A stretch of DNA of 64,000 nucleotides from an uncultured Spartobacteria bacterium (GTDB taxonomy: Bacteria; Verrucomicrobiota; Verrucomicrobiia; Chthoniobacterales; Chthoniobacteraceae): contig CAIXGS010000045.1 of NCBI GenBank assembly GCA_903919125.1, positions 1 to 64,000 of the forward strand. Direction: 5' to 3'. Under the pieces are notes generated by a model, which was given only the letters and a program-made list of their open reading frames with translations, was not told the DNA's origin and ran no database searches. Position numbers and translations under genes: made by a program. Below are positions 1 to 64,000 of the stretch, one piece after another. Position 1 is the stretch's first letter, and each line of letters starts with the position of its first letter.

Positions 1-3000
1 GACCTCTGGCGGCTCGGCAACCAATGTAATCCTCGGAGTTTCAACGGATGCGACCTCCGGCCAATTGGTGATTAATAACGCGGCTACGGATAACTCCATA
101 TTCAAAGGCGTACTGGCTGATGCTGTGGATGGCACAGAAGGCTTCCAAATGTTTGTTACCAAAAATGGCGAAGGCTCCCTCCTGCTATCCAACGTAAATA
201 GTTCTTTCACAGGCGGCTTCACGTTGAACGCGGGTTCGCTAATTGTGAATGCGAGTAGTCAGTCAGACACCGACGCCAACGGCATCACGAAGATTTTAGG
301 CCCGCTTGGTGGCCGAGCGCTGAATCTCCGTGGGGGAACTTTATTCGCAAAACCGCCTTTTGACATAGATGGTCAACTCACAACTTCCGTTCTACTTCAC
401 AACGCGGTCTCTTTTTTCGCGTTTACTGACCCAGACGTAGCAGAGGGCGGCTCACTCATTCTCCAGCGCAAGGCGACCTTCGCGAGTGCCAATGGCACGG
501 ATACCCTGACATTTGCTGGTGTAATGGACCTCGATAGTAATGCGAATGTAACGGCAGGCGGATCAGTCACATTGGTGGTGAACACGCCGACGGAGATCAG
601 TGGTGCGATCACGGGAGACCCCTATTACGGCGGCTTGACTGGCGGTTCCATGTCGCTGGTTAAAAGCGGTTCAGCTCAGTTGACGCTCTCCGGGGGCAAC
701 CAATACCTAGGCAATTTCACCGTGTCGCAGGGAACTTTACTTCTCGGCAGCGCCGGTGCCCTAGGGATTAATGACCCTGATTTAGGCGCGTTTTCCATGA
801 ACTCACTGACAGTGTCCTCCGGTGGGGTGTTGGATCTAGGAGGGTTCACCTCATCGACTAGCACGCCGCTCATTCTATCCGGCACGGGCGCGGGCGGCGG
901 TGCACTCACAAACAGTGGCGTAGACGCCAGCACGTACAGCGGTTCTCTTACCTTGGCGACGGCAAGCGGCATTGGAGGCGCGGGCGACATCATTTTGAGC
1001 GGCTCGGTGGCGAGCGCCTACAATTTGACCAAAATTGGCGTTAATACGCTGACCTTCGGCGGCACGAGTATGTTCTCGGGCAGCTTACAGGCGAGCGCAG
1101 GCATTACAACAATCAGCAGTACAGGTACTTTTGAGTTTACATCGACTGGCGGGTTGGTGGGAAACCTGACTAACGAGGGCGTCTTGCGTTTCAACAACAG
1201 CGCCGATCGCACCGTGGCGGGAACCATTTCAGGAACGGGCTCCCTCGTAAAAGTTGGCGCATCCAACCTGACGCTCCCGGGGTCAACCTACACAGGCGCG
1301 ACCACGATTTCCTCCGGCTCGCTAACGGTCAAAGGAGCCTTGTCCACCAGTCAGATTTCGAACTCAGGGACGTTTAATTGGAGTCCAACCAATTCAGTCT
1401 TCACCGGTTCCCTCTCCGGAAGCGGCAAGACGATACTCACCTCGACCTCAACGGTGACACTGACCCTTGGTACGCTAGGATACACACCAACCTTCGACGG
1501 CAATATCCAAGTTGGCAGCAATGTGACTCTGGCCGTAAACGCGGGAGCACGCTTGTCAGGTAGCATCGAGGTTCTGTCTGGTGGGGCGGTATCGCTCGCG
1601 TCCAGCGTCGGCAGCGTGTTTGGATCGACCACGAAGCTCACAGTGAATGGAGGCGTGGTGGACCTTAAAGGTAATACCGTATCGGTCGGGTCACTGACTC
1701 TCTTGAATGGTGGCACCTTCATCAGCTCCTCCGGAACGGCGAAAATTACGTTCTCTGGGGGAACGTTGTCTGTCGCCCCTTCGAGCCTTGTGATCACGTC
1801 CCAGCCTCAAAGCCAAACCGTTGTCGCAGGTTCATCTGCTCTGTTTAGCGTTTCCGCTTCGGGTACTGGGCCGCTTTCCTTTCAATGGAAAAAAGATGGA
1901 AGCACTATCCTCACAGGAGGAACTTCTTCGACTTACACTATCCCCGCAGCCACAACCGCAAATGCGGGTTCCTACAGTGTGGTTGTCACCAACTCGTCAG
2001 GCAGTGTATCCAGTGGGAGCGCCACTTTGACGGTGAACACACCAGTGAGCATCACCTCCCAACCAGCGAGTGTGACGGTCACAAGCGGCTCCTCTGCTTC
2101 GTTTAGTGTCACGGCAACGGGGACCGCGCCCTTGACCTACCAGTGGAAAAAAGATGGAACTTCCATTACCGGAGGAACATCTTCAACTTACACAATCCCC
2201 GCTGCTACAGCCACAAATGCAGGCACCTACAGTGTGGTTGTCACCAACTTGTTGGGGAGTGTCTCTAGCACAAACGCTTCCTTATCTATAAACACTCCAG
2301 TAAGCATCACTGGACAGCCGGCATCTGCAACGGTCACAGCTGGTTCCTCCACGTCCTTCTCCGTGACAGCGACAGGAACGGGGCCCATTTCCTACCAATG
2401 GAAAAAAGGAAACGCCCTTATCAACGGCGGCACCAGTGCCACCTACACGATCGCCTCGGCAGTAGACGCAGATGCTGGGGTTTATAGCGTCCTGGTGAGC
2501 AACTTATTGGGCAGCGTATCCAGTGGGAGCGCCACTTTGACGGTGAACACGCCAGTGAGCATCACCTCGCAACCAGCGAGCGTGACGGTCACAAGCGGCT
2601 CTTCTGCTTCGTTTAGTGTCACGGCAACGGGGACCGCGCCCTTGACTTATCAGTGGAAAAAAGATGGAAGTTCCATTACCGGAGGAACGTCTTCAACTTA
2701 CACAATCCCCGCAGCCACAGCCACAAATGCAGGCACCTACAGTGTGGTTGTCACCAACTTGTTGGGCAGTGTCTCTAGCGCAAGCGCAACCTTATCTATA
2801 AACACTCCAGTCAGTATCACTGGACAACCAATATCTGCAACGGTCACAGCCGGCTCTTCCGCTACCTTCTCCGTAACAGCCACAGGCACGGGGCCCATTT
2901 CCTACCAATGGAAAAAAGGAAACGCCCTTATCAACGGCGGCACCAGTGCCACCTACACGATCGCCTCGGCAGTAGACGCAGATGCTGGGGTTTATAGCGT

Positions 3001-4870
3001 CCTGGTGAGCAACTTATTGGGCAGTGTATCCAGCGGGAGCGCCACTTTGACGGTGAACACGCCGGTGAGCATTACCTCGCAACCAGCGAGCGTGACGGTC
3101 ACAAGCGGCTCTTCTGCTTCGTTCAGCGTCACGGCAACGGGGACGGCTCCGTTGACTTATCAGTGGAAGAAGAATGGAAGCATCATCCTCACCGGAGGAA
3201 CATCTTCGACTTACACCATCCCCGCAGCCACAGCCGTAAATGCAGGCACCTACAGTGTAGTGGTCACCAACTTTTTGGGTAGTGTCTCGAGCGGAAGCGC
3301 TACTCTGACTGTGAAAATGCCAATAAACATTTCCAAGCAACCCAGTTCCCTCACCATGGTGGCTAAAACTGCGGCTACCCTGCGCGTCGCTGTAGATCAG
3401 ACTGGGGCGAGCGCTCCAATTGATTTCGAAATCTTTTCTATCACTTCTGGCACACTGGGCGCGTCGACTGGGATTAAAGGCACGGTGCCAAGCAGCGGAA
3501 CGCTAGACATTTCATTAAAGGACTTGGTAACTGGTGGCAGCTACACCACTAAATTCACCACACTCTACAATGGATCAACTTACGTTCAGGACAGCGACCA
3601 ATTTAATGTGACGCTCAGAACTTGGGACGATGCGGTTGGGACTTACTCAACCACCATGAACACCGATCCGAGTTCGCCCGACACAGATGAGGCAACCTAT
3701 CGAGGAGTCTTAAACGTGACAGTTTCTCGAACCGGCACAGTCTCTGGAAAGCTGATCTACACTGAGGCCGCTTATTCGTTAGATGGCTCTTTAAGAGAGT
3801 ACAGGCCCGTGACCCGCTCATTCACTGGGGCTCTCACGGCGAATGCGCAGGACCCCACCAAACTTACAGTCACTCCAAAACTTGGGACAACATCTGTTGC
3901 GAGCCATCAAAGTCTGACAATCACGCTTGATTTTGCCTGCGCTGACACGGCCAACGCGGATGGCACCCCGGGCCCAGTCGCTCTCATCGCATCCCTTGTA
4001 GACACGTACTCTGGAGGTGGAGGGACAGAATCCGCATGGCTTAGTTCCTCGGATCCTCATCCAATTGTGCGCGGAATTACAAAACTGCCCTCTTCACTGT
4101 CGTTACTTCAGGGTAAATACAGTGTTGTTTCAGACGACCAAGGCTTGGGCGATAGCGTCTTTACTGATACCCATGCGTACTCGTTAATTCAGGTTTTGTC
4201 CTCAGGTAAACTTCTCTGGACGACTCGCACCCCTGGTTATTTGGGAACGGGAAGCGCCATACTAAATGGGTTTGACCTGACTACCCTCGTGGCTCCCTTT
4301 TACGAAACCCGTTCTGCGACTTCCTACAGGCAAAGTCTCTATGGATGGCTGAGCTTCGCTCAGGATGAGAATGCAACCTGGAAAGCAGCCATTGGATCAG
4401 GCGACGCAGGCGCAAAACTCGAGAAACTGTACTACTGCAAGAACGCCGCACTGGACGGAGGAATCCAAAATGGCGTTGTCTTCCTGGCCTTCAATGATGC
4501 TAACGGTTGCCGCTGGGCGGGAAGTGCCGCGCCTTCAATACCCTCTTATCTAACTGCGAGTACAATTTCCATGTCGTTGAACGATACGAATCCAGACTTG
4601 GGTTTGGTTTACAATTGGATCCCAACTTTTTCCGCGACTGGCACAGCCGCATTAATCCCGCCGACCTCGGACACTACTCCAAAGCCTAGCGCCCTGCAGT
4701 TCAAGCTTTACAAGGCTACTGGTGAACTAAAAGGGAGCTTCATTGGCTCAGACAAAAAACGGCGGAACATCTTGGGAGTCGCATTCGGGCTTGATGTCGC
4801 TGCACGAGGCTGGGTTGAGACGGGAACGTTTCCAATTCTGCAGCTGAGTGATTGGAGCATAAATAATTAG
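1..4870 (+). CDS. Giant secreted beta-strand-repeat/Ig-domain protein (5' truncated)
   Basis: The reading frame is open from base 2 with no stop, so the gene starts left of the window; the TTG at 65 is only an internal codon. The first 1.7 kb encodes Gly/Ser/Thr-rich autotransporter-associated beta-strand repeats (for example around 655-760 and 1250-1330, of the form LVKSGSAQLTLSGGNQY). Six Ig-like domains of about 85 residues follow (about 1785-3315), each with a TSQP/TGQP start, a central QWKK and an AGxYSVVVTN strand. The last 1.5 kb is an unassigned beta-rich tail. No transmembrane beta-barrel, sorting signal or C-terminal anchor is visible, so how it reaches or stays on the surface is unknown. 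Family knowledge suggests an exported adhesin or surface protein; that role is inference. The Ig block carries a 510-bp tandem repeat. An adjacent gene partner is not visible. Confidence 0.85.
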   Translation, partial: TSGGSATNVILGVSTDATSGQLVINNAATDNSIFKGVLADAVDGTEGFQMFVTKNGEGSLLLSNVNSSFTGGFTLNAGSLIVNASSQSDTDANGITKILGPLGGRALNLRGGTLFAKPPFDIDGQLTTSVLLHNAVSFFAFTDPDVAEGGSLILQRKATFASANGTDTLTFAGVMDLDSNANVTAGGSVTLVVNTPTEISGAITGDPYYGGLTGGSMSLVKSGSAQLTLSGGNQYLGNFTVSQGTLLLGSAGALGINDPDLGAFSMNSLTVSSGGVLDLGGFTSSTSTPLILSGTGAGGGALTNSGVDASTYSGSLTLATASGIGGAGDIILSGSVASAYNLTKIGVNTLTFGGTSMFSGSLQASAGITTISSTGTFEFTSTGGLVGNLTNEGVLRFNNSADRTVAGTISGTGSLVKVGASNLTLPGSTYTGATTISSGSLTVKGALSTSQISNSGTFNWSPTNSVFTGSLSGSGKTILTSTSTVTLTLGTLGYTPTFDGNIQVGSNVTLAVNAGARLSGSIEVLSGGAVSLASSVGSVFGSTTKLTVNGGVVDLKGNTVSVGSLTLLNGGTFISSSGTAKITFSGGTLSVAPSSLVITSQPQSQTVVAGSSALFSVSASGTGPLSFQWKKDGSTILTGGTSSTYTIPAATTANAGSYSVVVTNSSGSVSSGSATLTVNTPVSITSQPASVTVTSGSSASFSVTATGTAPLTYQWKKDGTSITGGTSSTYTIPAATATNAGTYSVVVTNLLGSVSSTNASLSINTPVSITGQPASATVTAGSSTSFSVTATGTGPISYQWKKGNALINGGTSATYTIASAVDADAGVYSVLVSNLLGSVSSGSATLTVNTPVSITSQPASVTVTSGSSASFSVTATGTAPLTYQWKKDGSSITGGTSSTYTIPAATATNAGTYSVVVTNLLGSVSSASATLSINTPVSITGQPISATVTAGSSATFSVTATGTGPISYQWKKGNALINGGTSATYTIASAVDADAGVYSVLVSNLLGSVSSGSATLTVNTPVSITSQPASVTVTSGSSASFSVTATGTAPLTYQWKKNGSIILTGGTSSTYTIPAATAVNAGTYSVVVTNFLGSVSSGSATLTVKMPINISKQPSSLTMVAKTAATLRVAVDQTGASAPIDFEIFSITSGTLGASTGIKGTVPSSGTLDISLKDLVTGGSYTTKFTTLYNGSTYVQDSDQFNVTLRTWDDAVGTYSTTMNTDPSSPDTDEATYRGVLNVTVSRTGTVSGKLIYTEAAYSLDGSLREYRPVTRSFTGALTANAQDPTKLTVTPKLGTTSVASHQSLTITLDFACADTANADGTPGPVALIASLVDTYSGGGGTESAWLSSSDPHPIVRGITKLPSSLSLLQGKYSVVSDDQGLGDSVFTDTHAYSLIQVLSSGKLLWTTRTPGYLGTGSAILNGFDLTTLVAPFYETRSATSYRQSLYGWLSFAQDENATWKAAIGSGDAGAKLEKLYYCKNAALDGGIQNGVVFLAFNDANGCRWAGSAAPSIPSYLTASTISMSLNDTNPDLGLVYNWIPTFSATGTAALIPPTSDTTPKPSALQFKLYKATGELKGSFIGSDKKRRNILGVAFGLDVAARGWVETGTFPILQLSDWSINN
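2033..3310 (+). repeat. 510-bp tandem repeat coding for Ig-domain pairs
   Basis: The phrase starting GTGAACACNCC recurs at 2033, 2543 and 3053, exactly 510 bp (170 codons, two Ig domains) apart. Units run 2033-2542 and 2543-3052, with a half unit from 3053 to about 3310. The stretch 2381-2514 is identical to 2891-3024 (134 bp), including synonymous positions, which shows recent duplication or gene conversion. Confidence 0.9.
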
Positions 4871-4880
4871 CCATTTTTCA

Positions 4881-4902
4881 CTCACTTGCTGAGGGAAGTG
4901 AG
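4881..4902. other. Stem-loop after the Ig-repeat gene
   Basis: CTCACTT and AAGTGAG form a perfect 7-bp stem with an 8-nt loop, 11 bp after the stop codon. There is no T-run after it, so a terminator role is uncertain. The rest of 4871-5073 shows no gene or clear promoter. Confidence 0.3.
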
Positions 4903-5073
4903 GTTGTCACAGCCTTCCTTTTTCGGCGAGGGATCTCAGCAAACGCCTCAAATTTCGGAACTCCCGACCGTCCGCTTTTGTTGCAATATTGGATTCCTTG
5001 ACTCCGCCTCAAAGACCGTAACGAAATAAGTCTTTTCAGAGTGGGTTAATTCCTGCCTGCTCACACTGCTATT

Positions 5074-5829
5074 ATGTTCCGACTTGATCACAAAAACGTC
5101 CTTATCACGGGCGCCGGCTCCGGCATAGGGAAGGCCATCGCTGAATTGTTTGCCCGAGTGGGAGCCTCGATATGGGTGGTAGATCGGGACACCGAAGCTG
5201 GCGCGGCGACCGTGAGTAGCATCGCTGCAACAGGCGGCACGGCGCAATTCGCGGCGCTGGACGTGAGCGATGCCACAGCGGCGCTGGCGCTGGCGGCGGA
5301 GATTCCCGCGATGGATGTGCTCGTAAACAACGCCGGGATCGGTCACGTGGGGAACCTTGAGAACACCACAGCCGACGATCTTGACCGTCTCCACGCCGTC
5401 AATGTGCGCGGCCCGTTTAATTTGTGTAAGGCGTTTGTACCCGAAATGCTGGAGCGACGCTCGGGAAGCGTTGTGATGCTTGCGTCCATTGGCGGCGTGC
5501 TCGGTGTGCGCGACCGATTGGCTTACACCGTGAGCAAACACGCCGTCGTCGGACTCACGCGCGCACTCGCACTGGATCACTCCCATACGGGCGTGCGCTT
5601 CAACGCAATTTGCCCCGGCCGCGTGGAAACGCCCTTCGTGCAGGCCCGAATCGCATCCTATCCCGATCCGGCCGCCGCATACCGCGAGATGGCCTCCACC
5701 CAGCTCAATGGCCGTATGGCCCGCCCAGAGGAAGTCGCGGCAGCTGCCCTGTATCTCGCTTCCGACGAAAGCGCAATGGTCACAGGAAGTTGCCAAATGC
5801 TAGATGGCGGATGGAGCGCAGGAAAATAG
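5074..5829 (+). CDS. SDR-family oxidoreductase (possible deoxysugar-acid dehydrogenase)
   Basis: A 251-residue classical short-chain dehydrogenase. The nucleotide-binding motif TGAGSGIG is at residues 12-19, NNAG at 85-88, and the catalytic set is N110, S138, Y151 and K155 (YTVSK). The C-terminal GSCQMLDGGWSAGK fits the family. An aspartate after the second strand (VVDRD, around 36-39) suggests NAD rather than NADP. An FAH-family hydrolase follows 124 bp downstream on the same strand. This pairing occurs in non-phosphorylative L-fucose/L-rhamnose breakdown, where the SDR oxidises a 2-keto-3-deoxy acid at C4 and the FAH enzyme cleaves the diketo product. That substrate is inferred from context only; the fold and cofactor class are clear. 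Confidence 0.9.
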   Translation: MFRLDHKNVLITGAGSGIGKAIAELFARVGASIWVVDRDTEAGAATVSSIAATGGTAQFAALDVSDATAALALAAEIPAMDVLVNNAGIGHVGNLENTTADDLDRLHAVNVRGPFNLCKAFVPEMLERRSGSVVMLASIGGVLGVRDRLAYTVSKHAVVGLTRALALDHSHTGVRFNAICPGRVETPFVQARIASYPDPAAAYREMASTQLNGRMARPEEVAAAALYLASDESAMVTGSCQMLDGGWSAGK

Positions 5830-5953
5830 TCCTACCTCCAAGGAAAACCATAGAATGGCGCGTGCGTGTTGCTGATTTTCCAGCTTCGCTGATCAAGATA
5901 CAGACTCGCCCCTGGAAGAATTAAGCTCACCAAATTTTGCCTCCCTCATCTTT

Positions 5954-6757
5954 ATGAACATCATTCGTTATCTAGACGCCAACGGCCATTGTCATTACGC
6001 CAGTGAACAAGCCGATGGCCAGAGTCTGCGCATCGAAGGCGACATTTATGGCGATTTCACAGTGACCAATGAACACGCCGACGTGGTCCAAATCCTTGCG
6101 CCCATCCAACCCACACAGATTCTCTGCATCGGTTTGAACTACCGTCTTCATGCGGAAGAAACCGGCGCGAAACTACCCGAGCGACCTATCTTGTTTGTGA
6201 AGGGTATTAATGCCCTGCAGCATCCCGGCCAACCGATCCTTCTCCCCCGTCACTTGCGCAGTGATGAGGTGGATTATGAATGCGAGCTCGCCGTGGTCAT
6301 CGGTAAAGCCTGCAAAAATGTGTCTCCCGAACACGCGCTCGAATACGTTCTCGGCTACACCTGCGCCAATGACGTGTCCGCCCGCGACCATCAAATCAAG
6401 CTCGGCGGCGGGCAGTGGTGCCGTGGCAAGTTTTTCGACACCTTCGCCCCACTCGGGCCTCGCCTAGTCACACCCGCAGGAATTCCCAACCCCAACGCAC
6501 TACGCATTCGCACAGAACTCAACGGCGAGACGGTCCAAGATTCCAACACCAACGACATGGCGTTTGATGTTCCCGCGCTCATTTCCTATCTCAGCGGCAG
6601 CACAACGCTGCTGCCGGGAACGGTCATTCTCACCGGCACTCCCAGCGGGGTTGGCATCGCGAGGAAGCCCGAACCTCGCTGGTTGAAACCCGGTGACGTG
6701 GTGACAATCGAGATCGAAAAAATCGGTCGCCTCACCAACCCAGTGGCGGAAGAATAA
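5954..6757 (+). CDS. Fumarylacetoacetate hydrolase (FAH) family protein
   Basis: A 267-residue protein with a short N-terminal domain and the full FAH fold. The likely divalent-metal ligands are E109, E111 (DYECELAVV) and D140 (ANDVSARD). A GTPSGVG loop near residue 231 completes the active site. Length and motifs fit acylpyruvate or diketo-acid hydrolases that cleave a C-C bond next to a ketone. With the SDR gene just upstream, the best guess is hydrolysis of 2,4-diketo-3-deoxy-L-fuconate or a related acid to pyruvate and lactate, but an aromatic meta-cleavage substrate cannot be excluded. The leader before ATG (CCTCCCTCATCTTT) has no Shine-Dalgarno motif. The gene is convergent with leuB. 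Confidence 0.9.
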
Positions 6758-6777
6758 CAAACAATCCGGGCGATCCA

Positions 6778-6806
6778 GCCACTTTGGATACCGACTCAAA
6801 AGTGGC
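6778..6806. terminator. Hairpin between convergent FAH and leuB genes
   Basis: GCCACTTT (6778-6785) and AAAGTGGC (6799-6806) form a perfect 8-bp stem with a 13-nt loop in the 58-bp gap between convergent genes. No T-tract follows on either strand, so it may end transcription weakly or only protect 3' ends. Confidence 0.35.
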
Positions 6807-6815
6807 CGCCAAGGG

Positions 6816-8551
<1,736 letters not shown>

Positions 8552-9175
8552 ATGCACCAACTTCCCGCACTCCCCTTCGCCCTAGACGCACTCGAACCCC
8601 ACATCGATGCGCGCACCATGGAAATTCACCACGGAAAACATCACAAGGCATACGTCGACAATCTGAACAAAGCGTTGGAATCCGCGCCTGATTTCGCCGG
8701 CAAATCCGCCGAAGAACTCATTCATGACCTTTCCGTTTTGCCTGAAGGAATCCGCAACGCCGTGCGCAATAACGGTGGTGGCCACGTCAACCACACTCTC
8801 TTCTGGAGCCTGCTGAGCCCGACCTCCACTGGCAAACCCTCTGGGGCACTCGCCGAGGCCATTGCATCCACCTTTGGCAGCTTCGAAGCCTTTCAAGAAA
8901 AGTTTCAAACCGCTGGCGCGACTCGTTTTGGCTCAGGATGGGCATGGCTGGTTCTAAACCATGGGAAGCTTGAAATAGGCTCCACCGCAAATCAGGACTC
9001 CCCCCTCATGGGTAAGGCAATCGCCGGCATCGAGGGCACGCCAATCCTCGCCCTTGACGTCTGGGAACATGCCTACTACCTGCACTACCAAAACCGCCGT
9101 CCCGACTACATGAAAGCTTTCTGGAACGTCGTCAACTGGTCTGCCGCAGAGGCTCTCTTCCTCGCCGCCCACTAA
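8552..9175 (+). CDS. sodA: Superoxide dismutase, manganese type
   Basis: A 207-residue Fe/Mn superoxide dismutase converting superoxide to oxygen and peroxide in the cytoplasm. The metal ligands are H26, H81, D169 and H173 ([15 protein letters not shown]). GGGHVNH with G77, and Q148 in NQDSPL, are the positions that usually mark the manganese form. Full length, no signal peptide. The leader before ATG is CA/CT-rich without a Shine-Dalgarno motif. A strong intrinsic terminator follows the stop codon, so it is probably a single-gene transcript. Confidence 0.95.
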
Positions 9176-9192
9176 ATCTTGTTTTTGCCAAC

Positions 9193-9280
9193 ACCGGGAT
9201 CACCGAGCTCCAGCTCGGCTCCCGGCGTTTTTTTCGGTATTCCACGTCCCTGCCCAGCTGGAGCTCGGCGCACTAGGGCC
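9193..9280. repeat. Inverted intergenic repeat, copy 1
   Basis: The core CCGAGCTCCAGCT (9203-9215) returns as its exact reverse complement at 9256-9268. The extended arms match at about 20 of 27 positions. The arm also resembles the arms of the element at 57745-57828 (about 20 of 26 positions), which suggests one family of interspersed palindromes. Confidence 0.6.
9194..9234 (+). terminator. Intrinsic terminator of sodA
   Basis: CCGGGA (9194-9199) pairs with TCCCGG (9220-9225) and CCGAGCT (9203-9209) with AGCTCGG (9212-9218), followed by a run of seven T at 9228-9234. The hairpin starts 19 bp after the sodA stop. It is also the left arm of a larger inverted repeat (9193-9280). Confidence 0.85.
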
Positions 9281-9309
9281 ACTTTTGCCCTCAACCGTCA
9301 ACGCACTCA

Positions 9310-10863
9310 ATGTCCACCCCTAAAGCACGTTCCAAGTCTTCCAAGAAAGCCACGTTAAAGGGCGTCTGCTACCTTGCCGGAGCGGGTCCCGGCGATTTGG
9401 GACTGGTCACGCTCCGCGTGCGAGAGTTGCTGCAAACCGCCGATGTCATCGTCTTTGACTATCTTTGCAACCCAGAGTTACTCAAGTGGGCAAAGTCCGA
9501 TGCGGAAATCATTTACGCGGGAAAAAAGGCGGGGCAACACACCTTGCGCCAAGAAGAAATAAACGCGCTGTTAGTCGAGAAAACCAAAGTCGGCCACAAG
9601 GTACTCCGACTCAAGGGCGGAGATCCATTTCTCTTCGGCCGCGGAGGTGAAGAGGCTGAGGCTCTCGCCGAAGCTGGCATGCTCTTTGAAATTGTGCCGG
9701 GCGTAACCTCCGCAATTGCAGCGCCCGCTTATGCTGGCATCCCCGTGACACACCGGGATTTCACCTCCTCGCTGACCATTTTTACCGGACATGAAGACCC
9801 CTTAAAACCTGAAACTGCACTGGATTACGCTAGGATTGCAGGTCTTCCCGGCACCAAGGTGATGCTCATGGGGATTGAGCGTATGGGGCCCATCAGCAGC
9901 GAATTACAAAAGCACGGGATGGCTCCCGAGACTCCCGTGGCATTGGTGCGCTGGGGCACTACGGGCAAACAACTCACCCTCACAGGCACTCTCGAAAACA
10001 TCGCCAAGAAAATTATTGAGACAGGCTTCACAGCGCCCGCCGTCGCCGTCTTCGGGGAAGTGGTCACTTTGCGCGACAAACTCGGGTGGTTTGAAAAACG
10101 GCCTCTACGTGGAAAGCGGATCGTCGTCACCCGCACTCGGTCTCAAGCAGGCGTCCTAAGCTCGGAATTACGCGAACTAGGTGCCGATGTCTATGAGTTG
10201 CCCACCATACGCATCGAGCCGCCTTTGGATTTGCGCAGCTTTGCAGAACTCGTTCAAGACGTTCACACTTACGACTGGCTGATTTTCACCAGCCCTAACG
10301 GCGTGGACGCCTTTTTTGAAATGTTTTACAAGCTCTACTCCGACGCCCGCGAGATCGGCGGGGTACGGATCGCAGCCATAGGCCCAGCCACCGCCAAGCG
10401 CGTGAAATCCTTTCATCTCGCAGTGGATCTACAGCCTCCAGAGTTCGTGGCCGAAGCCATCATTTCTGAATTTCAGGAGAAATTTGGCGGTGTTGAAAAC
10501 CAGCGCATCCTGCTGGCTCGCTCGGAGCAAGCGAGGGATTTATTGCCCAAGGAATTAGCTCGCATGGGCGCAATAGTCGACGAGGCCATCGCCTATCGGA
10601 CCGTGCCGGAAACAGAAGACGTCAGCGGTGGAATCGCGCGATTCAAAGCAGAAGGAGCTGATCTTATTACGTTTACAAGCAGCTCGACCGCAGAAAATTT
10701 CATGGCGCTCAAACTCCCTCTTCCCTCGGGGATGCAAACCGCCTCCATTGGACCGATCACATCCCAAGCCATGAAGGAGCTAAAACTGTCCGTGGATATC
10801 GAAGCCAAACAGTACGACATCCCAGGTCTTGTCGAAGCGATTCGACGCCATTTTGGAGCGTAG
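9310..10863 (+). CDS. cobA-hemD: Fused uroporphyrinogen-III C-methyltransferase / uroporphyrinogen-III synthase
   Basis: A 517-residue two-domain enzyme. Residues about 17-255 are a SAM-dependent methyltransferase of the CobA/SUMT type, with the glycine-rich AGAGPGDLGLVTLR start and GGDPFLFGRGGEEAEAL; it makes precorrin-2 for siroheme and cobalamin. Residues about 265-517 are HemD, which closes hydroxymethylbilane to uroporphyrinogen III (KRIVVTRTRSQAG start, FTSPNGVDAFF, ITFTSSSTAENF). The fusion is common in several phyla and couples ring closure to the branch toward siroheme. The N-terminus is Lys/Ser-rich. hemC and hemB are not in the window. The gene is convergent with the 3D-domain lipoprotein gene. 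Confidence 0.95.
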   Translation: MSTPKARSKSSKKATLKGVCYLAGAGPGDLGLVTLRVRELLQTADVIVFDYLCNPELLKWAKSDAEIIYAGKKAGQHTLRQEEINALLVEKTKVGHKVLRLKGGDPFLFGRGGEEAEALAEAGMLFEIVPGVTSAIAAPAYAGIPVTHRDFTSSLTIFTGHEDPLKPETALDYARIAGLPGTKVMLMGIERMGPISSELQKHGMAPETPVALVRWGTTGKQLTLTGTLENIAKKIIETGFTAPAVAVFGEVVTLRDKLGWFEKRPLRGKRIVVTRTRSQAGVLSSELRELGADVYELPTIRIEPPLDLRSFAELVQDVHTYDWLIFTSPNGVDAFFEMFYKLYSDAREIGGVRIAAIGPATAKRVKSFHLAVDLQPPEFVAEAIISEFQEKFGGVENQRILLARSEQARDLLPKELARMGAIVDEAIAYRTVPETEDVSGGIARFKAEGADLITFTSSSTAENFMALKLPLPSGMQTASIGPITSQAMKELKLSVDIEAKQYDIPGLVEAIRRHFGA

Positions 10864-10892
10864 AAAAGCGGCATGCAAACTGATGGCTCGAC

Positions 10893-10919
10893 GCAGACTT
10901 GGAAACGGTTTTCGTCTGC
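10893..10919. terminator. Hairpin between convergent genes
   Basis: GCAGAC (10893-10898) and GTCTGC (10914-10919) enclose a partly paired GGAAAC/GTTTTC interior. It lies in the 104-bp gap between convergent cobA-hemD and the lipoprotein gene. No T-tract follows, so function as a terminator is tentative. Confidence 0.3.
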
Positions 10920-10967
10920 CCTGCGCGACTCTCTAAAACCGAGCACGCGCCAAAAAGAACGCGTCCC

Positions 10968-11516
10968 CTAGCCTCTCTGCGCAATCAACATTGCATCTTC
11001 TTGTGGGACCGTCTTCCGACTCCAATAACGCTTAAGATCGCGCATCATCTGCGCCACGTGCTCGTATTTCTCCGCAGGCCGGAGCCGCTTATAACTCGTG
11101 GCGGGATCTCCCCAACTCAACAATTCGATCCGCTCGGTACGCACGCCCCAAGCGTTCATGGCGCTGCGTGTGGGTTTATAAAGGTCGATGGTATTGCGCC
11201 CAGTGATTGCCCACCCGTAGTCGTCCACTCGAAATATTTCACCCGTGGAACACATCCGAAATGTGGTGCCCGCAGGCCAGCGTCCCCAGTCAGCGGCTGC
11301 GCTATGGATGCCCGGCCCACAACACAACGGGGTTCCGAGGGCAGACTTGTTCCCGTACTTAAGGTGGTCCGCCTCCGAATGAGTATACGCTGTGGTTCGT
11401 ACTGTTTGGAAACGAGCCCGTGCCAAAGGTTTTTCATACTTGGGCAACGCCCGCTGGGAGGCGCAGGACGCGTAAAAAAGCGCGGGCAGTACGAGCAAAA
11501 GTCGGAAGAACTTCAT
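10968..11516 (-). CDS. 3D-domain lipoprotein
   Basis: A 182-residue lipoprotein. The signal peptide ends in the lipobox YASC, with C18 as the lipidated residue. The body resembles the 3D domain, a double-psi beta-barrel found in MltA-type and RlpA-like cell-wall proteins: it has TVRTTAYTHSEADH near residue 38, and FRVDDYGWAITGRNTIDLY near 95-113, where the paired aspartates match the family's conserved acids. It likely binds or cleaves peptidoglycan at the outer membrane or periplasm; whether it is active is not shown. It lies 26 bp downstream of bcp and may share its transcript. Confidence 0.8.
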   Translation of the reverse strand: MKFFRLLLVLPALFYASCASQRALPKYEKPLARARFQTVRTTAYTHSEADHLKYGNKSALGTPLCCGPGIHSAAADWGRWPAGTTFRMCSTGEIFRVDDYGWAITGRNTIDLYKPTRSAMNAWGVRTERIELLSWGDPATSYKRLRPAEKYEHVAQMMRDLKRYWSRKTVPQEDAMLIAQRG

Positions 11517-11542
11517 GATGAAATTTATTTAACGAAAGCGGT

Positions 11543-12022
11543 CTAAGGCTGGCGCAAGGCATCTAGGACCTGTTGAGCGTGCTCCGCTGGCTTCACCTTC
11601 CGCAAGATCGCCTTCAATTTACCCTTCCCATCGATAATGAACGTGCTTCGCTCTGCGCCCATGTAGGTCTTGCCGTACATGCTCTTCTCCACCCAAACCC
11701 CGTAAGCTTGCACCATTTCCTGCTTGGTGTCACTTAGCAGGGGAAAAGGTAACTCAAATTTGTTGATGAACTTACGGTGACTTTTCTCCGGATCAATGCT
11801 CACTCCAAAGACTACCGCTTCCTTACCCAACTCCCCCCATACATCCCGCAGGCCGCAGGCCTGGGTGGTGCATCCGGGTGTGTCATCCTTCGGGTAAAAA
11901 TAAAGAACGACGTTTTGTCCGGCGAAATCCGCGAGGCTCACTGCGGTGCCATCCCCGTAAGCGCCACCAACGGCCACAGCATGAAAAGCGGGAGCGGTCT
12001 CCCCAATGTGAAGTTCAGACAT
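11543..12022 (-). CDS. bcp: Thiol peroxidase / peroxiredoxin, Bcp type
   Basis: A 159-residue AhpC/TSA-fold peroxiredoxin reducing hydrogen and organic peroxides with thioredoxin. The active-site stretch YFYPKDDTPGCTTQAC carries the peroxidatic C51 and the resolving C56 five residues later, the atypical 2-Cys arrangement. The remaining family features (GVSIDP, FPLLSD, RSTFIIDGKGK) are present. Cytoplasmic, full length. The 3D-domain lipoprotein follows on the same strand. Confidence 0.95.
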   Translation of the reverse strand: MSELHIGETAPAFHAVAVGGAYGDGTAVSLADFAGQNVVLYFYPKDDTPGCTTQACGLRDVWGELGKEAVVFGVSIDPEKSHRKFINKFELPFPLLSDTKQEMVQAYGVWVEKSMYGKTYMGAERSTFIIDGKGKLKAILRKVKPAEHAQQVLDALRQP

Positions 12023-12151
12023 ACAAATGGCTTAGTAAAATGCGGCCCACTTCGCAACTGGAATGCGTCTCGGCAACCTGTTCTAATGCTGCGGCCCTAA
12101 TTTTGGAAAAAGCTCCCCCGGGTTTCACTTCGAACCGCTCAGTCTCCGCTT

Positions 12152-12790
12152 ATGACGACAGCAAACCAAATCACTCTGGGACGTATCGCGCTCATTCCCG
12201 TCTTTGTCCTCTTAGCGGTATTATACGGCAGAAGCGTTGCCAGCGGCATTCCGCACGAAGCATTGCGCTGGTGGGCTGTGGCAACCTTTGGCGTGGCCTC
12301 CGCCAGCGACGGACTGGACGGTTGGGTCGCCCGCCGCTGGAACCAGCGCACTGAATTGGGCGTTATTTTAGATCCCATCGCGGACAAAGGACTGCTCCTC
12401 GCCGCGATTATCACGCTGAGCTTTTCGCATTGGGTGGTCGGCCTGCCTGCGTGGTTTGCGGTGCTCGTCATCGCACGGGATCTTGCCGTGCTTGCTGGCA
12501 GTCTGGTACTCGTCCTTTTGGAAGGGAAAGTGGCGGTGCGCCCGAATTGGACCGGGAAAACCGCCACAGCGCTGCAAATGATTACGCTGACGTTCGTGAT
12601 GTTAGAAGTTAAGCGGGCAGAAGTTCCGCTCCAATGGGGCCTGCGGCAGTTACCCTTCGCTGCGCTGGACCTGCTGGTAGGATGCACCGCCTTGTTCACC
12701 GTCGTTTCCTGCGTCGTCTATTGGGTTCGGGGAGTAAGAGAAGTGCATCAAGCAGGCCACGGTCAACCTGTGGCATGGCCCGGCAAATAG
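12152..12790 (+). CDS. pgsA: CDP-diacylglycerol-glycerol-3-phosphate 3-phosphatidyltransferase-like
   Basis: A 212-residue membrane protein of the CDP-alcohol phosphatidyltransferase family. The catalytic signature is complete: D53, D56-G57, A60-R61, G70, D74 and D78. The start MTTANQITLGRIALIP matches PgsA. About five hydrophobic segments follow. The enzyme makes phosphatidylglycerophosphate for phosphatidylglycerol and cardiolipin. A different head-group alcohol cannot be excluded, but the N-terminal NxITLxR motif favours PgsA. The leader is CTCAGTCTCCGCTT before ATG, with no Shine-Dalgarno motif. der follows about 100 bp downstream. Confidence 0.85.
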   Translation: MTTANQITLGRIALIPVFVLLAVLYGRSVASGIPHEALRWWAVATFGVASASDGLDGWVARRWNQRTELGVILDPIADKGLLLAAIITLSFSHWVVGLPAWFAVLVIARDLAVLAGSLVLVLLEGKVAVRPNWTGKTATALQMITLTFVMLEVKRAEVPLQWGLRQLPFAALDLLVGCTALFTVVSCVVYWVRGVREVHQAGHGQPVAWPGK

Positions 12791-12891
12791 GCGGTTAAAA
12801 CGAACAGTCATGCGCCTCAACCGCCCGAAGAAACCGGTCTTTAAAATAGAACGCGCATCATCGGACAACGGGTGATAGCCTCCGCAGTCTC

Positions 12892-14370
12892 ATGCGCACG
12901 GTAGCTATCATTGGTCGCCCAAATGTGGGTAAATCCGCTCTATTTAATCGGCTGGTCGGACAGAAAATTTCGATTGTACACGACATGCCCGGCGTAACCC
13001 GCGACCGAATCGTCGCGGTCTGCCGGACTGGGCGGGTTCCATTTCAGGTTGTCGACACGGGAGGAATAGGGGCGGGAGCCGATGCGGAGTTCGCCGAACA
13101 GGTCGCCGCTGAAGTCGAGATCGCGTTGGAAGCCTGTGACTTGCTTTTGTTCGTGGTGGACGGCCAAAGCGGCCTCACCCCCACGGATCTGGATATCGCC
13201 AGACGGCTGCGCAAGGCCAGTAAACCGCTGCTACTCGTCGTCAATAAAATCGACCATCACTCACACCAAAGCCTCCCAGCTGAATTTAGCAGAATGGGTT
13301 TCAACCCAGTATTCGCCGTCAGCGCAGAACACGGCATCGGCTTCGACCAACTCGTAGACCGCATCGACGCGCTGCTGCCCGTTGAGGATCCAAGCGAGGC
13401 TGCAGCACAGTTCGCCAAACCGCTAAAAATTGCACTGGTGGGACGCCCTAACGTCGGCAAATCCTCCCTCACCAACGCCATTCTCCACGACGAACGCACC
13501 TTGGTTTCATCCATCTCCGGCACCACTCGCGACGCCATCGATATCCCCTACAGGCGCGGTGACCAGCACTACATTCTTATTGATACCGCCGGCATTCGCC
13601 CCAAGACCAAGCGCTCCAACTCCGTGGAAGTATTTTCCGTGATGCGCTCCGAATCGAGCATCCAACGGGCCGACCTGTGCTGCCTCGTCCTCGATGCGAG
13701 CCAAGGAGTGAGCGCGCAGGACAAGCGCATCGCCGGGCTCATTCAGGAAGCCCTGAAACCTTGTGTCATCGTCATCAACAAATGCGATCTCATCGTCGAG
13801 CGCACCAAGGACAAGGACAGTCTCAACGAGGTTCTTGATAATATTCGCAACGGTCTCTCCTTCCTTCCTTACGCGCCACTGGTGCTGCTCTCAGCGAAAA
13901 CCGGAGAGGATCTCGAACGCCTTTTTAAGCGAGTTGAAAACATCAGGGAAGCCTCCCGCCGCAGGATTGGAACTGGACCGCTCAATCGATTATTGGCCAC
14001 AGCAATGACCAACCATCCGCCCGCATTGCGAAGCGGACGCCGCTTCAAAGTGCTGTACGGAACACAGCCTGATCCTCGCGGAAACTCTCCAATTCCCGCG
14101 CCGGAGATCGTGTTATTTTGTAATGACAAAAGCCTTCTCGAGGATCCCTACCGCCGTTTCTTGGAAGCCCGCATTCGCCAAGAGGAGCCGTGGGAAGGCC
14201 TCCCTTTAGATTTACACCTCCGCCAGCGAGCAGCCCGCGGGGCGGCACGTGCCAAGGGCGGCGGTTCCAAAGCAGGCCGCAAATTACCGGGAACACGAGC
14301 CACGACCACTCCAACAGCCGTGGAGCGTAAGGGGCCCAAGTCAGTGCGTTCCACTAAACCCAAGCGTTAA
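12892..14370 (+). CDS. der: Ribosome-assembly GTPase Der (EngA)
   Basis: A 492-residue tandem GTPase needed for 50S subunit assembly. The first G domain has GRPNVGKS at 8-15, DTGG at 55-58 and NKID at 118-121. The second has GRPNVGKS at 184-191, DTAG after residue 230 and NKCD near 301. A KH-like C-terminal domain follows from about residue 355. The last 40 residues are a basic Arg/Lys/Gly tail, longer than in many Der proteins and typical of rRNA-binding extensions. The start ATG is at the first residues of the G domain, and no Shine-Dalgarno motif is visible. Confidence 0.97.
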   Translation: MRTVAIIGRPNVGKSALFNRLVGQKISIVHDMPGVTRDRIVAVCRTGRVPFQVVDTGGIGAGADAEFAEQVAAEVEIALEACDLLLFVVDGQSGLTPTDLDIARRLRKASKPLLLVVNKIDHHSHQSLPAEFSRMGFNPVFAVSAEHGIGFDQLVDRIDALLPVEDPSEAAAQFAKPLKIALVGRPNVGKSSLTNAILHDERTLVSSISGTTRDAIDIPYRRGDQHYILIDTAGIRPKTKRSNSVEVFSVMRSESSIQRADLCCLVLDASQGVSAQDKRIAGLIQEALKPCVIVINKCDLIVERTKDKDSLNEVLDNIRNGLSFLPYAPLVLLSAKTGEDLERLFKRVENIREASRRRIGTGPLNRLLATAMTNHPPALRSGRRFKVLYGTQPDPRGNSPIPAPEIVLFCNDKSLLEDPYRRFLEARIRQEEPWEGLPLDLHLRQRAARGAARAKGGGSKAGRKLPGTRATTTPTAVERKGPKSVRSTKPKR

Positions 14371-14419
14371 AAAACTAGCGGGCAACACGCTTACAGCGGC
14401 ACTCAGCAGCCGCAACTCG

Positions 14420-15295
14420 CTACGGTTTCTTGAGATACCCCATCGAGGCCATCCACTCGCCACAACGTTGTGGCCAAGCATTTGCAGGCTGCGTTCCCGG
14501 CTTCATTCCAAAACCGTGGCCGCCCGACGCAAAAATATGAATCTCCGCAGGAATGCCGAGCTTTTTGTATTCAAGATAAATCCGAGTCATCTCGACTGGG
14601 TTGGATTTGTCATCATGAGCTACGATTAAAAACATCGGCGGCGCATCGGTTGGAACGCTGAAGCCAGAACGAAACTTCGAAGGATCTTCCTTATCGAGAA
14701 ACCCTCCGCCGTAGACCATCACGGCGAAATCCGGACCTTTGGAATCATCGAGTTTTGGATCTACTACATAGCTGCGATCACCGCGGTCACAGGAAACATG
14801 GCCGACAAGATTTCCACCCGCGGAGAAACCCAAAATCCCGACACGCTTCGGATCAACTCCCCATTCGGCAGCGTGATGACGCACGAGGCCGATGGCGCGA
14901 AGAGCGTCGGCGGAAGGCTTTTCAAAGGGGTTGGGTTCGTCTCGCGTGGGCGTACGATATTTCAGAAGCACAGCGGTCACGCCGATGCTGTTTAACCAGT
15001 CACAAACCTGCGTGCCTTCGTTGGTCCAAGACAAAAAATAATATCCGCCACCCGGTGCAACAATGACACAAGCACCATTGGGATTTTCCGGTTTGTAAAC
15101 GGTGATCTCGGGATCCGTCACGTTCGTCACACGGGATGGGCTGGGCTTATTCGAATCGATGAGCTTTTGCGTCGCTTCCGATATCGGGCTTGTCTTTCCA
15201 GGCGCACCATTTGGCCAAAGCTTAATAGTAAGAGGTTCTGCGGCTTGCGCAAAAGTGACGAGAGCTGAAAAAGTGAAGATCGAAAACAATTTCAT
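14420..15295 (-). CDS. Secreted alpha/beta-hydrolase, acetylxylan-esterase-like
   Basis: A 291-residue exported hydrolase. I chose the ATG at 15293-15295 because it gives a clean signal peptide (MKLFSIFTFSALVTFAQA); a longer frame begins 48 bp earlier. The oxyanion loop is PGGGY at 81-85, the nucleophile S158 in GFSAGG, and the catalytic histidine lies in SGGHGFG near the C-terminus. Such enzymes deacetylate xylan or other plant polysaccharides or cleave related esters. The leader contains a CCCCCC-TTTTTTTT pyrimidine tract. It follows the DUF1501 gene of locus A by 53 bp on the same strand and may be co-transcribed. Confidence 0.85.
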   Translation of the reverse strand: MKLFSIFTFSALVTFAQAAEPLTIKLWPNGAPGKTSPISEATQKLIDSNKPSPSRVTNVTDPEITVYKPENPNGACVIVAPGGGYYFLSWTNEGTQVCDWLNSIGVTAVLLKYRTPTRDEPNPFEKPSADALRAIGLVRHHAAEWGVDPKRVGILGFSAGGNLVGHVSCDRGDRSYVVDPKLDDSKGPDFAVMVYGGGFLDKEDPSKFRSGFSVPTDAPPMFLIVAHDDKSNPVEMTRIYLEYKKLGIPAEIHIFASGGHGFGMKPGTQPANAWPQRCGEWMASMGYLKKP

Positions 15296-15348
15296 AAAGA
15301 ACAAGTTGGTTGAAAAAAAAGGGGGGCGTAAATCGGAAAGCATTCGCT

Positions 15349-16791
15349 CTATGCTTTGCCTATCAACTCGGGAATTGGACGCCCGTTATTAACGATGAGG
15401 GTAGGACGCCCGTTAAAGTCGTGGATGGCCTCCTTCGCGCTATCAATGCCCAGATGATGATAAATGGTCGCGAGAAAATCGTCCGGCCCGCAAGCGCGCT
15501 CGACGACATCCTCCCCGCGTTTGTCCGTCGCACCGATTACACCGCCGGTCTGAATGCCACCACCAGCCCAGATGTTGCTAAACGCACGAGGCCAGTGATC
15601 GCGGCCCGGTTGCGTAGTACCCGCTGGTGCGCTGCCATCGCCCACGCCCGTACTGGGACTGAACTCAATCTTCGGTGTGCGCCCGAACTCACCGGTGACA
15701 ACGACGAGCACCCGCTTGTCGAGCCCCCGTGCGTAAATGTCTTCAATAAGCGCTGATACCGCCTGATCATAGGCCCCGGCTCGAAAGCGAAGCGCGTCAA
15801 AAACATTATGGTTCACCGCGTGATCATCCCAGTTCCCGACACGGCCACAAAGAGGTCCACTGAGACTGCTTGTGAGGATTTCCACTCCGGCCTCAGCCAG
15901 ACGGCGAGCTAGAAGAAGCTGCTGCCCCCACCGATTCCGACCGTAACGGTCACGGGTTTTGGGATCTTCCTTGGCGAGGTCAAAAGCGTCCCGAGTCTGC
16001 GGATTGGTGAGGAGTGTCACAGCCTGCGCTTCAAACTGATCCAGCGCACCAAGTTCACCAAGTGTGTCAAAGGTGCGCTCCATGGTGTCCAAGCTTTTGC
16101 GCAAGGCGACTCGACCGCTCAAGCGGGTCGCTTCCGCCTGATCAGACAGGCCGATGTTTGGCACTTCAAACCCCGGTTGGTTGGGATCGCCCGTCACTGA
16201 AAACGGAGCGTACGCGGCTCCGACGTAAACCGGACCATTATACTCAATAACCGGGTTTACACCGATATAGTTGGGCAACGGATTATTGCGGTCGCCCTGC
16301 TTGGCGCGAAAGTAACTCGCAACAGACATCCAGTCCGGCAGACGAGGCTTGGGCTTATCCCGTGTATCAGGATCGCCAGAAAGTAGTTGCATCGAACCGG
16401 CAGGATGGCCCGCGGCCTTCTGGTTCATTGAACGCAGGATCGTAAACTTGTCAGCGATCCGGGCCTGAAGTGGAAGAAGTTCCGTGATGCGAGTTCCGGG
16501 AATCTTCGTTGCAATGGTCTTAAACGGACCTCGATATTCGCTACCGATGTCAGGCTTTGGATCGTACGTATCCACATGCGAACAGCCCCCTGGTTGCCAC
16601 ACCATGATGACAGCGGTGCGCGCAGGGGCCGGCTTGCCAGACGCGGCGAGAGACGCTGCCATCGCGCGGGCGCGAAAAATTCCGGGTAAACTCAGGCTCG
16701 CAAAACCCGCGAGGCCGAGCTGCATAAAGCTACGCCTATCCAAAGGACCAGCACAGGACTGAATGGGGGAACGTGGGTTGCCAAGGTTCAT
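15349..16791 (-). CDS. DUF1501 (Tat-exported sulfatase-like) protein, locus A
   Basis: A 480-residue protein of the DUF1501 family, common in Planctomycetes and Verrucomicrobia. I start it at the ATG at 16789-16791, which places a twin-arginine signal (DRRSFMQLGLAGFASLSLPG) near residue 18; a frame 27 codons longer exists. Family features include VWQPGGCSHVDTYDPKP, GRNRWGQQLLLARRLAEAG and VVVTGEFGRTPK, and the fold is related to alkaline phosphatase/sulfatase. The biochemical role of the family is not settled. It is the last of four same-strand genes (DUF1549/1553, PPC, cytochrome-WD40, DUF1501). Confidence 0.9.
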   Translation of the reverse strand: MNLGNPRSPIQSCAGPLDRRSFMQLGLAGFASLSLPGIFRARAMAASLAASGKPAPARTAVIMVWQPGGCSHVDTYDPKPDIGSEYRGPFKTIATKIPGTRITELLPLQARIADKFTILRSMNQKAAGHPAGSMQLLSGDPDTRDKPKPRLPDWMSVASYFRAKQGDRNNPLPNYIGVNPVIEYNGPVYVGAAYAPFSVTGDPNQPGFEVPNIGLSDQAEATRLSGRVALRKSLDTMERTFDTLGELGALDQFEAQAVTLLTNPQTRDAFDLAKEDPKTRDRYGRNRWGQQLLLARRLAEAGVEILTSSLSGPLCGRVGNWDDHAVNHNVFDALRFRAGAYDQAVSALIEDIYARGLDKRVLVVVTGEFGRTPKIEFSPSTGVGDGSAPAGTTQPGRDHWPRAFSNIWAGGGIQTGGVIGATDKRGEDVVERACGPDDFLATIYHHLGIDSAKEAIHDFNGRPTLIVNNGRPIPELIGKA

Positions 16792-16858
16792 AACGTGAGT
16801 GATTAGGAGATGATCCGAAAAAAATGCTCGTTTGAAAAGAGGGGGGAACTGGTTTTTA

Positions 16859-19651
16859 TCAAGGGGAAGCAAACACGGCTAACTCCGTGCCGCTGGCGCC
16901 ATCCCACAATCGAAGGGCACTGTCTTCGCCTCCGCCGATAATCAACGCCCCGCTCGAAGCGCTCGCAGCAGACTGCATGAAGTCTGGAAGTTTCGCGATG
17001 GCGCGAACTTCTGTGCCATCGTCAGAAACGATCCGAACCAGATTCTCTGCGCTGGAAGTCACGATCTTCTGGGATGCTCCTAAGAACTGCAACGCGGTGA
17101 CCTCCTTATTCCAGCCAATGATTTTTTTAAGACGCTCCCCCGAAAGCAAATCCCACGTGTTCACGACGCCGTCTCCTCCGGAGGTAGCCAGCACCCGGGC
17201 GTCGGCGCGAAAAGCTACCCCCATGACGTGATGCGTATGCGCCTCCAGCAGATAAATTTGTTTCCCCGTAGAAACATCCGTTACTCGGGCGAGTTTGTCG
17301 GCGCCGCCAGACGCGAGCCACTTTCCGTCCGGAGAAAAATCAAGGCTCAACACAGTATCCTCATGGCGGTCCTTCCAAGTTTGAAGCAACTTACCCGACT
17401 CAATCTCCCAGAGTAGAATATCTCCTGAACGCGATGGCTCGCCGCTCCCAACGGCAAGCATCTTGCTGTCCGGACTAAACCGAACTGCGCTGACCCGATC
17501 GACGAATGGTGAGTTTGAACTTTGTCCTCCAAGAACGCGCTCAAGCTTCCATGTTACCAAACTGCTTGTCTGAAAAATACTCCCGTCCAAACCAACCGCA
17601 CAAAAACCAACGCCACCCGTAGCCTTCAGACTCACCGCTCCAAGGCTACCTCCGGCGGATAGTGACTCCACGGGCGCACCGGAGGAAGTCGCCCAAACCT
17701 GCTGTTTTCCGTCCGAGAAAACGGCTGCTACGGCGTGGCCAGTTTCGGAAAAAGCTACGGAAAGTGCCCGTCTTGCGGTCTTGGCGACTTCCTGTTTAAG
17801 CGTCGCACCCAAAGCTATCGCGTCAGCCTGCACTTTTTTCGCAACCTCGAGTGCGGCATTTGATTCGCCCCGAGTCGCCGCATTCTTTTTTTTGTTTTCG
17901 GCAATGTGCTGAAGGTGCTCCTCTCCGTCTTTTATGTGGTTTTCCGCAGCGCTCACGGCCGAAGCTGCGGAATTGGCAGCCATCACTGCAGTTGCTAATT
18001 TTGTAGTCGCTTCCTTACCCTTCGCCTGAAGCGCCGCGTCCGGCTTTCCGTCAGGCGCGCTCGCAATCGCGGCTTCTGCGGCGTTAGCGGCTTTTTCGGC
18101 GTCGTCACGCGCCTTCAAAGCGGGAGCGAGCGCCTTCTGTTTATCAGGCAACTCCTTTTTAGCCGTTGCGATTGCATCGTTTGCCTTCTTCGTAAACGTA
18201 TCCAATGATTTGTCTGCGGCATCCATTTTGGCTACGAGCGCAGTGTGATAAGCGACGTCCAATGCAACGCGCGCTGCCTCCCATTCCACGCGAGCAAGAC
18301 TCGCTGAAGTCGTCGAATCTCCCCGCAACTCGAGCCCAGGTTTGCCAGTCGCAACATCAAAAAGACGAACAGCACCATCCGAGGATGCCACCGCGAGGAC
18401 CAATCCATCGGTAGAAATTGCACAGGTAACTGGCGATGTCGTTTTAATCTCGCGCAGCACTTTGGCCTCTTTGAGAGAGAAGATTCGCAGGCATCCGTCC
18501 TCACTCGCGATCACCATTTGGTCAGGCGAAGGAGTTTGCAAAATAGAAATTACCGGAGCGCTTGCATCAACAAGCTCTTTGGCTCCATTTGTTTCCATTA
18601 AATTATAAACATGAACAAACTTATCGTCTCCGCCCGTGAACAACGTCTTTCCATCCTGCGTCCATGCCAACGTTCTGGTTCCTGGATGACCCAAAAAATC
18701 AGCGCTTAAACCTTCTTCAGAAAGCGGCCGAACCTGCAAACTTCCATCCTCACCGCACATCGCGAGCGACGTACCATCCGGAGACACGCTGAGGATGCGC
18801 GGCGCGGCCGCAGGAGCCTCCGTCAAAATTCGGAGAACCGCACCGGATTTTGTATCCAAAACGCGCACTCCCAAACGCAAATCGGCAACAACCAACCGAC
18901 GCCCATCTGGGCTCAACGTCGAAACCGTGGCTGTCGCCGCCTCAAGCTTCGAAACAGTTCCACCAACCTTTTCCTTCCGCCAAATCTTAACCTCCCGAAA
19001 ACCTCCAGAGGCAAGCCGTTCCCCATCCGGACTAAAATGGACGGATTGGATCAAATCGCTATGAGCGCTGGCGTCCTTGGCGGAAGGGTCGCTGATTCGG
19101 GAAATGAATTGTCGGGTGGCGAGATCGTACAAAAAAAGGTGCCCTGCCCGACCGCAAGCGGCGTACCGTCCGTCATTGGTGATAGCAACACTATAGATCG
19201 GCTGCACTGTCGTGGGTAGCGCGTGCAGCGCAACGCGAGACGCAGTTTTCGTCGACGCCTTGGCCCCTTGATCGATCCACGTCTTTAATAATTCCAACTC
19301 CACAGAAGTGAGCGCCACTGCCCCAGACTTATTGTTTTTGGGAGGCATTTCCGATTCGCCTTGATGAGCCGCCCATTGAAAAACCGGACTCTCTCCGCCC
19401 TTCCCCGGAACTAAACCCGCCCCGGATTCACCCCCTTTTTTTGCAGACTCCACGCTCTCCAAATTCAGCCCCGACTTCGTGGTTTTCTTGTTGTGACACG
19501 GGACGCAATTCGAAGCCAGAAAGGGGTAAACATCTCGGTAATAGTCGAGGTCAGCAGCCGAAATCTGCGCACAAAAAAACGGCAACGTCAGCGCCAGCAA
19601 CTGGACACATTGCGCAAAAAGCGGGCGAGTTGGACGCGAACTCTGCATCAT
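16859..19651 (-). CDS. PSCyt1 cytochrome-WD40 repeat protein, locus A
   Basis: A 930-residue exported protein. A signal peptide of about 32 residues is followed by a planctomycete-type cytochrome c domain with CVPCH at C49, C52 and H53 (nucleotides 19493-19507). Two WD40 blocks follow (about residues 150-465 and 625-925), split by a long Ala/Lys-rich coiled coil (about 17785-18235). One WD40 repeat reads VHFSPDGERLASGGF. The protein probably binds heme c and offers a propeller scaffold to partners. Its start overlaps the stop of the PPC gene by 4 bp, which indicates translational coupling. It lies between the PPC and DUF1501 genes of the same operon. Confidence 0.9.
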   Translation of the reverse strand: MMQSSRPTRPLFAQCVQLLALTLPFFCAQISAADLDYYRDVYPFLASNCVPCHNKKTTKSGLNLESVESAKKGGESGAGLVPGKGGESPVFQWAAHQGESEMPPKNNKSGAVALTSVELELLKTWIDQGAKASTKTASRVALHALPTTVQPIYSVAITNDGRYAACGRAGHLFLYDLATRQFISRISDPSAKDASAHSDLIQSVHFSPDGERLASGGFREVKIWRKEKVGGTVSKLEAATATVSTLSPDGRRLVVADLRLGVRVLDTKSGAVLRILTEAPAAAPRILSVSPDGTSLAMCGEDGSLQVRPLSEEGLSADFLGHPGTRTLAWTQDGKTLFTGGDDKFVHVYNLMETNGAKELVDASAPVISILQTPSPDQMVIASEDGCLRIFSLKEAKVLREIKTTSPVTCAISTDGLVLAVASSDGAVRLFDVATGKPGLELRGDSTTSASLARVEWEAARVALDVAYHTALVAKMDAADKSLDTFTKKANDAIATAKKELPDKQKALAPALKARDDAEKAANAAEAAIASAPDGKPDAALQAKGKEATTKLATAVMAANSAASAVSAAENHIKDGEEHLQHIAENKKKNAATRGESNAALEVAKKVQADAIALGATLKQEVAKTARRALSVAFSETGHAVAAVFSDGKQQVWATSSGAPVESLSAGGSLGAVSLKATGGVGFCAVGLDGSIFQTSSLVTWKLERVLGGQSSNSPFVDRVSAVRFSPDSKMLAVGSGEPSRSGDILLWEIESGKLLQTWKDRHEDTVLSLDFSPDGKWLASGGADKLARVTDVSTGKQIYLLEAHTHHVMGVAFRADARVLATSGGDGVVNTWDLLSGERLKKIIGWNKEVTALQFLGASQKIVTSSAENLVRIVSDDGTEVRAIAKLPDFMQSAASASSGALIIGGGEDSALRLWDGASGTELAVFASP

Positions 19652-21912
19652 TTCGCCTCCATCGCCTTCACATGAATCCGGATGGGCTCGGAAAAAACGA
19701 TATCCACAATATCCTTCGGTGCAGCTGCTTCTGTCACAGCTTTTAAGCGCTTTACAGCTTCGCCTTTGTTCGCCTCCGCGACCTTCATGCGTTCTGTAGC
19801 CGCCTGGGTTGCGAGCGCCGTCTCACTCGAAGTGTCGCCCGCTCCAGCTTTTGAGACATCAGCGAGGCGCTGTAACTCGACCGCAACTTCCGCGACTTTC
19901 GACTCGGCTTCAATCTGCGCCAACTCCGCGGCCTTGAGTGCCCCGAGGTTATAGCGGTATTTGGCCACCACTCCGCCGTGGATCGCCAGAGTGTAGTCGC
20001 CAGAAGTCGTTTTCAGTGAAGCCAAGTCCAGCACCAACTCCGCCTTGTCTGCCTTGGAAGGAACGTCGACGGGGGCCATACTTGCGAAGTCAGCCCCGAG
20101 AGGTTTGAGTTTCACTGGCCCTCCGGAAAAATCTCCACGCCATGTGAGCTTGAGCGGAATAGTCAACTTCCCACCCACAGTCGCTTCGAAAGGCTCTGGA
20201 CTGGCGCCTGCGATCGTCAGAGGCGCAACTTCGTCGCCACCTACCGAAACTGGAAAATCGGCCATCAGACGAGGCGAGGGAATTTCGCCACTTGCGTCCT
20301 TAACGGGCCAGACCATCGATGCAGTCGGGCACTCGCGGATGACATCCACTCCGTTTACCTTCCCTCGCCCAAACACCCGCGCGAGCGCCATACCCCGAGG
20401 TGCATTTTCTGCCGTAGTTAATAAAACGTAGCCTTGGCTTTTTCCAGCTGGGATCCTCAGTCCAGTAGCGGAAACGCCGGGCGGCAAGTTTTCGACACCC
20501 AACTCAATCTCCCCGTCAAAACCATCCCTGCGGACTACGACAACATCCAGACCCATAGTCGCGCCCCGACGTAAAGAAACCGGTTTAGACAGAGCCGCGC
20601 GGTCCCCGTTTCGCAACTCCATGTGCAAAGCCCACGCCACAAGCGAGAAGTCCGGCTCAGCTTTGCGCACATTTAACTGGTAAATATTCCGTGGCTCCGA
20701 GCGGGTTCCGCCAAACAAATCGCGAATCTGCAACCGGTAGAGTCCATCCTCCTTCACTTCGAACTTGCCGTAAGGATCTGGGCTCCCCACGTCATAAGGT
20801 ACTCCGTCGTACGCATAACCATTGGAGGAAAGCTTCACTGGGCTAACAATGTCGTTAAATTCTGCGACGTCGGAAAATTGTTCGCCCGCCTCGTTTTTTT
20901 TCACCTGTTGGACGAGCACAAACGGATCAGTGGGGAGACCCAGCCTTTCGGATAAAACCTCCACCCACCAGACGTCTCCCTTCTTGGCGCTGAACTCATA
21001 GGTGTCTACATCGCCCGCCTTCGCGAAGCGGCCGTGGATGGCGCAGGGTAGCGTGACTTTTTGCGCCTGAGAGGCTTTGTCGTTTGGCTCCACCTCCTCA
21101 GCAATAAGAGTATCAGCGGATGGACCGTTTTTAGGTGCGGAAGCTGAGCCCACACTCCGTGTAGATGGCTGACGCTGGAATGATTCGCCCTCGGGCAATT
21201 TCGCAAAAACGAGCCGATAAAAGTTTTCCCCGCCCCCTTGAAAGGTGAGGCCGTGCACCTTCACGATGTAGTTCCCCTCGGTTGCAGCGGTGAAATCGAG
21301 TAGGCCGCTTTGCCTCTCCGCTCGAATGTCGCGCCCCTGCCCGTCGGCGAGAATTAGAACGGGAGTCAGTCTCGAGTCGATTCCCTGAGCGGCACAATCG
21401 ATCACGAAGCGTTCCCCTTTCTTCGCGGTGAAACTATAAAAATCGACTGCTCGGGCCGTGGTAAAAGCGTTACACAGAGAATTAGGCTCGAGCGCAAAAG
21501 CCGTCTCCAACGTCGTGTTTGGCTTGAGCCGAGTAACTTCGGCGAACGTTCCGACAGAAAAGCACCGTGCAGAGGAAATCCCCAAACGGGTCATCAATCT
21601 CGCATCATAAACACCGGGAAGCGCATCCGCGGAGACCGTCACCACAAATTTATTTTTCAAGACGACTCCTGCAGCGTCAGTTTTAGATTGGGCCACAATC
21701 TTTGGTGAAGAGAAGAGAAGTTGCGCCTCCTCATCAACATTTTCACCCGTAATCGTAATTTCTACGGTTCCACCAACTTTCGCACCCATAGGCATCAGTG
21801 TGAGCAACCGAGGTGCGGGAAGAATGACAAGCTGCGCGAGAACTTGCGGAGCCAAGAGGGAAGTCGCAAAACCAATAAGAAGGGCGGCGAAGGGGAGACG
21901 AGTGCGAGACAT
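19648..21912 (-). CDS. PPC-domain secreted protein, locus A
   Basis: A 754-residue protein with a signal peptide (cleavage near VLAQ, residue 26). An IPT/TIG-like domain (about 35-110) is followed by two bacterial pre-peptidase C-terminal (PPC) beta-sandwiches (about 140-245 and 280-400), recognisable by VDFYSFTAKKGE and VDTYEFSAKKGD. The later part has further beta domains and a short coiled coil (about 660-720). PPC domains usually aid secretion or binding and are not catalytic. The gene starts 6 bp after the DUF1549/1553 stop and ends with a 4-bp overlap into the cytochrome-WD40 gene, so the three are tightly coupled. Confidence 0.85.
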   Translation of the reverse strand: MSRTRLPFAALLIGFATSLLAPQVLAQLVILPAPRLLTLMPMGAKVGGTVEITITGENVDEEAQLLFSSPKIVAQSKTDAAGVVLKNKFVVTVSADALPGVYDARLMTRLGISSARCFSVGTFAEVTRLKPNTTLETAFALEPNSLCNAFTTARAVDFYSFTAKKGERFVIDCAAQGIDSRLTPVLILADGQGRDIRAERQSGLLDFTAATEGNYIVKVHGLTFQGGGENFYRLVFAKLPEGESFQRQPSTRSVGSASAPKNGPSADTLIAEEVEPNDKASQAQKVTLPCAIHGRFAKAGDVDTYEFSAKKGDVWWVEVLSERLGLPTDPFVLVQQVKKNEAGEQFSDVAEFNDIVSPVKLSSNGYAYDGVPYDVGSPDPYGKFEVKEDGLYRLQIRDLFGGTRSEPRNIYQLNVRKAEPDFSLVAWALHMELRNGDRAALSKPVSLRRGATMGLDVVVVRRDGFDGEIELGVENLPPGVSATGLRIPAGKSQGYVLLTTAENAPRGMALARVFGRGKVNGVDVIRECPTASMVWPVKDASGEIPSPRLMADFPVSVGGDEVAPLTIAGASPEPFEATVGGKLTIPLKLTWRGDFSGGPVKLKPLGADFASMAPVDVPSKADKAELVLDLASLKTTSGDYTLAIHGGVVAKYRYNLGALKAAELAQIEAESKVAEVAVELQRLADVSKAGAGDTSSETALATQAATERMKVAEANKGEAVKRLKAVTEAAAPKDIVDIVFSEPIRIHVKAMEAK

Positions 21913-21918
21913 AACGGC

Positions 21919-24126
21919 TTAGTGGTTATAAAGAAATTCTTTTGTATTAAGAACGGCCCAAATGAGATCCTCATAGGCAGCAGTGCGAGCCTTGGCTGGA
22001 ACCAGCGCTACTCCGGCAGCGTCGGCGCGCGGACGGGCGAGAAACTCTATCGCTGTTTGTCGCTCCGACGCCTTAGGGAGGCGACATAACGCGGCCTCGT
22101 AAAGTTCGTCGATGTTCGCAGCGTCATCGACTCCCTTAGACAACTTAGCAGCGCGACCATCGGACTTGGCCAACTTGGTTTTCACCTCAGTAGCGTTCAT
22201 CAAGTGTAGGCTTTGCGAGAGGCTTGACGATTGGACGCGTTCGCATTCGCAAGCGCTGTCTGCCTCGGGGCGCCCGAAAACTGTGAGGAAATAGGAGGCC
22301 TTGTTGTAGCTGTTATCTGGGAGTGCAATCGCGCGAGTGCCTGCCGGCAAGTCCGCGAAATCTGTTGTTGCCCCAGTCAACTGATCCACCGCATCCAGAA
22401 GCACTTCGGCATTAAGCCGCTTTGGATAAAAGTGCGAGAAATTCTGCCGATCACTTGCGTTGAAGTTGTTAGGAATAGCACTCAATTGGTAAGCCGCCGA
22501 GTTCACTATGATACGGACGACCGCTTTGAGATCGAATCCGCTTTCCGTGAAATGCCGCGCTAACGCCTCCAAGAGCTCGGGGTTTGACGGCGGGTTAGTA
22601 TCACGGATGTCGTCCTCGGGCTCGACCAATCCCCGGCTGAAAAAGTGTTTCCAATAGCGGTTGACTAGAGACTTCGCGAAAAAGGGGTTCGATTTCTCGC
22701 TCATCCAATCCGCAAGATTCAGTCGGGGGTCATCATCTGGCGCGATTTCCATGGTCTCACCGCCCAGACCAGCCGGCTTAACGAGGCCCTTTGTTTTTTT
22801 GTTTTCGACCTGCGCCATGCCTCGCTTGTGGAACACGATTGATTGCCCAGCAACGGGAGTCGGGCGGCGACCAATCTGGCTAAAAAAAGCGGAAAGTCCG
22901 TAATAGTCTTTCTGGCTCCAGCGCTCGAAAGGGTGATGGTGACATTGTGCGCAATTCATCCGGACGCCGAGGAAAAGCTGCGCAACGTCTTCGAGTTGTT
23001 GCTCTGGCGTTTTGACCTGATTGTACCAAGCCACCGGCGGATTGCTCACCGCCTCGCCCGTCGCCGCCAGTAATTCGCGTACGACGCGATCATACGGTTT
23101 GTTGGCGAGCAGACCGTCCCGCAACCAGGCGTGGAACGCGAAGCTCGCTGGGGTGCCCTTATCCAGACGCTTGTTGCGAAGGAGAGCCGCCCATTTATTG
23201 GCGAAATAATCGGCGTACCCGCCACTGGCCAATAGCGATTCCACCAACTTGGCACGCTTATCTGGCGAGGAATCGGCAAGAAAAGCACGGGTCTCCGCAA
23301 CTGTCGGCTGGTGACCGGCGACATCCACAGAAACGCGCCGCAGAAAAGTGGCGTCATCACACAAACCAGAGGGCGGAATTCCCAGCGTCTTTAAATTAGC
23401 GAAGACAAGTTCATCTACAAAACTCTGTGGCTTTGGAACATCCGAAACTACCGCTCCGAGGGGCACGGAGGCGCAATACGTCGCCACCATCCCCTGATAA
23501 CGCACCATCACTGCCGCATTCCCGGGAATGTCGGAGACCTTTACCAATCCGATATCGTCCACCTCCGCTAGGTTTTTGTCATTCGCCTCGAAAACCGCAT
23601 GACGAGTCACGTCCCTGCTGCTGCCATCAGAAAAGTGAGCGACGACTTTCAGTTGCTGCTCGGAATGCATCGCAAGCGTGCCTCTTTTGGGCAGCACCTC
23701 CAGAGCAGTAACGTGCGGGGTAAACTCCTCAGCGTAAGACATCCCTTGCCCAATCCACGCAAGTATCGTGCGGTAATCTTCGGAATCGGGAGACATTTTG
23801 CGACCTCCACCGTGGGGCGTGGCATTGGTGGCTTTTCTCAAAAGAAGGCTGTGCTCGGGCGCGGCTGGAAAGACTCGCCTTCCGCGACCTTCTTTCACAA
23901 TGTGCTCGAAGTCCTCGTGTGGCTCAAAGCCAAAAAGAGAAAGCCGAAAGCCATTCTGTCCGTTCCCCGCTTTGGCGTGACAAGCTCCCGTGTTGCAACT
24001 GGCCTTCGTGAGTACGGGAGCGACATCGTTCACAAAAGTAAGTCCCGATGCCCCTTCGGCCCTACCCACAACAATGCCGAGGCATACAAATGTGAAAAGA
24101 TACAGACTGAAGAGGGGAACGCGCAT
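21919..24126 (-). CDS. DUF1549/DUF1553 predicted cytochrome, locus A
   Basis: A 735-residue exported protein, first gene of the locus A operon. I chose the ATG at 24124-24126 for its clear signal peptide (residues 1-26); an open frame extends 34 codons further. It has a CX4CH motif at C44, C49 and H50 (CNTGACH), a bacterial Ig-like (BIG2) domain, DUF1549 with a CX2CH motif at C392, C395 and H396 followed by HHPFERW, and a C-terminal DUF1553 ending in DLIWAVLNTKEFLYNH. Two heme-c-type motifs suggest a diheme protein; heme binding is inferred. It is divergent from parB with about 180 bp between start codons. Confidence 0.9.
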   Translation of the reverse strand: MRVPLFSLYLFTFVCLGIVVGRAEGASGLTFVNDVAPVLTKASCNTGACHAKAGNGQNGFRLSLFGFEPHEDFEHIVKEGRGRRVFPAAPEHSLLLRKATNATPHGGGRKMSPDSEDYRTILAWIGQGMSYAEEFTPHVTALEVLPKRGTLAMHSEQQLKVVAHFSDGSSRDVTRHAVFEANDKNLAEVDDIGLVKVSDIPGNAAVMVRYQGMVATYCASVPLGAVVSDVPKPQSFVDELVFANLKTLGIPPSGLCDDATFLRRVSVDVAGHQPTVAETRAFLADSSPDKRAKLVESLLASGGYADYFANKWAALLRNKRLDKGTPASFAFHAWLRDGLLANKPYDRVVRELLAATGEAVSNPPVAWYNQVKTPEQQLEDVAQLFLGVRMNCAQCHHHPFERWSQKDYYGLSAFFSQIGRRPTPVAGQSIVFHKRGMAQVENKKTKGLVKPAGLGGETMEIAPDDDPRLNLADWMSEKSNPFFAKSLVNRYWKHFFSRGLVEPEDDIRDTNPPSNPELLEALARHFTESGFDLKAVVRIIVNSAAYQLSAIPNNFNASDRQNFSHFYPKRLNAEVLLDAVDQLTGATTDFADLPAGTRAIALPDNSYNKASYFLTVFGRPEADSACECERVQSSSLSQSLHLMNATEVKTKLAKSDGRAAKLSKGVDDAANIDELYEAALCRLPKASERQTAIEFLARPRADAAGVALVPAKARTAAYEDLIWAVLNTKEFLYNH

Positions 24127-24309
24127 GGGTGGCAGAAAGTACAACCGCTTTTCGCGCTTATTCTTTGGTGAGATTTGAAACTGCACACGGGCGCTGCCAC
24201 GTCCGTTGGAAAACTGCGCAATCGTCATTTACGCATCCCTTGGTTCATCCGCTCTGATTGCCCCTCGCGGAGTTTGCCTTTTCAACCAGATTCATTAGCT
24301 TGAAACCCT

Positions 24310-25251
24310 ATGGCGAAACCTTCTGCCCTCGGAAAAGGTCTGGGCGCACTGATTAGTGCGCGGCCCGCAGCCCAGTCTCCAGCCGCAAACCCAGCGAACG
24401 CAGCAACCCCAATTGCATCCCCCTCAACAGTGGGTGAAAAGGGAGAGCGCGTGCAGCAACTTCCCGTGCGCAGCCTTGCAGCTTCCTCGCTGCAACCCCG
24501 CAAAAACTTCCCTGAGGAGGAACTTCGGGAACTCGCCGACTCCATCCGCGAGCACGGAATTTTGCAGCCCCTCATCTGCCGAGTGCACGAGGGTCGCAAC
24601 GAACTGATCGCCGGAGAACGCCGCTGGCGAGCCGCCCAAATTGTGGGATTAGAAACGGTCCCAGTGATTCTCAGGGAGGCCTCCGACAAAGACGTTTTGG
24701 AACTCGCGCTCATCGAAAATCTTCAGCGCGCGGAGCTCAATCCCGTGGAGGAATCCAAGGCGTACCTGCGGCTTTCCCAAGAGTTTTCCATGAAGCAGGA
24801 GGACATCGCAAAGCGCGTCGGACGCAGCCGGGCATCGATCGCAAACAGCTTGCGTTTGCTGGATTTGGCGCCGGAGATTCAAACATGGCTAACACAGGAT
24901 CGTTTGAGTGTTGGACATGCAAAAGTGCTTCTGGGGCTCCGCTCTTCAGAAGAGCAGGTGGCTGCTGCAGAGGAAGTTTTACGTAAAGGACTCACCGTCC
25001 GCGCCACTGAAACCTTGATCGCACAGCAGTCCGCAAACACGGGGGACGTTCGTCGTGCAAAGAATAACAAGGCAACATCCCGACTCGCTCCCGCACTGCA
25101 CAATTTGCAAAACCGTTTACAGCGCCACCTAGGCACCCACGTCGCTTTGCATCATGGAGAGAAACGGGGCCGGATCGAGATCGATTATTACGGGCAGGAT
25201 GATCTTGAGCGGTTACTCGTTGTGATCGGATTAGCTCAGGAAGAACTTTAG
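24310..25251 (+). CDS. parB: Chromosome-partitioning protein ParB
   Basis: A 313-residue ParB/Spo0J family protein. The N-terminus (KGLGALISARP) is the usual ParA-contacting region. The CTPase/ParB core includes LQPRKNF, GERRWRAA and ENLQRAELNPVEE. A helix-turn-helix follows (QEDIAKRVGRSRASIANSLRLL), then a C-terminal dimerisation domain. It binds parS sites and acts in chromosome segregation. parA does not lie next to it, which is unusual, and I found no good parS site in the window. The M28 peptidase gene starts 8 bp after its stop. Confidence 0.95.
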   Translation: MAKPSALGKGLGALISARPAAQSPAANPANAATPIASPSTVGEKGERVQQLPVRSLAASSLQPRKNFPEEELRELADSIREHGILQPLICRVHEGRNELIAGERRWRAAQIVGLETVPVILREASDKDVLELALIENLQRAELNPVEESKAYLRLSQEFSMKQEDIAKRVGRSRASIANSLRLLDLAPEIQTWLTQDRLSVGHAKVLLGLRSSEEQVAAAEEVLRKGLTVRATETLIAQQSANTGDVRRAKNNKATSRLAPALHNLQNRLQRHLGTHVALHHGEKRGRIEIDYYGQDDLERLLVVIGLAQEEL

Positions 25252-25259
25252 GGGAGACT

Positions 25260-26234
25260 ATGGTTCTGTTTCGAAATTCGCCCGGAATTTTGGCGATTGC
25301 TCTTGTGGCGATCCTCCCCCTCACCGCCTGTAAGCGGGAGGCGAAATTGCCTGCTGAATCAGCTACAACCGCGGCCCCCGCGCAAACCATACCGCTGGAT
25401 ATTTGGACGGAGTTTAGCGGGCAACGTGCCTTGGATAATGTCCGCGCGCAAGTTGAGTTCGGGCCACGCCCAGCGGGTTCTCCGGAACTGGCGAGAGCGC
25501 GGGCGCAGATCGTTGTCACGCTCCAAGCTTGCGGCTGGAACACCGAAGCACAGGAGTTTACAGCCCCAACTCCCAATGGCCCCATACCAATGGTTAACAT
25601 CATCGGACGCTTTCCATTGGAACGCGGAAATAAGGCAGGATCCTCGACTCAGAAAATTATCGTCGCGTCCCATTACGACACAAAGTTTTTCCGCACTATC
25701 GCGTTTCTAGGTGCCAACGACGGCGCCTCCAGCACGGGGGCGCTTCTGGAACTCGCGAGAGTGTTAGCGCTTGATCCAAACCTTGCGGCAAAGGTGGAGT
25801 TGGTGTTTTTCGATGGTGAAGAGGCCATCCAACAGTTCACAGAAACTGACGGCCTTTACGGCAGTCGCTACTACTCCACTCAGTTGCGGGAGACAGGCAG
25901 GGCAGCGCAGTTCAAGTGCGGACTCGTCTGGGATATGATTGGTGACAAAGATCTTACTATCACCCTCCCGCAGGACTCTCCGAAGGAACTCACCATGGCG
26001 ATACTCGCTTCCGCAGAAAAATTACAATGCAAAAAAGCGTTTCGTATTTTTGACCGGCCCATCCTGGACGACCATGTTCCTTTGAACCAGATCGCGCGTA
26101 TCCCATCACTGGATGTGATCGATTTTGAATATCCACCGTGGCATACTGCGGACGACACACTGGATAAACTCAGCGCCGCCAGTCTCCAGATCATCGGCTC
26201 GGTGACACTCCATTATTTGAAGCAGAACTTTTAA
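25260..26234 (+). CDS. M28-family lipoprotein, glutaminyl-peptide cyclotransferase-like
   Basis: A 324-residue zinc hydrolase-fold protein with a lipoprotein signal (lipobox LTAC, C24). The metal-site motifs are SHYDTK, GANDGASSTG, FFDGEEA, DDHVPL and WHTADDTLD, an order typical of the glutaminyl-cyclase branch of M28. That branch converts N-terminal glutamine to pyroglutamate; an aminopeptidase activity is the alternative. It likely acts in the periplasm or on the outer membrane. It lies 8 bp after parB and is one of few genes here with a Shine-Dalgarno-like sequence (AGGGGAG before ATG). Confidence 0.85.
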   Translation: MVLFRNSPGILAIALVAILPLTACKREAKLPAESATTAAPAQTIPLDIWTEFSGQRALDNVRAQVEFGPRPAGSPELARARAQIVVTLQACGWNTEAQEFTAPTPNGPIPMVNIIGRFPLERGNKAGSSTQKIIVASHYDTKFFRTIAFLGANDGASSTGALLELARVLALDPNLAAKVELVFFDGEEAIQQFTETDGLYGSRYYSTQLRETGRAAQFKCGLVWDMIGDKDLTITLPQDSPKELTMAILASAEKLQCKKAFRIFDRPILDDHVPLNQIARIPSLDVIDFEYPPWHTADDTLDKLSAASLQIIGSVTLHYLKQNF

Positions 26235-26273
26235 GTCTGCCACACTTAAAAAATACTAAATCCTGACTGCAAG

Positions 26274-27839
26274 CTATTTACAGGCACCCTTGATAAAATC
26301 CACCGTGTCTTTCCGGAACTTCTCTGCGTCCGGAAGATTGAAGTACATCATGTGGCCGCTTGCGTATTCTTGGAAACGAAGGTTCGCGCGGAGCGATTTT
26401 GGAATGGGCAATTGATTGATGCTAAACTGCATGGCGTCCTGGGGCACCACAAGATCGCTGCGACCCACCTGTAGGAGGACCTGTAATCGGGGATTCCGCA
26501 CCAGCGCCTCAGCCAGGCGGTTCTCCATGGAGACAAACCGGTTGGCGTACTGATTGAAATTCCATACCCCATAAATGGGAGCCATGACGCGATAAGGATG
26601 ATCACTCTCAAACTGAAGTGTGTCGCGAACGTACGCATTGATGGACGCGGAAACCGCACCGCGAAGGAAGTCGGCAGAAGGATCGAAACTGGGTGCTTGA
26701 GCGTCGATCTGGATGTCATCAGCCAGCACGCGGGCGTCGTAGCCACCGAGGATTTTGCCCTCGTCTTTGAGCAGTTGTTTACGAAAGCGCCAGCGGTCAA
26801 TCCGTAAGTTTTGATCTAAAACTTGTTGCGCAGTAAGCCCCGTAAGGCGAGCGACTTTTGCCGCAACTTTCTGACGCTCCGCGTCTGGCAAAGTGTTGCC
26901 TTTGAGCAACGCAACAGCATACTCGCCCTGAGCGAATGCCCTAGATTCCGCTTCAGCATTTGCGGGGTCGGACTGTAAATCGGCCGCCAACTTTTTATGA
27001 AAATTTGCCACGTTCGTCAGCGAGGGTAGCGCGCAAATAAACGGCAAATCATTGGACGTCTGCTCGCTAATTGTTTGGTAGTTCAACAGCCCTGAGACGA
27101 TCTGCAAACCATTGAGATAAATGCCGTGCTTGGACTGCAAATGCTCAGCGAGTCCCGCACCTCGAATACCGCCGTAGCTTTCACCGCACAGAAACTTCGG
27201 AGACTCCCACCGTTTTTCGCGGGCACAAAACATCCGGATGAATTCGCCCACTGCCTCGATGTCTTCCTCTACGCCAAGAAATTGCTTTTCGTTTTCACCC
27301 TTCGCAGCGCGACTTAGTCCAGTGCTCACCGGATCGATGAAAACCAAATCAGTCGCGTCGAGAACCGAGTTTGGATTTTCCACCAAAGCCGCGAGAGTCG
27401 CGGGACGACGACCATCTAGCAGCGTGTCAACCCGACGAGGCCCGAGACCCCCCAAATGCAACCACACCGCAGAGGAACCGGGGCCGCCGTTAAAACAGAA
27501 CATCACCGGTCGGGAAGCTGGTGCAGCCTTGCAAGCGCGCTCCCCACTGTCGCCAGAAGCAGCGTAATAAACAAAAAAAACGTTCGCACGTAACATCCCG
27601 TCTTCTTTGAGGATAGGCAACATTCCCGTCTGCGCGCAGTAACGCAATTCCTTCCCAGAGATGTGGACGACTCCAGAGGTTTCCTTAGGCTTCACTTCCA
27701 CCTCTTTCACCGCCGGTTTGGCTTCATCTTTGTTCTTTTCAACTGACTCGACAGGCTTCTTTTCTGTTTCCTCAGCCCCACAAACAGACGGAGACAAGCA
27801 AGTAAGAAGGAACAAGGTAAGAGCGGAAATGGACTTCAT
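26274..27839 (-). CDS. S10-family serine carboxypeptidase-like protein
   Basis: A 521-residue exported peptidase. The ATG at 27837-27839 gives a signal peptide (MKSISALTLFLLTCLSPSVCG); a frame 40 codons longer is open upstream. A Lys/Glu-rich linker (about 25-55) follows. The S10 features are the oxyanion loop NGGPGSSAVWLHLGGLGP, the nucleophile in GESYGG, the acid in LLQVGRSDLVVP and the histidine in SGHMMYF. It probably trims C-terminal residues from peptides outside the cytoplasm. It stands alone: its gene is convergent with the M28 gene and 321 bp from the helicase gene. Confidence 0.9.
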   Translation of the reverse strand: MKSISALTLFLLTCLSPSVCGAEETEKKPVESVEKNKDEAKPAVKEVEVKPKETSGVVHISGKELRYCAQTGMLPILKEDGMLRANVFFVYYAASGDSGERACKAAPASRPVMFCFNGGPGSSAVWLHLGGLGPRRVDTLLDGRRPATLAALVENPNSVLDATDLVFIDPVSTGLSRAAKGENEKQFLGVEEDIEAVGEFIRMFCAREKRWESPKFLCGESYGGIRGAGLAEHLQSKHGIYLNGLQIVSGLLNYQTISEQTSNDLPFICALPSLTNVANFHKKLAADLQSDPANAEAESRAFAQGEYAVALLKGNTLPDAERQKVAAKVARLTGLTAQQVLDQNLRIDRWRFRKQLLKDEGKILGGYDARVLADDIQIDAQAPSFDPSADFLRGAVSASINAYVRDTLQFESDHPYRVMAPIYGVWNFNQYANRFVSMENRLAEALVRNPRLQVLLQVGRSDLVVPQDAMQFSINQLPIPKSLRANLRFQEYASGHMMYFNLPDAEKFRKDTVDFIKGACK

Positions 27840-28160
27840 GACGTCACAATGGTCGCATTGTATTCCGAAGTTTGGGAGGGCAAAACATCGCTTTGGATTG
27901 TTTCCAAATACGGGCCAAGCAATGTTGGGCACAGAAATTCTTTCCCAAAAATGAGCCACTCCGTCCCCACAAAAACAGTTTTCCTCACCCGGAAACTGTC
28001 GCGCGTTTGTGGATTAAACTTCTTTCCGATCCAATCCCTCCTCCTCGTAAAACGGTGGGTAATTTTTTTGAAGCGCGTCTGGCGACTATGGCAAGTCGGA
28101 TACTGAGCAGGCGAATGGCAGAGAGGTCAAAGAGGTGACTTTACAACTAAAATAAATGCA
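27840..28160. other. 321-bp intergenic region, S10 gene to helicase gene
   Basis: This holds the upstream region of the S10 peptidase gene and the 3' end of the helicase transcript (both minus strand). Open frames on the plus strand here show no recognisable protein. The part next to 28160 is AT-rich with an imperfect CTAAAA/TTTTAG inverted repeat. I see no RNA gene. Confidence 0.4.
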
Positions 28161-30551
28161 CTAAAACCTCGATATAAGCATTTTAGCTGCATTTTTTAAT
28201 TCAATCCAGCGCTCCCAATCATAATCCGGCGCGTGAACGATATGCCGCAAGATGCTGCGCCACTCCAGAAGGGCACGCTCGATGTCTCCCATCCGAAGCG
28301 TCTCACTCAACCACTGTTGTTTCGGTAATCCCAGCTGCTCAATTCCTCGTACGGCCTCGCTCGCGCCCGCGCCGTAATCCGCAGGTGTGCCCATTTGCAG
28401 GTAATGATCGTAGTCCGCGTTACGATACGTGCGTTGACATACGGCAGCGAGACGCCCGGCACTTAGCGCTCCCTCCTGCGCAAAGCGTGGGCCGCCGCGC
28501 AAATCGGCGACATCAAAGAGCAGATCCTCAACGGCGTAATTAGCGTCTTCCAGAGCTGCAGCTACCGCAAGTCCCTCTCCATGTTGAAAGAAGGAGAATA
28601 GGATACCCCGACGCGTCGGTGTACCGTCGGACTCGATCAAGCCCAGTTCGCGCCAAGCCATCGCTGCCGATGGTGTAATCGCAACGCTAGAACACCAGTC
28701 TCTCTGCGAACACTCAGCGCACTCAGCGGGTTCGATTCGACGCAATGGGGGATCTACCAAGGTACGGCCAGCAGAATCCATAAATGCTTTTAGCGGCACT
28801 TCTCCAAAGCTGAGCTGCACAAAAAGCTGCTCGCCTCGAGGCACCAGCGCGATCGCAACCCCGCCTCCAGTCAACCCCTCAAGCTTTTTTAGTACAACGC
28901 CTTCCAATTCCTCAGCTGACACCTCCCTACACATAAGCGCCTGCCTCAGCTTAGGCGAAAGAACCAACACTCCCCCTGCCCCGCGCTGCCCGAGATGCAT
29001 TTCCCTACCATAGCGCTTTAACGGACCGGGCAGACGACAAACCGGGCCCTTCCCAAACTTCTGCATCCGGTCGGCGACACTCTCCGCGCGCACCCAACGA
29101 CCGCTTATTACCGCAGCATCATCGCCTTTTTTAGCCGCATCGCCATCGCCAAGTAGCACCCAGCAATCCGATAGTTTTGATTCCGTCGCTGGAGGTTGCG
29201 CTTCCCAAACAGCGTTACTTCCCCACATCTGTGCTCTGCCCCGGCGCAGGAACCGGGCACGCTCCGAATCCACCTTAAGACCGCACGGCATCTCACCCGT
29301 AGCGAGGGAATGCTCACAGCCAATGTGGACTGTAAGGGTGGAAAACAGTCTGGAATTCAGTCGAAGTGCACTTTCAAAAGATGGGAGGCCACGCAGCGCA
29401 GCGTGATGCATGACAGCGAGCAACGTTGGCCAATCTAGATGATTACTACGGCGCAGAGGCAAGGGTTGGGCGTCGCAAAGTCTCGGGGGATGCTGCGACA
29501 CCAACGCGTATCCCGTCTCGTCGAGTCCGCGCCGACCAGCACGCCCAAACATCTGCAACAGCTCCGCCGAACTCACTTTACGCTCAAACGCTCCTACCAA
29601 ATAGGTCGTGCCGGAAACGGCAACAGACCGCATGGAAAAGTTGATGCCAGCGGCGAGCCCCATCGTTGCGACCACCACCCGCAACTGCCCAGCCTTCGCG
29701 AGAGGTTCAACCAGTTGCGCGCGCTGCGCAAAAGAAAGACCGCTATGATGGTAGGCCACTCGCATTCGCAGTAACTTTGTCAGGTTGCGTCCGGCGAGTT
29801 GAACTTGGACATCGGTGAGATGAAGCGGTGCGCATGGAGGAAGTGCCGCGGCGATATCCCCAGCTAGCTGCTCGGCAGACTTGCGTCTCGGAGCAAAGAG
29901 CAGAACGGGCCCCAGATCCTCGGCCAACGCGTTGCGGATCATCCGAGGCCACCAGGAACGGACAGCCGCGGGCGATCGGTCTGAGAGGGAGGGCAAGTCG
30001 ACTTCCTCCAATGGCACCGGCCTTTCGTGATGGGAAATAAGCCGCGCCTGACGACCGATGCGATGAAGCCAATCCACGATCTCCTGAGGATTCGCGACGG
30101 AACCGCTCAGCAAAAGCAGTTGAGTTGACTCTGGAGCGAGCGCGATCGAAAGCTCGTAATGCACACCGCGTACTGGGTCGGCAAGCATCTGATATTCGTC
30201 GATCACGAGCAGGCGCGGGCCGTTTCCAGAAAGTAGGCAAGCACGCTGAGTTTCAAGCGTGGCCACGACCACCTTTCTATCGAGGCCCTCGGCTAGATCG
30301 CCCGTGGCAATCCCCACGTCCCAGCCGCGCTTTTTCCACTCCGCGAGCTTGTCGTTTGCAAGAGCCCGAGTGGGCACGGTGAACACTGCGCGCCCCTTTA
30401 TAGAGTTGTATAAAAGCTCGAAAATGAACGTTTTACCCGCACCAGTTGGCGCGTGTACCACAACATCCAAGCCCTCGCGCAAAGCTTTCACAGCCTGCTG
30501 TTGCCAGAGGTCCGGAATGGAAATTGACTGCGAAAGAACGGAGGCAAGCAC
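28161..30551 (-). CDS. Ski2-like DExH helicase with C-terminal cysteine cluster
   Basis: A 796-residue superfamily 2 helicase with a GTG start. Motif I is APTGAGKT at 34-41, motif Ia VPTRALAND near 59-67, motif II DEYQ at 118-121, motif III SGS, and motif VI QMFGRAGRRG. The arrangement resembles Ski2/Hel308/Brr2-type helicases that unwind RNA or DNA. After the RecA-like domains is a poorly assigned region with CAECSQRDWC (CxxCxxxxxC, nucleotides about 28690-28725), a spacing found at the iron-sulfur site of Cas4 and AddB proteins. No nuclease motif is evident. It lies 57 bp downstream of mutY on the same strand, so a role in DNA repair is a reasonable guess. Confidence 0.8.
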   Translation of the reverse strand: MLASVLSQSISIPDLWQQQAVKALREGLDVVVHAPTGAGKTFIFELLYNSIKGRAVFTVPTRALANDKLAEWKKRGWDVGIATGDLAEGLDRKVVVATLETQRACLLSGNGPRLLVIDEYQMLADPVRGVHYELSIALAPESTQLLLLSGSVANPQEIVDWLHRIGRQARLISHHERPVPLEEVDLPSLSDRSPAAVRSWWPRMIRNALAEDLGPVLLFAPRRKSAEQLAGDIAAALPPCAPLHLTDVQVQLAGRNLTKLLRMRVAYHHSGLSFAQRAQLVEPLAKAGQLRVVVATMGLAAGINFSMRSVAVSGTTYLVGAFERKVSSAELLQMFGRAGRRGLDETGYALVSQHPPRLCDAQPLPLRRSNHLDWPTLLAVMHHAALRGLPSFESALRLNSRLFSTLTVHIGCEHSLATGEMPCGLKVDSERARFLRRGRAQMWGSNAVWEAQPPATESKLSDCWVLLGDGDAAKKGDDAAVISGRWVRAESVADRMQKFGKGPVCRLPGPLKRYGREMHLGQRGAGGVLVLSPKLRQALMCREVSAEELEGVVLKKLEGLTGGGVAIALVPRGEQLFVQLSFGEVPLKAFMDSAGRTLVDPPLRRIEPAECAECSQRDWCSSVAITPSAAMAWRELGLIESDGTPTRRGILFSFFQHGEGLAVAAALEDANYAVEDLLFDVADLRGGPRFAQEGALSAGRLAAVCQRTYRNADYDHYLQMGTPADYGAGASEAVRGIEQLGLPKQQWLSETLRMGDIERALLEWRSILRHIVHAPDYDWERWIELKNAAKMLISRF

Positions 30552-30608
30552 GGAAGGAGTGGCGTATGAAACAAAGCGCTCACCTTCCGAAGAAGAGGAT
30601 CGCTCCTG

Positions 30609-31655
30609 CTACGATAAGGCGGCCTTCCCGCTATTCAAGAGGACTTGTAGCGCCTTACGATGCGCCGTAGGCAGGGCAGTATCAGCAATCACCGAATCCC
30701 GCGTAAACCAGCGCTGGCTCTCCCCCAGAGGCTCGGGAGCCGGCGCCTCAAAGATGCGCAACGTTACTTTGTGATGGGTAAACGGATAAACCGTCTCGAA
30801 CAAAACAGGTCCCGTTCCCGCTTCCTGAAGAGGAGGTAACTTCCACATGCCACCGGCGCGCCGCCCGTGCTGCTGTTCCAAAAGAACTTCTGAGTCCCTC
30901 ACGATCCAGGCTGCCCATTCATCCATTTTTACAGTCGCGCGCCGCGGCCCCTTCCTCGGCAATTGCCCAGGTTCAACCGCTGCGCAGTCCCTTTGGATCG
31001 GACATTCCAGACACCTAGGATTTTTCGCGACACATACGAGGGCACCCAACTCCATCAGTGCGGAAGTATGAAGGCGACCTCCTCCTGCGGCGGGAAGTAA
31101 ATCATTGGCGAGGCGCCAGATGTGTCGGGTGCCTTTGGGAGTGTCCACCGGCAATTGATAATTTGCCACACGTGAAAGTACGCGAGCGATGTTGGCATCC
31201 ACAGCAGCCTCGGCCCGATCAAAAGCGAAACTTGCAATGGCACCTGCGGAGTACGCACCGACGCCGGGGAGCGTTTTTAAAAGGGCAGGATCCGAGGGAA
31301 TGCGTCCTTGAAATTGCTCCATCACCACTTGGGCCGCCCTCTGTAAGTTTCTTGCACGCGAGTAGTAACCAAGCCCCTGCCACAGATGTAGGACTGTCGA
31401 CTCCGGTGCGGCCGCTAAATCTGCGAGCTGCGGAAGCGCCTCCATCCAGCGCAAGAAGTACGGAATCACCGTCACCACCTGCGTCTGTTGCAGCATGAAC
31501 TCGGAAACTAAAACAGCGTACGGAGACGGATTTTCACGCCACGGCAATTCTCGTCCCGTGACCAAAAACCAATCCGCTAATCTTGACCGGATGCCCTCAG
31601 CAACAGAAGGCTCAAACCCGCAGTCCGAGTCAGACAACTCCTGAGTGACGCTCAT
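30609..31655 (-). CDS. mutY: A/G-specific adenine glycosylase
   Basis: A 348-residue base-excision repair enzyme that removes adenine mispaired with 8-oxoguanine. The helix-hairpin-helix is LPGVGAYSAGA at 129-139, the catalytic acids are E52 (SEFMLQQT) and D153 (VDANIARVL), and the 4Fe-4S cluster is bound by C208, C215, C218 and C224. The C-terminal NUDIX-like domain that reads 8-oxoguanine follows from about residue 240. Full length for MutY. It precedes the Ski2-like helicase gene with a 57-bp gap. Confidence 0.95.
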   Translation of the reverse strand: MSVTQELSDSDCGFEPSVAEGIRSRLADWFLVTGRELPWRENPSPYAVLVSEFMLQQTQVVTVIPYFLRWMEALPQLADLAAAPESTVLHLWQGLGYYSRARNLQRAAQVVMEQFQGRIPSDPALLKTLPGVGAYSAGAIASFAFDRAEAAVDANIARVLSRVANYQLPVDTPKGTRHIWRLANDLLPAAGGGRLHTSALMELGALVCVAKNPRCLECPIQRDCAAVEPGQLPRKGPRRATVKMDEWAAWIVRDSEVLLEQQHGRRAGGMWKLPPLQEAGTGPVLFETVYPFTHHKVTLRIFEAPAPEPLGESQRWFTRDSVIADTALPTAHRKALQVLLNSGKAALS

Positions 31656-31673
31656 GCACCGGACGTTACCCCC

Positions 31674-32480
31674 TTAACGGATGGGCGAAAAGTCTGTAGC
31701 TTTCAGGTAGATAGACTTAACGCCTTCGGGCTGTGGGAGCGTCAGAGCACCACCTGTTTCACTCGCAGCTTTTGCCGCAATCCACTCGGGGTCGGCGCGG
31801 AAAGTATCAAAGGATTTGAGGCCGGCTTCTTTACTGGGATGACTCAAAATATAAATGAGAGTCCGTGAATCGGCAGGCTCTTTGTCCGGTGCTGGAGTCC
31901 AATATCCGATGTGTGTCATCCCATGACGCGTAAAGAGTTTGAGAGTATGATCGCGAAAACGGCTATTGAGAGCGCTTAGCTTTCCTTCGGGCGTTGTGTA
32001 AGTCCGCAGCTCAAAGACACGCTCAGAAGCGTCTTTTGTGGGTTGAATCAGTGGCGAATAATCGGTGGCGCTGAGGAAGATAGAGGTCGGCGGCTTAGCG
32101 AGGATTTTACCATTGAACTCGCTGGCCTGACGCGCGATTTGCCAATCTGGATCCTTGCCAAATGCCGCCCAAGATTTTGGAGCATCAGCACGGCTCTTGT
32201 GCGCGATGATGTAGATGAGCGTGTTGTCTGCACCGTCGGCGGCCTCGATTGGCACCCAGTAGCCGATATTTTCCATGCCATGCTTTTCAAAGAGTTGGCA
32301 AGTGTGGTTACGAAAACGGTTGAGCAAATCGGGCAGTTTACCTTCGTTGGTGACGTAAGTGCGCAGCTCAAAAACGCGCTCATCAGTCGCCGCGAAAGCG
32401 GAGTTAGATTGGGAAAGAAGACACATGGCGGAAGCAAAAACGGAGCTCATCCAAAGGCGGCGTGTGATTTGAAGGTTCAT
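31674..32480 (-). CDS. Exported NIPSNAP-family protein
   Basis: A 268-residue protein. The ATG at 32478-32480 gives an export signal with paired arginines (MNLQITRRLWMSSVFASAM) ending near AFA; a frame 16 codons longer exists. Two NIPSNAP (dimeric alpha-beta barrel) domains follow in tandem, beginning ERVFELRTYVTNEGK and ERVFELRTYTTPEGK, each with an HGMxxIGYW motif. The molecular role of bacterial NIPSNAP proteins is not known; the fold is shared with small monooxygenases. It lies 78 bp downstream of the GH63-like gene on the same strand. Confidence 0.9.
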   Translation of the reverse strand: MNLQITRRLWMSSVFASAMCLLSQSNSAFAATDERVFELRTYVTNEGKLPDLLNRFRNHTCQLFEKHGMENIGYWVPIEAADGADNTLIYIIAHKSRADAPKSWAAFGKDPDWQIARQASEFNGKILAKPPTSIFLSATDYSPLIQPTKDASERVFELRTYTTPEGKLSALNSRFRDHTLKLFTRHGMTHIGYWTPAPDKEPADSRTLIYILSHPSKEAGLKSFDTFRADPEWIAAKAASETGGALTLPQPEGVKSIYLKATDFSPIR

Positions 32481-32558
32481 TTTAGGATTAGTGGTAGGAG
32501 AATTAGTGAGGACAATAACGGGCGACATCTAGGCGAGTTAGGGCAGTTTGAGAGAGTC

Positions 32559-35228
32559 TCATTTATCGGACTGGTCGCGCCCCAAAACACCGAGGCAGCG
32601 GGTGACCAAGGAAGTCCAGCCGGTCTGATGGCTGGCTCCCAGCCCCTGGCCATGGTCGCCGTGAAAATATTCGTGAAACTGAACGTGATCCCGCCAGTGC
32701 GGATCGTTGGCGTGAGGATGACTCTCACCCAAACACGGGCGCTGCCCCTTTTCGTCCAACGTGAAAATCGAGGACAAGCGCCGGGCCAATTCATGAGATA
32801 CCTGCCTCAGGTTCACCCAATTACCCGAATGCGTGGGAAGTTCGACCTTGAAACTGTCCCCGTAAAAATGGTGGTAACGCTCCAAGGCCTCCACTAACAA
32901 GTAGTTGATAGGAAACCAGATGGGGCCTCTCCAATTAGAGTTCCCACCGAAAAGACCACTCTGAGATTCACCGGGTTCGTAGGAAATAGAATAGTACGTT
33001 CCATTGAGCGAAATGCCGTACGGCTCTCGGGCATGGACTCGGGAAAGCGACCGAACGCCGTGGGGCGAAAGGAATTCGTCCTCGTCCAGAATATAGCTCA
33101 AAACCCGTTGAAGCCGTTCACGGGAAGGGACGGAGAGGAGGCGCAGCATGCGTGCGTCGTCGCCCATTTGTTCGGTCATACAGGAGACGTGACGCCCGAG
33201 GTCGGGACGGTTTTTGAGGAACCATTCCATCCGGGACTTAAACCCCGGTAGACGATCAATCACCCTTTGATCAAGCACTTCGACGGCGAGCAAAGGAATG
33301 ACGCCGACGACCGAACGAGTCCGCATCGGAGTGGAGCCGTGTTTTTCGATGAGCAGTTGGTCGTAGTAAAAACCGTCCCGCTCGTCCCAGAGACCATCGC
33401 TGCCGAGTGCGTTCATGGCGTCGACAATTTGGATAAAGTGCTCAAAAAACTTGGACGCGATATTCTCGTAAGCGGGCCGCTCTTGAGCTAGCTCCAAAGC
33501 CATGGAAAGCATTGAACCACAGTAAAATGCCATCCATGCGGTGCCGTCAGCCTGAGCCAGTGAGTGGCCGCAAGGCAGAGGTTTGGAGCGGTCAAAAAGT
33601 CCGATGTTGTCCAACCCCAGAAAGCCACCGGCGAAGATGTGTTTCCCATCCACATCCTTGCGATTGACCCACCAAGTGAAATTCACCAGCAGCTTTTGGA
33701 AGCAGCGCTCGAGGAAATCTAAATCGCGCTTCAGCTTGGTGCCAGACATCTTATACACCCTCCAACAAGCCCATGCGTGGACCGGCGGGTTCACATCACC
33801 AAAGTTCCATTCGTAGGCAGGGATCTGTCCACTTGGGTGCATGTACCACTCGCGCAGGATTAACTCCAACTGCCCCTTGGCAAACTCAGGATCCACTTTC
33901 GCCATGGGGATCATGTGGAAAGCAAGATCCCATGCCGCAAACCAAGGGTACTCCCACTTATCCGGCATCGAGAGAATGTCGCTGGCGTGAAAATGCTGCC
34001 AATCCCCGTTGCGCACGTCTCCGCGCCCAGTGGGAGGCGCCGGTTGATTTGGGTCGCCCTGCACCCAACTGGGCACAACAAAGTGATAGAACTGCTTGGA
34101 CCACAACAGTCCTGCGTAAGCCTGACGCGCGACAGAAACTTGGTCCTCAGTGAGCCGTGGAGAAATTAGCGCACCATAAAAAGCGTCGGCTTCCTGACGC
34201 CGCTTCTCCATCACCGCGTCAAAGGTGTCAAACGCGACCGTAGCCCCCAAATCCTCGGATTCTTTGGTTAAGCGCAGCCGTACCACGGCACTTCCGTGGG
34301 CTGGAATTTGAAGCTCAAAATGAGCGCCGAGCTTTGTTCCTACATCCTCGCGAACCGCAGAGGGCTGCTCCCAAATAATCGCGCGATGAAGGCCGTCCTT
34401 TACGAAACCTCCCTCGTTAGAGACTCCGTAAAGCGCCTCAGCATTGGTTTCGTTTTCAGTAAATAAAAGCGGCGCATCTTCTTCGATACGAAACAGAAAG
34501 CGCCCCAGCGTTTCATGTTCGGCCAACACCGTGCGCGCATCCAGCTTGCGCAAGGATGGTTTACGCTCCGTGGAACCGTGAGTGTCGCCCCAGCTCCACG
34601 TATTACGAAACCAGAGCTTTGGAAGCAACGTGAGCGGCGCCGCGTCCGAGCCACGATTTTCAATCGTAAAGCGAATCAAAAGATCCTCCGGACCGTCCTT
34701 TGCGTACTCGACGAAAACGTCAAAGTAACGATCGCCCTCAAATACTCCCGTATCGTGCAACTCAAACTCGGGGTCCAATTTACCGCGCCTTGCATTTTCG
34801 CGGATCAGCTGTTCGTAAGGAAAGGCTTGTTGCGGATACTTGTACAAGCCGCGCATATAAGAATGCGTGGGAGTCGAGTCCAAGTAATACCATTGCTCCT
34901 TGGCATCCTCCCCATGGTTGCCCTCCGGATTGGTCAAACCGAAAAGACGCTCTTTGAGAATCGGATCCTTTTTATTCCAAAGAGCCACGGCGAAGCAAAG
35001 CCTGCAACGGCGGTCCGTTAGCCCAAGCAAACCGTCATCCCCCCAGCGATAAGCCCGAGTTCGGGCGTGCTCGTGGGGGAAGTGCTCCCAGGCATCGCCA
35101 CCGCTTGAGTAGTCCTCCCGGACCGTACCCCATTGCCGCTCAGCAAGATAAGGCCCCCAACGATGCCAGTCTTCTTCTCGGGTAGCCGCTTTCTGAAGGC
35201 GTAGTTGTTCTGGCGTGTATTTAATCAT
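32559..35228 (-). CDS. GH63/MGH1-like glucosidase
   Basis: An 889-residue cytoplasmic glycoside hydrolase (no signal peptide). The N-terminal beta domain (about 1-330) includes ERLFGLTNPEGNHGEDAKE and the STPTHSYMRGLYKYPQ segment typical of this group. The (alpha/alpha)6 catalytic part contains AYEWNFGDVNPPVHAWA, NWRGPIWFPINY and FHEYFHGDHGQG near the end. GH63-type enzymes in bacteria act on mannosylglycerate, glucosylglycerate or short glucosides; the exact substrate is not clear. A NIPSNAP gene follows on the same strand and a DUF1080 gene precedes it by 32 bp, so the three may form an operon. Confidence 0.88.
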   Translation of the reverse strand: MIKYTPEQLRLQKAATREEDWHRWGPYLAERQWGTVREDYSSGGDAWEHFPHEHARTRAYRWGDDGLLGLTDRRCRLCFAVALWNKKDPILKERLFGLTNPEGNHGEDAKEQWYYLDSTPTHSYMRGLYKYPQQAFPYEQLIRENARRGKLDPEFELHDTGVFEGDRYFDVFVEYAKDGPEDLLIRFTIENRGSDAAPLTLLPKLWFRNTWSWGDTHGSTERKPSLRKLDARTVLAEHETLGRFLFRIEEDAPLLFTENETNAEALYGVSNEGGFVKDGLHRAIIWEQPSAVREDVGTKLGAHFELQIPAHGSAVVRLRLTKESEDLGATVAFDTFDAVMEKRRQEADAFYGALISPRLTEDQVSVARQAYAGLLWSKQFYHFVVPSWVQGDPNQPAPPTGRGDVRNGDWQHFHASDILSMPDKWEYPWFAAWDLAFHMIPMAKVDPEFAKGQLELILREWYMHPSGQIPAYEWNFGDVNPPVHAWACWRVYKMSGTKLKRDLDFLERCFQKLLVNFTWWVNRKDVDGKHIFAGGFLGLDNIGLFDRSKPLPCGHSLAQADGTAWMAFYCGSMLSMALELAQERPAYENIASKFFEHFIQIVDAMNALGSDGLWDERDGFYYDQLLIEKHGSTPMRTRSVVGVIPLLAVEVLDQRVIDRLPGFKSRMEWFLKNRPDLGRHVSCMTEQMGDDARMLRLLSVPSRERLQRVLSYILDEDEFLSPHGVRSLSRVHAREPYGISLNGTYYSISYEPGESQSGLFGGNSNWRGPIWFPINYLLVEALERYHHFYGDSFKVELPTHSGNWVNLRQVSHELARRLSSIFTLDEKGQRPCLGESHPHANDPHWRDHVQFHEYFHGDHGQGLGASHQTGWTSLVTRCLGVLGRDQSDK

Positions 35229-35260
35229 GGGGGTGGAAGGTAACCGCTTGTCCTAAAGGA

Positions 35261-35911
35261 TTATTCGGTCTCTTTGATTTGAATATGGCGGTATTCCATT
35301 GTCCCCCGATCCGCCTCTAGTCCGACAGGACCATCAGCAGGCAATTTTAGCGCTTCCTCCAACACCTCGCCGTTGCATGTGCAATGGGCAACATTGTCCT
35401 TCACGAGCACTTCAATCGTGTTCCAGTCCTGAGGCTTGTAATTTCCCAATTTGTAATACGGGCCCGCCACCCAATAGTCCCGGCACTGCAACTGCGGCTT
35501 GCGCAAAAAGATGCCGCTATCAGCGTTCACCGAAGCCCGAAACTCTAACTTGAGGTGAAAGTTCTTTGGGAAGGTTTGCACCGTCCATAACTGCCGGAGT
35601 CTCGGTCCGGCCGCCTGCGGGTGTACCGTCAAGATCCCGTCCCCTGCGGAATAACGCTCATCGGAGGCGACAGTTTTACCGTCAAAAACTTCGGCTGGGG
35701 TATAAGACCAACCGGAAAGGTCTTTGCCGTTGAAGAGAGAGGTAAATCCAGCGTCAGGGCGCCACTGGGTAGTGGATTCTGGACGGGGAACACCTTGGGC
35801 TGGTTGTGGATCCGCTGAGAACGCAGGCTGACCTAGGAGCAGGAGAGCAACCAGCAAGGTCGGGGCGGCAAATCGTTGAGCTTTCGCTTGGTAAGTGGGG
35901 GGAATGTGCAC
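35261..35911 (-). CDS. Secreted 3-keto-disaccharide hydrolase/DUF1080 protein
   Basis: A 216-residue protein of the DUF1080 (concanavalin-like) family. I start it at the GTG at 35909-35911, which leaves a normal signal peptide ending near AFSA; another GTG 66 bp upstream (35977) gives an over-long leader. Family signatures are FTSLFNGKDLSGW, DSGIFLRKP and NTIEVLVKDNVAHCTCNGE. Members bind or hydrolyse glycans, including 3-keto-glycosides. It is divergent from the metalloprotease gene and upstream of the GH63-like gene. Confidence 0.85.
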   Translation of the reverse strand: MHIPPTYQAKAQRFAAPTLLVALLLLGQPAFSADPQPAQGVPRPESTTQWRPDAGFTSLFNGKDLSGWSYTPAEVFDGKTVASDERYSAGDGILTVHPQAAGPRLRQLWTVQTFPKNFHLKLEFRASVNADSGIFLRKPQLQCRDYWVAGPYYKLGNYKPQDWNTIEVLVKDNVAHCTCNGEVLEEALKLPADGPVGLEADRGTMEYRHIQIKETE

Positions 35912-36208
35912 CCAGAATCGGTTATCTGAATGTCTGCATTTCGGCAATACGGATCCGGTGGCGCGGCGGCGAGACACGCATGCGCGAATAGAAACATTCT
36001 CACGCCAAACCCATACGCTCAGAAAAATCGGATTTCATCCCAAATTAACGGGTAAAATCGCCGCTAATCCCTTATAAACGGACTGAACGAAAGATCCGCT
36101 CCGAGTTGTCATGAACTGCAGAACTGCAATCCCCTGCTGTAGTACCTTGCAGGCCAAAACTGCTCCCGCTGCGCTTTTCACACCCCAAAAAAGCAACTCA
36201 GCTCCCCT

Positions 36209-39200
36209 ATGAAAAACCAGAACCCCAGTCGGCGTCGGTTCACTGTATGGCTAAGCCTCGCGAGCATCACGCTGGTCGCTGCAATTGGTACGGTAATTTT
36301 TCAGAGTCAAGCCCCAGAGAGTGCGTCTCCCCCAAATGGCTCAGCGCTCCAAACGCCCGAGCAAAAAGCGGGGAGTTTGGGAGATGCCGCAGGAAGAACG
36401 CCGAAAACAACCGCTTGGTTGGGAGCTCTGCAGGATGTCTTTAACGGGTTGGTGAACGGCGGGAATCCCTCCGGTTCATTCGCGAATACGACACGAGGAG
36501 GGCAGACGGCGGGCTCTGCGCCCACAGGTGGACGACGTTCGGTGCTTGCTATGAAAGTCGCACAAACGGGCGAAACCCTGCCTATCGCCGGACTGAACGC
36601 AGACGCCGACAAAGGGCGGGTCGTGAAGCTGGATCCGGTGAACGCGCGGGATTGGAGAAACCTGCAACAGGGCGACGAACTTGAGCTGCCTACGGCAAGC
36701 GGAGATTCGTTGAATGGAACCGTAAACGTGGTGCAGGAGGACAGCGGGTGGTCGCGCATCGGCGGGGAGTTGGCCGATGGAAAAGGAAGCTTCAGCCTGA
36801 GCACAAACGCAGAGGAGGTGTCTGGAATGATTCTGCTGCCAGAATTGGGCGTTGGATACAAAATCGGCATGGACGGAGCCGACGTGGTTTTGGTGGAAAG
36901 ACGCTTAAGCACGTTAGTGTGTTTCCCGGCAGTCACATCGACCAAGACTGCGGCGACTGACGGAGTAGCGCGCAAAGCGGTGGCGGCGGCCATCAGCGTC
37001 CCTGTGATCAACACGCGCCCTGGGGCAAAGGGGGTAATTTTCGTGGACTTCGATGGTGAATCCGTCACCGATCCCGTCTGGAACAACGGCCGTACCATCA
37101 ACGCAGCTCCGTCCACACTCACGAGCCAGCAGATGAGCGAAGCACTCGCGATTTCCGCTCAAGATTACGCGCCGTTTGATGTGACGTTGACCACAGACAG
37201 CGCGCTGTATGCTGCGACACCTGCCGGACGTAGAATGCACGTTGTCGTGACCCCCACGGACAGCGCAGCACCGGGTTCTGGGGGCGTTGCTTACGTGGAT
37301 TGCTGGAGCGGAGCAGGTCGGAGTTTCCGCTCCGATGTGGTGTGCTGGGTGTTCAATCAGTCCGTCAAGAGCGTCGCGGAATCCATTTCTCACGAGGTAG
37401 GGCATACGCTGGGATTGAGCCACGATGGGCAACTCGGGGGGAGCGAATACTATACCGGAAATGGCGGTAGCCTGACCACTCCCACCAGTTGGGCACCGAT
37501 CATGGGGGTTGGATATTCCCGAAATTTGGTCCAATGGAGCAAAGGTGAGTACACCCTCGCCAACAACACGGAGGATGACGTTGCGATTATCGCCCGAGCG
37601 TCCAACCAAGTCGGATTTATACAGGGCGAGCTTGCAAACATCTTGCAGGCGCTGCCCGTGAGCGGCGGGACGTTCGCTGCCGAGGGGCTACTCAGAACCG
37701 CGGACTCTGTGGACACGTTTCAATTCAGTACGGCGGGCGGTCAATTGGTTGCAACAGCCGGTCCTTCAGCACTAAACAGCGACCTAGACGTCAAGTTGGA
37801 GCTAACCGACCTTTCAGGAGCCACCCTGGCGTTGTCGGACCTGCCAGACTCACTAAGCGCATCGATCAACCGGACTTTGGCAGCAGGCACCTACAAACTA
37901 TCCGTGCGCGCAGCGGGCTCTGGAGTGAAACCCAGCGGTGGCTACGTAACCGGCTATTCGGCCTACGGTTCACTGGGACGCTATACGCTCAGTGGCAACC
38001 TGCAGGGGAGCGCGGTACTGCCTGTTTTCACCTCATCCCCCAACATTTCGGGTACGGCAGGAACACCTTTGAGCGCCAAGTTGGAAGTGAGCGCCGCCAC
38101 CTCTGTCACAATGGTCAGTAGCGTACTTCCCGCGGGGCTGACGTTTGACCTAAAAAGCCGCGTCCTCGGCGGCACGCCCCTTTTGGAAACTGGCACGGGT
38201 GCCGTTGGTAGCGCCTCCGGGCCGGGCCTATTGCGTCTGTCTGCGAGCAACTCCACGGGTACCGTCACGCAGGACTTTGTCATCACCATCGCCAAGGGAG
38301 GCTTGCCGCTGAGCGACGCCTTCCCCTCAAATTCCGGCACCCTAAGCAGCACTGCCGCTGCGCCTTGGACCGGCGTTAGCATGATTCGGGCGGATGGCAG
38401 CACTGGAACTGTCGCCCAAAGCGGTGCAATCGCCAACAACGGTTCGACCAGCCTGAACTTCGACTACACAGTCCCAGCCAATGTAGGCGCTTCCAATTCA
38501 GCGGCGAGCAGCGTGCTGACGTTTTATTGGAAAGCATCCACTGAACCCTTGAGCAATCGCAACCGTTTCGGCGACTTCGTGCAGTGCCAAGTCAACGGGC
38601 GAATCGCTACAGACGCAAATTCCGGGGAGTCGCTCTTCATTAGTGGCGAGACTGGGTGGATCAAGCAAACAGTTCGGCTGCGCGGCGGAGGCACGCAGCG
38701 GGTGACGTTTACCTACGCAAAGGACGCTAGCCTTTCCAAGGGCCAAGATCGTGTCTGGGTGTATGCCACGACCATCGGGCAGCCTCCGGTATTCACGCTC
38801 CAGCCGTCTTCGGTGCGCTTGAGTTCGGGTTCCAGCGCATTCACTTTGACCACGGCGGTCAGCGGCGCGGAGTCGCTGACGTGGAAGAAGGATTTTGCGA
38901 CTCTCGCAAACGGAACTTCCGCCAGCGGGAGCACCATTACGGGGGCCAGCACCCAGAGCCTTTCGGTGAGCAATAGCTCGGGCGCAGATGCGGGGTATTA
39001 CTGGCTGGAAGCAAAAAACGCGTTCGGCTCGGTCATTTGCAATCCGGTGGAGGTCTCAATCGCCGCGCTTCCGGTTTTCACCCAACAACCGGCGGTGCCC
39101 GCTGGCCTAAAACTGGGAGACACACTGACTCTCAGCGCGATGGTTTCGGGGGGAACGCCGCTCCTCTACCAATGGAGTAAGGACGGACGCCCCTTGCGCG

Positions 39201-39361
39201 GGGCGGTCACAAACTCATCCACAATTACTTTAGTGATCCCCAAAGTCACAGCTTCAGCCGCTGGGACGTACACACTCACTGTATGGAACCGTTTCGGAAC
39301 AGTGAACTCAGACTCGATAAACGTCGTTTTCGGGGCTGCGCAAAGCAAACTGACGCGTTAA
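36209..39361 (+). CDS. Secreted zinc metalloprotease with PPC and Ig-like domains
   Basis: A 1050-residue exported protein. An N-terminal signal anchor follows RRRF (about 8-30). The protease domain carries HEVGHTLGLSH with H395, E396, H399 and H405, the extended metzincin/reprolysin-type zinc site; a GVGYS segment after it may hold the Met-turn region. A PPC-like domain follows (about 485-600), then a putative-Ig domain (FTSSPNISGTAGTPLSAKL), a C-terminal jelly-roll-like segment and two Ig-like domains (FTLQPSS..., FTQQPAV...). It probably degrades proteins outside the cell. Its Ig domains resemble those of the repeat protein at the left edge. The leader GCTCCCCT before ATG lacks a Shine-Dalgarno motif. 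Confidence 0.88.
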   Translation: MKNQNPSRRRFTVWLSLASITLVAAIGTVIFQSQAPESASPPNGSALQTPEQKAGSLGDAAGRTPKTTAWLGALQDVFNGLVNGGNPSGSFANTTRGGQTAGSAPTGGRRSVLAMKVAQTGETLPIAGLNADADKGRVVKLDPVNARDWRNLQQGDELELPTASGDSLNGTVNVVQEDSGWSRIGGELADGKGSFSLSTNAEEVSGMILLPELGVGYKIGMDGADVVLVERRLSTLVCFPAVTSTKTAATDGVARKAVAAAISVPVINTRPGAKGVIFVDFDGESVTDPVWNNGRTINAAPSTLTSQQMSEALAISAQDYAPFDVTLTTDSALYAATPAGRRMHVVVTPTDSAAPGSGGVAYVDCWSGAGRSFRSDVVCWVFNQSVKSVAESISHEVGHTLGLSHDGQLGGSEYYTGNGGSLTTPTSWAPIMGVGYSRNLVQWSKGEYTLANNTEDDVAIIARASNQVGFIQGELANILQALPVSGGTFAAEGLLRTADSVDTFQFSTAGGQLVATAGPSALNSDLDVKLELTDLSGATLALSDLPDSLSASINRTLAAGTYKLSVRAAGSGVKPSGGYVTGYSAYGSLGRYTLSGNLQGSAVLPVFTSSPNISGTAGTPLSAKLEVSAATSVTMVSSVLPAGLTFDLKSRVLGGTPLLETGTGAVGSASGPGLLRLSASNSTGTVTQDFVITIAKGGLPLSDAFPSNSGTLSSTAAAPWTGVSMIRADGSTGTVAQSGAIANNGSTSLNFDYTVPANVGASNSAASSVLTFYWKASTEPLSNRNRFGDFVQCQVNGRIATDANSGESLFISGETGWIKQTVRLRGGGTQRVTFTYAKDASLSKGQDRVWVYATTIGQPPVFTLQPSSVRLSSGSSAFTLTTAVSGAESLTWKKDFATLANGTSASGSTITGASTQSLSVSNSSGADAGYYWLEAKNAFGSVICNPVEVSIAALPVFTQQPAVPAGLKLGDTLTLSAMVSGGTPLLYQWSKDGRPLRGAVTNSSTITLVIPKVTASAAGTYTLTVWNRFGTVNSDSINVVFGAAQSKLTR

Positions 39362-39381
39362 AAAATTAAACCGCATGCTGC

Positions 39382-39406
39382 TTGGCGCGTTGGATTAGCG
39401 TGCCAA
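39382..39406. terminator. Hairpin between convergent metalloprotease and rppH genes
   Basis: TTGGCGCGT (39382-39390) pairs with GCGTGCCAA (39398-39406), allowing two G-T pairs, around a 7-nt loop. The hairpin sits in the 70-bp gap between the convergent genes. No strong T-tract follows. Confidence 0.4.
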
Positions 39407-39431
39407 CCGCCTCTCCTCTAAAGAGGATGGT

Positions 39432-39896
39432 TCAGTTCAAATTGATCCAAAGTAGATCCGCAAATACCTGCTTGTACATGGGCCGCTTCATGACGGGTAG
39501 CCATTGTAAATCAAAGGTTTCCGGCAAAATCCAACGGAAAGCCTGAAATTCCGGATGAGGCATATCTAGGCAAATAGCGTCCTCCTCACCATGGTAATGC
39601 ACCAGAAAGAAGTGCTGATCCTTGCCACTGTACCCTTTCACCACAATTCCGTCGAATTCGTAACGGTAAGGCCCCGCTTGGTTGCGCACCTCAATATGTT
39701 CGGGGCCCACGCCTATCTCCTCATAGAGTTCCCGGTGCAACGCTCCCTCCAGAGACTCACCGGGATCCACCCCTCCTTGAGGAAACTGCCAACATCCGCG
39801 GCGTCCCAACCTCTCGCAGATAAGAATACGCCCGTGCTTATCGCGCAAAATTCCTGCAACATTCAAACGAAAGCGGGCATCAGTCTGGGGCGGCAT
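39432..39896 (-). CDS. rppH: RNA pyrophosphohydrolase, Nudix family
   Basis: A 154-residue Nudix hydrolase. The Nudix box covers residues 41-63, with GGVDPGES and RELYEEIG in order, and QFPQGGVDPGE is typical of RppH/Ap4A hydrolases. RppH removes pyrophosphate from triphosphorylated mRNA 5' ends and so starts decay; diadenosine polyphosphate hydrolysis is a possible alternative. Cytoplasmic, full length. It is 18 bp downstream of topB on the same strand and probably co-transcribed. The leader (ACTTTTCTCCACCCC before ATG) has no Shine-Dalgarno motif. Confidence 0.88.
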   Translation of the reverse strand: MPPQTDARFRLNVAGILRDKHGRILICERLGRRGCWQFPQGGVDPGESLEGALHRELYEEIGVGPEHIEVRNQAGPYRYEFDGIVVKGYSGKDQHFFLVHYHGEEDAICLDMPHPEFQAFRWILPETFDLQWLPVMKRPMYKQVFADLLWINLN

Positions 39897-39914
39897 GGGG
39901 TGGAGAAAAGTGGA

Positions 39915-42416
39915 TTATCCTTCGGGAGTCTCTGCTTCTGCCTTGGGCTTGGCCTTGCTCCCTTTCTTAGGAGCTTTAGCGGGACGGGGCTCAAATTCAA
40001 ATCCAACTTTATCCCCTTCGAGCTTTAGCATTGCAGAAAAAGGACGGCCCTTTTTAGAAATAAATCGGCGCAACACGTCAGTTTTCCCTGTGGTGCAAAG
40101 CTTTAAGGCCTGTTCCAAAGAAATCGGTTGCTGCAATATCATGCGTCCCATCCGGAACTTGCAGGTTTTTGTGGCCGCATGTTCACATAAAAAAGCAGCA
40201 TCGGTTTCCACGACCTGCCCATTTTTGCACACCGGACAAGTCGCAATACGCGGAGCTTGAGAAAGATCCATTCCCTGTCCATCGCTGCTTTCAAAATCAA
40301 AACGCTGTTTCCACTCCTGCGCCTCGTCGAGTTGCACGTTGGCTGAAAATGCCCGCCCCAATTTGGAACGAAACCCTTCCAACGGCCCGACTTTACCCGT
40401 AGTCAAAAGCGTCTCCACCTCTTCCCTCTCAAATTCGCGACCCGCCATCGTCTTCCACACCACAAATTTACATCCGGGACATTCAAAACAGCGAAAGCTC
40501 TCCTTCAACCCCTGATGCCCGCACTTCGGACACGCCACCTCCAGTGCTTGAAACTCGCCAGAGACTTCGCGCCCCATGCTAGCGCGCACCTTCCCGACCA
40601 AATCCGTGGTAAGCACCCCGATTTGGCGCATGAAATCAGCACGCGACAACTGACCGCGCTCCATCTGACGCAAACGAAACTCCCACTCTCCAGTCAGCTC
40701 AGGCTTCGTCAGCGCCTCGGCCTGAAGATCTCGCAGCAGCGTAATCAGCGACATTCCCTTGGCCGTGGCAATTAAGTCCCGCCCTTGGCGCAAAATGTAG
40801 CCCTCGGTGAGCAATCCTTCGATGACCTGCGCCCTAGTCGCGGGTGTGCCCAAACCCCGTTCGCTCATGGCCTCGCGCAACTCTTCGTCGTCCACCAACT
40901 TGCCCGCGCCTTCCATCGCTGAAAGTAGCGTCGCTTCGTTCAAGCGCGCTGGCGGCTTGGTCTCCGACTCCTTCAACTCCACGGTCAGCGTTTTCGCCGT
41001 CTCCCCTGCCTTCACCGCTACCACGGCCTTCTCAGAGTCCTCTTCCGACTCCGCCTGCTTGCCGTAAACCGCCAGCCAACCGGGATCCACAATCACCTTG
41101 CCATCTGTTTTGAACGCCTCCCCCTCCACCCTCGTGATACGCGTGGTGATTTCAAACTGCGCCGACGGGAAAAATACCGCTACGAAACGACGGCTCACCA
41201 GATCAAATATACGCTGTTCTTTATCGTCCAACGTCTTTGGGATTGTCCCAGTGGGCACTATCGCAAAGTGATCGCTGACCTTCGCGTTGTTGAAAATCCG
41301 CTTATTTGGACGTACCCAACCCTTCGAGAGCGCCGTGCGTGCATGCACCGCGAGAGACGAATCCTTTACTGAATCCAGCACTTGCTTCGCCGTTTCGATG
41401 TGGTCCTCTGGGAGGAACTTGGAATCCGTTCGCGGGTACGTAAGAACCTTGTGCTTTTCATAAAGCGCCTGAGCAATTTGAAGCGTCATTCGAGCTGGAA
41501 AACCGAAGCGCTGGTTTGCCTCGCGCTGCAAAGTCGTCAGATCGTAAAGCAGCGGAGGCGCTTGCGTGGTCGGTTTTTTCTCCTCATGAATTTCCCCTGG
41601 CTTACCGAGACATTTCGCGACAATAGCCTCCGCCCGTGCTTTTTCCCAAAGCCGCTCGGGCTTGGAATCTTCGTCGGCACCTTTTTTAGAAAACTTTTCG
41701 TCAAACCACCTGCCCCGATAGGCACCAGCCGCGACTTCAAAGTCTGCAAACACCTCAAAATAGGTCTTCGCCTTGAACGCGCGGATTTTTTCCTCACGCT
41801 CCACAAGGATGGCAAGCGTTGGAGTCTGCACCCGACCGGCAGGCGTTTTGTGAAAACCGCCGTCCAGCGAGTTAAACGCCGTCAGGGCGCGGGTTGCGTT
41901 GATTCCCACCAGCCAATCCGCTTCCGCGCGGCTAATGGCGGCGTCCGCAAGGGGCAACAACTCGACATCGGGGCGCAATTTGGCGTAGGCGCTGCGGATG
42001 GAATCCGGTGTCATGGACTGAAGCCAGAGCCGCCGGATGGGTTTCTGAACCCCCGAAGCCCGGATAATGTTGCGGAAAATCAATTCTCCTTCGCGGCCGG
42101 CGTCGCAAGCATTCACCACGGCGCTCACGTCCTTGCGTTTGAGCAATTTTTTGAGCGTCGCAAGACGCGCAGCATTGCGCTCGATCGGTACCAGCTGAAA
42201 ATCGGGCGGAATGGAGGGGAGATTTTCCATCTTCCACTTACCACGAGCCGGTTCAAAACCGTCGGGTGGCGCAATTTCCAAAAGGTGCCCCACGGCGGAG
42301 GAAATGATGACCGTATCGCTTTCGAAGAAGTCGCCATTGCGTTCGAACTTGCCAAGAACACGCGCAAGATCCTGCGCCACACTGGGCTTTTCGGCGATAA
42401 TAAGCGTTTTGGACAT
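39915..42416 (-). CDS. topB: DNA topoisomerase III
   Basis: An 833-residue type IA topoisomerase. The ATG at 42414-42416 (MSKTLIIAEKPSVAQDLARV) is the right start; an open frame runs 22 codons upstream but crosses a terminator-like hairpin. The TOPRIM domain is N-terminal, and the active-site tyrosine lies in TYPRTDSKFLPEDH. The C-terminal part has a zinc-ribbon region (CPKCGHQG, CFECPGC) and a second one (CPVCKNGQ), then two beta-rich TopA-type repeats (LGRAFSANVQL, KGRPFSAMLKL) and a basic KAKPKAEA tail. It decatenates DNA and works with RecQ-like helicases. It is upstream of rppH. Confidence 0.95.
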   Translation of the reverse strand: MSKTLIIAEKPSVAQDLARVLGKFERNGDFFESDTVIISSAVGHLLEIAPPDGFEPARGKWKMENLPSIPPDFQLVPIERNAARLATLKKLLKRKDVSAVVNACDAGREGELIFRNIIRASGVQKPIRRLWLQSMTPDSIRSAYAKLRPDVELLPLADAAISRAEADWLVGINATRALTAFNSLDGGFHKTPAGRVQTPTLAILVEREEKIRAFKAKTYFEVFADFEVAAGAYRGRWFDEKFSKKGADEDSKPERLWEKARAEAIVAKCLGKPGEIHEEKKPTTQAPPLLYDLTTLQREANQRFGFPARMTLQIAQALYEKHKVLTYPRTDSKFLPEDHIETAKQVLDSVKDSSLAVHARTALSKGWVRPNKRIFNNAKVSDHFAIVPTGTIPKTLDDKEQRIFDLVSRRFVAVFFPSAQFEITTRITRVEGEAFKTDGKVIVDPGWLAVYGKQAESEEDSEKAVVAVKAGETAKTLTVELKESETKPPARLNEATLLSAMEGAGKLVDDEELREAMSERGLGTPATRAQVIEGLLTEGYILRQGRDLIATAKGMSLITLLRDLQAEALTKPELTGEWEFRLRQMERGQLSRADFMRQIGVLTTDLVGKVRASMGREVSGEFQALEVACPKCGHQGLKESFRCFECPGCKFVVWKTMAGREFEREEVETLLTTGKVGPLEGFRSKLGRAFSANVQLDEAQEWKQRFDFESSDGQGMDLSQAPRIATCPVCKNGQVVETDAAFLCEHAATKTCKFRMGRMILQQPISLEQALKLCTTGKTDVLRRFISKKGRPFSAMLKLEGDKVGFEFEPRPAKAPKKGSKAKPKAEAETPEG

Positions 42417-42426
42417 AATAATGGTG

Positions 42427-42459
42427 AAAAAATGAAGACCGCACCGCGTGTCCGGTCTT
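42427..42459 (-). terminator. Terminator-like hairpin in the topB leader
   Basis: On the minus strand AAGACCG (42459-42453) pairs with CGGTCTT (42441-42435), with an inner CAC/GTG pair set and a 2-nt bulge, followed by six T (42432-42427). The T-run ends 10 nt before the topB ATG. It could end the upstream TPR transcript or act as an attenuator for topB. Confidence 0.6.
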
Positions 42460-42586
42460 AAAAGACTACGGCAAGAAGGCACCTGATTCGGACGGAGAGA
42501 GGAAATGGACGGGCATGCCGTTGTAAAGACTGGAAAACAAAGAATACACCATCACGGCTCTTCATGGGCTCCGAAAGAGGAAGTTT

Positions 42587-44467
42587 TCACGGGTTGCCTG
42601 AGGCGGCGGATGAGGTAGGCCGAGGCAAATTTTGAGGCTCCTCAGCAGCCACAGACGAACTCTTCGTCCGCTTCAGCTTTTCACGAACAGGCTCCAGCGA
42701 CGGTTCTAACTCCACGGCTGACTCCCACGCACTGAGCGCGCCCCCAACATCTCCCGCCTTGAAAAGCACGTCTCCAAGATGGTCGTACACTTCAGGCGCG
42801 TCCTCTCTTCTTATCCTTTCCAAGGCACGCCGCAATTCCCTCGTGGCAGACGCCAAATCGCCCTTTCGAAAATACCACCAACCCAAACTGTCGAGATAAG
42901 CAGGGTGATTCGGCTTCAACCCCAGGGCGCGGCGAATGAGCACCCCAGCCTCCTCTATATTCGTTTCCCGGTCCACCCACATGAAACCCAAATAATTCAG
43001 AGCCTCCGCCGCGTTTGCAGGATCCAACGCAACGCTCTTTTGCAACAACTCCGCCGCTCGCTCCAGACGGCCCGCCCGCTCTGCAGCAGCGCCGTATGTC
43101 AAATAAAAGGAGGCATCCAAAGCTTCTCCCTTGCTGTTAAAAAACTCGGCCTCCGCCACATCGAATGCCTCCAAAGCTTCTTGATGCCGCTTCGCCTCTC
43201 CAAGAGCAACGGCAAGAAGCAACGTCAAATTGGGCACATTAGGAAAACGGCTACGAGCCGAAGCGGCAGCCTTGACCGCGTCTTCGGCCCGTTTCAAACG
43301 AAGTTGGAGCTGGATTAGACGCACGTGGTCCTCTTGGGCAGCAGGATTGAGGTCCAGCGCGGTTCGGAAATTACCTAAAGCGGCGACGAGTTGCCCCTGT
43401 TGCAGATACAATTCCCCCAGAAACTCACGGGGCTCTGACTCCTGGGGATGCTGCTGGATGAGATCTTCCAACAACTGAATGGCGGCTTCCGGTTCTTCGT
43501 TCAACACCAACGCACGAGCCCATTTTTGACCTATAACAGCCGACGGGCCTGTGTTTTCTTGGGTAAACAGCACCGCAGCGCGTTCGTAAAACCTGCAGGC
43601 GTCCCCGTATTGCTGAGTGAGCGAGTAATGGTCGGCCGTTCGCTCCAGACAACCGGCGTTCGTAGGGGCGAGTTCCAGCGCTTTGCCGTAGAGACGATTC
43701 ACACGCTCAAGAGTGGCCTTCGCCGGAGGCACGCCGCGAGGCATCACGGCGCTGCGAAATAAGTCTCCAGCCCGTAACCAAAATCCATAATCCGATTGGG
43801 ACGCCGACAGGGTTTTGCGCAATACCTCGTCGATGCGTTGGGATAATTTTCCGGCCACGCACACCTCCACAAGGGTGGAAAGCGCCGCGAACTCACCGGA
43901 AGCAAGCTTGTAGGCACGCTCAGCGTACGGCAGCGCATTGTCCGGCTGCCGCAGGTTTAAGTAGACTCTCGCCAACTCGACAGGAAGAATAATCTCCTTG
44001 GGAGCGGCCGAAACAGAAGCCTTCAGCAGAGCGATTGCATCTGCAGTTTTTTTCTCGCCAAGCAGATCCCCAGCGAGTCGCGCCGCCAGTCGGGCGTTTG
44101 CCGGATCCAGTTCAAGCGCGCGTTGAAAGAAACCCAATGCGTCTTCAGCGCCTGACTCCTCGGCGCATACTCCTAAAACGAAGTGCGTGAACGCATCAGT
44201 CCGAAGCTCGATCTCAGGCGCAAGGAGCAAGTCGTCCGGAAGATTAGCCGGAGGCGAGGGATAGGGATCCGCGAATTGCGGACGAAAAGAGGCCGTCGCG
44301 ACACTGTTCGCCCCCGACGACGGAAGTGCCGTCGGAGTAGAAGAATCGGCTTGGGCGCTAGAACTTTTCGCTCCGAAAGCGGATAGCGCCAAGAACCAAC
44401 CCGTGAGGGCGGCGGCAGAAACAAACCGAAGTGCAGATTGGACTGTTGCCAGTTTGGAACGGTCCAT
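42587..44467 (-). CDS. Secreted TPR-repeat protein
   Basis: A 626-residue protein with an N-terminal signal peptide (to about residue 38, AFGAKSSSAQA). The rest is a long run of tetratricopeptide repeats, clearest in ALGFFQRALELDPANARLAA, ALGNFRTALDLNPAAQEDHV and AAELLQKSVALDPANAAEAL. The C-terminal tail is Pro/Ser-rich. TPR proteins in the periplasm or on the outer membrane serve as scaffolds; no enzyme domain is seen. It follows the small ribosomal protein gene by 12 bp. Confidence 0.85.
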   Translation of the reverse strand: MDRSKLATVQSALRFVSAAALTGWFLALSAFGAKSSSAQADSSTPTALPSSGANSVATASFRPQFADPYPSPPANLPDDLLLAPEIELRTDAFTHFVLGVCAEESGAEDALGFFQRALELDPANARLAARLAGDLLGEKKTADAIALLKASVSAAPKEIILPVELARVYLNLRQPDNALPYAERAYKLASGEFAALSTLVEVCVAGKLSQRIDEVLRKTLSASQSDYGFWLRAGDLFRSAVMPRGVPPAKATLERVNRLYGKALELAPTNAGCLERTADHYSLTQQYGDACRFYERAAVLFTQENTGPSAVIGQKWARALVLNEEPEAAIQLLEDLIQQHPQESEPREFLGELYLQQGQLVAALGNFRTALDLNPAAQEDHVRLIQLQLRLKRAEDAVKAAASARSRFPNVPNLTLLLAVALGEAKRHQEALEAFDVAEAEFFNSKGEALDASFYLTYGAAAERAGRLERAAELLQKSVALDPANAAEALNYLGFMWVDRETNIEEAGVLIRRALGLKPNHPAYLDSLGWWYFRKGDLASATRELRRALERIRREDAPEVYDHLGDVLFKAGDVGGALSAWESAVELEPSLEPVREKLKRTKSSSVAAEEPQNLPRPTSSAASGNP

Positions 44468-44479
44468 ACACTGGAAATG

Positions 44480-44584
44480 CTAGCTCTTATACCGCAAGCG
44501 CTTCTTGTGGCGGTTTTCTTTCATCCGCTTTTTGCGCTTGTGCTTGGCGATTTTTGTTTTGCGTCTCTTCTTAAGGGAACCCAT
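44480..44584 (-). CDS. AURKAIP1/COX24-type small ribosomal protein (bS22-like), 34 aa
   Basis: A very short gene of 35 codons. The product begins MGSLKKRRKTKIAKHKRKKR and ends RYKS; 20 of its 34 residues are Lys or Arg. The start MGS-KKRRKxK-xKHKxKK matches bacterial AURKAIP1/COX24-domain proteins, related to bS22 and mitochondrial mS38, which sit in the small ribosomal subunit near the decoding site. The size and charge fit. It is too short for many gene finders. It lies between hisG and the TPR gene, and a run of nine G/C (44611-44619) precedes it. Confidence 0.85.
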   Translation of the reverse strand: MGSLKKRRKTKIAKHKRKKRMKENRHKKRLRYKS

Positions 44585-44610
44585 GAGGAATAAATTAAAA
44601 GGCGATCTAA

Positions 44611-44619
44611 GGGGGGGGG
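44611..44619. repeat. Nine-base G tract upstream of the small ribosomal protein gene
   Basis: A run of nine G on the plus strand (nine C in the transcript), 27 bp upstream of the 34-aa gene's start codon and within its leader. Such tracts slip easily during replication and could change leader length. Confidence 0.7.
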
Positions 44620-44711
44620 AGAAAAACAGGAATCTGCGGCGGGCGCAATGCTTAATCGAGAAATATTAAGAATTATCCCGCGAAAAACGATTCCACAGCC
44701 TCATTCCCGCC

Positions 44712-45593
44712 TCAGTACACAAGCTTGTTAAGCGGGTACTCAATGATTCCCTCTGCCCCTAAATCCTTAAGCTGCGGAATAATCTCCCTCGCTACCTTTT
44801 CCGCAATGACGGTTTCCACAGCAATCCAACCCGGTTGGGTCAGATGAGCAACCGTCGGATTGCGCAAGGCGGGCAAAGTGGCCAGCAACGCCTGAAGCTG
44901 CCCCTCTGGCAGGTTCATTTTCAAACCCACCTTGTCCCTCGCAGCGAACGCCCCCTGAAGCAGCATCACCACACGCTCCAACTTGGCTTTCTTCCAAGGA
45001 TCCAAATACGCCGCCTTGTTGGCAATAAACTGCGGGGAGGATTCTAAAATAGTTTCTAGAATCCGCAACTTGTTTGCCCTCAACGAAGAACCTGTTTCCG
45101 TAACGTCCACAATCGCGTCCACCAAATCCGGCACCTTCACTTCAGTAGCACCCCACGAAAACTCGATGGTGGCATCCACTCCCTGTTCTGAAAGGTAGCG
45201 TCGGGTGAGTTCCACCGCCTCAGTGGCGATCACTTTCCCCTGCAGATCCTTCACGCTGCGAATCGGGGAGTCTTCCGGGACCGCAATGACCCAGCGGGTG
45301 GGCTGCGCACTGGTTTTTGAAAACATCATCTCCGCAAGCACTTCCACGTCTGAACCATTGTTGTAAACCCAGTCCCTCCCCGTGAGGCCGCAGTCCAAAA
45401 AGCCGTGCTCCACATACCGGCTAATCTCCTGTGCACGCAGCAGACGAATCACCAACTCAGGATCGTCCACACTCGGCTTATAGGAGCGACTTGCCCCAGA
45501 GATGATGTAGCCTGCTTTCGCAAACAACGCAAATGTAGGCTCTTGTAGAGAACCAGTGGGCAGGCCAATTCGAAGGACGCGAGTTTCGCTCAT
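44712..45593 (-). CDS. hisG: ATP phosphoribosyltransferase, long form
   Basis: A 293-residue enzyme for the first step of histidine synthesis (ATP + PRPP). The ATG at 45591-45593 gives the usual start (MSETRVLRIGLPTGSLQEP); a longer frame adds 20 codons with no family match. The PRPP-binding segment is DAIVDVTETGSSLRANKLR. The extra C-terminal domain of about 75 residues (NLPEGQLQALLATLPALR) is the histidine-feedback domain of the long form, so HisZ should not be needed. It lies 81 bp downstream of trmD on the same strand. No histidine-leader peptide was seen. Confidence 0.95.
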   Translation of the reverse strand: MSETRVLRIGLPTGSLQEPTFALFAKAGYIISGASRSYKPSVDDPELVIRLLRAQEISRYVEHGFLDCGLTGRDWVYNNGSDVEVLAEMMFSKTSAQPTRWVIAVPEDSPIRSVKDLQGKVIATEAVELTRRYLSEQGVDATIEFSWGATEVKVPDLVDAIVDVTETGSSLRANKLRILETILESSPQFIANKAAYLDPWKKAKLERVVMLLQGAFAARDKVGLKMNLPEGQLQALLATLPALRNPTVAHLTQPGWIAVETVIAEKVAREIIPQLKDLGAEGIIEYPLNKLVY

Positions 45594-45674
45594 AGATTGA
45601 TAAGAGGCCCTTTCTTTTAAGGTGCCAACGTCGGGGCGCGAGGAAAAAAGCACCCACTTCCCAGCGCCAACGGT

Positions 45675-46349
45675 TTACTCCGGCAAAATGTCGGGGCGCA
45701 TCCGGCGTGTTTTCTCCAAAGCCTGTGCGTTGCGCCACTGGGCGATGGCCGCGTGATTGCCGGAGAGCAAAATGTCCGGAACCCGCTTTCCCTGAAACTC
45801 CACAGGACGCGTGAACTGAGGAAATTCCAGCAACCCAGTGGCAAAGGAATCCTGAAGCGCTGACACTTCGTCCCCAAGGACTTCCGGGAGTAAACGCACG
45901 ATTGCATCGACCATTACTGCCGCTGCCAGCGCACCGTTGGTGAGGACGTAATCGCCAATGGACCACTCCTCATCCACCGCCAAATCGATCACGCGCTGAT
46001 CTATCCCCTCGTAATGACCGCAGACAAAAATAAGATGCGTATATTCAGTTGCAAAACGCTGCGCCACAGACTGTTTAAACTGAAATCCTGCGGGGGATAA
46101 CAAAATAACCCGCGCCGCTGGAGAACGCAGCGCCTCCACCGCAGCAAACAAAGGCTCACATTTAAGCACCATCCCCTGCCCGCCTCCGTAGGGCGTGTCG
46201 TCTGTGGTACGGTGTTTATCAACTGCCCAATCCCGCAGGTTATGAGAGTGGATTTCCACTAGTCCACGCTGTTGCGCCCTACCCATAATACTTTCTCCCA
46301 GAGCAATCTCTGCGATTTTTGGAAACAAGGAAAGAATATCGATACGCAT
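45675..46349 (-). CDS. trmD: tRNA (guanine-37-N1)-methyltransferase
   Basis: A 224-residue SPOUT-class methyltransferase that makes m1G37 and prevents frameshifting. It has MRIDILSLFP at the start, DDTPYGGGQGMVLK, the trefoil-knot SAM site (FVCGHYEGIDQRV and SIGDYVLTNG) and the short C-terminal domain with PDILLSGNHAAIAQWR. Full length. The usual partners rimM and rplS are not adjacent. An H-box protein gene lies 28 bp upstream and hisG downstream. The leader TTCTCCCTTCCCCGT before ATG is pyrimidine-rich. Confidence 0.95.
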   Translation of the reverse strand: MRIDILSLFPKIAEIALGESIMGRAQQRGLVEIHSHNLRDWAVDKHRTTDDTPYGGGQGMVLKCEPLFAAVEALRSPAARVILLSPAGFQFKQSVAQRFATEYTHLIFVCGHYEGIDQRVIDLAVDEEWSIGDYVLTNGALAAAVMVDAIVRLLPEVLGDEVSALQDSFATGLLEFPQFTRPVEFQGKRVPDILLSGNHAAIAQWRNAQALEKTRRMRPDILPE

Positions 46350-46377
46350 ACGGGGAAGGGAGAAGACAGACGGAGCG

Positions 46378-46662
46378 CTATTGGGACTTCAGGCGATCGT
46401 TAAGAGAGAAAAGCGCATCCTGAAACCGTTGCAAATCCTCCAAAACTTTTGGACAGCGCTCCAAAACGGCCCCGCCCAAGCGCTCAAAATTCTCCGGATT
46501 GATTGCGCCCAACTCCGCTAAACCTAGCAGCACGGTAAAGACGTTATTAAGGTCGTGACGCGTATCGCGAAACTGCTCACAGAGACGTTGCATCGACTCG
46601 GCCGTGTCGCGGGTGGACGCTTCAGAAGCGTTGAAAAGTGGGTCCGAAGGCGAAGTGTTCAT
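46378..46662 (-). CDS. Orphan histidine-kinase H-box-like protein, 94 aa
   Basis: A small cytoplasmic protein. Residues 32-52 ([20 protein letters not shown]) closely resemble the H-box of sensor kinases (AHDFNNLLTVIxGYAEL), with H36 as the would-be phosphorylated histidine. A second helix (about 70-90, [14 protein letters not shown]) could complete a helical hairpin. There is no ATPase domain, sensor or receiver. It could be a stand-alone phosphotransfer or decoy module; function is unknown. It lies 28 bp upstream of trmD and is divergent from uvrA, with 144 bp between start codons. Confidence 0.65.
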
Positions 46663-46806
46663 CGAAGGAGGAGGGTTGTTGCATCAATTTGGCGCATCCA
46701 TTCGGCAACGCCACCCAAGGGACACTCAGGCAAAACGGAATTCAAACTGGAGCAGCGGGGAAAAGCGTGCTCATTTAGGTTATTAGTCCCAACACAATTT
46801 ACCCGC

Positions 46807-49728
46807 ATGGCTAGAGAAAGCATCCGAATACTCGGAGCCCGCCAGCATAATCTCAAGAACCTCTCCCTGGAAATTCCACGAGAGCGGTTGGTCGTGATTA
46901 CGGGACTGAGCGGCTCAGGCAAAAGTTCGCTCGCCTTCGACACGCTCTACGCCGAGGGGCAGCGCCGTTATGTGGAAAGCCTTTCGGCATATGCGCGCCA
47001 GTTTTTGGACCAACTGCAAAAGCCGGACGTGGACTTTATCGAGGGACTTTCCCCCGCCATCGCCATCGAACAGCGCACTTCAGGTGGCAGCCCGCGCTCG
47101 ACCATCGCCACGCAGACCGAAATTTACGATTATCTGCGCCTGCTTTACGCCTCCGCAGGCCAACCCCACGACCCTGTTTCCGGAGAACCCGTACGCCGCC
47201 TCACCGCGCAACAAATCGTCGACCAAATTCTTGCGTTCCCGCTCGAAAGCCGTCTCATCCTGCTCGCACCCATCGTCTCCCAACAAGAGGGCGAATTTCG
47301 CGACGTCCTCGAACGTCTCAAGCGGGACGGATTTCTGCGCGCACGAATCGACGGCCAAATCGTCGAACTTTCCGGCCCGCCGCCTGTAACCAAGCTGGCC
47401 GCAGGCGTTCCGCATTCCATCGAGGTCGTGGTGGATCGCCTCATTTTGAAGGAAGGAGTGCGCCCGCGACTTGCTGAATCCGTGGACCTCGCACTCAAAC
47501 TCGGACGCAACCGGCTTTTTCTTTTACTCCAAAATTCTTTCGGCGAAGCAAGCGGGCTACATACTTTTTCAACGGCTTACGCCAACCCAAACACGGGCTT
47601 TGAAATGCCCGAACTCACTCCGAAACATTTCTCATTTAATAGCCACATAGGGGCGTGTCCGGTATGTCAGGGGTTGGGGACACGTCTGAAAATCGACCCG
47701 GATCTCGTCGTGCCAGACACCGATAAAACGCTCGCAGGAGGCGCAATCGCACCTTGGGCCAAAGCGAGTAAAACCTTAGAACCCTTTTACCAAGCCCTTC
47801 TGGAAAAACTTGCGGCCCAATACAAAGTGTCCACCGACCTTCCCTGGTGTCTCCTGCCGGAGACCTTTCGCACAGTCCTTCTCGAAGGCTCCGCCGAGCG
47901 GTCGCTTTCCCTGCCTTCACTCGAACCGGGCAAAGCAGCGAAGCGCCCCTTTGAAGGCGTACTGGCTCAACTCCAAGCACTTTACGAAGCCACAGAAAGC
48001 GAGGCGGGGCGTCAACGCCTGCGCCAATTCATGGGGCTCCAACCCTGTCCAACCTGCCAAGGCGCTCGACTGCGACCAGAACTGCTCGCCGTAAAACTCA
48101 GCGCCCAATTAGAAGGACCAAACGGAAAAACAACACAGCTCGGGATCGCTGCGTTTTGCGCAAAAACAATCGAGTACGCTCAATCCTTCATTCAGGCGCT
48201 GGTGCTGGATGAATCCTTGGCATTCGTCACCTCGGAAGTGCGCCGCGAATTATCCAACAGACTCCGCTTTCTCAATGAAGTCGGCTTGGGTTACCTCAAT
48301 CTCGACCGCAAAAGTGGCTCCCTGTCCGGCGGCGAATCCCAGCGCATCCGGCTCGCCACCCAAATCGGCTCCGGCTTGGCAGGCTGCCTCTACGTGCTGG
48401 ACGAGCCCAGTATCGGACTGCACCAACGCGACAACGATCGCCTCATCGAGACGCTGCGCCGCCTGCGCGACTTGGGTAACTCCGTCATCGTCGTCGAACA
48501 TGATGAGGACACCATCCGCGCCGCTGACTACGTCGTGGACATGGGCCCGGGCGCGGGCGTGCGCGGCGGACAAATCGTCGCAGCGGGCACGCCAGCCGAA
48601 GTCGCAGCCGCGCCGGAATCGCTCACCGGACAGTACCTTTCCGGCAAAGCTCGCATCCCAATCCCGAAAAACCGGACGCGTCCGACCACGCCCCGCTCCC
48701 AGATGGAGCGCACGCACCAGTCGGCCGGTTGGTTGAGCCTCTTGGACGTCACCGAAAACAACCTGCGCGGCGTGGATGCCCACTTCCCCTTAGGCTGCAT
48801 GACGTGCGTAAGCGGCGTGTCGGGTTCCGGAAAATCCACATTGGTTGACGACGTCTTACGACGCGTCTTGTCGCGCAAATTACATCGCTCCAAGGAAAAG
48901 CCAGGCGCCCACGCACAACTGCGCGGCGTAGAGCAAGTGGACAAAGTCATTGTCATCGATCAGGCCCCCATAGGTCGCACCCCGCGTTCTAATCCAGTGA
49001 CTTATGTGGGCGCATTCACCGCCATACGCGAACTCTTCGCCAGCCTTCCAGCTTCCCGGGTCCGGGGTTACGACGGAGGCCGATTTTCTTTCAACGTGAA
49101 AGGCGGCCGTTGCGAAGCTTGCGAGGGGGACGGCGTCAAACGCATCGAGATGCATTTCCTTGCCGACGTTTTTGTCGAATGCGAGTTGTGTCACGGTCGC
49201 CGTTACAATCGTGAAACCTTGGAGGTCACCTACAAAGGAAACAACATCGCTGACATCCTCGACATGACAGTCGATGACGCCCACCGGTTCTTTCGCAATG
49301 TGCCGCAAGTTGCCGATAAACTGCTCGCCTTGGAGGACGTCGGGCTCGGCTATGTGCGCCTCGGCCAGTCCGGTGCAACACTTTCTGGCGGAGAAGCCCA
49401 GCGCATCAAACTCGCCGCTGAACTCTCTCGCAAAGCCACCGGACAGACCGTTTACATTTTGGACGAACCCACCACAGGGCTGCATTTCGCAGACATTCAA
49501 AAACTCCTCGAGGTTCTCTTTAAACTGCGCGACGCCGGCAACACCCTCATCATCATCGAGCACAATTTAGAAGTCCTTAAGTGCGCCGATTGGATCCTAG
49601 ACCTCGGACCCGAAGGCGGCGGCGCGGGGGGCCAAATTGTGGTAGAAGGCACTCCTGAAATGGTGGCGCAATGTTCAGCATCGCACACGGGACGCTATCT
49701 CGCCAAAGTCTTACCTCCACTCGCATAA
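46807..49728 (+). CDS. uvrA: Excinuclease ABC subunit A
   Basis: A 973-residue nucleotide-excision-repair ATPase that finds bulky DNA lesions and loads UvrB. The ATG at 46807 starts directly at [19 protein letters not shown]; an open frame continues 84 codons upstream but is not family-like and overlaps the divergent H-box gene. Walker A motifs are GLSGSGKS (33-40) and GVSGSGKS in the second half. The two signature motifs are LSGGESQRI and LSGGEAQRI. Zinc-binding cysteines are in CPVCQG, CPTCQG, CEACEG and CELCHG. A TPR-protein gene starts 7 bp after the stop. Confidence 0.97.
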
Positions 49729-49735
49729 ATAGCCC

Positions 49736-52261
49736 GTGAAGGCCTCCTTTTTTAAAACCCGTTTTCGCAAGCCAACCGTCAGCCTACGCCTCGTCGCCGG
49801 CTTGTGGGGTTGCATGGCAGTCTCGCCCGCTTCCAGCAGCGCACAGGACCTCGCCGAAGAACTGCAAGCAGCACGTGGTGCCCTCTCCAAAAACGAGACG
49901 CACCGGGCTATAGGCATTTTGGAAACCGCACTCAAACAACTGCCCGCCGCAGAAGGTGAGTCCACACCACTCCGTGTGCTCCTGGCGCAGGCGTACTTGC
50001 GCGATGGCCGTGCGGGACCAATTACGGAGTTGCTTCGAGGGCTGGAGCGACAACCCGAGGCGGCCCTCTGCCTAGCGCAGGTGGCGCTACAAAAAGAACG
50101 TTGGAACGCAGCAGCGGCGCAATTCGCAGAGGCTAGGACGCTCGGAGCAGACCCGGTGACCTGCGCATTGGGTCGGGCGCAGGCGTTGCCACAACTGGAA
50201 CGGAGCGTCGAGGCGGAGGTGGAATTGCGAGCACTAGAAGAAATGGCTCTCGGAGGAAACGCCGTACGTCTGGCGCTGTGTGGGGTGCTGATCGAACGGG
50301 GCGCAACGGAGGAAGCTCGCGCCGTTTTGGAGCGGGTCTCTCAACCAGAGGCAGCAGAGGCGCAATACGCCCGAGTTTTGCGAGCCCGGTTTTTGTTGAG
50401 CGACGCAAATTGGAACGAGGCCGAGGCTGAGTTTAACGCTATTTTGACTGCGCGCACTGCTGTTCCGAGCGAGGTGCTGCTCGGCGCCGTGCTAGGTCGG
50501 GCGGAGGCGAGCGAACAGGGACAAGCCCCTGCGATCGCGGCGCGGGGTCTGCTGCAATTTCTACAGAGCCCGCGAGAGTTGCCGGGCGCAGAGCCTCTTT
50601 TTCGCAAGCTGGCCATCTCGCTCAGCGAATCCCGAGAGCCTGCGGAGTCCGAACTTCGCGCCCTCACCCGTTCGGGCTCGCCGGCTTACAGGGCGCTGGC
50701 TCAATTTTATCTGGCGCAGTTTTATTTCCACTTGGGAAAACCAGCCAAGGCGACCGAAACACTCCAGACATTCTGCGAGGAGTTTCCAACCCATCGCCTG
50801 CTAGGCACCGCTCTACTGCAACGCGCAGAGCAGGCCTCGGATCTGGGAAACCATCGGGAATCCATCCGACTGCTGAACGAGGCCCAAACCCACGCCGAGG
50901 ACCCCCGTCTGCAACGCCTTCTCCAGATGCGCCACGCATTCGTGGCCTTTCACATGAAGGCGTTCGACCTTGCTCTAGACGACTTCACCAAGGCGGGCGA
51001 ACGCTGGCCAGAACTGCGCGTCGAAGCCTCCTACAACGCCGGACTCTGTGCCGTGCACCTCGCTAATTTTAAGCGCGCCACACGCGAATGGGAGCTTTTG
51101 AAAAACACCCCGGAAAGCGGCGTACTCGCAGACGAATTGGAACTCGAAATCGCCCTCCACCGCGCCTCCCTCGCTCAGCCTCAGGCCGACGATGCGCTGC
51201 AATCTTTCCTGCGGTCTCATCCCAACCACCCACGCGTCGGAGATGCCCGCGTCGCCCTGGCTGAGCTTTGCAGCCTCGAGGCGGACCGTCCCCAAACCGG
51301 CGTCGGTCCGGGGAGCTCGCGAGCCCTGCGTGAACGCGCCACTTCACTTCTGCGCACCGTTGCCAACGATCCGCAGTCCACCCAAGCAGCGATGCAGGCC
51401 AAAGCACTCGCCATCTTTTTGGCCGATGCACCCGAGGCCCGCAATGAGGACGAGGTACTGCAACAAGGAGAAACTTTTGTGCGAGAGTATCCAAATTCGC
51501 CGCTACTCGGACAGATTCGGATGAAGTTGGGGGAGGTGTATTTCCGCCGCAAAGATTACGCAAACGCAGAAGCTCAGTTTGCAACTCTCGCCGCCCAAAA
51601 ACCCGAGGCCACACTTGCGGAAACCGCTCTCTACCTCGCTGGGCAGTGCGCTTCCAGTCTGCTCAACCCAGGCTCGGTGGATCGTGCTCTTTCTTATTGG
51701 GACAAGGTGGCCCAAGGCAATGGAGCGCTCCGATGGAAAGCTCGCTATCAACAAGCGGCGGTAAAAAGTCGCCTCGGCGAGGAAGGTGAAGGCGCCGTTC
51801 TTTTTGATTTAATTCTAAGCGCCACCGAAGGCGTGGATCCCGAGCTTCGGGCGGCGGCGCGCTGCGGCAAGGCAGACGCCCTACTTTCCTTGGCAAAACG
51901 CAAAGGTGACGCGCTGGAAGCGGCTCTGAGTGAGTACCGCAAACTGGCAGCTTCTGGAGTGGAGCCGGTTTGGCGAAATCAGGCGCTTTACAAAGTGGGA
52001 AAAGCGCTGGAATCCAGCCAACCAGAGGAAGCATTGAAGGCGTTCTACGCCGTTTTGGATGCGCCAGGATCCCAAGAAGCCGGTGAGTTTTTTTGGCTCC
52101 ACAAAGCCGGCTTCGACGCCGCGCGCTTGCTAGAAACTCGAAACGCATGGCGCGATGCCGTTGCCCTTTATGAGCGACTGGCCACGCTGGGCGGACCCCG
52201 AGGCACCGAGGCCCGTCAGCGCGCCCTTCAACTGCGTTTGGAGCGTTTTCTGTGGGATTAA
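49736..52261 (+). CDS. Secreted TPR-repeat protein downstream of uvrA
   Basis: An 841-residue protein with a GTG start at 49736 and a signal peptide ending near residue 37 (SSSAQD). It is made of tetratricopeptide-like helical repeats, for example AQFYFHLGKPAKATETLQTF, AFDLALDDFTKAGERWPELR and KDYANAEAQFATLAAQKPEA. Several repeats resemble the YbgF/BamD-type outer-membrane TPR families. No catalytic domain is evident. It is 7 bp from uvrA, but as an exported protein it is not likely to act in repair. Confidence 0.85.
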   Translation: MKASFFKTRFRKPTVSLRLVAGLWGCMAVSPASSSAQDLAEELQAARGALSKNETHRAIGILETALKQLPAAEGESTPLRVLLAQAYLRDGRAGPITELLRGLERQPEAALCLAQVALQKERWNAAAAQFAEARTLGADPVTCALGRAQALPQLERSVEAEVELRALEEMALGGNAVRLALCGVLIERGATEEARAVLERVSQPEAAEAQYARVLRARFLLSDANWNEAEAEFNAILTARTAVPSEVLLGAVLGRAEASEQGQAPAIAARGLLQFLQSPRELPGAEPLFRKLAISLSESREPAESELRALTRSGSPAYRALAQFYLAQFYFHLGKPAKATETLQTFCEEFPTHRLLGTALLQRAEQASDLGNHRESIRLLNEAQTHAEDPRLQRLLQMRHAFVAFHMKAFDLALDDFTKAGERWPELRVEASYNAGLCAVHLANFKRATREWELLKNTPESGVLADELELEIALHRASLAQPQADDALQSFLRSHPNHPRVGDARVALAELCSLEADRPQTGVGPGSSRALRERATSLLRTVANDPQSTQAAMQAKALAIFLADAPEARNEDEVLQQGETFVREYPNSPLLGQIRMKLGEVYFRRKDYANAEAQFATLAAQKPEATLAETALYLAGQCASSLLNPGSVDRALSYWDKVAQGNGALRWKARYQQAAVKSRLGEEGEGAVLFDLILSATEGVDPELRAAARCGKADALLSLAKRKGDALEAALSEYRKLAASGVEPVWRNQALYKVGKALESSQPEEALKAFYAVLDAPGSQEAGEFFWLHKAGFDAARLLETRNAWRDAVALYERLATLGGPRGTEARQRALQLRLERFLWD

Positions 52262-52380
52262 GAACCTCCTGCACTTAGCCACGACCGCACCTCATTTGAG
52301 GAATACGACCTTGCCAAGAGCCACTCAGTCTGAGCTTTCTAAGATTCACCAAAGGACTCACCCCACAATCCCCTAGCCTT

Positions 52381-52800
52381 ATGAACTCTCACTCATCGAA
52401 TGACCGTGACGGCGGTTTTCTCAGCGACTTATTCACGGAATCCGGCACGTCCGCCCGGCTGTTTTGGCAAGTGCTGCAAGGTCTTTTGATTCTCGTCTCG
52501 TGTGTTTCGATGCTTCTCGAAATCTACGAGCCATACCGAATTGGCTTCTCCGGCTTTATCGTCACGCTGGAACTGACCGCTATAGGATTCTTGACCATCG
52601 ACTATCTCGGGAGCCTCTACTTCGCTCCCGATCGACTTGGCTACGCAATTGGATTCTGGGGCTTGGTGGATCTTCTTTCGGTTCTTCCCTTCTATCTGCT
52701 CATGTTAAATCCCAGCTCGGCAGTAGTGATCAAGGCGCTGCGAACACTCCGATTCCTCCGATTGGTTCGGCTTTGGCGAATCGCCCGCGGTGGATTTTAA
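52381..52800 (+). CDS. Stand-alone voltage-sensor domain protein (ion-channel S1-S4, no pore)
   Basis: A 139-residue membrane protein with four predicted helices: S1 (about 27-47), S2 (about 58-80), S3 (LVDLLSVLPFYLLML, about 95-110) and S4 (KALRTLRFLRLVRLWRIAR, about 118-136). S4 has seven basic residues, each three apart, the hallmark of voltage sensors. S2 and S3 carry the usual acids (E, D, D). The frame stops three residues after S4, and no pore segment or TVGYGD filter occurs in any frame before the LysR gene 60 bp on. It is either a natural voltage-sensor-only protein or the remnant of a potassium channel. The leader is CCCCTAGCCTT before ATG. Confidence 0.7.
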   Translation: MNSHSSNDRDGGFLSDLFTESGTSARLFWQVLQGLLILVSCVSMLLEIYEPYRIGFSGFIVTLELTAIGFLTIDYLGSLYFAPDRLGYAIGFWGLVDLLSVLPFYLLMLNPSSAVVIKALRTLRFLRLVRLWRIARGGF

Positions 52801-52860
52801 CCCCGCGGCGCGCCTATCAATTCTTCGAACAACAGCCCTCCCCAGCGAACGGCCTCAGAA

Positions 52861-53739
52861 CTACCGGGAAAGTTTTGAGTTCCGCAGGATGGCTCGAAAC
52901 ACCGTGGCGCCAGGAGATGGAGCCTGCCCTGCACGACTCAGGAGCGCTACTTGCCGTTCCAACTTTGTTCCGGCCAGAGGAAGCGCGACACACCCCGCCG
53001 TCTTGACCCGGGTAGCGAGTTTAGGAAGCAGCGCAACGCCCAAGCCCGCCGCAACCAAGGAGCGAATCGTTTCCAGCTCGCTGCTCTCGCAGGCAATACG
53101 CGGTTCAAATCCAGCTGCACGACAAGCGCTTAGAGCGACGTCTCTTGCGCGCCCCTTGTACAGGATGAATGGTTTCAGACCGAGGCTGGCAAGCTCCACG
53201 TTCCGAGTTCCAGCCAAAAACTCACCCCTTGGCGCGAGCAACACGAAAGGTTCACTGAATAAAACCTCCTCCTCAAATCCAACGCCACCCGCAGGAAGCT
53301 GTACCGCGCCGAACTCCACACGCCCGTGCTCCACCCATTGCAATACCGTCTCCGAAGTACCCTCGAAAAGAGCGAGTTCCACCAAGGGGTGCCGCTTACG
53401 AAACTCCGCGATCGCAGCAGGCAGCAGGCAAGCGCTCACCGACGGAATCGCGCCAATGCTGAGCCGTCCACCCCGAAGCCCCGCAATTTCCCGGACCGCG
53501 TTTTTCGCCGCGAGCGCCCTTTCCAGAAGCACTTCAGCATGCGAACGCAGCGTGTCTCCCGCTGCGGTTAAAACACTTTCGCGATGTCCCCGATGGAAAA
53601 GAGGCGTGCCAAGTTCGCTTTCTAATTTTCGGATCTGCTCACTTAAAGCCGTTTGCGCTAAATTCAGGCGGGCCGCAGCGCGAGTGAAGTTACGCTGGCG
53701 AGCCGCTTCCAAGAAGTATTCAAGCTGGTAGAGTTCCAT
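52861..53739 (-). CDS. LysR-family transcriptional regulator
   Basis: A 292-residue regulator. I start it at the ATG at 53737-53739 (MELYQLEYFLEAARQRNFTR); a start 7 codons upstream exists. The winged helix-turn-helix spans about 1-60 (AAARLNLAQTALSEQIRKLE), and the effector-binding domain covers the rest. It is divergent from the oxidoreductase gene, with 70 bp between start codons, the usual setting for a regulator of the neighbouring operon. Its inducer is unknown, most likely a substrate of the OYE/aldolase pair. Confidence 0.92.
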   Translation of the reverse strand: MELYQLEYFLEAARQRNFTRAAARLNLAQTALSEQIRKLESELGTPLFHRGHRESVLTAAGDTLRSHAEVLLERALAAKNAVREIAGLRGGRLSIGAIPSVSACLLPAAIAEFRKRHPLVELALFEGTSETVLQWVEHGRVEFGAVQLPAGGVGFEEEVLFSEPFVLLAPRGEFLAGTRNVELASLGLKPFILYKGRARDVALSACRAAGFEPRIACESSELETIRSLVAAGLGVALLPKLATRVKTAGCVALPLAGTKLERQVALLSRAGQAPSPGATVFRAILRNSKLSR

Positions 53740-53743
53740 CGGT

Positions 53744-53757
53744 TTTTCCGTTGAAAA
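53744..53757. promoter_or_regulatory. Possible LysR operator, TTTTC-N4-GAAAA
   Basis: A perfect inverted repeat TTTTCCGTTGAAAA lies between the divergent lysR and oxidoreductase genes and contains the T-N11-A pattern typical of LysR-type boxes. It is 4 bp upstream of the lysR start codon, which would also allow autorepression. Confidence 0.4.
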
Positions 53758-53809
53758 CAAGCGGAAAGCTGTGTTTTACCAGTGGCAGAATGCGGTAATA
53801 ACTTCGGGC

Positions 53810-55297
53810 ATGTCCAACACATCCCTCTTCAGTGCCCCCGTCCGGCTTGGAGCCGTTAAATCTTTGGCAGACTTCCAGGTGGTCTGCCAGAATCTCGGGA
53901 TTGATTTGCCCGCTGAAGAGCCTACCCAAGGCGTCTCTCCCTTGGCTGAACCTGCCAAAGTGTCGCTCAACGGAAGAAGGCCCGGCAACCGCATCGCAAT
54001 TCATCCCATGGAAGGCTGGGACGCCACGCACACCGGCGGCACAACCGAAGAGGTCCGCCGCCGCTGGCAGCGCTTCGGGGAAAGTGGCGCCAAGATTATT
54101 TGCGGAGGCGAGGCGATGGCGGTGAGGCCTGATGGAAGGGCCAATCCCAACCAGCTTATTTTAAGCGAACAAAACAAAGGTGAAATCGCCGAGCTCACCC
54201 AAATCCTTCGCCACGCTCATGCAGAGCGCTACGGAGACGCCGAGGATGTGGTCATCGGCTTCCAGTTAACTCATTCGGGGCGCTTCTGCCGTCCCAATGA
54301 AAAGTCCCGCTGGGAATCCCGCGTAGCCTACCGACATCCGCTGCTGGACACCAAGTTTCAGGTCAAAAGCGACGCTCAAATCCTAAGCGACGACGAACTC
54401 GAAGTGCTCATTGGGGACTTCGTTCGCGCAGCAAGAGTGGCGTACGAAGCCGGGGCGGATTTCGTCGATGTCAAACACTGCCACGGCTATCTCCTACACG
54501 AGTTCCTCGGCGCTCATACACGCCCGGGCAAGTTCGGCGGCTCCTTCGAAAACCGTACCCGTATCCTGCGGGAAATTGTGGCCGGCATTCGTGCAGACCA
54601 AAACCCAGTGGATATCGGCGTACGCCTGAGCATTTTTGATATGGTACCCTTTCGCCCAAATCCGGCGACAGCGGAGCCTGGGAAACCAGGAATCGGTATG
54701 CCGGAGGACTTTTCGCAGCTGCTCCCCTACGTTTACGGATTTGGGATGCGGAAAGATTTGCCCACTGAGATCGACCTCTCTGAGACGCATCTTTTCGCGA
54801 AACTTTGCGGAGACTTGGGGATTAAAGTCCTCAATACCACCGCAGGCTCACCCTATTACAATCCGCACCTTCAGCGTCCCGCGGTGTTCCCGCCCAGCGA
54901 CGGATATCGCCCCGCTTATGATCCTCTCGTTGATGTAGCCCGCCAAATAAACGCCGTAAAGGAGCTCAAAGCCCAAGCTCCCGAAGGTCTTTTCCTCATC
55001 GGCTCGGGCTACACTTACCTGCAGGAATTCCTTCCCGCAGTGGCGTCGGCCGTGCTGCGGCTGGGTTGGGCCGATGGTATCGGAGTTGGGCGCGCGGTTC
55101 TTTCCTACCCCGAACTTCTGAGCGACGCCGCCGCTGGGCGCACACTGGAAAAAAAGCGGATATGCCGGACTTTCAGCGACTGCACCACCGCGCCACGAAA
55201 CGGGCTCATCAGCGGGTGTTATCCACTGGATAAATTCTACACTCAAAAGCCCGAGTTCGCTAAACTGAAAGAGATCAAAAAAACCATGGGCGCCTAA
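53810..55297 (+). CDS. NADH:flavin oxidoreductase, Old Yellow Enzyme-like
   Basis: A 495-residue FMN-dependent TIM-barrel protein. The ATG at 53810 (MSNTSLFSAPVRLG) is preferred to a start 13 codons upstream. OYE features are FQLTHSGRFCRPNE, DFVDVKHCHGYLLHEFLGAHTR and a C-terminal LIGSGYTYLQEF phosphate-binding strand. It is longer than single-domain OYEs (about 360) and shorter than the iron-sulfur 2,4-dienoyl-CoA reductase type (about 650); the C-terminus has a cysteine (RICRTFSDC), but no full iron-sulfur motif was seen. It likely reduces or isomerises an unsaturated carbonyl compound. It sits 22 bp before a DapA-like gene and is divergent from lysR. Confidence 0.85.
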   Translation: MSNTSLFSAPVRLGAVKSLADFQVVCQNLGIDLPAEEPTQGVSPLAEPAKVSLNGRRPGNRIAIHPMEGWDATHTGGTTEEVRRRWQRFGESGAKIICGGEAMAVRPDGRANPNQLILSEQNKGEIAELTQILRHAHAERYGDAEDVVIGFQLTHSGRFCRPNEKSRWESRVAYRHPLLDTKFQVKSDAQILSDDELEVLIGDFVRAARVAYEAGADFVDVKHCHGYLLHEFLGAHTRPGKFGGSFENRTRILREIVAGIRADQNPVDIGVRLSIFDMVPFRPNPATAEPGKPGIGMPEDFSQLLPYVYGFGMRKDLPTEIDLSETHLFAKLCGDLGIKVLNTTAGSPYYNPHLQRPAVFPPSDGYRPAYDPLVDVARQINAVKELKAQAPEGLFLIGSGYTYLQEFLPAVASAVLRLGWADGIGVGRAVLSYPELLSDAAAGRTLEKKRICRTFSDCTTAPRNGLISGCYPLDKFYTQKPEFAKLKEIKKTMGA

Positions 55298-55319
55298 GTC
55301 CGGTTCAAAACGCATCTAT

Positions 55320-56444
55320 ATGAAGCCGCTCATCTCACTCCCCGAAGACTTAACGCCACAAACCCATTGGCTGGAGACCTGCTGGGCGTGGACTCCGGAG
55401 GAAACGCTGGTGGATCACTCGACCAAAGCGCGTCTGTGCGCCGCCGCGCTGCTCCCCTTCCAAGACGGCCAGCCAGACTGGGGCGGTTTTACGCGCAGCA
55501 TTCGGTGGATGCTCAAGGCAGCGGACTATTACGGGGTGGAGTTGGTGCCCGTGCTCAACGCGGATACCGGATATATTTTCCAATTAGATAACGCGATGTA
55601 CGCGGAAGTGCTGCGCCGGTTCAGAGCTGAATTTCCGGAGTTGCGTTTTATTGCAGGCGTGACGGCGAGGGGCGCAGAAGGGGATTCAGAGTTTCAGGCG
55701 GAGCGCTATCGGCCTCTCATGGACATCGTGCAACAGCACGATAATTGCGAGGTCATGCTTATGACTTCCAAACGCCTAAACGCTTTGGGTCCGGAACGCC
55801 GCCGGGACGCCTACTACGCCCTCGCCGAATGGCTTGTGCGACCCGGAATTGTGCACGCTCTGGAGCCTGCATTTGTTTCTTGGGCGACTCCCTACGAGCC
55901 TTGGCTGTTGTGGCAACTCGCCTTACACCCCAAATTTGTCGGCGGGAAAATCAGCACTCTCGACGAACCTCACCTACTTTACTGGGCGGCCATGTGCCGG
56001 GCGTTGAAACTCGATTTCGCACCTCACAGTGGCGATGACTTCGGAATTCCTTCCGCAATTAAAATGGGACTTCCACTGCTCATCGGCGCGGCAGTCACCG
56101 GAGCTCCCTGGATTTGCGCGGCCAAGGATATGTGGCTCAATGACGACGCCCCCGGAAAGAGATTCCCAACAGACACAGGTGGCTTCGACACTCGCGTCTA
56201 CAAGGTATTCGAAGCAGTGCAATCCTTGGAAGACCAAGTGTTCCGACTAGACGCAAACCACAGCGCTGCGGCGTACAAACACAGCACCGCGCACGCCTTG
56301 AAGCAACTTGGCATCTTGGCCTCAAACGAGTCGCACCCGATGTGTCACGACCTTCGCGGCGCCGATGAATCAGCGCGCATGGAAGAGGCACTTCGACGGC
56401 CGATAAGAATCGCCCAAAAGTTGGGCATCCCCTACGGCGCGTGA
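55320..56444 (+). CDS. DapA-like class I aldolase/lyase family protein
   Basis: A 374-residue protein of the dihydrodipicolinate synthase superfamily. The barrel includes YYGVELVPVLNADTG, a GVTARG segment and FVGGKISTLDEP, whose lysine fits the Schiff-base position. It is 70-80 residues longer than DapA and lacks the clear DapA signatures, so lysine synthesis is doubtful; a retro-aldol role in carbohydrate or aromatic-acid catabolism is more likely. It shares a strand with the OYE-like gene 22 bp upstream and probably acts on its product. Confidence 0.75.
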   Translation: MKPLISLPEDLTPQTHWLETCWAWTPEETLVDHSTKARLCAAALLPFQDGQPDWGGFTRSIRWMLKAADYYGVELVPVLNADTGYIFQLDNAMYAEVLRRFRAEFPELRFIAGVTARGAEGDSEFQAERYRPLMDIVQQHDNCEVMLMTSKRLNALGPERRRDAYYALAEWLVRPGIVHALEPAFVSWATPYEPWLLWQLALHPKFVGGKISTLDEPHLLYWAAMCRALKLDFAPHSGDDFGIPSAIKMGLPLLIGAAVTGAPWICAAKDMWLNDDAPGKRFPTDTGGFDTRVYKVFEAVQSLEDQVFRLDANHSAAAYKHSTAHALKQLGILASNESHPMCHDLRGADESARMEEALRRPIRIAQKLGIPYGA

Positions 56445-56555
56445 CGTTGCGGAACTCCTTTTCCAAACCGGCAAAAGCTGATGCAGACAGCAGCTTATTT
56501 TGACAAAAATCGCTCGCACCAATGCCAATCTCCAAAAGCAGGCTATAGTTAAGGT

Positions 56556-56948
56556 ATGAATGAATTTACGATGCGGTGGCTCATCACAGGCGCCGCGTGC
56601 GCTGGGGCTCTAGCAGCTGCAGGAGCGCGTTTGGGGACGCTCACAAACTGGGTTTTACTTGCGATCTGGCTGGGCTTTTCGAACGCCGCCCCCCGACCAC
56701 TCCTGCTGCAGCTGCGAACCAAGCATATTCTCTGGTTGCTACTCGCGGCGTTGGGCGGCCTCAATACGCTGCTTTTTCTCACACTCAATTGCTGGTCGCC
56801 CGCCATGATTCCACCCGCTTCCCTACCGCTTGCCCTCGCCATCATCGGCGCGACGTTGTGCAGTTGGGCCGCTTCCTCGCGTTTTCGTGCCCACGATGGA
56901 CGCTGGCACTGGATCACGTATCATGGACAAGTTCATCAAACCGCATGA
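56556..56948 (+). CDS. Small membrane protein of unknown function
   Basis: A 130-residue hydrophobic protein with about four candidate membrane segments (about 8-24, 30-46, 58-78 and 84-104) and a polar C-terminal tail with several histidines. No family was recognised. Its stop codon overlaps an in-frame trpF start by ATGA (56945-56948), which suggests translational coupling to trpF. A functional link to tryptophan synthesis is not implied. Confidence 0.5.
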   Translation: MNEFTMRWLITGAACAGALAAAGARLGTLTNWVLLAIWLGFSNAAPRPLLLQLRTKHILWLLLAALGGLNTLLFLTLNCWSPAMIPPASLPLALAIIGATLCSWAASSRFRAHDGRWHWITYHGQVHQTA

Positions 56949-57670
56949 CACCCTCTCCCGAGCTCCCCACGCCAGCAACCAGCCACCTAGGCAACACCGG
57001 CAACCCTCGCGACGCTTCTTTTAGAATGGAACTTCCGCTTCGGGTGCGTGTGAAGATTTGCGGCATCACCTCTCCCGAAGATGCCGAAGCCGCCATCGCA
57101 GCCGGAGCGGATGCACTAGGGTTTAACACCTGGCAGGGCAGTCGACGTTATTTGGATCTGGAGACTGCGGCGGACTGGATTTCGACGCTCCCCTCCTTTG
57201 TGACCCGCGTTGCCCTTTGCGTGAACGCGCCGCTTGACCATGCCCAGCGTCTCGCCGCGTTGCCCTACCTCGACGCCCTCCAGTTTCACGGTGACGAGTC
57301 CCACGAATACTGCCGCCTATTCGCAGGGTTGGGGAGGCCATTCCTGCGGGCAGTCCGCCTCGGAGCCGCTTCGGAACTGAGCGGTCTCACCCAATGGAGT
57401 ACACGGCAACTTCTTGTCGATGCGGCCGTTCCCGGCGCGTACGGTGGCACGGGTTGTAGCGCCGATCTCGCACTCGCAGCGGAGGCGGTTGCGGGATTCC
57501 CGCGTCTCTTTGTAACTCTGGCGGGCGGATTAGAGCCGGACAACGTCGCCGCAGCCGTGCGCCGCGTTCGCCCCTACGCCGTCGATGTCGCAAGCGGAGT
57601 GGAAAGCGCTCCAGGCAAAAAGGATGTGGGCAAGATGAGGGCCTTCGTTCAGGCCGTGCTAGGGGCGTGA
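56945..57670 (+). CDS. trpF: Phosphoribosylanthranilate isomerase
   Basis: A TIM-barrel enzyme of tryptophan synthesis. The family core begins VRVKICGITSPEDAEAA and ends with GLEPDNVAAAVRRVRPYAVDVASGVE. The catalytic residues are the Cys of KICGIT and the Asp of LLVDAAVPGAYGGTG. Two starts are possible: the ATG at 56945 (241 residues, coupled by ATGA to the gene before it, with a 27-residue unmatched Pro/Ser-rich extension) and the ATG at 57026 (214 residues, the normal family length). I give the coupled start, but the shorter one may be right. Other trp genes are not in the window. Confidence 0.9.
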   Translation: MTPSPELPTPATSHLGNTGNPRDASFRMELPLRVRVKICGITSPEDAEAAIAAGADALGFNTWQGSRRYLDLETAADWISTLPSFVTRVALCVNAPLDHAQRLAALPYLDALQFHGDESHEYCRLFAGLGRPFLRAVRLGAASELSGLTQWSTRQLLVDAAVPGAYGGTGCSADLALAAEAVAGFPRLFVTLAGGLEPDNVAAAVRRVRPYAVDVASGVESAPGKKDVGKMRAFVQAVLGA

Positions 57671-57744
57671 GCGGCAGTTCCTGACGCACTCCCAACACGC
57701 ACAGCCCTCTTATATGAAATCTTGAAGTAAAGTGGTCCTTCTCT

Positions 57745-57828
57745 CCCGGGACCGCGGAGACCCAGCTCCGCTTTGACGCTCCAAAAGCTCAGACAGTCAT
57801 GGCGGAGCTGGGGCTCCGCGCTCCCAGG
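57745..57828. repeat. Imperfect palindrome with 27-bp arms, copy 2
   Basis: The left arm (57745-57771, CCCGGGACCGCGGAGACC...) and the reverse complement of the right arm (57802-57828) match at 24 of 27 positions, around a 30-nt spacer. Either strand could fold into one long stem. The arms resemble those of the element after sodA (9193-9280). Confidence 0.75.
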
Positions 57829-57896
57829 TACTGAGCTCTTTGAATCATCCATAAACCTGAAAAAGATGGTATCAATCCACAGCCCCATCTGGGCTC

Positions 57897-57994
57897 CCAA
57901 CGCCAACGGCGTTGGATGATTTAGCCCGGGGTTGGACCCGACGCAGTCGGGCCTACCCTCGGTCACCAAAAACACAGTTAACCCTGTAAGGGTT
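57897..57994. repeat. Triple-hairpin intergenic element
   Basis: Three perfect short hairpins with 3-nt loops follow each other: CCAACGCC-AAC-GGCGTTGG (57897-57915), CCCGAC-GCA-GTCGGG (57937-57951) and AACCCT-GTA-AGGGTT (57980-57994). They are 40 and 43 bp apart. The pattern resembles interspersed repeats I recall from Planctomycetes and Verrucomicrobia genomes; a copy search is needed to confirm. Confidence 0.7.
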
Positions 57995-58108
57995 GCATCC
58001 AGAAAACCTTTCTCTCCCAGTCGCATTAGGAAGGAGACAGGCGCGCTAAACAGCGGAATAAACGCGCCCGCCGCTCCGAGACTTTTCGCAACCAGCCACC
58101 AATCCAGC

Positions 58109-59578
58109 TTACGCAAATAGCTTGGTCACCGGCTTGGCTTTCACTAATTCGCGCGGTTGATTGAGATGATTGTGCACTATTGTTTCAGGATCAATCCCGC
58201 AAGCATGGTACATCGTCGCAAGCAACTCCGTCGGGTGCACCGGATCCTCAGCCGGGCTGCTTCCCGTTTTGTCGCTCTGGCCGTGGACATAGCCGCGCTT
58301 AATCCCAGCCCCAGCCATGATCGCGGAATAACAGTACGGCCAATGATCGCGACCGTCAGCGCTATTGCCATTCCCAGAAGTACTCACTCCCTTAATTGGC
58401 GAGCGGCCAAATTCACCGATGGCCACCACTAACGTTTCGTCCAAAAGACCGCGGGAATCCATGTCCGCCATAAATGCAGACAACCCTCGATCCAGCATGG
58501 GCGCAGAGCGATCTCGCATACGATCGGTCAATCCGACGTGATGATCCCAAGAATGCGTGTCGGAATTTGCGACTTTCGGCCAGATTACCTCCACCACACG
58601 GGTCCCAGCTTCCACCAATCGACGCGCGAGCAGGCAGCTCTGGCCGAAGGTGTTGCGCCCGTAATTATCCCGCATTTCTTCGGATTCCTGCGATAAATCA
58701 AACGCTTTTCTCGCCCGGCCCGACACGATGAGATTCAGCGCGCGCTGATAGTAATCATCCAAATTGTAACGCTCCACGGCCTTTTCTACTTCAGGCATGG
58801 CGGATTCGATCACGGTGCGCAGTTCGGCGCGGCGCTGCAAACGCAGGGCGAAAACCTCCGGCGGGAGTTTGAGATCGTCCACGGTAAGACGCTCCAGTTT
58901 GTTCATGTCGAGGTCGTCTCCGGGCGGGTAGAGTGTGTAAGGGTCGAACGCCTTGCCAAGGAAACCGGCGCCGCCCCCTTTGCCCACCACATTGCTTTCT
59001 TGGAGCGGACGCGGGAGCATCACGAAGGGGAGCATGGGCTCTGTGGAGGGCTTGAGTCGAACGATGTTGGAACCGAAGTTTGGGTAATCCTTGGGATCGG
59101 GAGGCTCCAACTGACCTGAAGGACTGACCTTATCGGTGGTGTAGCCCGTCATGATTTGATAGATCGCCGCGGTGTGGTTGAAGAGACCGTTAGGCGTGTA
59201 ACTCATCGAGCGGATCTGCGTGAACTTGTCGTTCAGCTTCGCCAACTTCGGCAGCATCTCGGTGTAATTGATTCCGGGAATTTTCGTTGGAATGGAAGCA
59301 AACACGGAGCGGATGTTGTCCGGCACGTTTTCCTTGGGATCCCACAAGTCAATGTGACTGGGGCCGCCCTGAAGATAAATGAGCACAACGCTCTTGGCCT
59401 TTCCCCAGCCTGGACCGCCTTTGGCGCCGCCTTCCGCCGCCTTCGCCTGCAGGTTAAGCATTGTACCAAGTGACATCCCAAGTATGCCACTCCCGCCCAG
59501 TCGCAACAAATCGCGCCGGTTCATTTTCAACTCTGGATTGCAGAGGTCTGTGCAAGTGCCGCCTGGTAGATGAATCAT
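58109..59578 (-). CDS. DUF1501 (Tat-exported sulfatase-like) protein, locus B
   Basis: A 489-residue DUF1501 protein. The twin-arginine signal is [19 protein letters not shown]; the start at 59578 leaves an 18-residue segment before it, and the ATG at 59522-59524 (MNRRDLL) is an alternative. Family features are [36 protein letters not shown] and [14 protein letters not shown], and [18 protein letters not shown] lies near the end. It is a paralogue of the locus A protein at 15349-16791. It follows the fused WD40-DUF1549-DUF1553 gene by 38 bp on the same strand. Confidence 0.9.
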
Positions 59579-59616
59579 AGGAATTGAGGGGATACGGGTT
59601 GACTAAGGAACGAAGG

Positions 59617-62600
59617 TTAGCGGTTGAAAAGGAAAGCGGGGTTGTTAATTAGCGCCCAAGTGAGATCTTGTACCACAGTAAGCCGCTTGTTAGCAACCTG
59701 CTGCTTACTAGCCTCGATATCCTTTCGCAGTTGTACAAGCTGCGGATCCAACACAATCGGTTGATTGGCTCGATCCAAATCCGTCTTCAATGCGGTGAGA
59801 GCGGGATCTGGAGCCAACTCAACCTTAGCGTCGCTAAGCTCTTTTTTCAGCCGCCAATGCTCGGGCATAATGTTGCGCACATAAGTTTCCAAAGCCGCTT
59901 TATCTTCGGGGGTGCGCTCCGCGAGAGGCTTTGCGCCTGCTGTAAGAATGGGAGTTGGGAACCCTTCCTTAAGCGGACTGTCCGCCGTTACAAGATAAAC
60001 TCGGAAGCGCCCGATGATGTCGCCGTCCTTGGTGCGTTGTACGAGTTTCAGCGTCACAGTCCGCTCACCTTCCTCGGCGAGCACAGTTTTGAACTGGAAA
60101 ACCGCCGCCTGCCGCCGCCCCGCGCCGCCCGCAATCGCCCAACCATTTTGCACGTCATCGTCCTTGCCGTCTATCGCAGCCGCTACGGGGAATTTGTCCT
60201 GGGAAAATGACGCCCAAGCCCCACCAAATTCTTCCATTTTAGTTTCCGCTCCCTTTTGCGAACCAGCATGAGAGAAGGACACTTCGTTCAAAACAAAGTT
60301 GCCGTCCTTGGAGCGACCGGGACCAAAATTTCCCTCCGCAGGATTGGGAAGCACCTCCAAGACCACGCCCGTCACACCCTTGAGATCGGCCTTAAACGTC
60401 AGCGTATAATCGCCTTTAGTCACTGCGCCCGAGGAAGTCACAACCCCCGTTTTGTCCACCTCCAACTTAACCTGACCCGCAGCCACAGCCGTCTGCGCCA
60501 CCACAGGCAACCACGGCGTAACGTCCGCCGCACGGGTCGCCCACCAACCCGCAACGCGTTCCGGAAGCGTGTCGTCCCAAGCCTTAACTGCGCGAGCCGC
60601 CCGCGCCTCCCGTTCTTTGCGAACCGCCTCCCGCTCGTCCCGGTAAAACTTGGTGGTGGCCTCGTACGCTTTTAGCGCCTTATCCGCCGCAGCAATCGCA
60701 GTCACACGATCTTTCTCTTTCTGAACAATGATCGGCGCCTGCTCCTTTTCTTTCGCCTGCCATTCGGCCAGGACATGGGCGTTGTCGGAGTCAATGGTCG
60801 ACATGATTTTCGCCGTGGCCTCAATTTCTCTTGGAGAAGCTTCACGTGAAAGCACACGCTGAAAGAGTTCGTTGGTAAGGCGGGTATCGTCCTTCTCAGA
60901 AGCGACGAGTTTGGCCAAAGCATTTTTGGGATCCTGAATGGCGCCAGAAACCGTGGAACCACTAAGTAACGCCATCACCGAACCCAAACGCAATTCGCTG
61001 CTGCGCTCACATTCACAGGTGCTTTCACGCGCGGGTTTGCCCAAAGTCGCCAAGAACCCAGCCGCTCCTTCGCTGCTAGAATCCACCATCTGTGCGGCGC
61101 GCGCACCCGGAGCAACACCTGGCAAGCTTGGAGTGGAGCCGGTAATGGCAAACACGGCGTCAAAGAGCGTCTCAGCCGAAAGGCGCCGCGCTAAAGCGTG
61201 TGAGTAATTCACCGTGTCATCCTCGTTCCAGCGATTGGTCGAAATAGAAAGCTGGTAAGCTCGCGACTTGCAAATCTGGCGGAAGACTTCCCGTGTGTTG
61301 AACCCGTTCTTCAGGAATTCAGCGGTCAAGTATTCCAGCAACTCAGGGTTGGAAGGCGGGTTGCCCGCGCGAATGTCGTCCAACGGCTCAATAATCCCGC
61401 GCCCCAGCAGGTAACCCCACACTCGATTCACATAACTGGATGCAAAATAACGGTTGTCCGGGGCGGTCATCCATTGCGCGAGTTGTTCGCGGCGCGAGGC
61501 TTTCTCGCCAGCCTTGGCCGTCGACGGATACGGGAACTGCGGCGCGGTGACTTTCCCCGTGCGGTCGTGCTTCACTTCGCCGGCCGGATTTTCCTTCACG
61601 ACTTCGAACAAAGGTTTGGCGCCTTCCACCGCGGTACCGCCAAGTTTGCGCCCCTTACTCGCGGGATCCTCTGACAAACTGACTTGGGCAAAGTACGCCG
61701 TAGTTTGATAGTACTGATCTTGGGTCCAGCGCTCGAAGGGATGATCGTGGCACTTGTTACAATTAAAACGAGTCGCCAGAAACAGATGCGTCGTGTTTTC
61801 CATCGTTTCTGCAGGCTGACGGAGAATCTTCCAGTAACTCGCCGCGGGATTATCCTTGTTGGAGCCGCTAGCGGTTAAAATCGCGCGCACAAACTGGTCG
61901 TAAGGGGTGTTTTTCTCCACCTCCTGCCGGATCCAAGCACGGAAGCCCTCGGCACCTTCTTTGCCTAAGAACTTGGCGTTGACCTGCAACAAATCGCTCC
62001 ATTTGTTGGTCCAATGTTCAACGAAATCCACGCTGCCGATGAGCGCGTCGATGACTTCCTCACGTTTCACTCGACTCTCACGAGGATCGGCTAAAAAGGC
62101 GCGCAGCGTTTCTGGCTTTGGCGGTAATCCAGTGAGATCCAGCGTCACGCGGCGCAGGAATTCGCCATCGGTGCACAGACCTGAGGGCTCGATTTGCATG
62201 CGCTGCCATTTCGAGGCGACCAATTTATCAATGGGCGTCCAACTCTCGGGTTCCTTCCACTGAAAGCCAGAGCGATCCCCCATCACCGTGACAGTCGTCG
62301 CCGCGTAATTGCCCTCGTAGCGGGCCAACATCGGCGCCTCTCCCCGGCGCAACGTCGTCACCAAGCCGGTGGCGTCCACAGTGGCGACATCCGTGTTGCC
62401 GCTTTCCACGAACGCTTCGTTCGTCACATCGCGCTGGGTACCGTCGGCGAATCGAGCCAAAACGCGGACCTGTTGGCGGCTTCCAATTTTCTGAACGACA
62501 GGATTTAAGGGAGAGAGCTCAATTTTTTCTACGCGAGCAGCCTCTCGGTTGAGCATCGAGCCTCCAGCGATCCACTGCCGCAGAATCTGATAGTATTTTT

Positions 62601-64000
62601 CATCCCGCTGGGTACGCCGACCTCCTTCATGCGGAACTTCGGCGACCGCCTTGAGCAGCATCAAACTGTCATCGGGCGAGGCGACCGTGACCCGACGCGA
62701 AGCCATATCATCGGTAAGCGAGCGAAGGTCGTATTCCGGATCGTAACCGCGCAGCGAGAGTTTGAACCCAGACTTGCCGTCCTTTGAACCGTGACACGTC
62801 CCCTGGTTGCATCCCAGTTTGGTCATCACTGGATTCACGTCCCGAATGAAGTCCGACTCAAAAGCCGCCCCAGTCGAGCTCACCGACACCGGTACCACGG
62901 CCGTCTGACCGCCGAAAGACACGCGCAACTCGGTCTTTCCATCCGCCTTCGGATGCAACTGGCCGCGAGGAGTCCACTCCGCCACGGGCGCCGCTAGAAA
63001 AGCGACTACGGACCGAGTGATGTCGGCGGTTTCGCCACCCTCATACTTTGCGAAAACGAGCAATTGCACGTAGTCATTCCGGCGACGGATTTCGACACTC
63101 GCGGGCTGAACCTCAATTCCCGTGAGCTTGCGTCCTTCAGGCAGCACCTCCGCCGGCGCTTCCGTGGACTGCTGCAAACGCAGCCCCTTCGCCTTAGGCG
63201 CATTCGAGGCTTTGGGCGCGGCGGCGGCCTGATTGCCCAAGGGCGCGGCGGCAAACTCAGAAAGAGGTTTGCCGTTGATAGCGTCAAAGAGGCGCACTAT
63301 TCCGTCGCTTCCCGCGGCGGCAACGGCACCACCATCTGGCCGGAACGCCACGGCATAAACTGCTGATTTTTCGATTTTTGCAAGGAATACGGACGCCCCA
63401 GCCTTCGCATCAAACTGTTTCAGCGTTTCCTTTTCTGCCGCGCTCTGACTGCCAACGGCCTTGGCGCGAATGGCCTGAATCGCGTCCGGCACACTCAGAG
63501 AACCTTCTGTGGAAAAGACACCCAGCTCACCCCGCCCGTCCAAAGCGCTCCCAGCCACAAAACGGTCTCCTTTTTGGGAAAAACGGGTGGCAAAAACGCG
63601 TCCTGTCATCTCAGGAAACTTCTTTAGCAGATTTGCGTTATCGCCAATCTTACGCGCTGTGGTGCGGAAAATTTTGAACAATTGCGGCGCTCCATCCGCT
63701 CCGCCCACCACGATGGAATCCGAACCGGGATGGCGATCCACAGCGTTCATTCCACCGCGCAATGCCCCAGGAGTAATAGACGTAATGTTGTCCACAAATC
63801 GTTCCCCCGCCAACTCGCTCAACTTGGCTGTCATGTCCCGGCCCACGGACACAATATGGTCGCCCTTGTCAGAAAAAGCCGTGTCCAGCACCCAATCATT
63901 ATGCGAGCCCATCGAGAAGACCTGCTTGCCCGTGGCGGCCTCGATCGCGCGCACCGTGTTGTCCGCACACCCGAACGCAACGAGTTTGCTATCAGGCGAC
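59617..64000 (-). CDS. WD40-DUF1549-DUF1553 fusion protein, locus B (5' truncated)
   Basis: The frame is open to the right edge (residues SPDSKLVAFGCADNTVR precede the GTG at 63954), so the gene starts outside the window and at least 1,461 codons are visible. Order: WD40 repeats (64000 to about 63250), a BIG2-like region, a CX4CH motif (CNQGTCH, 62791-62811), a second BIG2-like domain, DUF1549 with CX2CH (CNKCH, 61747-61761, followed by DHPFERW) and DUF1553 ending DLTWALINNPAFLFNR. DUF1553 is interrupted by about 1 kb (about 59700-60770) encoding a coiled coil and a beta-rich domain with discoidin-like features. Secretion is expected by family but the signal is not visible. Confidence 0.9.
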   Translation of the reverse strand, partial: SPDSKLVAFGCADNTVRAIEAATGKQVFSMGSHNDWVLDTAFSDKGDHIVSVGRDMTAKLSELAGERFVDNITSITPGALRGGMNAVDRHPGSDSIVVGGADGAPQLFKIFRTTARKIGDNANLLKKFPEMTGRVFATRFSQKGDRFVAGSALDGRGELGVFSTEGSLSVPDAIQAIRAKAVGSQSAAEKETLKQFDAKAGASVFLAKIEKSAVYAVAFRPDGGAVAAAGSDGIVRLFDAINGKPLSEFAAAPLGNQAAAAPKASNAPKAKGLRLQQSTEAPAEVLPEGRKLTGIEVQPASVEIRRRNDYVQLLVFAKYEGGETADITRSVVAFLAAPVAEWTPRGQLHPKADGKTELRVSFGGQTAVVPVSVSSTGAAFESDFIRDVNPVMTKLGCNQGTCHGSKDGKSGFKLSLRGYDPEYDLRSLTDDMASRRVTVASPDDSLMLLKAVAEVPHEGGRRTQRDEKYYQILRQWIAGGSMLNREAARVEKIELSPLNPVVQKIGSRQQVRVLARFADGTQRDVTNEAFVESGNTDVATVDATGLVTTLRRGEAPMLARYEGNYAATTVTVMGDRSGFQWKEPESWTPIDKLVASKWQRMQIEPSGLCTDGEFLRRVTLDLTGLPPKPETLRAFLADPRESRVKREEVIDALIGSVDFVEHWTNKWSDLLQVNAKFLGKEGAEGFRAWIRQEVEKNTPYDQFVRAILTASGSNKDNPAASYWKILRQPAETMENTTHLFLATRFNCNKCHDHPFERWTQDQYYQTTAYFAQVSLSEDPASKGRKLGGTAVEGAKPLFEVVKENPAGEVKHDRTGKVTAPQFPYPSTAKAGEKASRREQLAQWMTAPDNRYFASSYVNRVWGYLLGRGIIEPLDDIRAGNPPSNPELLEYLTAEFLKNGFNTREVFRQICKSRAYQLSISTNRWNEDDTVNYSHALARRLSAETLFDAVFAITGSTPSLPGVAPGARAAQMVDSSSEGAAGFLATLGKPARESTCECERSSELRLGSVMALLSGSTVSGAIQDPKNALAKLVASEKDDTRLTNELFQRVLSREASPREIEATAKIMSTIDSDNAHVLAEWQAKEKEQAPIIVQKEKDRVTAIAAADKALKAYEATTKFYRDEREAVRKEREARAARAVKAWDDTLPERVAGWWATRAADVTPWLPVVAQTAVAAGQVKLEVDKTGVVTSSGAVTKGDYTLTFKADLKGVTGVVLEVLPNPAEGNFGPGRSKDGNFVLNEVSFSHAGSQKGAETKMEEFGGAWASFSQDKFPVAAAIDGKDDDVQNGWAIAGGAGRRQAAVFQFKTVLAEEGERTVTLKLVQRTKDGDIIGRFRVYLVTADSPLKEGFPTPILTAGAKPLAERTPEDKAALETYVRNIMPEHWRLKKELSDAKVELAPDPALTALKTDLDRANQPIVLDPQLVQLRKDIEASKQQVANKRLTVVQDLTWALINNPAFLFNR

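Follow-up and report, generated by a model that had tools for sequence, protein, structure and literature searches.

The open reading frame at positions 52381-52800 (forward strand) of the window, i.e., the 64,000-nucleotide stretch of DNA from an uncultured Spartobacteria bacterium, encodes a voltage-sensor domain, comprising S1-S4 of the Ion_trans family and nothing further. According to a 2023 review, all known prokaryotic voltage-sensing domains are accompanied by a pore domain (PMC10377628), a statement that the predicted solo family described here contradicts. In addition, our searches of the open-access literature yielded no bacterial voltage sensor that lacks a pore. The preliminary description had called bacterial examples little described, which was if anything too mild, as the review knows no prokaryotic sensor that lacks a pore.

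The gene runs from an ATG to a TAA codon and encodes 139 amino acids. The protein matches Pfam Ion_trans with an E-value of 1.6e-12 and 47.6 bits (cut-off 25 bits), and the match covers positions 3-111 of the 241-position profile, corresponding to the S1-S4 half only. All nine members of the family match Ion_trans, while other domains are matched at chance level only. Helix S1 (52465-52521, residues 29-47) contains S40 and carries E47 at its outer end, and in none of the nine orthologues is there an Asp or Glu between W29 and E47. S2 (52549-52620, about residues 57-80) contains E64 and D74, as well as L71 three residues before D74, at the place of the charge-transfer Phe, and S3 (52654-52707, about residues 92-109) contains D97. 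S4 (52720-52788, about residues 114-136; all four helices are on the forward strand) reads K118-ALR-TLR-FLR-LVR-LWR-IAR, which includes the string RLWRIAR and places seven basic residues (K118, R121, R124, R127, R130, R133 and R136) at i+3 spacing with hydrophobic residues between them. This is the sole run of seven basic residues at such spacing, uninterrupted by a stop, in the six frames of the window. The protein thus has the four helices, the S2 and S3 acids and the basic residue at every third position of S4 that define a voltage-sensor domain, and both the S4 pattern and the S2/S3 acids reported in the preliminary description were confirmed.

The predicted structure is moderate evidence and does no more than agree with the sequence. 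An AlphaFold2 model based on the nine sequences shows the expected helices with a mean pLDDT of 73 and a pTM of 0.63. The best Foldseek matches of the model are Kv4.2, Kv1.2/2.1, KCNQ2 and Kv2.1, with E-values from 1.8e-3 and none below 1e-3, and a second structure comparison gave Z scores of 11-13 at 2.7-3.7 Å against the voltage-sensor regions of CatSper, KCNQ, Kv4 and NavAb. Among solved structures, Kv4 and Kv3 channels are the nearest in sequence. Hv1 is not among the PDB or fold matches listed, an absence that carries no weight against Hv1.

The stop codon lies three residues past R136, the last S4 arginine, directly after S4 as had been described, and a convergent LysR gene ends at 52861, 60 nt past the solo gene, therefore there is no room for an encoded pore before LysR. 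A full-length Kv channel has an S5-S6 pore with a TxGYGD filter in the same chain, and a voltage-sensing phosphatase has a phosphatase domain; the 139-aa protein, which stops after S4, has neither. The flanks of each of the nine solo genes, up to 2.5 kb in both directions, were compared with the pore segments taken from 19 full-length homologues (in G011, the downstream part is limited to the approximately 120 nt of contig past the gene). The best E-values were between 0.27 and 10, which corresponds to chance, and no GYGD-like motif was present in any frame. The claim that no pore sequence precedes the LysR gene thus holds for every frame within 2.5 kb or to the contig end, and extends to all nine genomes. 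In three broken channels from the phylum, used as positive controls, the pore was detected at E-values of 7e-12 to 3e-15 with a readable TVGYGD. A split channel with a separate pore-only partner gene was also considered and is unlikely, as PF07885 is matched in the window's genome by three full-length channels only.

A search of 57 relatives identified orthologues in eight other genomes, which are Verrucomicrobiota MAGs and each a different species of the genus, with identities of 84, 66, 65, 65, 64, 62, 62 and 56%. The nine proteins are 137-139 aa long, start with ATG and end no more than one codon apart, although the stop codon at the equivalent position varies between TAA, TAG and TGA. Each of the nine genes stems from a different genome assembly, which makes an assembly error implausible as an explanation. 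The preliminary description had named a full-length channel at this locus in close relatives as the sign of truncation, and had proposed a comparison of orthologue lengths. No such channel was found: the one syntenic genome, G009, has the 139-aa gene there, and seven further species carry a gene of the same length at other loci. The solo gene was not found in G006, G008 and G010 (88, 89 and 62% complete, respectively), and no solo gene turned up beyond the genus when 40 genomes were searched for the family.

Pairwise dN/dS values of the solo gene, restricted to pairs with unsaturated synonymous sites, range from 0.06 (G003-G007) to 0.20, with 0.16 at a dS of 0.55 for G000-G009, which shows that the gene is held intact by purifying selection. 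Both D74 and D97 are invariant among the nine orthologues, and E64 is Glu in eight and Asp in one. The seven-charge pattern of S4 is conserved in part, with R130, the R4 position in the Kv alignment, kept in the window protein, G009 and G002 and replaced by Val or Leu in the other six proteins, which form one subclade in the tree. Loss of R130 therefore looks like a later event within the solo family.

The distribution of the domain was also surveyed by searching 286 genomes sampled from the class and 387 from the phylum (Verrucomicrobiota only) with a profile built on the nine proteins. Outside the genus, the profile matched within longer frames, the exceptions being G186, G591 and G100, whose open frames are under 230 aa. 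G591 (L050), G186 (L052) and, in a longer frame, G112 (L053) carry Kv genes in which a frameshift, stop or insertion interrupts the coding sequence between S4 and pore; the pore can still be read downstream. Such broken genes could pass for solo voltage sensors. In G100 the frame is short and has no clear pore. The short matches inspected elsewhere in the phylum are mainly broken channels. No match to the solo gene was found in phage, plasmid or IMG/VR collections, and a phage or plasmid origin was discarded.

As broken Kv genes do exist elsewhere in the phylum, the solo gene might be read as what is left of a truncated Kv channel, or as a Kv pseudogene. We regard this as extremely improbable and rejected it, since the gene has equal length in nine species, dN/dS values well below 1, three different stop codons at one place and no pore remnant downstream, whereas the broken channels still show a readable pore. 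The same equal lengths, dN/dS values and missing pore remnant support the stand-alone sensor, rather than a truncated channel, that the preliminary description had put forward.

The genomes with a solo gene also encode a Kv paralogue of about 350 aa with the pore sequence TTTGYGD (L027 at G000:C76), which aligns with the solo proteins without gaps from the N-terminus through S4 at 38-47% identity. The two share the charges of S1-S4, to which the Kv protein adds the S4-S5 linker, S5, pore loop and S6. When the S1-S4 region was analyzed by maximum likelihood, the solo proteins grouped in a single clade (support 91) that a long branch with support of 100 sets apart from every full-length channel; deep nodes among the full-length channels have weak support, and the tree does not fix the exact point at which the solo clade branches off. 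Both sequence and phylogeny group the solo domain with Kv voltage sensors. Fixed differences between solo proteins and channels include R26 (aromatic in channels), Q33, G34, L71, F125 and R133. At the charge-transfer site, position 71, eight of the nine solo proteins have Leu and only the G002 protein has Phe, whereas all 20 full-length homologues have Phe; similarly, position 133 is Arg in most solo proteins and Lys in 20 of 20 full-length homologues. Altogether, the solo gene most likely arose by duplication of a Kv channel with loss of S5-S6.

The Kv channel is present in every genome with a solo gene, G006 and G008 are without both, and G010, the 62% complete genome, has the channel only. 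The co-occurrence (Fisher p=0.045 over 12 related genomes, uncorrected for shared ancestry) does no more than hint at a link between the solo gene and the Kv channel. The two genes do not adjoin each other in any of the genomes examined. Separately, a second Kv paralogue group (L002, L031 at G000:C46 and homologues) is characterized by a long insert before the pore and by an HCPTCG motif that is conserved at the C-terminus and may be a metal site; in G008, two full-length genes of this group, L017 and L028, lie in tandem (G008:C5:16770-18421).

Upstream of the solo gene, a conserved element, CCTTGCCAAG-N10-TNTG, is located at 52309-52346 (forward strand), starting 72 nt before the ATG. It is found with small deviations 56-72 nt 5' of the ATG in eight of the nine solo genes (window, G009, G003, G007, G011, G005, G001 and G004). 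The element is partly palindromic and accompanies the solo gene through unrelated loci. Its strict pattern occurs exactly four times in the 12 genomes of the genus, always before a solo gene, while the backwards control pattern likewise gave four matches, at other places. With a profile of the element, the eight known sites scored E<1e-4 and no other site fell below 0.15; since these eight sites were used to build the profile, the information lies solely in the lack of additional ones. A regulon sharing the element was consequently rejected, no further copy above chance being present in the 12 genomes. No copy of the element was detected upstream of the Kv gene; it is not recognizable as a sigma-70-like promoter, and none was found. 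The gene neighborhood of the window is shared only in G009; each of the other seven genomes has neighbors of its own, unlike those in the window. With different neighbors in every genome bar the closest pair, an operon partner was dismissed as well. Since the gene keeps its own element despite unrelated neighborhoods, it looks like an independent transcription unit.

What might a domain of this kind do? We propose, with moderate confidence, that it is a dedicated stand-alone sensor derived from a Kv channel and acting through a partner, most plausibly the co-occurring Kv channel. A Kv channel would have been duplicated in the ancestor of the genus, with everything after S4 then lost and the remainder kept by selection. 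Because purifying selection has maintained the acids of S2 and S3 and most of the charges of S4, this last helix is expected to move in the cytoplasmic membrane on depolarization. Less certain than this movement itself is that it would be passed on to a partner, and any such coupling must be non-covalent, as S4 ends where the S4-S5 linker would begin. The pore or the voltage sensors of the full-length Kv channel are the most plausible recipients, in which case the solo protein would tune channel opening.

Descent from a Kv channel and co-occurrence with it would also speak for a dominant-negative or assembly-modulating fragment, which binds Kv subunits in the membrane and reduces the number of channels, voltage sensing being incidental. 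We consider this improbable, as a mere binder would have no need for the S2/S3 acids and most of the S4 charges, which purifying selection has kept, and as Kv subunits assemble mainly through the pore.

It is also conceivable, if doubtful, that the domain itself conducts, as the preliminary description had hinted for protons. It would then be a small voltage-gated H+ or cation channel of Kv origin, independent of Hv1, whose gating pore opens as S4 moves. The exchange of the bulky charge-transfer Phe for Leu in eight of the nine solo proteins and the changes of R4 (Val or Leu in six of the nine species) would be compatible with leakage through the domain as well, and there is a precedent in Kv7.2, where R4 substitutions cause cation leak currents at depolarized potentials (PMC10651576). 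The S4 motif RxWRxxR of Hv1 is likewise present in the window protein (as RLWRIAR) and in G009, but in only these two of the nine solo proteins, and it spans R4-R6 in the Kv register as opposed to R1-R3 in Hv1. Furthermore, the window protein retains all seven S4 charges, the nine solo proteins lack the acidic S1 residue that Hv1 requires for selectivity (PMC10377628), and TMEM266, although Hv1-like, does not conduct (PMC6392501). That the sensor alone forms a bacterial H+ or cation channel, Kv-derived, independent of eukaryotic Hv1 and selective without an S1 aspartate, is in our view unlikely.

As a probable offshoot of a Kv channel, the family indicates that the split between sensor and pore happened in bacteria too, with the length kept in nine species and the parent channel still present in their genomes. 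It would also offer biophysics a natural voltage sensor of very small size that has hardly any cytoplasmic tail, and allow one to ask directly whether a bare voltage sensor works as a regulator or as a channel in a bacterium.

Of the known systems, the eukaryotic Hv1/VSOP channels share with the solo protein a pore-less S1-S4 domain, acids in S2 and S3 and an arginine-rich S4. In contrast to Hv1, the solo protein has no acid inside S1, mostly no charge-transfer Phe in S2 and no C-terminal coiled coil, the chain ending 2-3 residues past the last S4 arginine in all nine cases, and phylogenetically it is a Kv domain. We take S40, aligned through Shaker, to be the position of the Hv1 selectivity aspartate D112, and the absence of an S1 acid is independent of this alignment. 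The coiled coil is not strictly defining, as it is not predicted in some unicellular Hv1 channels either (PMC10377628). By sequence, the solo protein is not an Hv1 channel. According to reviews, eubacteria and archaea have no Hv channels (PMC13095418), and prokaryotic S1-S4 segments do not contain the S4 tryptophan of Hv1 (PMC10377628). TMEM266 (C15orf27), in humans a voltage sensor without proton current (PMC6392501), resembles the solo protein in being a stand-alone sensor with neither pore nor enzyme, but is eukaryotic and related to Hv1, and it has a coiled coil as well as cytoplasmic ends that are partly structured. Ci-VSP is likewise a pore-less sensor, from which the solo protein differs in having no enzyme domain. 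A parallel to an action through a partner is found in KCNH channels, which gate with voltage when sensor and pore are separate proteins (PMC4389246), the S1-S4 part being a polypeptide of its own that ends near the S4-S5 linker, as in the solo protein. The split KCNH channels are artificial, whereas the solo protein is natural and no pore-only partner gene was found in its genome. Stand-alone voltage sensors have so far been reported only from eukaryotes, and what appears new here is one that is both bacterial and derived from a Kv channel.
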